Below are positions 1 to 34,322 of a stretch of DNA of 34,322 nt, piece by piece (the first letter of the stretch is position 1; every line of letters starts with the position of its first letter). This stretch comes from an uncultured Porphyromonadaceae bacterium (GTDB lineage Bacteria; Bacteroidota; Bacteroidia; Bacteroidales; Muribaculaceae). Under the pieces are notes generated by a model. That model was not told the origin of the DNA. It saw only the letters and a program-made list of their open reading frames with translations, and did no database searches. The position numbers and the translations under genes are program-made. The stretch spans positions 1 through 34,322 of the forward strand of contig CAMWUD010000004.1 of NCBI GenBank assembly GCA_947177365.1. The letters run 5' to 3'.

Positions 1-29
1 ATTCTGTTGAGTTTCATAATTTATATTTA

Positions 30-1244
30 TCAGTGTAAAGTGAGTCGTGAGTTTCGGCAGAGCGACTCCGCGCAGCTGCAAATCTGCGGGAGCGTCACCT
101 CTGTTATATGTCGGCGCATTTCCTGACGGTCGGCGGCGCGTCCGTGGAACAGGGTGGCGCGGGCAGCGCCGAGGATGGAATTCTCGCGGTTTTCGCCGCT
201 GAGGAGCATCTGGCCGAGATATTGTTTTTTAGCCATTTCGAGTTTGCGCGCGTTTATGGCCTCGCCGGCGGCCACAGCTTCGAGAGTGCGCCTGATGAGT
301 CTGCGGCACTTCGGTTCGTCGTGGTGGTCGCAGCCGTAATAGATGCTCATCACGCCGCAGTCGGTATACAGCGACGATGCCGCTTCTACGGTGTAGACGA
401 GTCCGCGGCGTTCGCGTAGCTCCACATTTAGCAGCGAGTTCATGCCTGGGCCGCCCAATATGTTGGCGAGCAGCGACATGGCAAAGCGGTCGGGCGAGTG
501 CATGCCTCCGATACGGCAGCCTATGATGCTGTGGCTCTGGTGCGAGCCGATGCTGCGTTCGGTGTCGAAGGGAGCATTGATGCAGAATTGCGGCGCTTCA
601 TGTGCCGAGGCGCCGGCGGGTACTGCCGCGAGATGACGTTCCAGACAGGCCTGTACGCGTTCGATGCCGGCGGGTCCGCTGTAGAATGCCACCATATTGT
701 CGGCGGTATACCATTTCCGCAGCCATCCGAGGCAGTCGGCGCCGGTAAATCCGTTCAGGTCGTCGGTGGTGCCGAGGATGTTGTGTCCGAGGCTGCTGCC
801 CTTGAACAGCAGGTCGTCGAAGTCGTCGAACACAGCCTCGCCCGGCTGGTCGAGGTACGAATCGATTTCATCGGCCACCACTTCGCGCTCGCGCAGCAGT
901 TCGGCTTCCGGGAAGCGGGAGTTCAGCACAAGGTCGGCCACGAGTTCGGCTGCACGGTTGAGCTGTCCGGCCGGGAAAGCTGTGTACACGGTGGTCTCTT
1001 CCTTGGAAGTGAAGGCATTGAGTTCGCCTCCGACCGCTTCCATGCGGTTGAGTATATGCCATGCGGAGCGCCGTGCTGTGCCTTTGAACAGAGTGTGTTC
1101 GACGAAGTGAGCCAGTCCGAAGGCACCTTCGTCTTCGTCGCGGCTGCCGGCACGTACGGTCACGCCGAAATACCCGGCGGCTGCGCCGGGTGTACGGCGG
1201 TAGATCGCCTGCATGCCGTTTGTCAATGTGAAATAGCTGTACAA
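30..1244 (-). CDS. M16 family zinc metallopeptidase (pitrilysin-like)
   Basis: A 404-residue single-unit M16 protease, related to processing-peptidase beta subunits. The inverted zinc motif HFVEH (residues 46-50) is intact and is followed by LFKGT. The distal acidic ligand region EVVADEIDSY lies about 70 residues later, and the C-terminal half is the usual inactive M16 repeat with the R-R-G-L-V-Y-T segment. The length fits bacterial M16B proteins, which normally form dimers. No signal peptide is visible, so it is probably cytoplasmic or membrane-associated. The start is a TTG at 1242-1244: the reading frame has a stop a short way upstream, and the residues just after the TTG (YSYFTLTNGM) match the conserved N-terminus of the family. 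It is the last gene of the minus-strand rpoN-purE-ispG cluster, 25 nt after ispG. Confidence 0.9.
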   Translation of the reverse strand: MYSYFTLTNGMQAIYRRTPGAAAGYFGVTVRAGSRDEDEGAFGLAHFVEHTLFKGTARRSAWHILNRMEAVGGELNAFTSKEETTVYTAFPAGQLNRAAELVADLVLNSRFPEAELLREREVVADEIDSYLDQPGEAVFDDFDDLLFKGSSLGHNILGTTDDLNGFTGADCLGWLRKWYTADNMVAFYSGPAGIERVQACLERHLAAVPAGASAHEAPQFCINAPFDTERSIGSHQSHSIIGCRIGGMHSPDRFAMSLLANILGGPGMNSLLNVELRERRGLVYTVEAASSLYTDCGVMSIYYGCDHHDEPKCRRLIRRTLEAVAAGEAINARKLEMAKKQYLGQMLLSGENRENSILGAARATLFHGRAADRQEMRRHITEVTLPQICSCAESLCRNSRLTLH

Positions 1245-1269
1245 GTTGAGAGTCTGTTTATCGTTTGTG

Positions 1270-2769
1270 TCAGGGTTCTATCCAGTCGCCGTTGGCTTTG
1301 ATGAGTGCAATCAGGCGCGGCAGAGCCTCGTCGGCGGGAATATTGCGTTCGATGCATTCGCGTCCTTTGTAAAGGCTGATGCAGCCGGCTGCTGCGCCGA
1401 CATAGCCGTAGTCGGCGTCTGCCATTTCGCCGGGACCGTTCACGATGCAGCCCATCACGCCTATCTTCAGCCCTTTCAGATGGCCGGTCGCCTCTTTGAC
1501 TTGGGCGAGTGTGGTCTGGAGGTCGAACAGTGTGCGGCCACAGCCCGGGCAGGCAATGTATTCGGTACGGCTGATGCGTCGCCGTGTTGCCTGAAGTATG
1601 GCCAGGGCGAGGGAGCGGCAGCGTTCGTCGCCGAGCGAGGGCGCTATGATTTCCACGGCATCGCCATGACCTTCAAGCAGGAGGCGTCCCAGATCGACGG
1701 ATGCGGCTACGGTGACTTCTTCCGCCGACATGTCGGCCGGATAGGAAGCGCGGAGCAGCACCGGTCCCTGGGGGAGCGGACCGGCAAGCGGCACGTCGGC
1801 GACGCTGTATCCCTGCGGGATGTCATCGACTCCGGCGACCAGCGGCTGGGAGGGATTGTCGCGTCGTGAATCGGGCAGGAACTGCGGAGCGGCAAGGACG
1901 CGGCTGCAGTGGTCGGCGAGCATCCGTGCCACCGGGAGTTCGGCGGTGGGGTCTTCCGACAGCGATACCCTGATGGTGTCGCCGATTCCCAGGCACAGCA
2001 GCGAACCGATTCCGACAGCCGATTTCACTCGGCCATCCTCGCCGTCACCTGCTTCGGTGACCCCGAGATGGAGGGGGAAGTGCATGTCTTCGGCATCCAT
2101 GGCTTTTACCAGCAGGCGCACTGTGTCGGTCATGACCTGTACGTTCGAGGCCTTGATGGAAATTACCACCTGGTCGAAGCCGGTTTCGCGGCAGACGCGC
2201 AGATATTCCATGGCGGACTCCACCATGCCGGCGGGAGTGTCGCCGTAACGGCTCATTATGCGGTCGGACAGCGAGCCGTGGTTCACACCCAGACGAATGG
2301 CTGTGCCACGGCTGCGGCACAGTTCGAGGAATGGGATGAGAGCGTTGCGAATACGGTCGGTCTCGGCGGCGTATTCGGCGTCGGTGTATTCGAGTTTTTT
2401 GAAAGTGCGTCCGGGGTCGGCGAAATTGCCCGGGTTGATTCGCACCTTTTCGACCGTTTCGGCAGCAGCGAATGCCGCCGCAGGGTTGAAGTGGATGTCG
2501 GCTACCAGCGGGGTGTCCACACCTTCCTGCCGGAGACGTCCGTGTATTTCGCCGAGCGCTTTGGCGTGAGACACACCTTGTGCGGTAAGTCTCACAATGT
2601 CGGCACCGGCCTGGGCGAGCGCCTTGCACTGAGCCACGGAAGCCTCGATGTCGAGTGTCGAGGTGTTGGTCATCGATTGCAGGCGCAGCGGATGGCGGCT
2701 GCCGATTTCAACCTGTCCGACACAGACACTGACAGTCGGGCGGCGCTGTATGGTCTGAGGCTGTTTCAA
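1270..2769 (-). CDS. ispG: 4-hydroxy-3-methylbut-2-enyl diphosphate synthase IspG
   Basis: IspG (GcpE) converts methylerythritol cyclodiphosphate to HMBPP in the MEP isoprenoid pathway, using a [4Fe-4S] cluster. The N-terminal TIM barrel is recognisable (QSMTNT at 32-37, ADIVRLT, VADIHFN, VRINPGN). The C-terminal cluster domain has CPGCGRT (C407, C410) and [12 protein letters not shown] (C441, E448). At 499 residues it is longer than E. coli IspG (372) because of an inserted middle domain at about 280-400. That insert is known from Bacteroidetes, Chlamydiae and plants, but seems short here compared with the ~600-residue Bacteroides enzymes as I remember them. The start is a TTG overlapping the purE stop as TTGA; the frame is closed by TAA 15 nt upstream, so translation is probably coupled to purE. 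Confidence 0.95.
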
Positions 2770-3275
2770 TTGGTCTTGAATTTATAGTCCTTGATCTGAG
2801 CGAGGTCAGCGTTGGCTTTTTCAATCTTTCCGGTGAGGCTGCGGCAGTAAGCGTCGTAGCGTGCGAGCAGATCGAGGTCGGTCAGAGCGAGCATGCGTAC
2901 GGCGAGTATGGCTGCGTTGAGTCCGGCATTTATGCCTACGGTCGCCACGGGAATGCCCGGAGGCATCTGCACGATGGACAGCAGGGCATCCTGTCCCTGG
3001 AGGGTAGAGTCAATCGGCAGACCGATGACGGGCAGGGGGGTAAGTGCGGCAATCACACCGGGAAGTGCGGCGGCCATTCCGGCGGCGGCGATGATGACTT
3101 TAATGCCGCGCGCGGCAGCGTTCGAGGCATATTCTTCTACGGCGCGGGGTGTACGGTGGGCGCTCAGCGCGCAGAGTTCAAAAGGCACTTCCATCTGTTC
3201 GAGGAAGTCGGCGGCTTTGCGCAGCACGGGCAGGTCGGAGGTGCTGCCCATTATGATACTTACTGTAGGGTTCAT
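2766..3275 (-). CDS. purE: N5-carboxyaminoimidazole ribonucleotide mutase PurE
   Basis: Class I PurE of de novo purine synthesis, which moves the carboxyl group from N5-CAIR to give CAIR. The N-terminal [12 protein letters not shown] nucleotide-binding motif, the SAHRTP segment (catalytic His) and the [11 protein letters not shown] and LPVIGLPI segments are all present in order. The length, 169 residues, is standard. It starts with ATG at 3273-3275 and its TGA overlaps the ispG TTG start by 4 nt. The purC gene of the same pathway is in the neighbouring minus-strand block at 9.9-10.9 kb, so two purine genes are close but in different transcription units. Its upstream neighbour is the PAP2-like gene, 33 nt away. 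Confidence 0.96.
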
Positions 3276-3308
3276 GATTATATGGAATTGATGATCGTTT
3301 GCGGGAAT

Positions 3309-3944
3309 TCAGACGAGCAGGGCGGCGATTACGCAGCCAAGCCCGAGCAGGAAGCCGGCTCCTACTTGCCCGAAGGTGTGTCGGTGCAGAGCAAGCCTGC
3401 TGGAGCAGACGGCACCGCAGAGCATTATGCCTACGGTGATTACTATCATGGGCTGGAGCAGCAGGAGGTGACGGAAAGCCAGCCAGATAATCATTCCGGC
3501 CATGCCGGATACGGCGGTGGCGTGTGCGCTGATTTTCCATCTGAAAGTGACAATCAAGGCTATGCCTACGGCCAGCGCGGCACCGATAAAGAAGCGGGCT
3601 ACCCACCAGGGAGCATGTATCGAGGAGAGATACCATGCCGCCGCAAGATAGCAGAAGAAGGCAAGGCAGAATGGAACCGCGCGTTCACTGCGCCGGCTGA
3701 TGGCGTTGTCCGATACCTTGCCGAGCCGGCGCAGAGTCAGAATTGCGGCGGTAGGCAATACGGCGGTAATCAGAGCCACTACAGCCATGGTCACCAGCCG
3801 GGTGCGTTCCGGAAGGACAACCAGCGGAGTGAGCCACATCATTATGGTGTAGGCATAAGTCGGAATCAGCAAGGGAGAAAACACATCGCTGATAATCTGC
3901 GGCAGGCGCAGGGATCCGGGATTTTTGCCGATAGGATTTTCCAT
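3309..3944 (-). CDS. PAP2-like integral membrane protein with a degenerate active site
   Basis: A 211-residue membrane protein with about six hydrophobic segments. It resembles the Bacteroidetes branch of the type 2 phosphatidic acid phosphatase (PAP2) superfamily. Traces of all three phosphatase motifs can be seen: RRSERAVPF in place of KX6RP, KISAHATAVSG in place of PSGH, and SRLALHRHTFGQ in place of SRX5HX3D. The SR and the His of motif 3 are kept, but the final Asp is Gln and the motif 2 Pro-Ser-Gly-His is reduced to S-A-H. Catalysis by the classical mechanism is therefore uncertain; a lipid-phosphate phosphatase or a non-catalytic membrane role are both possible. It lies between rpoN and purE, 28 nt after rpoN. 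Confidence 0.72.
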   Translation of the reverse strand: MENPIGKNPGSLRLPQIISDVFSPLLIPTYAYTIMMWLTPLVVLPERTRLVTMAVVALITAVLPTAAILTLRRLGKVSDNAISRRSERAVPFCLAFFCYLAAAWYLSSIHAPWWVARFFIGAALAVGIALIVTFRWKISAHATAVSGMAGMIIWLAFRHLLLLQPMIVITVGIMLCGAVCSSRLALHRHTFGQVGAGFLLGLGCVIAALLV

Positions 3945-3972
3945 ATATGAAATCTAAAGGGTTGCTAAAGAG

Positions 3973-5415
3973 TCAGAATGTGCGCCTCAGCCTGGCCACG
4001 GGCAAATCGAGCTGTTCGCGGTATTTGGCCACGGTGCGCCGGGCTATGTCATAGCCGAGAGTGTTCAGCCGGTCTTTGATGGCCTCGTCGGTGAGCGGAC
4101 TGCGTTTGTCTTCTTCCGCAATCATTTGTGAAATCACGTCGAGAATCTCATGAGCCGATGTGTCGGAGTCTTCCTTGCGCCGTTCGTTGAAGAGCATTTT
4201 GAGCGGGAATACACCACCCGGGGTCGCCACATATTTTCCGGCAGTGGCTCTGGATATTACCGAGAGGTCGTATCCGGTGAGTTCGGCTACATCCTTGAGA
4301 ATCATCGGCCGTATGTCGGCGCTGTTGCCGCTTTCGAAAAATCTCAGTTGCAGACGTACGATGGCCTTCATGACGCTCAGCAGTGTCTCTGCCCGGGAAT
4401 TCACCATGCGGATAAGCATCTGGGCTTCGTCGTGGCGGGCGCGGATGAATGCCCGTGCCTCGCGTGCGCGGCGGTTGTCGGAAGGCTTTTTCTCATCGGG
4501 TATGAACGATTCGGAAATGGCCAGTTCGGGGATGTGTCCGTTCAGGCTCACCGATGCCCGGCCGTTTTCGACCTCGACGGTGAAGTCGGGTACGATATGC
4601 CGCAGTCTGTCGCCGGAGTTGCTTTGCTCGATAAGCGCTCCGGGTTTGGGATTGAGCGAGTGTATCACATCGAGAGCCTCGCGCAGAGCTGTTTCCGACA
4701 GTTTCGCGCGTGATGCCATGCGGTCGTAGTGGCGTTTGCTGAAGAGATCGAAGTAGTCGCGCACGATGCATACCGCGTTGTCGACGGCCTCCGAAGGGTT
4801 CAGGCGCCGGAGCTGCAGCAGAAGGCAGTCACGCAGGTCGAATGCCCCTACGCCGGCGGGGTCCATGGCGCGTATGGTGTCGGCCACGCGGCGCACGTCG
4901 TTGTCCGAGGTGTCGCGTCCGGTGGCAATCGATATGTCGTCAGCAATGGATGCGAGCGATCGGCCGAGGTAGCCGTTTCCGTCGATGTTTCCGATTATAT
5001 AGCGGGCGATGTCGCGGTCTCGGTCGCTGAGGTCGAAGTCGGCGAGCTGGCTTTCGAGCACGTCTATGATGGAGTGGTTGTCGTCTATGGCCACTGGCTC
5101 GGTGTATCCGTCGTCGGGGCTGTGGTTGCCTGCATTATAGCGGTATGCCGGTGCATCATCGTCATCGCGGTAGTCGGCGCGCTGGAGCTCTTCGGCCGAT
5201 TCGTTGAATTCGCCTCCATCATCGTCTTTGTTGTCGATGCTTTCCTCCGGAGCCGACTCGCGTTCTTCGAGAGCGGGGTTCTCGTCAAGCGCACGCCGCA
5301 CCTCGTCCTCTATCTCGGGAGCGGTCATTTCGAGGTAGCGGCCGAAAATCACCTGTTGCGGCGCCAGACGCTGGCGCAGGCCGGTGGTCTGTTGTATTTG
5401 AAGCGAATCGTCCAT
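3973..5415 (-). CDS. rpoN: RNA polymerase sigma-54 factor RpoN
   Basis: Sigma-54, which directs RNA polymerase to -24/-12 promoters and needs AAA+ activators. Region I is at the N-terminus (LRQRLAPQQVIFGRYLEM, then DENPALEE), followed by a long acidic linker and the core-binding domain (GVGAFDLRDCLLLQL). The HTH region follows (AELTGYDLSVISRATAGKYV), and the RpoN box ARRTVAKYRE is near the C-terminus. I place the start at the ATG at 5413-5415, giving 480 residues. A TTG 12 nt upstream (5425-5427) is in frame but lies inside a good TAnnTTTG promoter box, so it is unlikely to be used. No dedicated bacterial enhancer-binding protein is encoded in this window. It heads the cluster with the PAP2-like protein, purE, ispG and the M16 peptidase. 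Confidence 0.95.
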   Translation of the reverse strand: MDDSLQIQQTTGLRQRLAPQQVIFGRYLEMTAPEIEDEVRRALDENPALEERESAPEESIDNKDDDGGEFNESAEELQRADYRDDDDAPAYRYNAGNHSPDDGYTEPVAIDDNHSIIDVLESQLADFDLSDRDRDIARYIIGNIDGNGYLGRSLASIADDISIATGRDTSDNDVRRVADTIRAMDPAGVGAFDLRDCLLLQLRRLNPSEAVDNAVCIVRDYFDLFSKRHYDRMASRAKLSETALREALDVIHSLNPKPGALIEQSNSGDRLRHIVPDFTVEVENGRASVSLNGHIPELAISESFIPDEKKPSDNRRAREARAFIRARHDEAQMLIRMVNSRAETLLSVMKAIVRLQLRFFESGNSADIRPMILKDVAELTGYDLSVISRATAGKYVATPGGVFPLKMLFNERRKEDSDTSAHEILDVISQMIAEEDKRSPLTDEAIKDRLNTLGYDIARRTVAKYREQLDLPVARLRRTF

Positions 5416-5424
5416 ATCAAGATA

Positions 5425-5432
5425 CAAATTTA
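5425..5432 (-). promoter_or_regulatory. -7 promoter box of rpoN
   Basis: On the minus strand the sequence reads TAAATTTG, an exact match to the Bacteroidetes -7 consensus TAnnTTTG, 9 nt before the rpoN ATG. It is preceded by an A-rich tract and TGCG. The same arrangement occurs before the sigma factor at 18569 and before pnp. A TTTG further upstream is spaced about 24 nt away, slightly too far for a standard -33 element. The transcript would have almost no leader. Confidence 0.6.
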
Positions 5433-5477
5433 CGCATTTTTTTTCAGACCGTATCTCAAATTTGCATTTTTATGCTC

Positions 5478-6122
5478 TTATACACATGCGATAGTGAAGG
5501 CATCGCCGGTGTACACGAATTTTATGACTCCGGCTGCGGCCAGACGGACAATAATGTCGTCGGCCACGCTCTGCGAGCAGTGCAGTCCGGTGGCAAGCCC
5601 CTGTGCCGAGGTGCAGCCATCGGCCAAAAGACGAAGTGCCATGGTCTCTGTGTCGCTGAAAGTCAGCAGGGTGCCTTTGCGGCTTTCCAGCCAGGAGCGT
5701 ACCATCAGCGGGTGTGCCGAGATGTTCTCGTCGTTGACTCTGTAGTATACATGACGGCTGCCGTCCTGTTCGATTACAGCGACAGGACGCTTCTGTGCCG
5801 GCGCTATGACAGCCTTTATCACCACTACTCCGGTGTCGACGCTGTAAGCCTCGAACTCCACGTGCTGGGGCGGATGACAGTAGCGTTCGGCGGCCTGTTC
5901 GACCACATAGATGTCTTCCTCGTTGCGCACTCCGGCTACGGTGCCGTTGTCTTTCACCCCGATGAGCAGACAGCCTCCGCTATGGTTGGCGAAGGCCGAT
6001 ATGCTGCGGGCAATCTTGCGGGCATCGGATATGAGGAATTTGAAATCCTGCTGTTCGTGTTCGCCCAGAGCCACCAGCCCGAGAATGTGCCGGCGCCCCT
6101 TGCGTACAGGTATGTCTTTCAT
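5478..6122 (-). CDS. AlbA_2/Schlafen-type putative DNA-binding protein
   Basis: A 214-residue protein whose N-terminal half matches the AlbA_2 (divergent AAA-4, Schlafen-like) domain. It has EQQDFKFLISDARKIARSISAFANHSGG followed by LLIGVKDNGTVAGV, split here at residues ~22-63. The C-terminal ~70 residues look like a winged-helix module (TETMALRLLADGC, then a VADDIIVRLAAAGVIKFV recognition-helix-like segment). Proteins of this type are often transcription regulators or nucleic-acid-binding proteins; the exact role is unknown. Its ATG follows the mtnN stop by only 3 nt, so the two are surely co-transcribed. It is the last gene of the minus-strand run that begins at phoH or at the DUF3078 gene. 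Confidence 0.75.
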   Translation of the reverse strand: MKDIPVRKGRRHILGLVALGEHEQQDFKFLISDARKIARSISAFANHSGGCLLIGVKDNGTVAGVRNEEDIYVVEQAAERYCHPPQHVEFEAYSVDTGVVVIKAVIAPAQKRPVAVIEQDGSRHVYYRVNDENISAHPLMVRSWLESRKGTLLTFSDTETMALRLLADGCTSAQGLATGLHCSQSVADDIIVRLAAAGVIKFVYTGDAFTIACV

Positions 6123-6125
6123 CGG

Positions 6126-6791
6126 TCAGAGCCGTGATACGACGGTGTCGATGACTTCAAACGTGTGTTCCGGAGCTTCCTGCCAGAAGTTCTCGTACTG
6201 TGAGATGTTGTCGTCGCCTCCGGGGGTGTCGCTGACAACGCGCACGCAGAGAAACGGCACATGTTTCAGATGGCACACGTGCGCTATGGCCGCCGACTCC
6301 ATATCTACAGCCACTGCATCAGGATACAGACTCAGTATGTGCTGTACTTCAGAGGGTTTTGAAACGAATATGTCGCCTGAGGCAATCAGTCCGCGGCGCA
6401 CGCGGAGACCGCTGAAAAGCGAATCCGGGAATGTGGATATGAAGTGTCGCGGGCAGCCGGCGGCCTGACCGTGTATGGTGTCGGGACCGCACCAGACGTC
6501 ATGATAGGCAATCCGTTCGGCGACCACTACATCGCCTATGCCTGCCGCTCCGGTACCGCCGGCTACACCGGTGTTGATGATAACCGAAGGGTGGAAGCGT
6601 TCGATGAGAGTCATGGTGCTTATGGCAGCGTTGACTTTGCCTATGCCGCAGCGTCCGACAATAATCTCGCGGTCGCCGAATTTGCCGGTGTGGAAAGTGA
6701 AGCCGTCGGCTTCGACAGTCTTTGCCTCGCTCAGGCGTGGCAGCAGAAGGGCCAGTTCTTTGTCCATGGCCACGATTATAGCTATTTTCAT
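6126..6791 (-). CDS. mtnN: 5'-methylthioadenosine/S-adenosylhomocysteine nucleosidase
   Basis: MtnN (Pfs) hydrolyses MTA and SAH to adenine plus the thioribose compound, recycling by-products of SAM-dependent methylation. The N-terminus MKIAIIVAMDKELALLL carries the conserved catalytic Glu region. It is followed by GRCGIGKVNAA, INTGVAGG, and the nucleoside-binding AVDMESAAIAHVC with the Met-Glu pair. Next come RVVSD and a C-terminal active-site Asp. The length, 221 residues, is standard. The ATG overlaps the stop of the upstream exported protein (ATGA), and the AlbA_2 gene follows 3 nt after the stop. The methyltransferase gene menG lies in the same minus-strand run, so a SAH-forming and a SAH-consuming enzyme may share transcription. 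Confidence 0.95.
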   Translation of the reverse strand: MKIAIIVAMDKELALLLPRLSEAKTVEADGFTFHTGKFGDREIIVGRCGIGKVNAAISTMTLIERFHPSVIINTGVAGGTGAAGIGDVVVAERIAYHDVWCGPDTIHGQAAGCPRHFISTFPDSLFSGLRVRRGLIASGDIFVSKPSEVQHILSLYPDAVAVDMESAAIAHVCHLKHVPFLCVRVVSDTPGGDDNISQYENFWQEAPEHTFEVIDTVVSRL

Positions 6792-7264
6792 AATTTTTCT
6801 GATGGGTTTGACAAGTATGACAGACTGTCGACTCTGAGCTTTACCATAAACGGTGTGGCGGTGGATTTTGTTCTCGGTGGAGGCGACAGGTGGTAGTAGA
6901 GTGTGCCCTGACGGTCGAACGAGCGCAGTTCGACCCTGCGGGTGGAAGCCGGGGGCAGTATTATGCCTATATGTTCGCCCCGGCAGTGGAGCTGACGTCC
7001 GCCGGTGTCAAGATATTCGATTTGCAGGAACACCCTGCTGACGGTGTCGGCGGTATGGTTGGAGAGAAAGAGCGATTCGATGCTGCTGCGCAGAGTCTTT
7101 TCAAATCCGGCTGCGGATATCATAGAGCTGTCGCAAGGGGTCATTCTGCTTTGTATGGCGGCATATGTGTCCGGCTTGATGTGGTGCCGTCCGCGCCAGG
7201 TTCGCTGCGCCGGGATGGACACCGCGCACAGAATGGCAAGCGATATGGTGAGTAAGTGCCTCAT
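6788..7264 (-). CDS. Hypothetical exported protein
   Basis: No family is recognised. The 158-residue protein starts with a clear signal peptide (MRHLLTISLAILCAVSIPAQ), so it is secreted to the periplasm or beyond. A longer open frame extends upstream, but its N-terminal 96 residues are arginine-rich and lie antisense-like over the neighbouring coding frame; the ATG at 7262-7264 is preferred because the signal peptide begins there and because it overlaps the upstream stop as ATGA. The mature part is mixed alpha/beta in character with GRQLHCRGEHIGI and RRVELRSFDRQGTLYYH segments. It is translationally linked to both neighbours, the 7261-7803 gene and mtnN. Confidence 0.75.
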   Translation of the reverse strand: MRHLLTISLAILCAVSIPAQRTWRGRHHIKPDTYAAIQSRMTPCDSSMISAAGFEKTLRSSIESLFLSNHTADTVSRVFLQIEYLDTGGRQLHCRGEHIGIILPPASTRRVELRSFDRQGTLYYHLSPPPRTKSTATPFMVKLRVDSLSYLSNPSEKL

Positions 7265-7803
7265 AGCGTGAAAATTCCTCCGTCGGAGGGGTATATGCGC
7301 CGGAGTCCGTCGTGATTGTCGGGGCGGTTGGATTTGTCGATGACTGTGACTCTGAACAGATAGGGAATCCATCGCCAGAGGCTTATGCGTTTCCCGCGCC
7401 GGTAAGCAGTCAGGCGCATGTTGAGACCCGATTCGTCGATATTGGCAATGAACGAGCGGCGTCCGGGTTTGGGAGAACCCGGATTTTCGACGAGAGTCAG
7501 GTCGTAGCTTCCCGGCTGGCTTCCGGCTATGGCCCGGCCGATGCGCGTGCACGGCTCCAGGGTGAAGTCAGGAGAGTCCAGAAGCCAGACATCGAAACTT
7601 CCGTCGGATTCCGTCGACGGACATATGGCCAGAACGGCATCAGGCGTGGCAGTCATACGCCATACGCCTTCAGCCGGGTCGCCGTAGCCGTTGTCGATGA
7701 CCGAGAGCAGACTGTCGATGGTGGAGCTTCTGGCCTGCAGTCCGCATGTTGCGCAGAGCAGCGCCATAATCGGCAGCAGAATGTGATGTATGAAGGATGT
7801 CAT
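7261..7803 (-). CDS. Hypothetical exported protein
   Basis: No family is recognised. The 180-residue protein has an N-terminal signal peptide (MTSFIHHILLPIMALLCATC, with cleavage probably after GLQA). The mature part has no internal membrane helix and ends in DGGIFTL. The ATG at 7801-7803 was chosen over an ATG 78 nt upstream because the signal peptide begins here and because it overlaps the stop of the DUF3078 gene as ATGA. The same 4-nt overlap links it to the next gene. A cysteine pair in the mature region (C87 and C110, approximately) could form a disulfide. Its position suggests a shared envelope function with the DUF3078 protein. Confidence 0.75.
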   Translation of the reverse strand: MTSFIHHILLPIMALLCATCGLQARSSTIDSLLSVIDNGYGDPAEGVWRMTATPDAVLAICPSTESDGSFDVWLLDSPDFTLEPCTRIGRAIAGSQPGSYDLTLVENPGSPKPGRRSFIANIDESGLNMRLTAYRRGKRISLWRWIPYLFRVTVIDKSNRPDNHDGLRRIYPSDGGIFTL

Positions 7804-9134
7804 ACATTGGAGAATTTGTAAGCGAAGCCGATGGAAAGGATTTCTTTGATCTGAAGCTTGTGCCATTGCGGGTCGGGACAAGGCTGTGTCGAAGAGTCGT
7901 AGCGCATGTGGGCGAAAATCTGCGTGGTAAGAAAGCGGTTGATTTCAAACAGCAGGGTGTTTTCCCAGTCGGATTCGAAGCGGTCGTAGTCGGAGAAGGC
8001 GAATATTCGCGATGCGAAGCTTATGTTGTATGAAATTTTCCATTTCAGCTTGCATTCGCAGCTGGAACCGAATTTGCTTTTGGAGTATTTGCCTTCCGGA
8101 ATGTCGTATGCCGTAGCGTCTACTTTGTCGTTGATGCATGTACGCAGATTGTAGGTCAGCGGTGAAATCGAGGCATCGAACGTGAAGCGGCCTTTCTCGC
8201 TGGCGTAGTTGTAGGTCATACCGAGACCGATGTTCAGTTCGCCCGGCGATAGGAATGCGGCGCGTGTGGTGTGGCTGTTGCTCTGGTATGAGTTCAGCAG
8301 CTGAGTCTTGAACTGGGCAGTGAGCGAGTAGTACCAGCGTTTGGCGGCCTTGACACCGAAGGTGGAGTTGAACTGGAAGAGGTCCTCGCTGATGTTGTAG
8401 GCGTGCAGTGAGTCGTCCGGAGCGCTGTTCGAGCCGAGTTTGTACTGTGCATGGGTTTCGAAGAGCAGGTTCGGATGATACTTCTGGTTGAGCACGAGGT
8501 CCCAGTTGAGCTGGGCAATTGCGGTAAGGTTGCTGTTGCCGCCCTGATACCAGTTGGGCGACACGTAAGCCTGGCTGAACTGGAGTGATGCCGAGAAAGA
8601 GTTCATCCAATGGCGCTTGCGCAGGTCTACTTCGTGGATTTCGGCGTCGGCGATGAGGTCGGCCTCAAATTCGCGGATGTCGAAGCGGAGTGTGCCCGGG
8701 TCGATTACCGTACGGTACATTTTGGGCGCTTCGGGCAGGGTGGCCATGTTGTATCGCACCAGTTGTGGCGACGAGTAGAGGATGGCGTAGTTGAGCTGTT
8801 TTGCCAGACGGGCTGTGTTGTCGGCACGCCTGAGCCATTCCGGGCGGTAGTTGAAGTCCAGCGGATTGCTGCCGGCAGGCGCAGTCATGAATTCTTCAGG
8901 CGATATTTCGGGCAGGCCTATGGTCAGCGGGTCGTGGAATTCGTAATGGTCGAATACCAGAGGCATGAAAAATCTGTTGGGGAGAGGGTCGACGGTGATG
9001 GTGTCGGCCGGATTGAATGCGGGAGTGGTGTCGACTTCCTCAACGATGGCCGAAGTGAAATATCTGGCCTGAGGGGCGGCATGCGCGAATGAGAAGCACG
9101 ACAGTAGTAGAGAGAGTAGTACAAACTTGTTCAT
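7800..9134 (-). CDS. DUF3078 family outer-membrane protein
   Basis: A 444-residue exported protein with a signal peptide (residues 1-19, MNKFVLLSLLLSCFSFAHA). The C-terminal ~260 residues have the alternating pattern of a beta-barrel and contain the NWYQGGNSNLTAIAQLNW signature I associate with the Bacteroidetes DUF3078 family. The protein ends in an aromatic-containing strand (IGFAYKFSNV), as expected for barrel insertion. Its molecular function is unknown. The N-terminal 150 residues are extended and proline-rich, probably periplasmic. It is the first gene of a tightly coupled run (three successive ATGA overlaps) and begins 39 nt after menG ends, so it may be part of the longer phoH-purC-menG transcript. 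Confidence 0.82.
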   Translation of the reverse strand: MNKFVLLSLLLSCFSFAHAAPQARYFTSAIVEEVDTTPAFNPADTITVDPLPNRFFMPLVFDHYEFHDPLTIGLPEISPEEFMTAPAGSNPLDFNYRPEWLRRADNTARLAKQLNYAILYSSPQLVRYNMATLPEAPKMYRTVIDPGTLRFDIREFEADLIADAEIHEVDLRKRHWMNSFSASLQFSQAYVSPNWYQGGNSNLTAIAQLNWDLVLNQKYHPNLLFETHAQYKLGSNSAPDDSLHAYNISEDLFQFNSTFGVKAAKRWYYSLTAQFKTQLLNSYQSNSHTTRAAFLSPGELNIGLGMTYNYASEKGRFTFDASISPLTYNLRTCINDKVDATAYDIPEGKYSKSKFGSSCECKLKWKISYNISFASRIFAFSDYDRFESDWENTLLFEINRFLTTQIFAHMRYDSSTQPCPDPQWHKLQIKEILSIGFAYKFSNV

Positions 9135-9173
9135 TACCGGTTGATATTGATTGGTTTGGAAACGCTTCAGCGG

Positions 9174-9914
9174 TTATTTTACCGCTGTATACATGGTGCA
9201 TGCACCGAATGTCATCGGACGGAACGAGCAGTCGGAAAACCCGGCTTCCGCCATAAGGGCGCACATGTCCGGACCCTGCGGAACGGCGGCAATGCTCTCC
9301 GGCAGGTAGCTGTATGCACGGTCGTCGTTGCTGACCAGACGTCCGAGAGCCGGTATTATACGGCGTGTATAGAATCGGTACAGCGGACCGGTGAGTCTGC
9401 CGCGCGGGGTGGAGAGTTCGAGTACGCACAGCATGCCTCCGGGACGGAGTATGCGGTGCATTTCACGGTAACCTTCCAGCAGGTGCTCGAAGTTGCGCAC
9501 ACCGTAGGCCACAGTCACGACATCGGCCGAAGAGTCTTCGGCAGGAAGTGCCAGACAGTCGGCCTGATGCAGGCTTATGCGGTCTGACAGTCCGGCTTTC
9601 TCGACCTTCTTCCGTCCGACATCCAGCATGCCTTCCGAGAGGTCGTAGCCGGTGACGGCAGTTTCGGGTATGCGGCGAGCCAGGGCAATGGCCAGATCGC
9701 CGGTGCCCGTGGCGAGGTCCACCACCAGGCGCGGATGCCTGTGGCGGACCGTAGTGACAGCCTTGCGCCGCCAGAGCCTGTCGACGCCCATTGTCATGGC
9801 GCGGTTCATGAAGTCGTAGGCTCCGGAAATGGAGTCGAACATCTGACGCACCTGCTCTGTCTTGGCCCGGCTGTCGCCTTCGTAGGGGTTTATTTTTTCG
9901 GCTTTGACTTCCAC
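9174..9914 (-). CDS. menG: Demethylmenaquinone methyltransferase MenG (UbiE family)
   Basis: A SAM-dependent C-methyltransferase that makes menaquinone from demethylmenaquinone, the last step of the pathway; Bacteroidales use menaquinone only. The UbiE signatures are clear: YDFMNRAMTMGVDRLWRR, then the SAM-binding DLATGTGDLAIALA, GYDLSEGMLDVGRKK and VTVAYGVRNFEH, then RILRPGGMLCVLELSTP. The length, 246 residues, is standard. The start is GTG at 9912-9914, directly abutting the purC stop (TAA then GTG), so it relies on coupling with purC. An in-frame ATG occurs only well inside the conserved region. Confidence 0.94.
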   Translation of the reverse strand: MEVKAEKINPYEGDSRAKTEQVRQMFDSISGAYDFMNRAMTMGVDRLWRRKAVTTVRHRHPRLVVDLATGTGDLAIALARRIPETAVTGYDLSEGMLDVGRKKVEKAGLSDRISLHQADCLALPAEDSSADVVTVAYGVRNFEHLLEGYREMHRILRPGGMLCVLELSTPRGRLTGPLYRFYTRRIIPALGRLVSNDDRAYSYLPESIAAVPQGPDMCALMAEAGFSDCSFRPMTFGACTMYTAVK

Positions 9915-10865
9915 TTAGTTGAGAGTGTCGAGAAAGTCGAGTATGTTGGTTTCGATGCGGCGTTCGAGGTCTGCTTCAGGGGCGGGAACGAATTTCTCGC
10001 CTGTGATGTGCTCGTACAGTTCGATATAGCGCTGCGAAATACTGTTGCAGATTTCATCGGTCATTTCCGGCACAACCTGTCCGGGTTTTCCCATGAAACC
10101 GTTTTCAATCAGCCACTGGCGCACGAATTCTTTGGAGAGCTGGCGCTGCGGTTCGCCTTTTTCGAAGCGTTCCTGATAGCCGTCGGCATAGAAATAGCGC
10201 GATGAGTCCGGGGTGTGGATTTCGTCGATAAGGATTACTTTGTCGTCGAGTTTTCCGAATTCGTATTTTGTGTCGACGAGGATGAGACCTTTGTCTGCGG
10301 CCATCTTTGTGCCTATTTCAAAGAGAGTGCGGGTGTACTGCTCCATCACCTTGTAATCTTCTTCGCTTACGATGCCACGGGCGATGATTTCCTCGCGGGA
10401 TATGTTTTCGTCGTGTCCTTCCTCAGCCTTGGTGGTGGGGGTTATGATGGGTTCGGGGAAACGTTCGTTCTCACGCATGCCCTCGGGCAGTCTGACTCCG
10501 CAGATTTCGCGGGCGCCGGCTGCATAGTCGCGCCATGCGCTGCCTGTGAGGTAGCCGCGGATAATCATTTCCACACGGAATCCCTCGCAGCGTTTGCCGG
10601 CGGTGACCATGGGGTCGGGTGTGGCGAGTTTCCAGTTGGGCACGGCGTGTGCGGTGGCATCAAGGAATTTGGCTGCAATCTGGTTCAGCACCTGACCTTT
10701 GTAGGGAATTCCTTTGGGCAGTATCACATCGAAAGCCGAGATGCGGTCGGTGGCCACCATCACGAGCAGAGAGTCGTTGATGGTGTATACATCGCGCACT
10801 TTGCCGTGATAGACTGCGGTCTGTCCCGGGAAAGTGAAGTCTGTTTTTGTAAGGGTAGTAGCCAT
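9915..10865 (-). CDS. purC: SAICAR synthase PurC
   Basis: Phosphoribosylaminoimidazole-succinocarboxamide synthase, an ATP-dependent step of purine synthesis joining CAIR with aspartate. Recognisable segments include [11 protein letters not shown] (ATP-binding loop), [14 protein letters not shown], the [13 protein letters not shown] substrate motif, [11 protein letters not shown] and [13 protein letters not shown]. At 316 residues it is the longer, yeast-like form found in Bacteroidetes rather than the ~240-residue form of E. coli. It starts with ATG at 10863-10865, 15 nt after the phoH-like gene, and its stop abuts the menG GTG start. Confidence 0.97.
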
Positions 10866-10880
10866 AGCTATGATTGGTTT

Positions 10881-11885
10881 TTATTGGGTTTTCTTGCTGT
10901 CGTTGTCGCCCGGGTCGCCGTTCGGCGCGTCTGTCTGGCAGTCGTCGTGGCGGTCATCGTGGCGTTCGTATGCCTCGACGATGCGCTGTACAAGCTGGTG
11001 ACGCACTATGTCTTTCTTTCCGAACTGCACGCGTCCTATGCCGGGTACGCCGTCGAGTACTTTGAGGGCCTGGACAAGTCCGCTTGAAGAGGTGCGCGGC
11101 AGGTCGATCTGAGTCACGTCGCCGGTCACTATCATTTTCGCGCTCATGCCGAGTCGGGTGAGGAACATCTTGAGCTGGTGGGGTGTAGTGTTCTGCGCCT
11201 CATCGAGTACGATCACGGCATCGTTGAGGGTGCGTCCGCGCATGAATGCCAGCGGTGCGATCTGTATGACTTTGCTGTCCATGTATTCGCGGAGCTTTAC
11301 CGGCGGAATCATGTCTTCGAGGGCATCGTAGAGCGGCTGGAGATAGGGGTCGATTTTATCTTTCATGTCGCCGGGCAGGAAGCCGAGCTTTTCTCCGGCC
11401 TCTACCGCCGGACGCGACAGTATGATTTTGCGTACATGCCGGTTTTTAAGGGCGTCCACAGCCAGCGCGATGGCTATGTAGGTCTTGCCTGTGCCGGCCG
11501 GGCCGAGGGCGAATGTCAGGTCGTTCCGGCGGAATTCATCTACCAGGAGCTGCTGATTGGGGGTTCTGGCTGAGATGGGTTTTCCGTTGACTCCGAAAAT
11601 AATCACGTTGTCGCGCCGGATGTCTTTGGGTGTCTCGCCCTTGACAATGTCGAGGATTGTGTCTTCGGGCAGGGTGTTGTATTTTTCGGCGTATTCCTCG
11701 AGCTTTTTTATCTTGCTCTCGAAATCGGCGGTTTCCGCCTCTTCGCCTATGACTTTTATGACCGAGCCGCGTGCAGCCACTCTCAGTTTGGGAAAGAGGT
11801 TGCGTATGAGGTGCATATTAGTGTTGTTCACACCGTAGAAGCTGACCGGATCAACTTTGTCTATGATAATTATGCGTTCGATCAT
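10881..11885 (-). CDS. PhoH-like ATPase
   Basis: A PhoH/YbeZ-type P-loop ATPase. The Walker A GPAGTGKTYIAIALA, the SRPAVEAGEKLGFLPGD motif of the family and Walker B VIVLDEAQNT are followed by the MFLTRLG and TGDVTQIDLP sensor segments. The N-terminal ~110 residues carry the KH-like/PhoH N-domain (VNNTNMHLIRNLFPKLRVAARG). The role is probably in RNA metabolism or ribosome maturation, often together with YbeY, which is not in this window. The length of 334 residues is typical of Bacteroidetes. The last 25 residues are rich in Asp, His and Arg and probably disordered. It is first in the phoH-purC-menG run and has a good promoter 22 nt upstream of the ATG. Confidence 0.93.
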   Translation of the reverse strand: MIERIIIIDKVDPVSFYGVNNTNMHLIRNLFPKLRVAARGSVIKVIGEEAETADFESKIKKLEEYAEKYNTLPEDTILDIVKGETPKDIRRDNVIIFGVNGKPISARTPNQQLLVDEFRRNDLTFALGPAGTGKTYIAIALAVDALKNRHVRKIILSRPAVEAGEKLGFLPGDMKDKIDPYLQPLYDALEDMIPPVKLREYMDSKVIQIAPLAFMRGRTLNDAVIVLDEAQNTTPHQLKMFLTRLGMSAKMIVTGDVTQIDLPRTSSSGLVQALKVLDGVPGIGRVQFGKKDIVRHQLVQRIVEAYERHDDRHDDCQTDAPNGDPGDNDSKKTQ

Positions 11886-11907
11886 GTGATGACTTGGATT
11901 TGATGTG

Positions 11908-11938
11908 CAAAGTTAGTAAATCTTTGCAATTCTAACAA
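11908..11938 (-). promoter_or_regulatory. Promoter of the phoH-purC-menG run
   Basis: The minus strand carries the -7 box TAACTTTG (11908-11915) and a TTG (11936-11938) separated by exactly 20 nt, matching Bacteroidetes -33/-7 spacing. The box ends 22 nt before the phoH ATG. This is one of the best-formed promoters in the window. Confidence 0.75.
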
Positions 11939-11972
11939 GTCCGCGGCGGCTAATGTTGGGCGCCTCTGGGCC

Positions 11973-12014
11973 AAAAAAACGCGGACGCCCGGCTGTCGGA
12001 ATGACAACCGGGCG
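11973..12014 (-). terminator. Intrinsic terminator after the amidase/spanin-like unit
   Basis: On the minus strand a 12-bp stem (arms 12003-12014 and 11986-11997, one mismatch, 5-nt loop) is followed after a short GC stretch by seven T residues (11973-11979). It begins 4 nt past the stop of the spanin-like gene, so it closes that unit and separates it from phoH. Confidence 0.85.
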
Positions 12015-12018
12015 CATT

Positions 12019-12444
12019 TTACGGCTTTCTCAGCAGAAGCAGTGCTGTGAGGGTGAGCAGACCGACAGCGATGACAAGAAATCCGCTTTGCGGGCTGTCT
12101 GTTTTTCGGATGTCTGTCGCCTGATGTGAGTCCGAGACATGGAGGCTGTCGCTGCGGCTTGTGCGGCTGTGGATCGAGCCGGAGGTGCGGATGGAGTCGC
12201 GGTTGCTTATCCGCGTGGCCTTGATGCTGACTCTCTGCGGCCGGGCCACGCTGTCGAGTTCCACTACTATCACCGGCGAGTCGATCTGCAGATTGCGGAT
12301 TGCTGTCATCGAGGAGACTATGGAGTCGCAGCGGGCGCTAAGACGCGAGTACTCTGTTTCAGAGAGCGATACGGCAGTCTGCTGCCGCTGGCTGTGGCAG
12401 GCGCAGAGCGTCAGTGCCAATAGAATAAGTAGTGTGTCTTTCAT
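12019..12444 (-). CDS. Small lipoprotein with C-terminal membrane helix, unimolecular-spanin-like
   Basis: The 141-residue protein has a lipoprotein signal at its N-terminus (hydrophobic residues 5-13, then L-C-A-C with C16 as the likely lipidated residue) and a single hydrophobic helix at its C-terminus (about 121-138, GFLVIAVGLLTLTALLLL) ending in RKP. A lipid anchor for the outer membrane, a periplasmic span of ~100 Ser/Arg/Asp-rich residues and an inner-membrane helix with positive charges inside is the layout of phage unimolecular spanins such as T1 gp11. There is no sequence match I can claim. The ATG at 12442-12444 overlaps the stop of the amidase gene (ATGA), which supports the pairing. 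Alternative: an unrelated envelope-spanning lipoprotein. Confidence 0.65.
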   Translation of the reverse strand: MKDTLLILLALTLCACHSQRQQTAVSLSETEYSRLSARCDSIVSSMTAIRNLQIDSPVIVVELDSVARPQRVSIKATRISNRDSIRTSGSIHSRTSRSDSLHVSDSHQATDIRKTDSPQSGFLVIAVGLLTLTALLLLRKP

Positions 12445-12884
12445 AATGCAGCGTATTCGGCGGTGGCATTGAAACACGGGCAGTCCTTGGCCGCGAAGTC
12501 GCGGTGACTCCTGATGCGGGCATTCGGATAGGTGCCTCTGAGCGCCTTGAGCAGTGCGGTCAGAGCCGCTTTCTGGGCATCGGTTCTGGTGTCGGCCGCG
12601 TGTCCGGCGCTGTCAAGGCCTCCGACATATACAACGGCGATGGATTTGCTGTTGTGCCCCAGGCAGTGGGCACCGGCCAGATGGGGTGAGCGTCCGGGTG
12701 AGACAGTGCCGTCGAGAGCCACCACATAGTGGTATCCGATTGAACTGAATCCGCGCTGGCGGTGCCAGCTGTCGATTTCGGCCACACTGACCTGACGTCC
12801 GGCGCGGGTGGCGGTACAGTGTACGATGATTTCGTTGATTTCGCGGCGCGATTTCTCAAGCGCCGGCATTGCGTGATTTTCCAT
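12441..12884 (-). CDS. N-acetylmuramoyl-L-alanine amidase, T7-lysozyme-like endolysin
   Basis: A 147-residue Amidase_2 zinc enzyme cutting the bond between muramic acid and L-alanine in peptidoglycan. Zinc ligands H22, H127 and C135 and the catalytic Y51 and K133 can all be placed. Each sits five residues later than the corresponding T7 lysozyme residue (H17, H122, C130, Y46, K128), so the fold and size match closely. There is no signal peptide, as in phage endolysins that need a holin or other route to the wall. The ATG at 12882-12884 is 4 nt after a -7 box; a second ATG five codons in would give exact T7 numbering and is an alternative start. It is coupled to the spanin-like gene downstream. 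Confidence 0.9.
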   Translation of the reverse strand: MENHAMPALEKSRREINEIIVHCTATRAGRQVSVAEIDSWHRQRGFSSIGYHYVVALDGTVSPGRSPHLAGAHCLGHNSKSIAVVYVGGLDSAGHAADTRTDAQKAALTALLKALRGTYPNARIRSHRDFAAKDCPCFNATAEYAAL

Positions 12885-12888
12885 GCCG

Positions 12889-12896
12889 CAAAGTTA
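12889..12896 (-). promoter_or_regulatory. Candidate -7 box of the amidase unit
   Basis: The minus strand reads TAACTTTG, a full TAnnTTTG match, 4 nt before the first amidase ATG. No TTG is found at the right -33 distance, so this rests on the -7 box alone. If used, the transcript would be leaderless for the first ATG or have a ~14-nt leader for the second. Confidence 0.45.
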
Positions 12897-12924
12897 TGTC
12901 CGATGGCGCGGCTTTGCGGTGGAT

Positions 12925-12965
12925 AAAAAAAGTTAACCGGGCCGCGGAGCTTGTCCGTGGCCCGG
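12925..12965 (-). terminator. Intrinsic terminator after the NagB-like/PIG-L gene
   Basis: On the minus strand CCGGGCC-A-CGG (12955-12965) pairs with CCG-C-GGCCCGG (12937-12947), with a 7-nt loop. The stem is followed by TTAAC and a T run (12925-12931). It lies 24 nt beyond the stop of the 12989-14968 gene and upstream of the amidase promoter. Confidence 0.82.
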
Positions 12966-12988
12966 TGTTGTAGAACTGTAGTCTGAGG

Positions 12989-14968
12989 TCAGAGCGGATG
13001 GTACTGCACGAATGCCTCCATGGCTTCATATGATGCCAGACCGAGGTTTTCGTACAGGCTTGCTGTAGCGCGGTTGCGCTCTTCGGCGCGCTGCCAGAAC
13101 AGACGGTCGTCGTCGCCGAGGAAGGGTGCGTTCTCCATCTGGCTCTGGTGCTTGAGGATAGAATTGCGTTTGAAGCGCAGTTCTTCGGGCGAAATAGGCA
13201 CAGCCATTTCGATGTGGTCGATTTCCCATTCGGCCCAGGCGCCGCGGTACATCCAGATGCGGCAGTCTTTCATCCAGGGCTGTTCTTTAAGCTCGTCGAT
13301 GGCGGCGAGAACGGCGTCGGTGCAGACGCGGTGGGTGCCATGGGGGTCGGCAAGGTCGCCGGCCACGAAAATCTGGTGGGGACGAATCTCTTCGAGCAGA
13401 TTTTTCACTATGTTGATGTCGCGTTCGGAGAGTTCGCCTTTCTTTACGGTACCTGTCTCATAGAAGGGCAGGCGGAGGAAGTGTACGTTCTCCGGTTTCA
13501 CCCCGATATAGGAGCATGCTATCGATGCTTCGGCCTGGCGTATCATGGTCTTGATTTCGCGTACTTCGGGAGAGTCGATGTCGCTTACGGAGCGTTTTGC
13601 GCTTACGCCGGCTTGTACATCGTGGCTCAGGCGGAGATATTCTTCGGTGTCGAATCCGAACATTGGGGCAATCTTGTCCATCATCAAGAAGTAGCGCATC
13701 ATGTCCTCGTCGCCTACGGCTATGTTGCCGGAAGTCTCATATGCCACGTGAACGTCGTGTCCCTGGTCGACAAGCCGCTTCAGAGTGCCTCCCATGGAGA
13801 TGACATCGTCGTCGGGGTGAGGCGAGAACACAATCACGCGTTTGGGATAGGGATTGGCGCGTTCGGGGCGTGAAGTGTCGTCGGCATTCGGCTTGCCGCC
13901 CGGCCATCCGGTGATGGTGTGCTGCAGTTCGTTGAACACCTGTATGTTGACGTTGTATGCCGAACCGTAGGTAGCCACAAGTTCGCCAAGACCGTGGTCG
14001 TTATAGTCTTTGTTGGTGAGTTTGAGGATGGGTTTTCCTGTGATGCCGCACAGCCATACGATGGCTCTGCGCACCTGCTTGGGATTCCATTCGCAGCTGG
14101 TGACCATCCAGGGGTGGGAAATGCGGGTGAGGTCGTCGGCGGCGGGGAGGTCGAGAGTGATGTGGGCGTTCTGGTGGAGCTGGAGGAAGCTTGCGGGAAT
14201 CGAGTCGCTTACGGGACCTTCGATTGCTTCTTCCACGACTTTCGAGGAATTTTCGCCCCAGGCCATGCACATGATGCTGTCGGCCGAGAGCAGATTTGCC
14301 AGACCGAGGGTGATGGCGGTCGACGGACAGATGTCGCACTTGTATGCGTTCTGTATCATGTGGCGTTCTTCATCGCTGAGCAGAACCAGGCGACAGTGTG
14401 ATGTGGCGCTTGAACCGGGCTCGTTGAATGCGAGGGCGCCGCCGGGGCCGATTTCGCATATGGTCACGTCGATGCCGCCGCAATCGGCAATCTTGCGTTC
14501 GTATTCCTTGCAGTAGTCGAACATCGACTCCATGGTTACAGCCGGATTGATGGAGTGTACGTTGCTTTCGCGTATGTTCACATGGTCGAGCAGTACTTCG
14601 CGCAGACAGGCGAGAGTCGACGGGCCTTCGGGCTGGAGCGGAAAAAATTCGCTGATGTTGAATATGGTCACGCGGTCCATGGAGAGTTCGCCGCGCCGGT
14701 ACATTTCAATCAGGCGGGCATAAACGGGGTGGGTGGAACGTCCGGCGCCCAGAGCCATCACACAGCGGTTTTTCGCAGCTACACAGCGTCGGATTTCATC
14801 GGCGATGCGGCGTGCGAGCTGTTCGCTGGCGTCATCTGAGGTTTCGTAGATGGTGGTCTGGATTTTTTCTTCTCTTGTCAGGGCGGCAAGTTCGAGATCG
14901 CTTTCCGGCGCGTAGTAGCGGCGTGGAATGCGGTCGAGTTTGATTTGAGAACTGAGATTTGTTTTCAT
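12989..14968 (-). CDS. NagB-like/PIG-L (LmbE) fusion protein, annotated in relatives as glucosamine-6-phosphate deaminase
   Basis: A 659-residue fusion typical of Bacteroidetes. Residues ~30-290 are a glucosamine-6-phosphate deaminase (NagB) domain; ~378-640 are a PIG-L/LmbE zinc deacetylase domain with SPHPDDDV (382-389) and DPHGTHR (541-547) as metal-binding motifs. The deaminase catalytic positions are altered: E. coli D72 in NMDEY aligns with S106 in NISEF, and D141 and H143 in NDGHIAFNEP align with G176 and A178 in PGGALAFNEP; only the Glu of FNEP is kept. Deaminase activity is thus doubtful, while the deacetylase half looks intact, so a function on an N-acetylated amino sugar is plausible. 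The start is the ATG at 14966-14968; a longer frame upstream is not credible. Confidence 0.88.
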   Translation of the reverse strand: MKTNLSSQIKLDRIPRRYYAPESDLELAALTREEKIQTTIYETSDDASEQLARRIADEIRRCVAAKNRCVMALGAGRSTHPVYARLIEMYRRGELSMDRVTIFNISEFFPLQPEGPSTLACLREVLLDHVNIRESNVHSINPAVTMESMFDYCKEYERKIADCGGIDVTICEIGPGGALAFNEPGSSATSHCRLVLLSDEERHMIQNAYKCDICPSTAITLGLANLLSADSIMCMAWGENSSKVVEEAIEGPVSDSIPASFLQLHQNAHITLDLPAADDLTRISHPWMVTSCEWNPKQVRRAIVWLCGITGKPILKLTNKDYNDHGLGELVATYGSAYNVNIQVFNELQHTITGWPGGKPNADDTSRPERANPYPKRVIVFSPHPDDDVISMGGTLKRLVDQGHDVHVAYETSGNIAVGDEDMMRYFLMMDKIAPMFGFDTEEYLRLSHDVQAGVSAKRSVSDIDSPEVREIKTMIRQAEASIACSYIGVKPENVHFLRLPFYETGTVKKGELSERDINIVKNLLEEIRPHQIFVAGDLADPHGTHRVCTDAVLAAIDELKEQPWMKDCRIWMYRGAWAEWEIDHIEMAVPISPEELRFKRNSILKHQSQMENAPFLGDDDRLFWQRAEERNRATASLYENLGLASYEAMEAFVQYHPL

Positions 14969-15037
14969 GATAATTATGTAGTCGTATTTGAGGGGAGGTT
15001 TTGAAGTCGGAGAGAAGGCGGAAGGCCTTGTTGACAG

Positions 15038-15068
15038 CCGCCGGAAAAGACAGCGTCTTTTCCGGCGG
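15038..15068. other. Perfect 14-bp inverted repeat between two minus-strand genes
   Basis: Arms 15038-15051 and 15055-15068 are perfectly complementary around a 3-nt centre (AGC on the plus strand). It lies 7 nt after the lipoprotein stop. Neither strand has a T tract next to it, so it may be a transcript-end stabiliser or a weak terminator rather than a classical one. Confidence 0.6.
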
Positions 15069-15074
15069 TGCATG

Positions 15075-16010
15075 TCAGTTCTTATCGAAGAAAGGCAGGT
15101 CGGCGCTTACGCTGTAAGTTTCGCTGAGACCGGTTTCTTGATTTTTCTTGGTGCATACGAAGTCAAGGGTCATGCCTGTTGTAAGGGTGTAGACGGCCTT
15201 GAAATTGCTTATCGGGAAGGCGCTGAAAGGAGTTCCGCCGATTGTCGGGATAATCGGGTCGGCCTTCTGGAGAGTGACAGTGCCGTTGTTAGAGACTGTA
15301 AACGGTATGTTCGGGAATGTCATTGTCATTTCCGGCATGTTTTGTATGAATTTGGCTCCGTTGATGGTGAGGTTACCGGTCTTGGTCTCCATGTCGAGGG
15401 TCAGCACGTAGGTGGGGTCGCTGTTTGAGAAGCTTTTGCCTTCGGAGTCAGTGGTGACGGTGGTGCCGGTGAATACTTGTCCGGGCAGACTTGACACCAC
15501 TCGGTAGTGACCGTCGATAGTGAAAAGGATAGAAATCTGCGGAGAGTAATATTTAGCCTCCGATATATTTGGAGTGAGCTTGTAGTCGTTAGTGAAGTAT
15601 CGGTCGGCCACGGTAAGCTTGAATGCCGAGAACACTGGAGCCGTAGCGAATCCTTCCACAGCTACCGGCATGTTGCTGCCTTCGAGCACACGCGAGCCAT
15701 TGTCGTCGATGGTAAACGGCACGGCGGTGAGCGTGATGGTGGGGTATTGTTTGTTGCCGGGCAGACGCAGGCCTTGGATGGTAACATCGGCGGTGCCGGC
15801 GATAAAGTCGTAGATTATATCGTAGTTGGCGCCAAGATACTCAATGGTAAGATCTTCAGCCATGTCGTTGGCATAGACGAAGGCGTTGAGTATCTGTTGC
15901 CTGTATTTCAGTTCCGGGTCGTTTTGTTTGCTGTCGCAGGAAACGATGCCAAGGCATGTCGCGATGCAGACTGCAATGGCGCAGATAGTACGGGTAAATT
16001 TCATATTCAT
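15075..16010 (-). CDS. Putative outer-membrane or surface lipoprotein, DUF4840-like
   Basis: A 311-residue lipoprotein: hydrophobic signal to residue 24 and lipobox I-V-S-C with C25 lipidated. The following residues DSKQNDPE are acidic, as seen in many Bacteroidetes surface lipoproteins. The body consists of repeated beta-rich segments; two similar halves can be sensed (FSAFKLTVAD near 130 and FSAFPISNFKAVYTL near 265; also TLTAVPFTIDDNGS and TFPNIPFTVSNNGT), which points to an internal duplication. The family assignment is tentative. The start is ATG at 16008-16010 (or the third codon, also ATG). It has its own strong promoter, so it need not depend on the TonB receptor gene upstream. Confidence 0.7.
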   Translation of the reverse strand: MNMKFTRTICAIAVCIATCLGIVSCDSKQNDPELKYRQQILNAFVYANDMAEDLTIEYLGANYDIIYDFIAGTADVTIQGLRLPGNKQYPTITLTAVPFTIDDNGSRVLEGSNMPVAVEGFATAPVFSAFKLTVADRYFTNDYKLTPNISEAKYYSPQISILFTIDGHYRVVSSLPGQVFTGTTVTTDSEGKSFSNSDPTYVLTLDMETKTGNLTINGAKFIQNMPEMTMTFPNIPFTVSNNGTVTLQKADPIIPTIGGTPFSAFPISNFKAVYTLTTGMTLDFVCTKKNQETGLSETYSVSADLPFFDKN

Positions 16011-16032
16011 TTGTTATGGTTTTTTCAAGCTA

Positions 16033-16063
16033 CAAAAGTACGAATAGAAATTTATACCTGCAA
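16033..16063 (-). promoter_or_regulatory. Promoter of the lipoprotein gene
   Basis: The minus strand has TACTTTTG (16033-16040) preceded by TTG (16061-16063) with a 20-nt spacer, a full Bacteroidetes -33/-7 pair. The box ends 22 nt before the ATG. Confidence 0.75.
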
Positions 16064-16096
16064 CCCTCCGACCCGCACATTATGGTTAAAAGATGT

Positions 16097-16177
16097 ATAA
16101 GACTTATAAGACTTATAAGACTTATAAGACTAATAGGTCTAATAAGACTAATAAGACCAATAAGCCTAATAAGCCTC
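16097..16177. repeat. Tandem repeat, nine 9-bp units
   Basis: Nine head-to-tail units of 9 bp fill exactly 81 bp. Units 1-3 are ATAAGACTT, units 4 and 6 ATAAGACTA, unit 5 ATAGGTCTA, unit 7 ATAAGACCA, unit 8 ATAAGCCTA and unit 9 ATAAGCCTC. Variation increases from left to right. It lies between the 3' end of the TonB receptor gene and the promoter of the lipoprotein gene. Because 9 is a multiple of 3 it produces open frames with Tyr-Lys-Thr or Ile-Arg-Leu repeats, which I do not regard as genes. Confidence 0.95.
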
Positions 16178-16195
16178 CCCGATGTTCTTGTGCTG

Positions 16196-18451
16196 TCAGA
16201 AGCGCACCTTTAGGGTGGCGCCGATGCTCCATGGCCGGGACTCCTGCACGAAAGCGTTGCCGATGGATACAAAATAAAAAGTCATATATCGTGTGTTGCT
16301 GATATTCTCGCCCCACAGTCGCAGACTCCAGTGTGCGGCGTTGAATGTCAGCGACGAACCGAGTACGGCGTAGAACGGCTGACGGACACTGTTGGCTTCA
16401 TTGAAATATATGTCGCCGGCGCAGCGCAGATTCATGTCGAGCTGAGGCCTTATTCCGGCTATATCGAAGTCGGGAATCCACAGCGCGTTGACGAACAGCG
16501 TGTTTTCGGGAGCATATGGCACCCGCCGTCCGCGGTAGTCGTTGATGCCGTCGAAGAAGCGCCTGAATGTGGCCTTGGTATAGCCCCAGGCGGCCTGCAG
16601 CTGAACTTGTTCGACAGGCCTGTAGCCGGCGGTCAGTTCGAGTCCGCGGCTGAGTGTGCGTCCGGCGTTGGTCATGATGCGTCCGGTGGTGGTACCGCTC
16701 GGGAATACAGTGAGCTGCTGGTCGCGGCAGTCGATTACAAAAGCTGTGGCTGACAGGTCGAGACGTCCGGAGAAGAGCGATGCCTTGATTCCGGCTTCGT
16801 AGTTCCAGCTTTTCTCGGGTAGGTATCCTACGATGTCGTCGAGCGTGTATTGCATGCCTATGCCCATGATGCCCATGATGCGCTGCTGGAGTACGTCACT
16901 GAACATCTGCGTGTTATAGCCGCCCGCCTTATAAGCCTTGGTGATGTCGGCGTAGACCGAACCCCACGGACGCCGCCAGGTGACGGTGAGTTTGGGCAGG
17001 AGCTCGTTGAATGTGCGGCCCAGACGGTCGGAGTCGTTGATGTCGACCGGTGTGGTGGAGTACAGCTCCCGTTGTCCGTCGGGCAGTATGTGCCAGGTTC
17101 TGTAGCCGGTGTTGCAATAGCTGTGATATGACAGCGAGGCTCGTTCGATGTCCCATCGCAGTCCGGCGTCGAAAGTCCAGTCGCCCAGCGTGTATGTGCT
17201 CTGGTGGTAAAGGGCGAATCCGGTGTTTCCCATTGTGAAGTCGCTTCCGAGAGTGAATCTCCGCGAGAACCATTCGATGGGGTATTCGGGGTTGACATCG
17301 TTGCGGTGTGCCTCGATGAGCTTTGAGATACCGGTGTCTTTGAATGTCACCGGGGCATGCATGTCGGTTGACCGGCTGAATACGAACACACCGCCGAGCC
17401 AGTCGTAGTCGCCTCTGGAACCTTTGGCGAACATGTCTTCGGAGAAAGTGGTCTCGTGCCGTTTCTGGCGCAGGGTGAAATAGTCGTCCGGCAGGAAATC
17501 CTGGTCGAGCCGCATGTCGTCGCTCATATATTGGAAGGAAGTGGTGGACGTGACCACCATGCGTTTGCCTGCGAACACGGCGGTGAGTCCGTCGGAGAAC
17601 AAAGTGCGCCTGTATGAGCATGTGTCGGCATAGGCAATGTCGGGCATCGTCAGGTGGCGGTATGGATAACCGTCCTGATACGAGTCGCTCAGCGATGCCG
17701 TATTGGTGAGCGACAGCCATGTGTTCGGGCGCCATGAGAGCTTCCAGCGTCCGTCGGCCTGTCGGCTGTCGCCGGTGCGCCGGTCAAGAAACACGTTGCG
17801 TCTGGCACCGTTTTCCGATGAATACTGTGCGGTGACCGATGTGGCCAGTGATTCAGAGAGCTTCCCGTACCATCCCAAGCCGCCGCGAATACTGTTGAGA
17901 CGGCCATATTCAGCCAGCGCGCGGAAACCTTCGGTCTGCCAGGGCGACAGGGTGTTGACGATAATACGTCCGCCCATGCTGTTGCGTCCGTTCAGCGTGG
18001 CTCTTGCCCCGCGCAGCACTTCGATTGACGCTATGTCAAAAATGTCGAAATCGAAAGCATCTTTGTTGAGATAGGGTACACCGTCGACCTGCAGCCCTAC
18101 GACGGGCTGGTCCATGCGCGAGCCGAGTCCGCGTACATAAATGCTTGAAGTCATGCGCGAGCCGTAGTCGGGCATATAAAAGTTCGGAGCGATGGTGCCG
18201 ACATCTTTCGCGGCCGTTATGCCGAGCCGGTTGACCATGGCCTGCGAAATGTCGGTGGCTGCCATGGCATCGGAGCGGACAGTCTGTTTGACGCCTTCCA
18301 CCTCGACCTGTCGCAGGAGCAGGTGGCCGTCGACGAGCGAATCGGCAGCAGCCTGTCCGGGTTCTCTCTCTCCCGGCTGGGCCGGAGACATGGCGGCAGA
18401 ACTTCCGGTGCAAAGAAGCACAGCGTATACTATGGTGCGTATAGTTTTCAT
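16196..18451 (-). CDS. TonB-dependent outer-membrane receptor
   Basis: A 751-residue TonB-dependent transporter. Signal peptide 1-20, a short N-terminal stretch where a TonB box may lie (RQVEVEGVKQT near 47-57), a plug domain at ~60-170 (SSIYVRGLGSR, VVGLQVDGVPYL, IASIEVLRGARATLNGRN) and a 22-strand-type barrel ending in the terminal Phe of GATLKVRF. There is no carboxypeptidase-like N-terminal domain and no SusD partner next to it, so it is not a SusC. It resembles siderophore or cobalamin-type receptors, but the substrate cannot be told. The ATG at 18449-18451 is chosen because the signal peptide begins there; it follows a -7 box by 9 nt. It is divergent from the sigma factor operon at 18569. 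Confidence 0.93.
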   Translation of the reverse strand: MKTIRTIVYAVLLCTGSSAAMSPAQPGEREPGQAAADSLVDGHLLLRQVEVEGVKQTVRSDAMAATDISQAMVNRLGITAAKDVGTIAPNFYMPDYGSRMTSSIYVRGLGSRMDQPVVGLQVDGVPYLNKDAFDFDIFDIASIEVLRGARATLNGRNSMGGRIIVNTLSPWQTEGFRALAEYGRLNSIRGGLGWYGKLSESLATSVTAQYSSENGARRNVFLDRRTGDSRQADGRWKLSWRPNTWLSLTNTASLSDSYQDGYPYRHLTMPDIAYADTCSYRRTLFSDGLTAVFAGKRMVVTSTTSFQYMSDDMRLDQDFLPDDYFTLRQKRHETTFSEDMFAKGSRGDYDWLGGVFVFSRSTDMHAPVTFKDTGISKLIEAHRNDVNPEYPIEWFSRRFTLGSDFTMGNTGFALYHQSTYTLGDWTFDAGLRWDIERASLSYHSYCNTGYRTWHILPDGQRELYSTTPVDINDSDRLGRTFNELLPKLTVTWRRPWGSVYADITKAYKAGGYNTQMFSDVLQQRIMGIMGIGMQYTLDDIVGYLPEKSWNYEAGIKASLFSGRLDLSATAFVIDCRDQQLTVFPSGTTTGRIMTNAGRTLSRGLELTAGYRPVEQVQLQAAWGYTKATFRRFFDGINDYRGRRVPYAPENTLFVNALWIPDFDIAGIRPQLDMNLRCAGDIYFNEANSVRQPFYAVLGSSLTFNAAHWSLRLWGENISNTRYMTFYFVSIGNAFVQESRPWSIGATLKVRF

Positions 18452-18460
18452 TTCAGAGTG

Positions 18461-18468
18461 CAAAGATA
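18461..18468 (-). promoter_or_regulatory. -7 box of the TonB receptor gene
   Basis: The minus strand reads TATCTTTG preceded by ACG. It lies 9 nt before the ATG. No clear TTG sits at the -33 position, where there is a T-rich tract instead. Confidence 0.5.
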
Positions 18469-18532
18469 CGTCTAATTTGGCAAAAAAAGCTAAAACTTGC
18501 CGGATAAAGGTGGCGGACTGAAAAAAAAAGCG

Positions 18533-18540
18533 TAAATTTG
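18533..18540 (+). promoter_or_regulatory. -7 box of the sigma factor operon
   Basis: TAAATTTG, 28 nt before the ATG at 18569, preceded by CTG, nine A residues and GCG. The upstream 16 nt are nearly identical to those of the rpoN promoter. The -33 element is not evident. The box is 64 bp from the divergent TonB receptor box. Confidence 0.55.
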
Positions 18541-18568
18541 AACTCCATAACACCACCCGTTACCGATT

Positions 18569-19129
18569 ATGTCAGTTATCAGCACCGAAGACGAACAGAA
18601 ACTTACCGAGCGGCTGCGTCAGCCCGGCCAGTGCCGCGACGCTTTCGGCGAGGTGGTGCGCTTGTATTCCGAACCGCTATACCGTCAGATACGCCGCATG
18701 GTGCCGCGCCATGAGGATGCCGACGACTTATTGCAGAACACCTTTATAAAGGCCTGGGGCTCCCTGGAGAATTTCCGAGGAGAGGCTCGTCTGTCGACAT
18801 GGCTCTACAAGATAGCCGTCAACGAGGCCATAAGTTTTCTTGACCGTGAGCGCCGACGTCAGAGCATCAGTTTGGATGATCAGCAGCAACAGCTTGTGGC
18901 ACAGATAGAAGCCGACGAGAATATCGATGGCGACAAAGTGGCCAGACAGCTCAGACAGGCAGTGGCCATGCTGCCGGAAAAGCAGAGGCTGGTATTCAAC
19001 ATGAAGTATTACGACGACATGAAGTATGAGAAAATATCGGAAATACTCGGCACCAGTGTAGGCGCTCTGAAAACCTCATACCATCTTGCAGTGAAAAAAA
19101 TCGAACAATTTTTTTCAGGGCAGGATTAA
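18569..19129 (+). CDS. Sigma-70 family RNA polymerase sigma factor (ECF type)
   Basis: A 186-residue ECF sigma factor with regions 2 and 4 only. Region 2 is at residues ~20-85 (HEDADDLLQNTFIKAWGSL, then the promoter-melting segment with STWLYKIAVNEAISFLDRERRR). Region 4 is at ~130-180 (LPEKQRLVFNMKYYDDMKYEKI, then the HTH GTSVGALKTSYHLAVKKI). The ATG at 18569 was chosen as the first in frame after a -7 box. The two downstream genes encode a single-span membrane protein and a periplasmic LTxxQ-type protein, the common setup in which an envelope signal frees the sigma factor. The divergent TonB receptor may be a target or just a neighbour. Confidence 0.93.
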   Translation: MSVISTEDEQKLTERLRQPGQCRDAFGEVVRLYSEPLYRQIRRMVPRHEDADDLLQNTFIKAWGSLENFRGEARLSTWLYKIAVNEAISFLDRERRRQSISLDDQQQQLVAQIEADENIDGDKVARQLRQAVAMLPEKQRLVFNMKYYDDMKYEKISEILGTSVGALKTSYHLAVKKIEQFFSGQD

Positions 19130-19176
19130 ACCTTTTCAACAGCGGAAAGTCAAAAAAATAAACCCAAAGCAGAGTC

Positions 19177-19638
19177 ATGAAAGAAACGAACGATATATTA
19201 GGCAAAACAGGGCGCAACGACGGCATAGCCGTACCGGAGGGCTACTTCGCCGACTTCGCCGCTCGCATGACGGCATCGCTGCCGGTGCGTCCCGAAATAG
19301 AATCGGAAAGCACGGTTCTGGCCATGCCACGCACCCCCTGGCAGAAAATCCGGCCATACGTATATATGGCCGCCATGTTTGCCGGTGTCTGGTGCATGCT
19401 TAAGATGTTCAGCCTTATGAGCACACCTGCCGATCCTCTTGCGATAGAAAGCTATCCGGAGCTGGCCGACGCGCTGGGCGATGAACAGTTTGTAAAAGAA
19501 TATGTTGTCGAAGACCTCAACCAGTGGGATCTGATGGATGAGCTGATTGAAGATGACGATCTGGACTTGAGCGAATTGCCCATGCCCGATTCCATCGACA
19601 GCGAGAGCATACATAACCTGCCGGAAAATTTTCAATAA
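19177..19638 (+). CDS. Single-pass membrane protein, putative anti-sigma factor
   Basis: A 153-residue protein with a short cytoplasmic N-terminus bearing VPEGYFADFAARM (19-31), one membrane helix (about 60-81, VYMAAMFAGVWCMLKMF) and a very acidic periplasmic C-terminus (LIEDDDLDLSELPMPDS). The VPEGYF motif followed by a helix is common in proteins found next to ECF sigma factors in Bacteroidales. I infer an anti-sigma role from this topology and the position; no zinc-binding anti-sigma motif is visible. It starts 47 nt after the sigma factor stop and ends 3 nt before the next gene. Confidence 0.72.
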   Translation: MKETNDILGKTGRNDGIAVPEGYFADFAARMTASLPVRPEIESESTVLAMPRTPWQKIRPYVYMAAMFAGVWCMLKMFSLMSTPADPLAIESYPELADALGDEQFVKEYVVEDLNQWDLMDELIEDDDLDLSELPMPDSIDSESIHNLPENFQ

Positions 19639-19641
19639 TAT

Positions 19642-20124
19642 ATGAATATACGTCCGTTATTACCGATTGTGCTCATGACAGCGGCACTCTGCTGTCAGGC
19701 ACAGAAAGCCGATGGCTCCAGCCGCCAGCAGCGAGGTCGCGAACAGCTGATAGAGTACCGTCATAAATTTCTCAGCAAGGATCTTGACCTGAGTGCGGAG
19801 CAACAGTCGAAATTCTTTGCGCTCTATGACGAAATGAACGACCGTCTTGAAGCTGTCAACGATGATTATCGCGAGACCGGTCGTAAAATCGACGCTGAGG
19901 GCTCACGGCTGAGCGATGTGGCTCTCGACGCATGTTCACGCCGTATGTTTGAGCAGAAGAAACTCGAAGGAGAAATCGAGCTCGAATATTACGACAAATT
20001 CAAATCCATATTAAGTTCGAAACAACTGGCACGGCTCAAACAGGCCGAAATGCAGATAATCCGCAACCTCAACAAATTCCATCGCGGCAGGCGTGTGCCG
20101 CCTCCACCGCCGGAAGAGCGCTGA
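19642..20124 (+). CDS. Periplasmic LTxxQ (Spy/CpxP-like) protein
   Basis: A 160-residue exported protein: signal peptide 1-20 (MNIRPLLPIVLMTAALCCQA), then an almost wholly alpha-helical, charged region. Two LTxxQ-like motifs can be seen, LSAEQQ (50-55) and LSSKQL (124-129), as in Spy and CpxP periplasmic chaperones. The C-terminus is basic, then proline-rich (RVPPPPPEER). In Spy/CpxP systems such proteins bind unfolded proteins and may dampen the stress sensor. Here it is the third gene of the sigma factor operon, so it may act as a feedback or chaperone component of an envelope stress response. The family link rests on the motifs only. Confidence 0.7.
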   Translation: MNIRPLLPIVLMTAALCCQAQKADGSSRQQRGREQLIEYRHKFLSKDLDLSAEQQSKFFALYDEMNDRLEAVNDDYRETGRKIDAEGSRLSDVALDACSRRMFEQKKLEGEIELEYYDKFKSILSSKQLARLKQAEMQIIRNLNKFHRGRRVPPPPPEER

Positions 20125-20214
20125 GCCTTGTGCCAAGCTTCATAAACAAACAACTAACAAATCTCTACTAACTTCATTTTCAAATCACATTCTCCTCACT
20201 CCAGAGAACAAGAA

Positions 20215-20238
20215 GGGTCGCGACGTGTGTCGCGGCCC
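20215..20238. terminator. Hairpin terminator between convergent operons
   Basis: Arms 20215-20224 and 20229-20238 form a 10-bp stem (one G-T pair) with a GTGT loop. Both strands are followed by T-rich but broken tracts. It lies between the LTxxQ gene (plus) and the antiporter gene (minus), so it can serve both. Confidence 0.65.
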
Positions 20239-20260
20239 TCTGTGTTGTATGGCGATGATG

Positions 20261-22420
20261 TCAGTATTTCGGCTTGCGGTGGCGGTGGGTGAAGCGTCTT
20301 TTGGCGTTGACGAGCCGGCGCCAAGACGACTTCATGCGGAGCCACAGAGGCGATGCCGATGCGCTGATGTCCGACGACAGCGGGTCGGTGAACGAAGTCA
20401 GAGCCACCTCGGCGCCAAACTGTTCAGGATATATGACCATCAGATTGTTGCGCGAGAAATATCTTTGCAGAAATGCAGGCATGTCGGCCATATCCGACGC
20501 GTATGATACAGAATTTGCACGCGCGCCGATGATGACAAAGAGGTCGTCGTCGAGAATGCGGTTGCCCAGAAGTATGAAATCGTCCCAGCCCTCGACGGTG
20601 CGGAATTCGCAACGTATGTCGTAGTTTTCCTGATACAGTACGCCGCGGACAAGAGGCTGTATGTCGCCGCTGCAGCAGAAAATAATCCGGCAGCCTACCT
20701 GACGGGTAAGCCGGGCAAGGGCGCGTACCCAGCGGCTGAATCCCGATTCATACTGGGCGTCCTTAGGCACCCATACCACGATACGTGTGACAGTGTTCGC
20801 CGGAATGAAACAGCGTGAAATGATAATCATGCGGTTGGTGGCCCGCAGCAGCTGTTCGACCTTGTTGCCGAAAAACGAGTCGATTACAGAAATCCTGCGG
20901 TGCATGCCCAGAATCACTTCAGTGATTTCACGCTCCTCGATGGCATTGAGGATTCCGGTGACGATATTCAGGTCGTAACGTTCGAGAGTGTTGATTTCCA
21001 CATCGACCGCCGCGCCGGTCTTGCATGCCTCGCTGAGGGAGTTCTCGGATACGGCTTTTGAGGCGGCGGAGTTGTCGGTGCGCACATGGAGAGCGTATAT
21101 GTCGTGTCTGCCCCGGGTGTTTTTCATCAGCAGAGCCATCTCTACCAGAGACTGCGCCGTGATGGGGTTGGCTATAGGTATGAGGGTGTTGTTGTGTCGG
21201 TTTCGCCGGAGCATGGAGTCGGCGCCCTCCTCGTTTTCAAGCATTGCAATCTTGAGCTTTGGCGCGGAGGCCGAAGTCAGCACCGGCGCGATGGCGCAGG
21301 TGACGAGAATCACCAGGACAGTGCTGTTGAGTATGCGGCTGTCGAACATGTGCAGATTGTATCCGAGCGTGACCACCGCCAGCGCTACCGCCGTATGTGC
21401 GGTGGTAAGGCCGAACAGTACATTGCGCCCGGAAGAGGAAAAGCCGTTTATCCGCTGCACGGCGTAGGCCGGAATCCATTTGCTCACCAGAGCCACGGCC
21501 AGCATCACGCCGGCTACAGCCAGTGTGCCGGTGTCGGTTATGACGCGGACGTTGATCATCATGCCTACACTTATAAGGAAGTAGGGGATGAACAGCGCGT
21601 TGCCTACAAACTCGATGCTGCTCATCAGCGGAGAGGCCGCCGGAACATAGCGGTTCAGCACCAGACCGGCGAAGAATGCCCCGAGTACGGCTTCCAGTCC
21701 TATGAGCTGGGCGGTCCAGGCAGCCAGAAACACCATGGCCAGCACATAGACATACTGCATCACTTTGTCGGGATATTTTTTGAAGAAGAGCCGTGTGAGC
21801 CGTGGATACAGGTAGAGTACCGACAGACACCAGAGCACCAGACGACCGATGAGCAGCAGTATTTCCGACGGGTAGAAGGCTCCCTCGCGCTTTATGTTCA
21901 CAGTAGCAGCCAACACAAGCAGCGCGCCTATGACGGCGATGATGGTCCCGACTACAGCAATCAGAACTTCCGGACGCTTGGTGATGCCGAAACGTGCCGC
22001 CACAGGATAGGCAATCAGAGTGTGCGAGGCATACACGGCGCCGAGGAGCATCGATGTAAGCAGGTCGAGCTTCAGCAGGTATATGCTTGAGATGATGCCG
22101 AGTCCCAGCGGCACTGTCAGAGTGAGCAGCCCGAAGAGCAGCCCGCGCCGCAGATTCAGTTTCAGGTGGTACATGTCGATTTCCAGACCGGCCAGAAACA
22201 TGAGGTACAGCAGGCCTACCTGACCGAAAATCGCAAACGACGAATCGTTGTCAAGCACATTGAATCCGTAAGGGCCGATAACGACGCCGGCCACAATCAT
22301 GCCTATGATGTGGGGGATTTTCAGTTTGTTAAGCAGCAGCGGGGCACAAAGGATTATCACCAGTACTATAAAAAAGATAGGTACCGGCTGTGTGACGAGT
22401 GCTGTGGCGAGGGAGAGCAT
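20261..22420 (-). CDS. CPA2 family cation:proton antiporter with C-terminal USP-like domain
   Basis: A 719-residue transporter of the Kef/NapA-like CPA2 family. Residues 1-~390 contain about 12-13 membrane helices, starting with the signature LNKLKIPHIIGMIVAGVVIGPYG (split: LNKLKIPHIIG, then MIVAGVVIGPYG) and FLAGLEIDMYHLK, in which the Asp is expected to bind the ion. The cytoplasmic part (~400-719) has the look of a tandem universal-stress-protein domain (MALLMKNTRGRHDIYALHV, ILGMHRRISVIDSFFGNKVEQLL) instead of the TrkA-N domain of KefC. It is likely to exchange Na+ or K+ for protons. It follows asd by 18 nt and is probably co-transcribed from the asd promoter. Confidence 0.9.
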   Translation of the reverse strand: MLSLATALVTQPVPIFFIVLVIILCAPLLLNKLKIPHIIGMIVAGVVIGPYGFNVLDNDSSFAIFGQVGLLYLMFLAGLEIDMYHLKLNLRRGLLFGLLTLTVPLGLGIISSIYLLKLDLLTSMLLGAVYASHTLIAYPVAARFGITKRPEVLIAVVGTIIAVIGALLVLAATVNIKREGAFYPSEILLLIGRLVLWCLSVLYLYPRLTRLFFKKYPDKVMQYVYVLAMVFLAAWTAQLIGLEAVLGAFFAGLVLNRYVPAASPLMSSIEFVGNALFIPYFLISVGMMINVRVITDTGTLAVAGVMLAVALVSKWIPAYAVQRINGFSSSGRNVLFGLTTAHTAVALAVVTLGYNLHMFDSRILNSTVLVILVTCAIAPVLTSASAPKLKIAMLENEEGADSMLRRNRHNNTLIPIANPITAQSLVEMALLMKNTRGRHDIYALHVRTDNSAASKAVSENSLSEACKTGAAVDVEINTLERYDLNIVTGILNAIEEREITEVILGMHRRISVIDSFFGNKVEQLLRATNRMIIISRCFIPANTVTRIVVWVPKDAQYESGFSRWVRALARLTRQVGCRIIFCCSGDIQPLVRGVLYQENYDIRCEFRTVEGWDDFILLGNRILDDDLFVIIGARANSVSYASDMADMPAFLQRYFSRNNLMVIYPEQFGAEVALTSFTDPLSSDISASASPLWLRMKSSWRRLVNAKRRFTHRHRKPKY

Positions 22421-22438
22421 ATTGCTGTTGGATTTCGG

Positions 22439-23446
22439 TTAGATGCCGGAAGCGAGCAGACCGGCAATCTGTACGGCGTTGAGAGCCGCACCTTTTCGGA
22501 TCTGGTCGCTGACGCACCAGAAATTCAGACCGTTCGGATTGGCCAGGTCGCGGCGTATGCGTCCGATATACACAGGGTCGGTGCCTGCAAGCTCCAATGG
22601 CATGGGGTATACATTGTTGTTAATATCATCGGCAAGAACCACTCCGGGAGCTTCGGCAAAAGCTTTCCGGGCTTCTTCGACAGAGACAGGCCTTTCGGTG
22701 CTTGCCCAGACAGCCTCGCTGTGGGCGCGCATCACAGGCACACGGACACAGGTGGCGCTTACCTCCAGTTCCGGCGCGTGCATGATTTTCTTTGTCTCGA
22801 AGTGCATCTTGAGTTCTTCGCGGGTGTAGTCGTCCTGTCCGAAGATGTCGATATGCGGTATCACGTTGTAGGCCAGCTGGTGGGCGAAGCGGCGCGGTGT
22901 CACTTCGCGTCCTTCGGCCAGGTCGCGGTGTTGTTCGGTGAGTTCGTCCATTGCGGCGGCTCCGGCACCGCTGGCAGCCTGGTATGTGGCCACATGAACC
23001 CGTCGGATCGGAGAAAGCCGGTGGATGGGATTGAGCGCTACCACCATCTGTATTGTGGTGCAGTTCGGGTTGGCGATAATGCGCCGTGGAGTGTCGAAAG
23101 CATCCTGCGGATTGACTTCAGGAACTACCAGAGGCACATCGCTGTCCATGCGGAAAGCGCTTGAATTGTCGATCATCACAGCGCCGTAGGCGGTAATCAT
23201 GTCGGCGTAGTCGCGTGAAGTGGATGCTCCGGCCGATACGAATGCGATGTCGGTATTTCTGAAGGCCTCACTGTCGGCACCGAGCCGTTCTACTTCAATT
23301 TCGCTGCCGCGAAAGACGTATTTGCGTCCGGCACTGCGTTCCGAACCGAACAGACGCAAGTTGCTGACCGGAAAGTTTTGCTGGTCAAGTACTTTGAGTA
23401 GTTCCTGGCCAACGGCACCGCTGGCCCCCACGATTGCTATGTTCAT
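22439..23446 (-). CDS. asd: Aspartate-semialdehyde dehydrogenase
   Basis: Asd reduces aspartyl phosphate to aspartate semialdehyde, the branch point to lysine, diaminopimelate, threonine and methionine. The NADP-binding [15 protein letters not shown] is at residues 5-19, then the GSERSAGRK segment. The catalytic Cys is in [15 protein letters not shown], and the substrate-binding segment is [15 protein letters not shown] with the active-site His. The length, 335 residues, is standard. The start is ATG at 23444-23446, with a -33/-7 promoter directly upstream. The antiporter gene follows 18 nt after the stop. The upstream region is shared with the divergent second ECF sigma factor. Confidence 0.97.
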
Positions 23447-23473
23447 TTGCTATACAATAATTGAAATTCGGTG

Positions 23474-23503
23474 CAAAATTACAAAAAAATGCTGGAATGG
23501 CAA
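23474..23503 (-). promoter_or_regulatory. Promoter of asd
   Basis: The minus strand carries TAATTTTG (23474-23481) with a TTG (23501-23503, within TTTTG) 19 nt upstream. The box ends 27 nt before the asd ATG. Confidence 0.72.
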
Positions 23504-23542
23504 AATCATGTGACGCTATGAAAGATTCGGCGAAAATTTTTT

Positions 23543-23550
23543 TATCTTTG
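23543..23550 (+). promoter_or_regulatory. -7 box of the second sigma factor operon
   Basis: TATCTTTG, preceded by a T-rich run and 47 nt before the ATG at 23598. No TTG is seen at -33. It is 61 bp from the divergent asd box. Confidence 0.5.
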
Positions 23551-23597
23551 TTGTTGCAAAACGCATTCCGGTCCGTATATAGGGCAGAAACAGCATT

Positions 23598-24095
23598 ATG
23601 AACGATATCCTCACTACAGTATTCGGACGCATACGCCATCGGCTTCACATGGGAGCCGCCAGACTGCTGCAGTCCGACCAGGAGGCCGACGACGCTCTGC
23701 AGGAGGCCTTTGTCAGACTGTGGCAGCGGCGTGATTCCTTTCAGGGCGAAGAGCAGACCGAAGGAGCCGCCGTTGTCACAGTGAGGAATATCTGCATAGA
23801 TGAGCTGCGGAGGCGTTCACTGCACCGCGAGACTCAGTCGGCCGCTTATGCCGCAGAGCCGGAAGCAGAGGAGCCCGACGACTGCTTACAGGATGTGGTC
23901 TGTGAAGTGAAAGCTCTGATTGAAACAGAATTAAGCAGCCGCGACCGCGACATATTGCTGATGCGCGACCGTAATGGCTATGATTTCGATGAGATAGCCG
24001 CCGAATTCGGCATGACTGAGGCTGCTGTACGCATGGCCTTGAGCAGAGCGAGAAAAACAATCCGAAACATATACCGCACAAGATATGGACAATAA
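23598..24095 (+). CDS. Sigma-70 family RNA polymerase sigma factor (ECF type)
   Basis: A 165-residue ECF sigma factor. Region 2 has QSDQEADDALQEAFVRLWQRR, seen as QSDQEADDALQEAF then VRLWQRR (26-47), and VTVRNICIDELRRRSLHRE. Region 4 has LSSRDRDILLMRDRNGYDF followed by the HTH EFGMTEAAVRMALSRARKTI. Its stop overlaps the next gene by 11 nt, so sigma factor and the putative regulator are made together. The operon continues with a small exported protein and two outer-membrane barrels, which makes envelope homeostasis a likely theme. It is not closely similar to the sigma factor at 18569. Confidence 0.93.
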   Translation: MNDILTTVFGRIRHRLHMGAARLLQSDQEADDALQEAFVRLWQRRDSFQGEEQTEGAAVVTVRNICIDELRRRSLHRETQSAAYAAEPEAEEPDDCLQDVVCEVKALIETELSSRDRDILLMRDRNGYDFDEIAAEFGMTEAAVRMALSRARKTIRNIYRTRYGQ

Positions 24096-24552
24096 CAATA
24101 ATGAAAAATACCTGCACAGGCTGATTGAGCTCTATTTCGACGGCATGACTTCGCTGGACGAAGAACGGCAGCTGCGGCGCCTGCTTGCCGACGGCCGGTT
24201 CCGGAGCGCCGAGGCCGAGGAAGCCAGAGCTGTGATGTGTGTCGCAGTCGGTTTGTCGCCGACATGCTCGCGGAAGCCGCGCCGCCTCCCGGCCTTTGGA
24301 AGAGTTGCGGCTGCTGCCGTAGCGGCGGTGGCTGTGGTTTCCGCCGGACTCTATTTCGGCAGCGGAGAGAAAACTCTGCCGGTAAGCAAGGGGCAGGAAT
24401 GCTACGCCTATGTAGGCACTGAGCTTGTGCGTGACCCCGAGGTGGTGATGGAGATAATGCAGGCACAGCTTGCAGAAATGTCGGAAGTGGCCGACGACTT
24501 CAGCCGCGATATAGAAAATACAATATTGACCATAAAATATACAGAACAATGA
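24085..24552 (+). CDS. Single-pass membrane protein, putative anti-sigma factor
   Basis: A 155-residue protein with a cytoplasmic N-terminus containing LIELYFDGMTSLDEERQLRRLL (split at 13-34), which resembles the zinc-free anti-sigma N-domains of Bacteroidetes, then a membrane helix (about 72-90, RVAAAAVAAVAVVSAGLYF) and a periplasmic tail with one Cys. The 11-nt overlap with the sigma factor gene and the topology support an anti-sigma role; no FecR domain is present. It overlaps the next gene by 4 nt (ATGA). Confidence 0.72.
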   Translation: MDNNNNEKYLHRLIELYFDGMTSLDEERQLRRLLADGRFRSAEAEEARAVMCVAVGLSPTCSRKPRRLPAFGRVAAAAVAAVAVVSAGLYFGSGEKTLPVSKGQECYAYVGTELVRDPEVVMEIMQAQLAEMSEVADDFSRDIENTILTIKYTEQ

Positions 24553-24974
24553 AACGTCTGATTATCCTGACTTTGACAGCGCTGTGTGTGACCATGGCAG
24601 TGTCGGCGCAGAGCAGCCTGCATATCGGTCGCCTGTTTACCCAACTTCAGGGGAACCCCGACGCTTCAGTCACCTGTATCAGGGGCGGAGCGCTGAAAGA
24701 CTATAAGCTGAATCTGTTCTACAGTGTGGTGGTGGAGGACAATGACGGACTCTCGGGACAGATTGAAGCAGCGCTTGCCAAAGACGCCCGTAAGGCGCTC
24801 GACCGCGAGGTGCAGTACAGGGGCGGACGTCTGCATTATGCCTTTTATGTCCTCGGCAAGACGGCCGAAGGCCTCAACCGATACATTCTTTTCAGCGGAG
24901 GACGCCGTACGGTGCTCATATATCTTGAGGGGAGAGCCGACAGAAGTGTAATCAATTCTTTCTTAAAAAAATAA
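24549..24974 (+). CDS. Small exported protein, DUF6108/DUF4252-like
   Basis: A 141-residue secreted protein with a signal peptide (MKRLIILTLTALCVTMAVSAQ). The mature part contains GGALKDYKLNLFYSVVVEDN, GGRLHYAFYVL, LNRYILFSGGRRT and VLIYLEGRADRSVINSFL. These match what I remember of the DUF6108 family (also reminiscent of DUF4252), whose members sit beside ECF sigma factor genes in Bacteroidales. The function is unknown. It overlaps the putative anti-sigma gene by 4 nt and precedes the first barrel gene by 6 nt. Confidence 0.72.
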   Translation: MKRLIILTLTALCVTMAVSAQSSLHIGRLFTQLQGNPDASVTCIRGGALKDYKLNLFYSVVVEDNDGLSGQIEAALAKDARKALDREVQYRGGRLHYAFYVLGKTAEGLNRYILFSGGRRTVLIYLEGRADRSVINSFLKK

Positions 24975-24980
24975 ACTGTT

Positions 24981-25877
24981 ATGATAGTGAATGTGTCAAG
25001 ATTCATCACATTGTTGTGTGTGCTCGCCGTCGGAGCCACGGCTATGGCACAGCAAGCCTGCGACACGATAGCGGTGCTTCGCGACGTCCGGTCGGTGGTG
25101 CTTACATCGTCCGGCGGCAAGTCTTCGGAAATTATCGTTGAGGTGGATGCCGACGGTCAGGTTCCGGAATATACCTACCGCTATAATACCGATGTCTCGG
25201 AACCCGGCGACATCAGTTGTGAAAGAGACAGCATCACACTTGATTTTTCATTTCTGCGTACAGACCGCCGCAGTGGCGGAAGCAAGTTCTATTCGGTATG
25301 GGGCAGGGATATACATGCAGGAGCGTTTGTTCCGGTGGCGGCGGATGCCGCGTTGCGTACCGGCTGGGAGCTTGGCATGGGCAAAATAGCTGCGGCCGGT
25401 TTCCGTCCATGGAGCGGCGGCCCGTCGTTCGAGCTCGGCATAGGTCTGGTATACCGCAACTTGCGGCTCGACGACGGATTGCTCTTCGGAAGCGATGACC
25501 GTGGCGTACTTTATATAGAGCCGGTGCCTGACGGCTACGGCAAGGCCTCCTCGCGTCTTGATGTCTGGGCGTTCGAGTTGCCGTTCTGTATACGACAGAA
25601 TCTGTGCAGCGGATTTTATATTGACTTGGGAGTGTCGATGGTGATGAACATATCGGCCAAGGCCACACGTAATTACAGAAACGCCGACGGCACTGTGAAA
25701 TACAGCCACACGCTGTCGCATCTGCATCAGCGCAACATAGGCATGGAGCTGAAATTCGCCGTCGGACTTGATTCCTGTCTGGGCGCTTATGTGCGCTACA
25801 GTCCGGTGTCGCTGTTCCGCAGCGGTTTCGGGTCGCAGACCGACTATCTGTCGGCGGGAGCGACAATAGCATTCTGA
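24981..25877 (+). CDS. Outer-membrane beta-barrel protein
   Basis: A 298-residue exported protein with a signal peptide (cleavage near AMAQ, residue 23). The N-terminal ~70 mature residues are soluble-like, the remainder has barrel-like alternation (FELGIGLVYRNLRL, GAYVRYSPVSLF, LSAGATIAF ending in Phe). It is paralogous to the following gene: they share the overall order, the G-I/L-V/I-x-R-N-x-R strand, the AYVRYSP strand and the final LSAG-x-x-x-AF. The function is unknown, but its place in the sigma factor operon suggests production under envelope stress or nutrient response. Confidence 0.8.
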   Translation: MIVNVSRFITLLCVLAVGATAMAQQACDTIAVLRDVRSVVLTSSGGKSSEIIVEVDADGQVPEYTYRYNTDVSEPGDISCERDSITLDFSFLRTDRRSGGSKFYSVWGRDIHAGAFVPVAADAALRTGWELGMGKIAAAGFRPWSGGPSFELGIGLVYRNLRLDDGLLFGSDDRGVLYIEPVPDGYGKASSRLDVWAFELPFCIRQNLCSGFYIDLGVSMVMNISAKATRNYRNADGTVKYSHTLSHLHQRNIGMELKFAVGLDSCLGAYVRYSPVSLFRSGFGSQTDYLSAGATIAF

Positions 25878-25911
25878 ATCTAAGAGCCGGTTCTAAAAAA
25901 ATTAAACAGCA

Positions 25912-26793
25912 ATGAAAAAGATAATACTCGCGGCGGCCGTGTCGTTTTGTGCCGTCAATACCTACGCATCGGCTCTGGAGCCGGATACGATACTGAAAGT
26001 CAACGGAGCGCATACAGTAGTGATAGCTGAGTCTTCAGAAGGAGTCACTTACAGTGTGCAGGGGTCGGAAAGCGACAGCACGATGCTGTTCAATTACACC
26101 CAGAAATATACCCCGGATTCCCAGGTGCATACAAGGCAGTCACGCGAATTTCATTTCGGTGACTATGCCGGTTTCGGCGACGGACGGTGGGATCTGGTCT
26201 CGGGCGGTCTGGGTTTCGGCATGGTAAGCGCAGCGGGAGCTCCTGATGAAATGATGCTTGAGATGGGAAAGTCGTTTGAAATCAGCATCCTCAACGCTCT
26301 GGCTCTGAAATACAGACCTGCGACACAGACAGAAATCACCTTCGGCCTGGGATTCATATGGCGCAACTACCGCAGCACTACCGCTCCGCTACGCATGGTG
26401 TCGGGCGATATGAATGTCTGTTTCGGACCATGGCCGGCAGGAAGCATCGGACGGCATACGGCCATCAAGACCTTTGCCATGCAGTTTCCTCTGATGCTCA
26501 GTCAGAATCTAGGGGTGAATGTGCTTGGCAGCCGGCTTAAGGTTTCGGCGGGCGCTATACTGAATGTCAGCACCTATGCGTCGGTGAAGAGCGGCTGGAC
26601 TGATATTTCCGGCGAAAAAGTGCGTGAATGTCTGCATGGGGTAGGGCAACGCAAAGTCAGTGTCGACTTTATGGCTCTGTTCGGAACCTATATGCTCAGC
26701 GCCTATGTCCGTTATTCACCCCAGACAGTACTTACCGGCGATGTGTCGCCACGTTTCAGAACACTTTCGGCGGGAATCATGCTGGCTTTCTGA
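25912..26793 (+). CDS. Outer-membrane beta-barrel protein, paralogue of the preceding gene
   Basis: A 293-residue exported protein with a signal peptide (MKKIILAAAVSFCAVNTYAS). It resembles the 24981-25877 product in length and design: a soluble N-terminal part with repeated T-V-V/E-G-V-T-Y strands, then a barrel with ITFGLGFIWRNYRST, LSAYVRYSPQTVL and final LSAGIMLAF. The two genes probably arose by tandem duplication and then diverged strongly. It is the last gene of the operon. Its stop is only 2 nt from the stop of the convergent histidine kinase gene, with no visible terminator between. Confidence 0.8.
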   Translation: MKKIILAAAVSFCAVNTYASALEPDTILKVNGAHTVVIAESSEGVTYSVQGSESDSTMLFNYTQKYTPDSQVHTRQSREFHFGDYAGFGDGRWDLVSGGLGFGMVSAAGAPDEMMLEMGKSFEISILNALALKYRPATQTEITFGLGFIWRNYRSTTAPLRMVSGDMNVCFGPWPAGSIGRHTAIKTFAMQFPLMLSQNLGVNVLGSRLKVSAGAILNVSTYASVKSGWTDISGEKVRECLHGVGQRKVSVDFMALFGTYMLSAYVRYSPQTVLTGDVSPRFRTLSAGIMLAF

Positions 26794-26795
26794 CT

Positions 26796-28904
26796 TCACT
26801 GGAGAACTTTGGCTCTGAGCGAGACCACAAACCTGGCACCGCCTCGGTAAGAGCGGTCGAGATGTATTTCGCCTCCCATGAGCTTCACCAGCAGGCGTGT
26901 GACATAAAGACCCAGACCCATGCCCGGAGTGCCGCTGTCAAGCTTCACGAAGCGCTCGAATATCACATCCTGCTTGGTGGGAGGAATGCCGGGGCCATGG
27001 TCCGACACGCTGATGTCCACGCTGTTGCGGTCATTGTCGATATTGAATGCGACGTGAATGACACCTTTTTCAGAAAATTTCACCGCATTTTCAAGCAGAT
27101 TCGACACAATCTGTTCGAGGCGTCTGCGGTCGGTGGCAATCGTATGGTCTCCCTCGGTGTCGAGCACGATGCTCTGGTTTTCATTAAGAGTCGGACGCAG
27201 GCTGTCGATGGCCATTGTGCATATCTCGCGCAGGCTTGCCGGCTGAATTTTCACTTCAATCTCATCGGCTTCAAGCGCGGAGACTTCAGTGATGTCGTTG
27301 ATCATTGAATTGATAAGCTCCGTGTTGAGCTTCACTACCTCGGCGAAACGTCCGAGGTATTTTTTCTTACTTTCGTCCATGCAGTCCACAATCAGTCCGG
27401 TATATTCCGAAATAGCCTGCAGCGGGGTTTTTACCTGATGGCTGATCATATGGATGAAGTCGGTTTTCTGGCGGTCGGCGTCGCGGGCCTGGTCGCGAGC
27501 CAGAATCAGGTCGTTCTGGACACGCTGCAGAGTGTCGCGTTCCTGCTTGAGATTATCGATGGCGGCTTTGAGCTGGAGCGAGTTCCGCCGTTTTCTGCTC
27601 CATTGGTAAATGAACACCACAGCGAGAACAAGCATCAGCACCGCTATGGCGATGGTGTAATAAAGGAGCTGCATGCTGGTTCGGGCTTCAGACTCCTTCT
27701 GCATTTCAAGCAGTTTCTGCGACTTCGAGCGGGCTTCGTTGAGGTCGTATGTGATAGTCAGCTCGGCAAGATTGTGTGCCGTACGGTTCCTGATATAGTC
27801 TTCCAGAAGCTTTATATACATCGCGGCGGCAGTCTTATAGGCCTCGGTGTCGCCGGTGGCGTTCGCGGCAGTCATCATCGCGCGGTTGAAATATATGGCG
27901 TTTTTTCTGTTGGCGAGTTCGTTGATGTGCCGTTTGAGCATGGGCAGAGCCTTGTCGTACTGCCGGTTGGCCATACAATAATGAATCTGCGGCCGTTCGG
28001 TCCGCTGCATATCGTCGGCGATACGGACGTTGCGTGCTGCAATCTCGTTGATGGCCGCATAATATCTTTCGATTTCCTCCTGGGTGAGCGCATCGTAATT
28101 GGAGAGAATCTGGCAATAGATGGAATACAGGTTGGTGTCGAAAGTCCGGTATCGTCGTCCGTTCGCGATATAGCGCTTCTTGTTGGCGTTGATATACTGA
28201 AGCAGACGCAGATCCATTTCCACGGCTTTCTGAGGCATGAACTGGTTGGAATAGCTCGTGGCGGCCATTGAGTAATACAGATTGCGCAGAGATGTCTGGT
28301 CCGGCGGAAGCCGTTCGATCATCTGGTCGAGCTTGTCGTAATATTTGCGCAGAAGAGCGCTCTGCTCGTATATGGCATGCAGGTAAATGCACAGCTCGAA
28401 CAGACGTCGGATGTTTTCGTATTCATCGTGGGTGGGTTTCAGCGAGAGGTAATCTTTGACGAGAATCTTCATTTTCTCGCTTCGTTCCTCGGCCGGAATG
28501 CTGTATGCCTGATAGTAACTTTTGCGGAGAGAAATAAATGTGGCGAGTTCATTTTTGTAGCTGCTGTTCGGCAGGGTAGATGTGCGCCGCTCGAGGTCCG
28601 TCAGCTTGTCGATGTCGTTCTGATATGAAGTCGTCAGCTGGCGAAGCATGCTCATGGCCTTGTCCATCTCTCCGTGTTCCATAGCCAGACGATAAGCGAT
28701 TTCACCATATTGAGAGGCGTTGTCGTCGAAATTGAGGTCGAAAAGATTTATGGCGATATCCATGCTGTCGACAGAATTGGGCGCTTCTGCCAGACGCTGT
28801 CGCAGCTCGAAGTAGAGGCTACTGTCGACTTTTACCGGCTGGGCAGCTGCAATGGCGCAGCCGGAGAGCACGAAAATGATGAAGACTGAAAGTTTGTTTA
28901 GCAT
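26796..28904 (-). CDS. Membrane-bound sensor histidine kinase
   Basis: A 702-residue kinase. Signal peptide 1-22, a periplasmic helical region (23-~410) with TPR-like repeats, a membrane helix (414-433), a coiled coil (440-480), HisKA with phospho-acceptor H489 (HMISHQVKTPLQ) and a HATPase domain with the N box (N602, N606), DHGPGIP (635-641) and GMGLGL (661-666). There is no receiver domain and no response regulator gene next to it, so its partner is elsewhere. The ATG at 28902-28904 is chosen because it begins the signal peptide. It is divergent from pnp. Confidence 0.93.
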   Translation of the reverse strand: MLNKLSVFIIFVLSGCAIAAAQPVKVDSSLYFELRQRLAEAPNSVDSMDIAINLFDLNFDDNASQYGEIAYRLAMEHGEMDKAMSMLRQLTTSYQNDIDKLTDLERRTSTLPNSSYKNELATFISLRKSYYQAYSIPAEERSEKMKILVKDYLSLKPTHDEYENIRRLFELCIYLHAIYEQSALLRKYYDKLDQMIERLPPDQTSLRNLYYSMAATSYSNQFMPQKAVEMDLRLLQYINANKKRYIANGRRYRTFDTNLYSIYCQILSNYDALTQEEIERYYAAINEIAARNVRIADDMQRTERPQIHYCMANRQYDKALPMLKRHINELANRKNAIYFNRAMMTAANATGDTEAYKTAAAMYIKLLEDYIRNRTAHNLAELTITYDLNEARSKSQKLLEMQKESEARTSMQLLYYTIAIAVLMLVLAVVFIYQWSRKRRNSLQLKAAIDNLKQERDTLQRVQNDLILARDQARDADRQKTDFIHMISHQVKTPLQAISEYTGLIVDCMDESKKKYLGRFAEVVKLNTELINSMINDITEVSALEADEIEVKIQPASLREICTMAIDSLRPTLNENQSIVLDTEGDHTIATDRRRLEQIVSNLLENAVKFSEKGVIHVAFNIDNDRNSVDISVSDHGPGIPPTKQDVIFERFVKLDSGTPGMGLGLYVTRLLVKLMGGEIHLDRSYRGGARFVVSLRAKVLQ

Positions 28905-28923
28905 AATTTTAGTTTCCTGGTCG

Positions 28924-28931
28924 CAAAAGTA
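28924..28931 (-). promoter_or_regulatory. -7 box of the histidine kinase gene
   Basis: The minus strand reads TACTTTTG after TTTTTTGCG, 19 nt before the ATG. There is no TTG at -33. It is 64 bp from the divergent pnp box. Confidence 0.5.
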
Positions 28932-28995
28932 CGCAAAAAATATGAATGCGTCTGCGTTTGAGCCTGAAAAATTAGGCGGTGTCATAAAAAATGCG

Positions 28996-29003
28996 TATCT
29001 TTG
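28996..29003 (+). promoter_or_regulatory. -7 box of pnp
   Basis: TATCTTTG preceded by AAAAAATGCG, the same A-tract plus GCG context as the rpoN box. No clear -33 TTG. It predicts an 80-odd-nt leader for pnp. Confidence 0.55.
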
Positions 29004-29013
29004 CGCGATTTAT

Positions 29014-29038
29014 ACACATAGCCGGCCGGGCGATGTGT
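29014..29038 (+). promoter_or_regulatory. Hairpin in the pnp 5' leader
   Basis: ACACAT (29014-29019) can pair with ATGTGT (29033-29038) around a GC-rich centre that contains the self-complementary GCCGGC. It lies 53 nt before the pnp ATG. PNPase is autoregulated through a 5' leader hairpin in E. coli; whether this one acts likewise is an inference. Confidence 0.35.
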
Positions 29039-29091
29039 GTCAAATCCATCAAAGCTGACATTTTATAAGCAGAAAACAATATCTAAAATTT

Positions 29092-31320
29092 ATGAACCCA
29101 ATCAAGAAAACCATCACGCTCGCTGACGGTCGCACAATCACCCTGGAGACCGGGAAACTTGCCAAGCAGGCTGATGGAGCGGTAGAGCTGCGCATGGGCA
29201 ACACCATGCTGCTGGCCACGGTCGTTTCGGCCAAGGAAGCAGGCGAAGGCGTTGACTTCATGCCCCTGACAGTAGAGTACAAAGAAAAATTCTCTTCCAA
29301 CGGTCGTTTCCCCGGTGGATTCCTCAAGCGCGAAGGCCGCGCCAGCGATTACGAAATCCTCACATCGCGTCTGGTCGACCGAGTGCTCCGCCCTCTCTTC
29401 CCCGACAATTATCACGCTGACACTTTCGTAAACATCACCATGTATTCGGCCGACGGTGTGGAAATGCCCGACGCTCTCGCAGGTCTCGCGGCATCGGCTG
29501 CCATTGCTGTGAGCGACATTCCCTTCAACGGCCCCATCAGCGAAGTGCGCGTTGCCCGTATAAACGGTGAATTTGTAATTAACCCGAATTTCGAACAGCT
29601 TGAAAAAGCTGACATGGAACTTATGGTCGGCGCCACCTATGACAATATCATGATGGTGGAAGGCGAAATGAACGAAGTGTCAGAAGCCGACCTGCTTGCA
29701 GCTCTCAAGGCCGCCCACGAGGCTATCCGCGAGCAGTGCAAGGTGCAGCTCGAACTCGCCGAAGCTGCCGGCGCCACAGTGAAGCGCGAATACTGCCACG
29801 AAGTAAACGACGAGGAACTCCGCAAGGATGTCCATGACAAATGCTACGACAAAGCCTATGCCATTGCCAAGGCCGGCTCTGCCGACAAGCACTGGCGTAT
29901 CGACTCCTTCGAGGCAATATGCCAGGAATATATCGATTCGCTCCCAGAAGAAGAGCGCGATGAAAAGACTCCGCTGGTAAAGCGTTACTACCACGATGTG
30001 GAAAAAGAAGCCATGCGCCGCTGCGTGCTTGACGAAGGCGTGCGTCTCGACGGCCGCAAGACCACAGAAATCCGTCCCATCTGGTGTGAGGTGGACTATG
30101 TGCCCGGCCCCCACGGATCGGCAGTGTTCACCCGTGGCGAGACCCAGTCGCTCGCCACTGTCACACTCGGCACCAAGCTCGACGAGAAGATTCTCGACGA
30201 CGTCCTCAATCAGGGTCGCGAACGCTTCCTCCTCCACTACAACTTCCCACCCTTCTCCACAGGCGAAGCCCGTCCGGTACGCGGCGTAGGCCGTCGTGAA
30301 ATCGGTCACGGAAACCTCGCCCACCGCGCACTCAAGCGCATGTTCCCCGACAACTTCCCCTATGTATGCCGTATCGTCAGCGACATTCTTGAGTCGAACG
30401 GCTCATCGTCCATGGCCACAGTCTGCGCCGGCACACTCTCGCTGCTTGATGCAGGTGTGCAGATGAAACGTCCGGTAGCAGGTATCGCCATGGGTCTGAT
30501 TTCCGACGGACAGAAATATGCAATTCTGTCGGATATCCTTGGCGACGAAGACCACCTCGGCGACATGGACTTCAAAGTGACCGGTACGCGCGACGGTATC
30601 ACCGCCACACAGATGGACATCAAGTGCGACGGTCTGAGCTATGAAATCCTTGAAAAAGCTCTGAATCAGGCTCGCGACGGACGTCTCCACATACTCGACA
30701 TCATCGAGCAGACCATACCCGGACCCCGCGAGGACTACAAGCCCCACGTACCCCGCATCGTCACCATGACAATACCCAAGGAACTTATCGGCGCTGTGAT
30801 TGGCCCGGGCGGAAAGGTAATCCAGGGTATACAGGAAGCCTCAGGTGCGACAGTATCAATCGACGAAATCGACGAAGGCGGTTACATCGAGGTTGCCGCA
30901 TCGAACAAAGCATCGATCGACAAGGCTCTCGAGCTTATCAATCGCATTGTCGAACTCCCCGAAGAAGGCAAGACCTACCAGGGTACTGTACGCAGTGTGA
31001 TGGAATTCGGAGCATTTGTGGAATTCATGCCCAACCGCGACGGACTTCTTCACATCTCTGAAATCTCCTGGGAACGTCTTCCCGACATGGAGGCCAGCGG
31101 TCTGAAAGAAGGCGACAAGGTGGAAGTGAAACTTATCGAAATCGACAAGAAAACAGGTAAATACCGTCTGTCGATGCGTGCGCTCACTCCCAAGCCCGAA
31201 GGTTATGTGGAGCCGCAGCGTGCTCCCCGTGGCGAGCGCCCCGAACGTCCCCGTCGCGAAGGTGGTGACCGTGGTCCCCGCCGTGACCGCAACGACCGCG
31301 GACCCCGTCGCGACCGTTAA
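29092..31320 (+). CDS. pnp: Polynucleotide phosphorylase
   Basis: PNPase, the phosphorolytic 3'-5' exoribonuclease of RNA decay. Two RNase PH domains flank a helical linker. The first has [13 protein letters not shown], the second (from ~330) has [33 protein letters not shown] and the catalytic Asp region in [22 protein letters not shown] (split: [18 protein letters not shown]). A KH domain ([15 protein letters not shown]) and an S1 domain ([24 protein letters not shown]) follow. The last ~35 residues are an Arg/Gly/Asp-rich tail of the type (R-G-E-R-P, G-P-R-R-D-R), probably RNA-binding. At 742 residues it has standard length. Codons ending in C dominate, unlike neighbouring genes, as expected for high expression. 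Confidence 0.98.
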
Positions 31321-31360
31321 AAAAAGACTCGTAACACAAAATCAATAGCCTAAAATCAAG

Positions 31361-31396
31361 AAGCGTCCGCGAGTTGAGCTCGGGGACGCTTTTTTT
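31361..31396 (+). terminator. Intrinsic terminator of pnp
   Basis: Arms 31361-31373 and 31379-31391 pair over 13 positions with one G-G mismatch, 5-nt loop, and run into a T tract (31390-31396). It lies 40 nt after the pnp stop. Confidence 0.93.
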
Positions 31397-31473
31397 GAGG
31401 CAATCAGAGCTGAAAAATCGATAAGTCAGGCGAAAAAAATGTCTGAAAGCATGGCAGATTAAAATATTATTAT

Positions 31474-31481
31474 TAACTTTG
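31474..31481 (+). promoter_or_regulatory. -7 box of the tRNA-Ser gene
   Basis: TAACTTTG, ending 15 nt before the first base of the tRNA. No TTG at the expected -33 position. Confidence 0.55.
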
Positions 31482-31496
31482 CACTCGCAAACACAA

Positions 31497-31584
31497 GGAG
31501 TGGTGCTCGAGTGGCTGAAGAGGCACGCCTGGAAAGCGTGTATACCCCAAAAGGGTATCCCGAGTTCGAATCTCGGTCACTCCG
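31497..31584 (+). tRNA. tRNA-Ser, anticodon GGA
   Basis: An 88-nt class II tRNA. The acceptor stem GGAGTGG (31497-31503) pairs with TCACTCC (31577-31583), discriminator G at 31584. The anticodon loop CTGGAAA gives anticodon GGA (31531-31533), reading UCC and UCU. A long variable arm (TACCCCAAAAGGGTA region) is typical of tRNA-Ser, and the T arm CCGAG-TTCGAAT-CTCGG is intact. CCA is not encoded (the next bases are CAA). It marks the border between the GC-rich housekeeping part and the AT-rich segment, a usual site for island integration. Confidence 0.98.
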
Positions 31585-31585
31585 C

Positions 31586-31614
31586 AAAAGAGAGGAGTCA
31601 ATCCTCTCTTTTTT
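31586..31614 (+). terminator. Intrinsic terminator of tRNA-Ser
   Basis: AAAAGAGAGGA (31586-31596) pairs with TCCTCTCTTTT (31602-31612), 5-nt loop GTCAA, with T residues to 31614. It follows the tRNA directly. Confidence 0.9.
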
Positions 31615-31631
31615 ATACTCTGTTTTTTTGC

Positions 31632-31650
31632 TTCGGAGTAATACTCCGAA
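31632..31650. promoter_or_regulatory. Perfect 19-bp palindrome upstream of the ATPase gene
   Basis: TTCGGAGTA (31632-31640), a central A and TACTCCGAA (31642-31650). On RNA it would form a 7-bp stem with a 5-nt loop; on DNA it is a strong dyad. It may be an operator for the 31765 gene or a second terminator (TATTTTATA follows). Confidence 0.5.
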
Positions 31651-31685
31651 TATTTTATACTAAAACTATGAATAATTTAAGGTTG

Positions 31686-31714
31686 TACTTAAGATATTTC
31701 AAACCGATACTTAA
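31686..31714. repeat. Direct repeat TACTTAA, 22 bp apart
   Basis: TACTTAA occurs at 31686-31692 and 31708-31714, each followed by an ATATT stretch (directly in the second, after one extra G in the first). The distance equals about two helical turns, so both copies face the same side of the DNA. It lies in the 115 bp between the palindrome at 31632 and the ATPase start, a stretch in which I see no TAnnTTTG box. Confidence 0.35.
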
Positions 31715-31764
31715 ATATTAACCTCTATTCAGTATTAATCTTCAAATCAAGTATTTAGCCAATA

Positions 31765-32898
31765 ATGGATACCTTTATTCCGCGTCTCATATCGCCCAAA
31801 GTTGAGGAAGCTCACAAATATTATCCTGTAATAGTTATTACAGGCCCCCGGCAATCAGGTAAAAGCACCCTCTGCCGTAATCTTTTCCCCACATATAAGT
31901 ATGTCAATTTGGAATTTATTCCGATCCGTACCCATGCCCTGACTGATCCTGTAGGTTTCATTGATGATCTTGGAGAGTATGTCATTATAGATGAAGTGCA
32001 GTATGCCCCAGACCTGCTATCAATAATTCAGGTCAGAGTCGATGAGAATAAAAAACTCCGCTATATCCTTACAGGCAGCAACAACTTCTCTCTCTTGAAA
32101 TCAGTGACACAATCCCTTGCCGGAAGAGCCGCAGTATTCACTCTTTTGCCTTTTTCATTCAGAGAGATGAGCGACACTGAATTGGCGAAGTCCATTGATA
32201 CGCTCATGCTCCAAGGCCAATACCCGGGAGTATTGGTAGATGAGATTTCTCCTGAAATTTTTTTCAGGAATTACTACACCACCTATATAGAACGAGACTT
32301 GCGCGACCTTATCAACCTCAAGAATCTTGTAGCTTTTGATAAATTTGTAAGATTGCTGGCCACCCGTATAGGAGCCGAATTTAATGCTTCCGCTATCTCG
32401 CGCGAAGTCGGAGTGACCTCCAAGACCATCACGGAATGGCAATCCCTTCTGGCGACTTCATATATCACATATCCCTTGGCACCTTACTATAATAATCTCT
32501 CGAAAAGATTAACAAAAATACCAAAGATCTACTTCCATGATACCGGCCTTTTATGTTATCTGCTTAATATAGAGACCGTGGAGCAACTTGAGAAGCATCC
32601 TCTGAAAGAATCCATATTCGAGAATATGGCAGTTGGAGAATTAATGAAGAAAAGATTTAATGAGGCTAAAGATCCTAATCTATTTTTCTACCGTGAGCAA
32701 TCAGGGAGAGAAATAGATGTGGTCTCCATTACAGCCGAAGGTATCAATCTATACGAAATCAAAGCCGGGAAAATGCTCAGACCCGACTATCTTGAAAATC
32801 TACAATACCTTAGAGGTCTCCTCCCCAATGTAGCCCGCACCGCCGTAATCTTCAACGGAGAGACACTGGGCTCAGTCATCAACATCCGCGACATCTGA
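31765..32898 (+). CDS. AAA_14/DUF4143 family ATPase with PD-(D/E)xK-like C-terminus
   Basis: A 377-residue protein of the widespread ATPase family with AAA_14 and DUF4143 domains. Walker A GPRQSGKST (27-35) and Walker B YVIIDEVQ (72-79) are intact, and a sensor-1-like LTGSNNF (102-108) and the SLAGRA motif follow. The C-terminal half includes a winged-helix-like segment (ISREVGVTSKTITEWQSLL) and, at 286-333, E286, E316-I-D318 and E331-I-K333, spaced as in PD-(D/E)xK nucleases. The function of the family is not settled; members are patchily distributed and strain-variable. The gene is much richer in A and T than those before the tRNA, which fits acquisition by transfer. The start is ATG at 31765. 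Confidence 0.88.
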   Translation: MDTFIPRLISPKVEEAHKYYPVIVITGPRQSGKSTLCRNLFPTYKYVNLEFIPIRTHALTDPVGFIDDLGEYVIIDEVQYAPDLLSIIQVRVDENKKLRYILTGSNNFSLLKSVTQSLAGRAAVFTLLPFSFREMSDTELAKSIDTLMLQGQYPGVLVDEISPEIFFRNYYTTYIERDLRDLINLKNLVAFDKFVRLLATRIGAEFNASAISREVGVTSKTITEWQSLLATSYITYPLAPYYNNLSKRLTKIPKIYFHDTGLLCYLLNIETVEQLEKHPLKESIFENMAVGELMKKRFNEAKDPNLFFYREQSGREIDVVSITAEGINLYEIKAGKMLRPDYLENLQYLRGLLPNVARTAVIFNGETLGSVINIRDI

Positions 32899-32928
32899 AC
32901 GTATAGACATCAATAATACCAATCCTAT

Positions 32929-33276
32929 TCATATATGCGCTGGTGAAATGAGAATGTCTTGTGCATTGGCGGCGAGAACCGAAAGTGCGGTTATCGCGGA
33001 AAGAGGATATGTTTTTGCGGTCATAGCGAAGCGCTTTCAAAGAAAGAACCCGTTGCGCCCGCGACTTACTCCGGCTGACTGAATGACAAGGCTAAGGTCT
33101 TCGTTGATGGAACGGTTGAAGAATGGCACAAGGCGTTGCTTATCTGCGAAGCTCTGGTTGATGAGCAGGTATTTTTCATCGTGACGCATGGGTTTGCCGA
33201 GCGCAGGAAAAATGCGCCTCGCTAAAACTAACTTTGCCACGAAGTTACCGCTGTTAATAAGGGGAGGAAAAGACAA
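32929..33276 (-). pseudogene. Possible gene remnant in a gene-poor stretch
   Basis: Between the ATPase and Abi genes lie ~410 bp without a convincing gene. The minus strand has an open frame 33037-33276 (79 codons, including RHDEKYLLINQSFADKQRL and FFNRSINEDLSLVIQSAGV). Then comes a stop at 33037-33039, and in the same frame an ATG at 33024 giving 31 codons that look like a signal peptide (MTAKTYPLSAITALSVLAAN followed by AQD). No family is recognised. It could be a gene broken by a stop and lacking its ends, or chance. The base composition is more GC-rich than the flanking Abi and ATPase genes, so this stretch may have a different origin. Confidence 0.25.
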
Positions 33277-33296
33277 GAAAAGTCAGAGAATTTTCG

Positions 33297-33304
33297 TAAC
33301 TTTG
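33297..33304 (+). promoter_or_regulatory. -7 box of the Abi gene
   Basis: TAACTTTG preceded by TTTTCG, 8 nt before the ATG at 33313, so the mRNA would have almost no leader. No TTG at -33. A second TAACTTTG at 33229-33236 lies 76 nt before the ATG, within an inverted repeat (TAACTT / AAGTTA). Confidence 0.5.
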
Positions 33305-33312
33305 CAGTTGAT

Positions 33313-34209
33313 ATGGGACAAAAAGCCATTACATTAGACAAACAAATAGACCTGCTGCGGAGCAGAGGCATGATTATAAATGATGTCGAGAAAGCCAAAG
33401 AGGTTTTATTAGATGTCGGCTACTATCGTCTTGGTTTCTATTGGTTCCCATTAGAGAAGAGTTATCCGGAAAAGCGTAACAGGACTCACGAATTTGCTGC
33501 CGGTACAAACTTCGATGATGCGGTCAAGCTATATTATTTTGATTACAAGCTGCGTAGCATACTGTCCTATAATATCAATCGTATAGAGATTAACTTCCGC
33601 AACTTTCTGACTTACACGCTCTCCAATAATTACATAGGTAATCCCCAGTGGTTTGTAGATGATTCGATTGTAGAGGAACAGTTTGTGCAGACATTTGACA
33701 GTTCAGTTTATACGGCAAGTTTCAAGCTGAACGCAGTAATAATGCATCACCATCGTACCCATCAAGGCGATAAATACGCTCCGGCATGGAAAACAATAGA
33801 GTATATGACATTCGGCAGTGTGCTAAACCTCTATAAGGCGATAAAGGATAGGAGTCTGAAGATTGAGATTGCAAAGCATTACGGCATTCGTTATATCGAG
33901 ATACTTGAGAATTACCTTGAAATAGTACGGGAATTGCGTAACTTTTGTGCTCACGGTAATGTCCTATATGATTTTGTGCCATTCAAATACATAAGACGAG
34001 GTCCGGCTAAAGTCAAGGGCGCAAAGAATTTTCGTAATCTTAACGGTTCAATAGCAGTGGTTCTTTATATGCTCAAACAGGTTTCAGTAAACCGCTATAA
34101 TGAAATGGTCGGAGATTTACAGTCTCTTATAAAGCATTATTCTCAAGCTCCGAAAGTAGCTGAAATAATCTCAAACATAAGTGGATTAGACGCATCTCAA
34201 ATAAAATAA
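33313..34209 (+). CDS. Abi_2 (AbiD/AbiF-like) abortive-infection HEPN protein
   Basis: A 298-residue protein of the Abi_2 family, which includes lactococcal AbiD and AbiF. The conserved N-terminal segment VGYYRLGFYWFP (35-46) and the NRIEINFRNFLTY segment (89-101) are typical. The HEPN ribonuclease motif R-x4-H is present as RNFCAH (R209 to H214) in the helix VRELRNFCAHGN. Family knowledge: these proteins stop growth or phage replication, and HEPN members usually cut RNA. Low GC and its place behind a tRNA point to transfer. It ends 23 nt before the -33 element of a separate promoter that drives a structured RNA; together they look like a toxin with an RNA partner. The start is ATG at 33313, 8 nt after a -7 box. 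Confidence 0.9.
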   Translation: MGQKAITLDKQIDLLRSRGMIINDVEKAKEVLLDVGYYRLGFYWFPLEKSYPEKRNRTHEFAAGTNFDDAVKLYYFDYKLRSILSYNINRIEINFRNFLTYTLSNNYIGNPQWFVDDSIVEEQFVQTFDSSVYTASFKLNAVIMHHHRTHQGDKYAPAWKTIEYMTFGSVLNLYKAIKDRSLKIEIAKHYGIRYIEILENYLEIVRELRNFCAHGNVLYDFVPFKYIRRGPAKVKGAKNFRNLNGSIAVVLYMLKQVSVNRYNEMVGDLQSLIKHYSQAPKVAEIISNISGLDASQIK

Positions 34210-34232
34210 TCGGAACTTTTGGGGATAAGCCA

Positions 34233-34262
34233 TTGTTATATCAGAAAAAATAAGTACCTTTG
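34233..34262 (+). promoter_or_regulatory. Promoter of the RNA downstream of the Abi gene
   Basis: TTG (34233-34235), a 19-nt spacer and TACCTTTG (34255-34262), one of the best -33/-7 pairs in the window. Transcription should start near 34267-34269, just before the hairpin at 34274. Confidence 0.72.
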
Positions 34263-34267
34263 CAACA

Positions 34268-34322
34268 TCATAAGTGCAGCTATCGGTTTTAGTCCCGATA
34301 CCAGCACTCTAAAAGGGAAAAG
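34268..34322 (+). ncRNA. Candidate structured RNA paired with the Abi_2 gene (partial, cut by window end)
   Basis: The predicted transcript begins a few nt before a hairpin: GTGC (34274-34277) pairs with GCAC (34304-34307), a symmetric 3 x 3 internal loop follows (AGC / CCA), then TATCGG (34281-34286) pairs with CCGATA (34295-34300), leaving an 8-nt loop TTTTAGTC. The loop bases TTTTAG (34287-34292) are complementary to CTAAAA (34309-34314) directly after the stem, so a pseudoknot can form. There is no ATG in the visible part. Known background, from memory: an Rfam motif named AbiF describes structured RNAs next to Abi_2 genes, and AbiF-type proteins have been proposed to act with noncoding RNA. 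The alternative is a structured 5' leader of a gene beyond the window. Confidence 0.55.

Follow-up and report, generated by a model that had tools for sequence, protein, structure and literature searches.

A NagB–PIG-L fusion protein of Muribaculaceae as a probable deacetylase carrying a NagB pseudoenzyme domain

The closest described counterparts of the protein analyzed here are E. coli NagB (TIGR00502), the GlcNAc-6-P deacetylase NagA (TIGR00221), and the PIG-L/LmbE deacetylases (PF02585), which include archaeal diacetylchitobiose deacetylase, BshB, and MshB. A gene called nagB has also been described in the chitin locus of F. johnsoniae, where Fjoh_4557 sits in the order SusC-SusD-gene-GH20; NagB of this ChiUL could not be expressed, its deletion had no phenotype, and three other nagB-like genes are present in the organism (PMC5127042). 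The present study analyzes a gene that joins a NagB-like and a PIG-L-like half in a single chain, found in a window (the whole stretch of DNA analyzed) of 34,322 nucleotides from a Muribaculaceae metagenome assembly that is about 82% complete (Table 1).

The window protein matches NCBIfam NF002557/PRK02122.1, “glucosamine-6-phosphate deaminase-like protein”, over its full length (residues 10-658, 911.8 bits against a cut-off of 384), with Pfam Glucosamine_iso at residues 43-266 (64.6 bits, cut-off 27) and Pfam PIG-L at residues 379-557 (75 bits, gathering score 28.2). It shares with E. coli NagB the fold, the FNEP motif, and E148, and the modeled NagB half (AlphaFold, pLDDT mostly about 85-98) has NagB structures as its top Foldseek matches and a TM-score of 0.87 to 1dea. 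In contrast, D72, D141, H143, R172, and K208 of E. coli NagB are all replaced, and the score on the nagB equivalog TIGR00502 is 148.8 bits (151.5 in the genome search), below the cut-off of 236.9. The HPDD and HxxH motifs are shared with the PIG-L/LmbE deacetylases, from which the window protein differs by its conserved linker to NagB, a C-terminal extension, and low similarity to every characterised member. The solved structures nearest to the PIG-L half by sequence are diacetylchitobiose deacetylases; the AlphaFold model of this half, built from a shallow alignment, is poor (mean pLDDT 70, pTM 0.51). NagA is the enzyme for the reaction that we propose for the fusion, but it belongs to the unrelated amidohydrolase family. 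A conserved DGH motif is common to 6-phosphogluconolactonase and NagB. The former has the same fold and was considered as an identity for the NagB half, but TIGR01198 scores 57 bits against a cut-off of 124 and the motif is lost. The bacillithiol deacetylase BshB was also rejected: its models score 31 against 195 and 27 against 182 bits, and bshC was found in 0 of 69 Muribaculaceae genomes, which excludes a bacillithiol role for Muribaculaceae. In the open-access literature searched, we came across no earlier attribution of GlcNAc-6-P deacetylase function to the PIG-L half of the fusion. The flanks of the fusion gene in the window (TonB receptor, calycin-like protein, phoH, purC, and ubiE) were uninformative on function. 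Upstream of it, at 15075-16010 (-) and 16196-18556 (-), a calycin-like protein (weak match) adjoins a TonB-dependent receptor, and such a receptor recurs near the fusion in two other loci (L002 and L023).

Table 1. Coordinates of the fusion gene, its parts, and residues of interest in the window, and of a homologue that lacks the NagB domain.
Feature	Position	Strand	Basis or remark
Fusion gene: NagB-like domain, linker, and PIG-L deacetylase, NF002557 family	12989..14968	-	Single ORF, 659 aa; profile matches and homologues
NagB-like half, residues 40-280, predicted non-catalytic	14129..14851	-	Pfam PF01182; modeled NagB fold; below nagB equivalog cut-off
Linker, residues 281-375, highly conserved	13844..14128	-	Also in the NagB-less homologue
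PIG-L/LmbE-type deacetylase half, residues 376-659	12992..13843	-	Pfam PF02585; weak sequence match to diacetylchitobiose deacetylases
Ser106, where E. coli NagB has general base D72	14651..14653	-	Alignment
Gly176-Gly177-Ala178, where E. coli NagB has D141-G142-H143	14435..14443	-	Alignment
Glu172, where E. coli NagB has G137; 39/39 Muribaculaceae, one gain on tree	14453..14455	-	Alignment and tree
Glu183, equivalent to E148 of E. coli NagB, retained	14420..14422	-	Alignment
Arg77-Ser78, equivalent to phosphate loop G43-T44 of E. coli NagB; loop partly lost	14735..14740	-	Alignment
Asn207, where E. coli NagB has R172 (lost)	14348..14350	-	Alignment
Ser241, where E. coli NagB has K208 (lost)	14246..14248	-	Alignment
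H384-P-D386-D387 motif, metal ligands and general base, intact	13808..13819	-	Alignment
H543-G-T-H546, second metal/catalytic motif, intact	13331..13342	-	Alignment
NagB-less homologue, linker and PIG-L only	L109:3892-5082	+	Bacteroidales-like promoter sequence TATCTTTGC at about 3842-3850 upstream

Fusions and standalone NagB proteins from the fetched loci were aligned to E. coli NagB (locus L072), which provides the residue numbering. A first-pass annotation of the window had claimed replacement of D72 by Ser, D141 by Gly, and H143 by Ala, and the alignment bears this out (S106, G176, and A178), with E148 kept as E183. The same annotation held that the phosphate site stays, which is not what we find: loop 41-44 reads A-G-R-S, with G42 and a Ser at T44 as its only remnants, G43, R172, and K208 are replaced by R77, N207, and S241, and these three positions vary freely across the Muribaculaceae fusions. 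Homologues with 69–93% identity to the window protein occur in 38 further loci, and among the 39 Muribaculaceae fusions H143 is kept in none, K208 in one, and D72 in two, while E148 is kept in 38. That the losses are common to 39 loci rules out chance, sequencing, or assembly error as their source. All 39 Muribaculaceae fusions keep R158 and Y121, which in E. coli NagB lie near the allosteric cleft. Every Muribaculaceae fusion, together with four close relatives, has Glu at the G137 position, which maps to a single gain on the tree. H384, D386, D387, H543, and H546 of the PIG-L half are likewise present in 39/39, consistent with the earlier view of an intact deacetylase. The fused NagB half is thus very probably not a deaminase in the window lineage, as judged from these residues, and the name “glucosamine-6-phosphate deaminase” does mislead there, as had been suspected.

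Members of NF002557 above the family cut-off were found in 122 of 297 sampled Bacteroidota genomes, and in most of these fusions the NagB half also exceeds the nagB cut-off, typically at 255-290 bits. D72, H143, E148, and K208 are kept together in 73 of 126 fusion homologues, which are all 73 of the non-eroded fusions, whereas the window protein and its Bacteroidales clade have lost deaminase residues. The first reading had missed that most of the phylum keeps these four residues. Even the non-eroded fusions have T, S, or N at D141 without exception and have lost R172 in nearly all cases, and the allosteric K160 and Y254 are replaced family-wide (by V/I and W), including in fusions with intact catalytic residues. 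A tree built from the linker and PIG-L half places two losses of H143, one in L103 and the other in a Bacteroidales clade (53 rows, support 95) to which all 39 Muribaculaceae belong. Loss within this eroded clade looks stepwise. Several Bacteroidales families have Tyr at 72 with Asn at 143, as in L065, where a “VGNIAF” variant that the earlier annotation gave for Bacteroides proves to be real (GIGRVGNIAFNEP); Muribaculaceae and their nearest relatives have Ser at 72, small residues at 143, no K208, and Glu at G137. The first state would have preceded the second, with D72 to Tyr and H143 to Asn followed by Ser at 72, a small residue at 143, loss of K208, and the change of G137 to Glu.

The two halves of the fusion have diverged at different rates. 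Divergence of the NagB half relative to that of the PIG-L half has a median of 3.0 in Muribaculaceae and 1.7 in other eroded members, against about 0.9-1.1 in the rest. Omega estimated from codon counts among three close relatives is about 0.07-0.09 for the NagB half and 0.01-0.03 for the PIG-L half, and the medians over 31 unsaturated pairs are 0.32 and 0.09. The NagB half is relaxed yet under purifying selection and therefore is still kept for something; the domain is retained in all 39 Muribaculaceae sampled, of which L029 ends at a contig end. One Bacteroidales homologue inside the eroded clade (L109, genome G463) lacks the NagB domain altogether. It starts just before the linker, is 397 aa long from its ATG, keeps the linker and PIG-L motifs, and has its own upstream sequence; G463, a single draft genome, carries a separate nagB. 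Decay of the opposite kind also occurs, in two lineages. Three proteins (L133, L134, and L135) have lost the PIG-L general base (HPAD) and keep the key residues of the NagB half, and each is a second copy, its genome having an intact fusion as well (L061, L053, and L060 in the three genomes). In L101 both the HPDD and HxxH residues are lost (RPAD with GTR) with the NagB half again keeping its key residues, and its genome (G371) has NagA, one of only three such among 30 Bacteroidales fusion genomes. With a dead or absent NagB half beside a separate nagB, and a dead PIG-L half beside an intact fusion or NagA, it seems that each half decays where another gene can do its job. The family forms a clear natural progression in which a two-step fusion leads through one-step forms, with either a dead NagB or a dead PIG-L half, to domain deletion.

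In 11 sampled Muribaculaceae loci canonical nagB lies directly upstream of and head-to-head with the fusion and is by far the commonest shared neighbor. A ROK-family sugar kinase, the fusion, and nagB follow one another on one strand in reaction order in L169, and a ROK kinase precedes the fusion in L168. Twenty other Bacteroidota fusion loci, mostly outside Bacteroidales, have recurring GH20, SusC/D, sodium symporters, anhydro-MurNAc kinase, and PfkB, none of which dominates. One locus (L149) has the order SusC-SusD-fusion-GH20 (hexosaminidase), the same as around Fjoh_4557, which by this gene order is probably a fusion of the intact type. Among 69 Muribaculaceae genomes, 36 have the fusion and canonical nagB, 2 the fusion only, 11 nagB only, and 20 neither (Fisher p 1.4e-7), so that the suggested check for a canonical nagB in fusion genomes is answered positively for 36 of 38, often as a divergent neighbor. 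Bacteroidales genomes carry a separate nagB in 14/16 cases where the NagB half is eroded or absent and in 3/14 where it is intact (p 6e-4). These counts ignore relatedness, and with two independent erosion events on the tree a tree-aware pairing cannot reach significance; the association of NagB-half erosion with a separate nagB is suggestive.

The distribution of the fusion is also partly complementary to that of NagA among related genomes. Of the 122 fusion genomes in the phylum, 98 lack nagA, against 9 of 25 genomes with standalone nagB only (p 2e-5, relatedness again ignored); among Bacteroidales fusion genomes, 27 of 30 lack it. Among nagB-positive Muribaculaceae, nagA occurs in 16/36 with the fusion and in 9/11 without it (p 0.04), and at least one of nagA and the fusion is present in 45 of the 47. 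The 20 Muribaculaceae genomes that lack both nagB and the fusion also lack nagA. Two nagB-positive Muribaculaceae (G312 and G331) have neither nagA nor the fusion, possibly because of a further GlcNAc-6-P deacetylase or assembly gaps. The window genome is one of the two with the fusion only: nagB was not detected in this assembly of about 82% completeness, and its four sampled congeners all have nagB. It does have nagA, and given this the window fusion may be redundant or may act on a related substrate; in the 16 Muribaculaceae with fusion, nagB, and nagA, too, the deacetylase may be superfluous or have another substrate.

Patterns detected are, on balance, best explained by a bifunctional ancestor, both GlcNAc-6-P deacetylase and GlcN-6-P deaminase, whose descendant in the window lineage is probably a deacetylase carrying a NagB pseudoenzyme domain. 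The ancestral fusion would have been a one-chain, two-step enzyme of amino-sugar catabolism that replaced separate NagA and NagB, its PIG-L half removing acetate from GlcNAc-6-phosphate and its NagB half converting the resulting GlcN-6-phosphate to fructose-6-phosphate and ammonia. In one Bacteroidales clade, which includes Muribaculaceae and the window, a separate canonical NagB would have come to perform the second step, and the fused half, from which the general base, the ring-opening histidine, and the phosphate ligands are gone, would now be a pseudoenzyme domain under weaker selection, retained probably to help the chain fold or assemble, with a scaffold as the simplest answer. The window protein would then be a zinc-type deacetylase that passes GlcN-6-phosphate to standalone NagB, and from its partners and distribution its substrate is most likely GlcNAc-6-P. 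Residue losses, phylogeny, rate difference, co-occurrence, and gene order are read from sequence, and from them we infer the inactivity of the NagB half and the activity and substrate of the PIG-L half. The differences of the “intact” halves from true NagB, at D141 and R172, count against a two-step origin. Further points against the overall reading are the lack of a phenotype on deletion of the F. johnsoniae ChiUL nagB, the occurrence of nagA in 16 of 36 Muribaculaceae with fusion and nagB, and the purifying selection that still acts on the NagB half. If the reading is correct, most Bacteroidota with the fusion do have a GlcNAc-6-P deacetylase, namely the PIG-L half of a protein labeled as a deaminase, and this half would fill the missing-NagA gap in the use of chitin, mucin, and cell-wall sugars. 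In Muribaculaceae and related Bacteroidales the automatic label “glucosamine-6-phosphate deaminase” is misleading, and metabolic models that rely on it would be distorted.

An alternative explanation could be that the deacetylase half acts on some other substrate, such as a precursor of bacillithiol or of the cell wall, or chitobiose, and that the link to NagB is historical. The breadth of the PIG-L family, the diacetylchitobiose deacetylases as nearest solved structures, and the presence of NagA in 16 Muribaculaceae that have both fusion and nagB are compatible with this, but bacillithiol is disfavored by the missing bshC and the low BshB scores, and the neighbors of the fusion are nagB, ROK kinase, and GH20, with fusion presence tracking nagB; on this evidence we regard another substrate as a minority possibility. 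Others concern what the NagB half does. It could bind GlcNAc-6-P or another sugar phosphate, for example in the former allosteric cleft, and so switch or feed the deacetylase, and it is true that GlcNAc-6-P is an allosteric activator of E. coli NagB (PMC4008608), that the domain persists under purifying selection in all 39 Muribaculaceae, and that R158, Y121, and the Glu at the G137 position are present in every one. Yet the phosphate-site residues G43, R172, and K208 are lost and variable, K160 and Y254 are replaced even in catalytically intact members, and the domain has about three times the divergence rate of its partner and is gone in L109, all of which makes such a sensor unlikely and does not agree with the conserved sugar-phosphate-binding module first proposed.

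Given purifying selection, R158, Y121, and the new Glu, the NagB half may still have a role in structure or in altered ligand binding. It is conceivable, but quite doubtful, that the half was repurposed, with the Glu at the G137 position forming together with E148, R158, and Y121 a new pocket that senses another metabolite and controls the deacetylase; a dead enzyme would then have given rise to a new type of amino-sugar regulator. Rewiring of the active site (e.g. E172, S106, and E183) into an enzyme that deaminates or isomerizes a different substrate appears very improbable. The single origin and fixation of the G137 change and retention of E148 in 38/39 Muribaculaceae would fit it, but E148 is lost in 4/13 other eroded members, the H143 position is filled by S, A, T, N, C, or M with no consistent replacement, and there is free variation at positions 141, 43, and 208, unlike in a re-formed active site. 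A deacetylase with a NagB pseudoenzyme domain is the reading that we prefer for the window protein.

There was also a second, distinct NagB-deacetylase fusion family in Bacteroidales, with proteins of about 780-795 aa (L105, L106, L107, and L108 from genomes G471, G428, G464, and G371). Its NagB motifs are intact (QIDEFYP and GPDGHIAFN), it has a PHHDD-type deacetylase motif, and the two members scanned score about 202 bits on NF002557, below the cut-off of 384.
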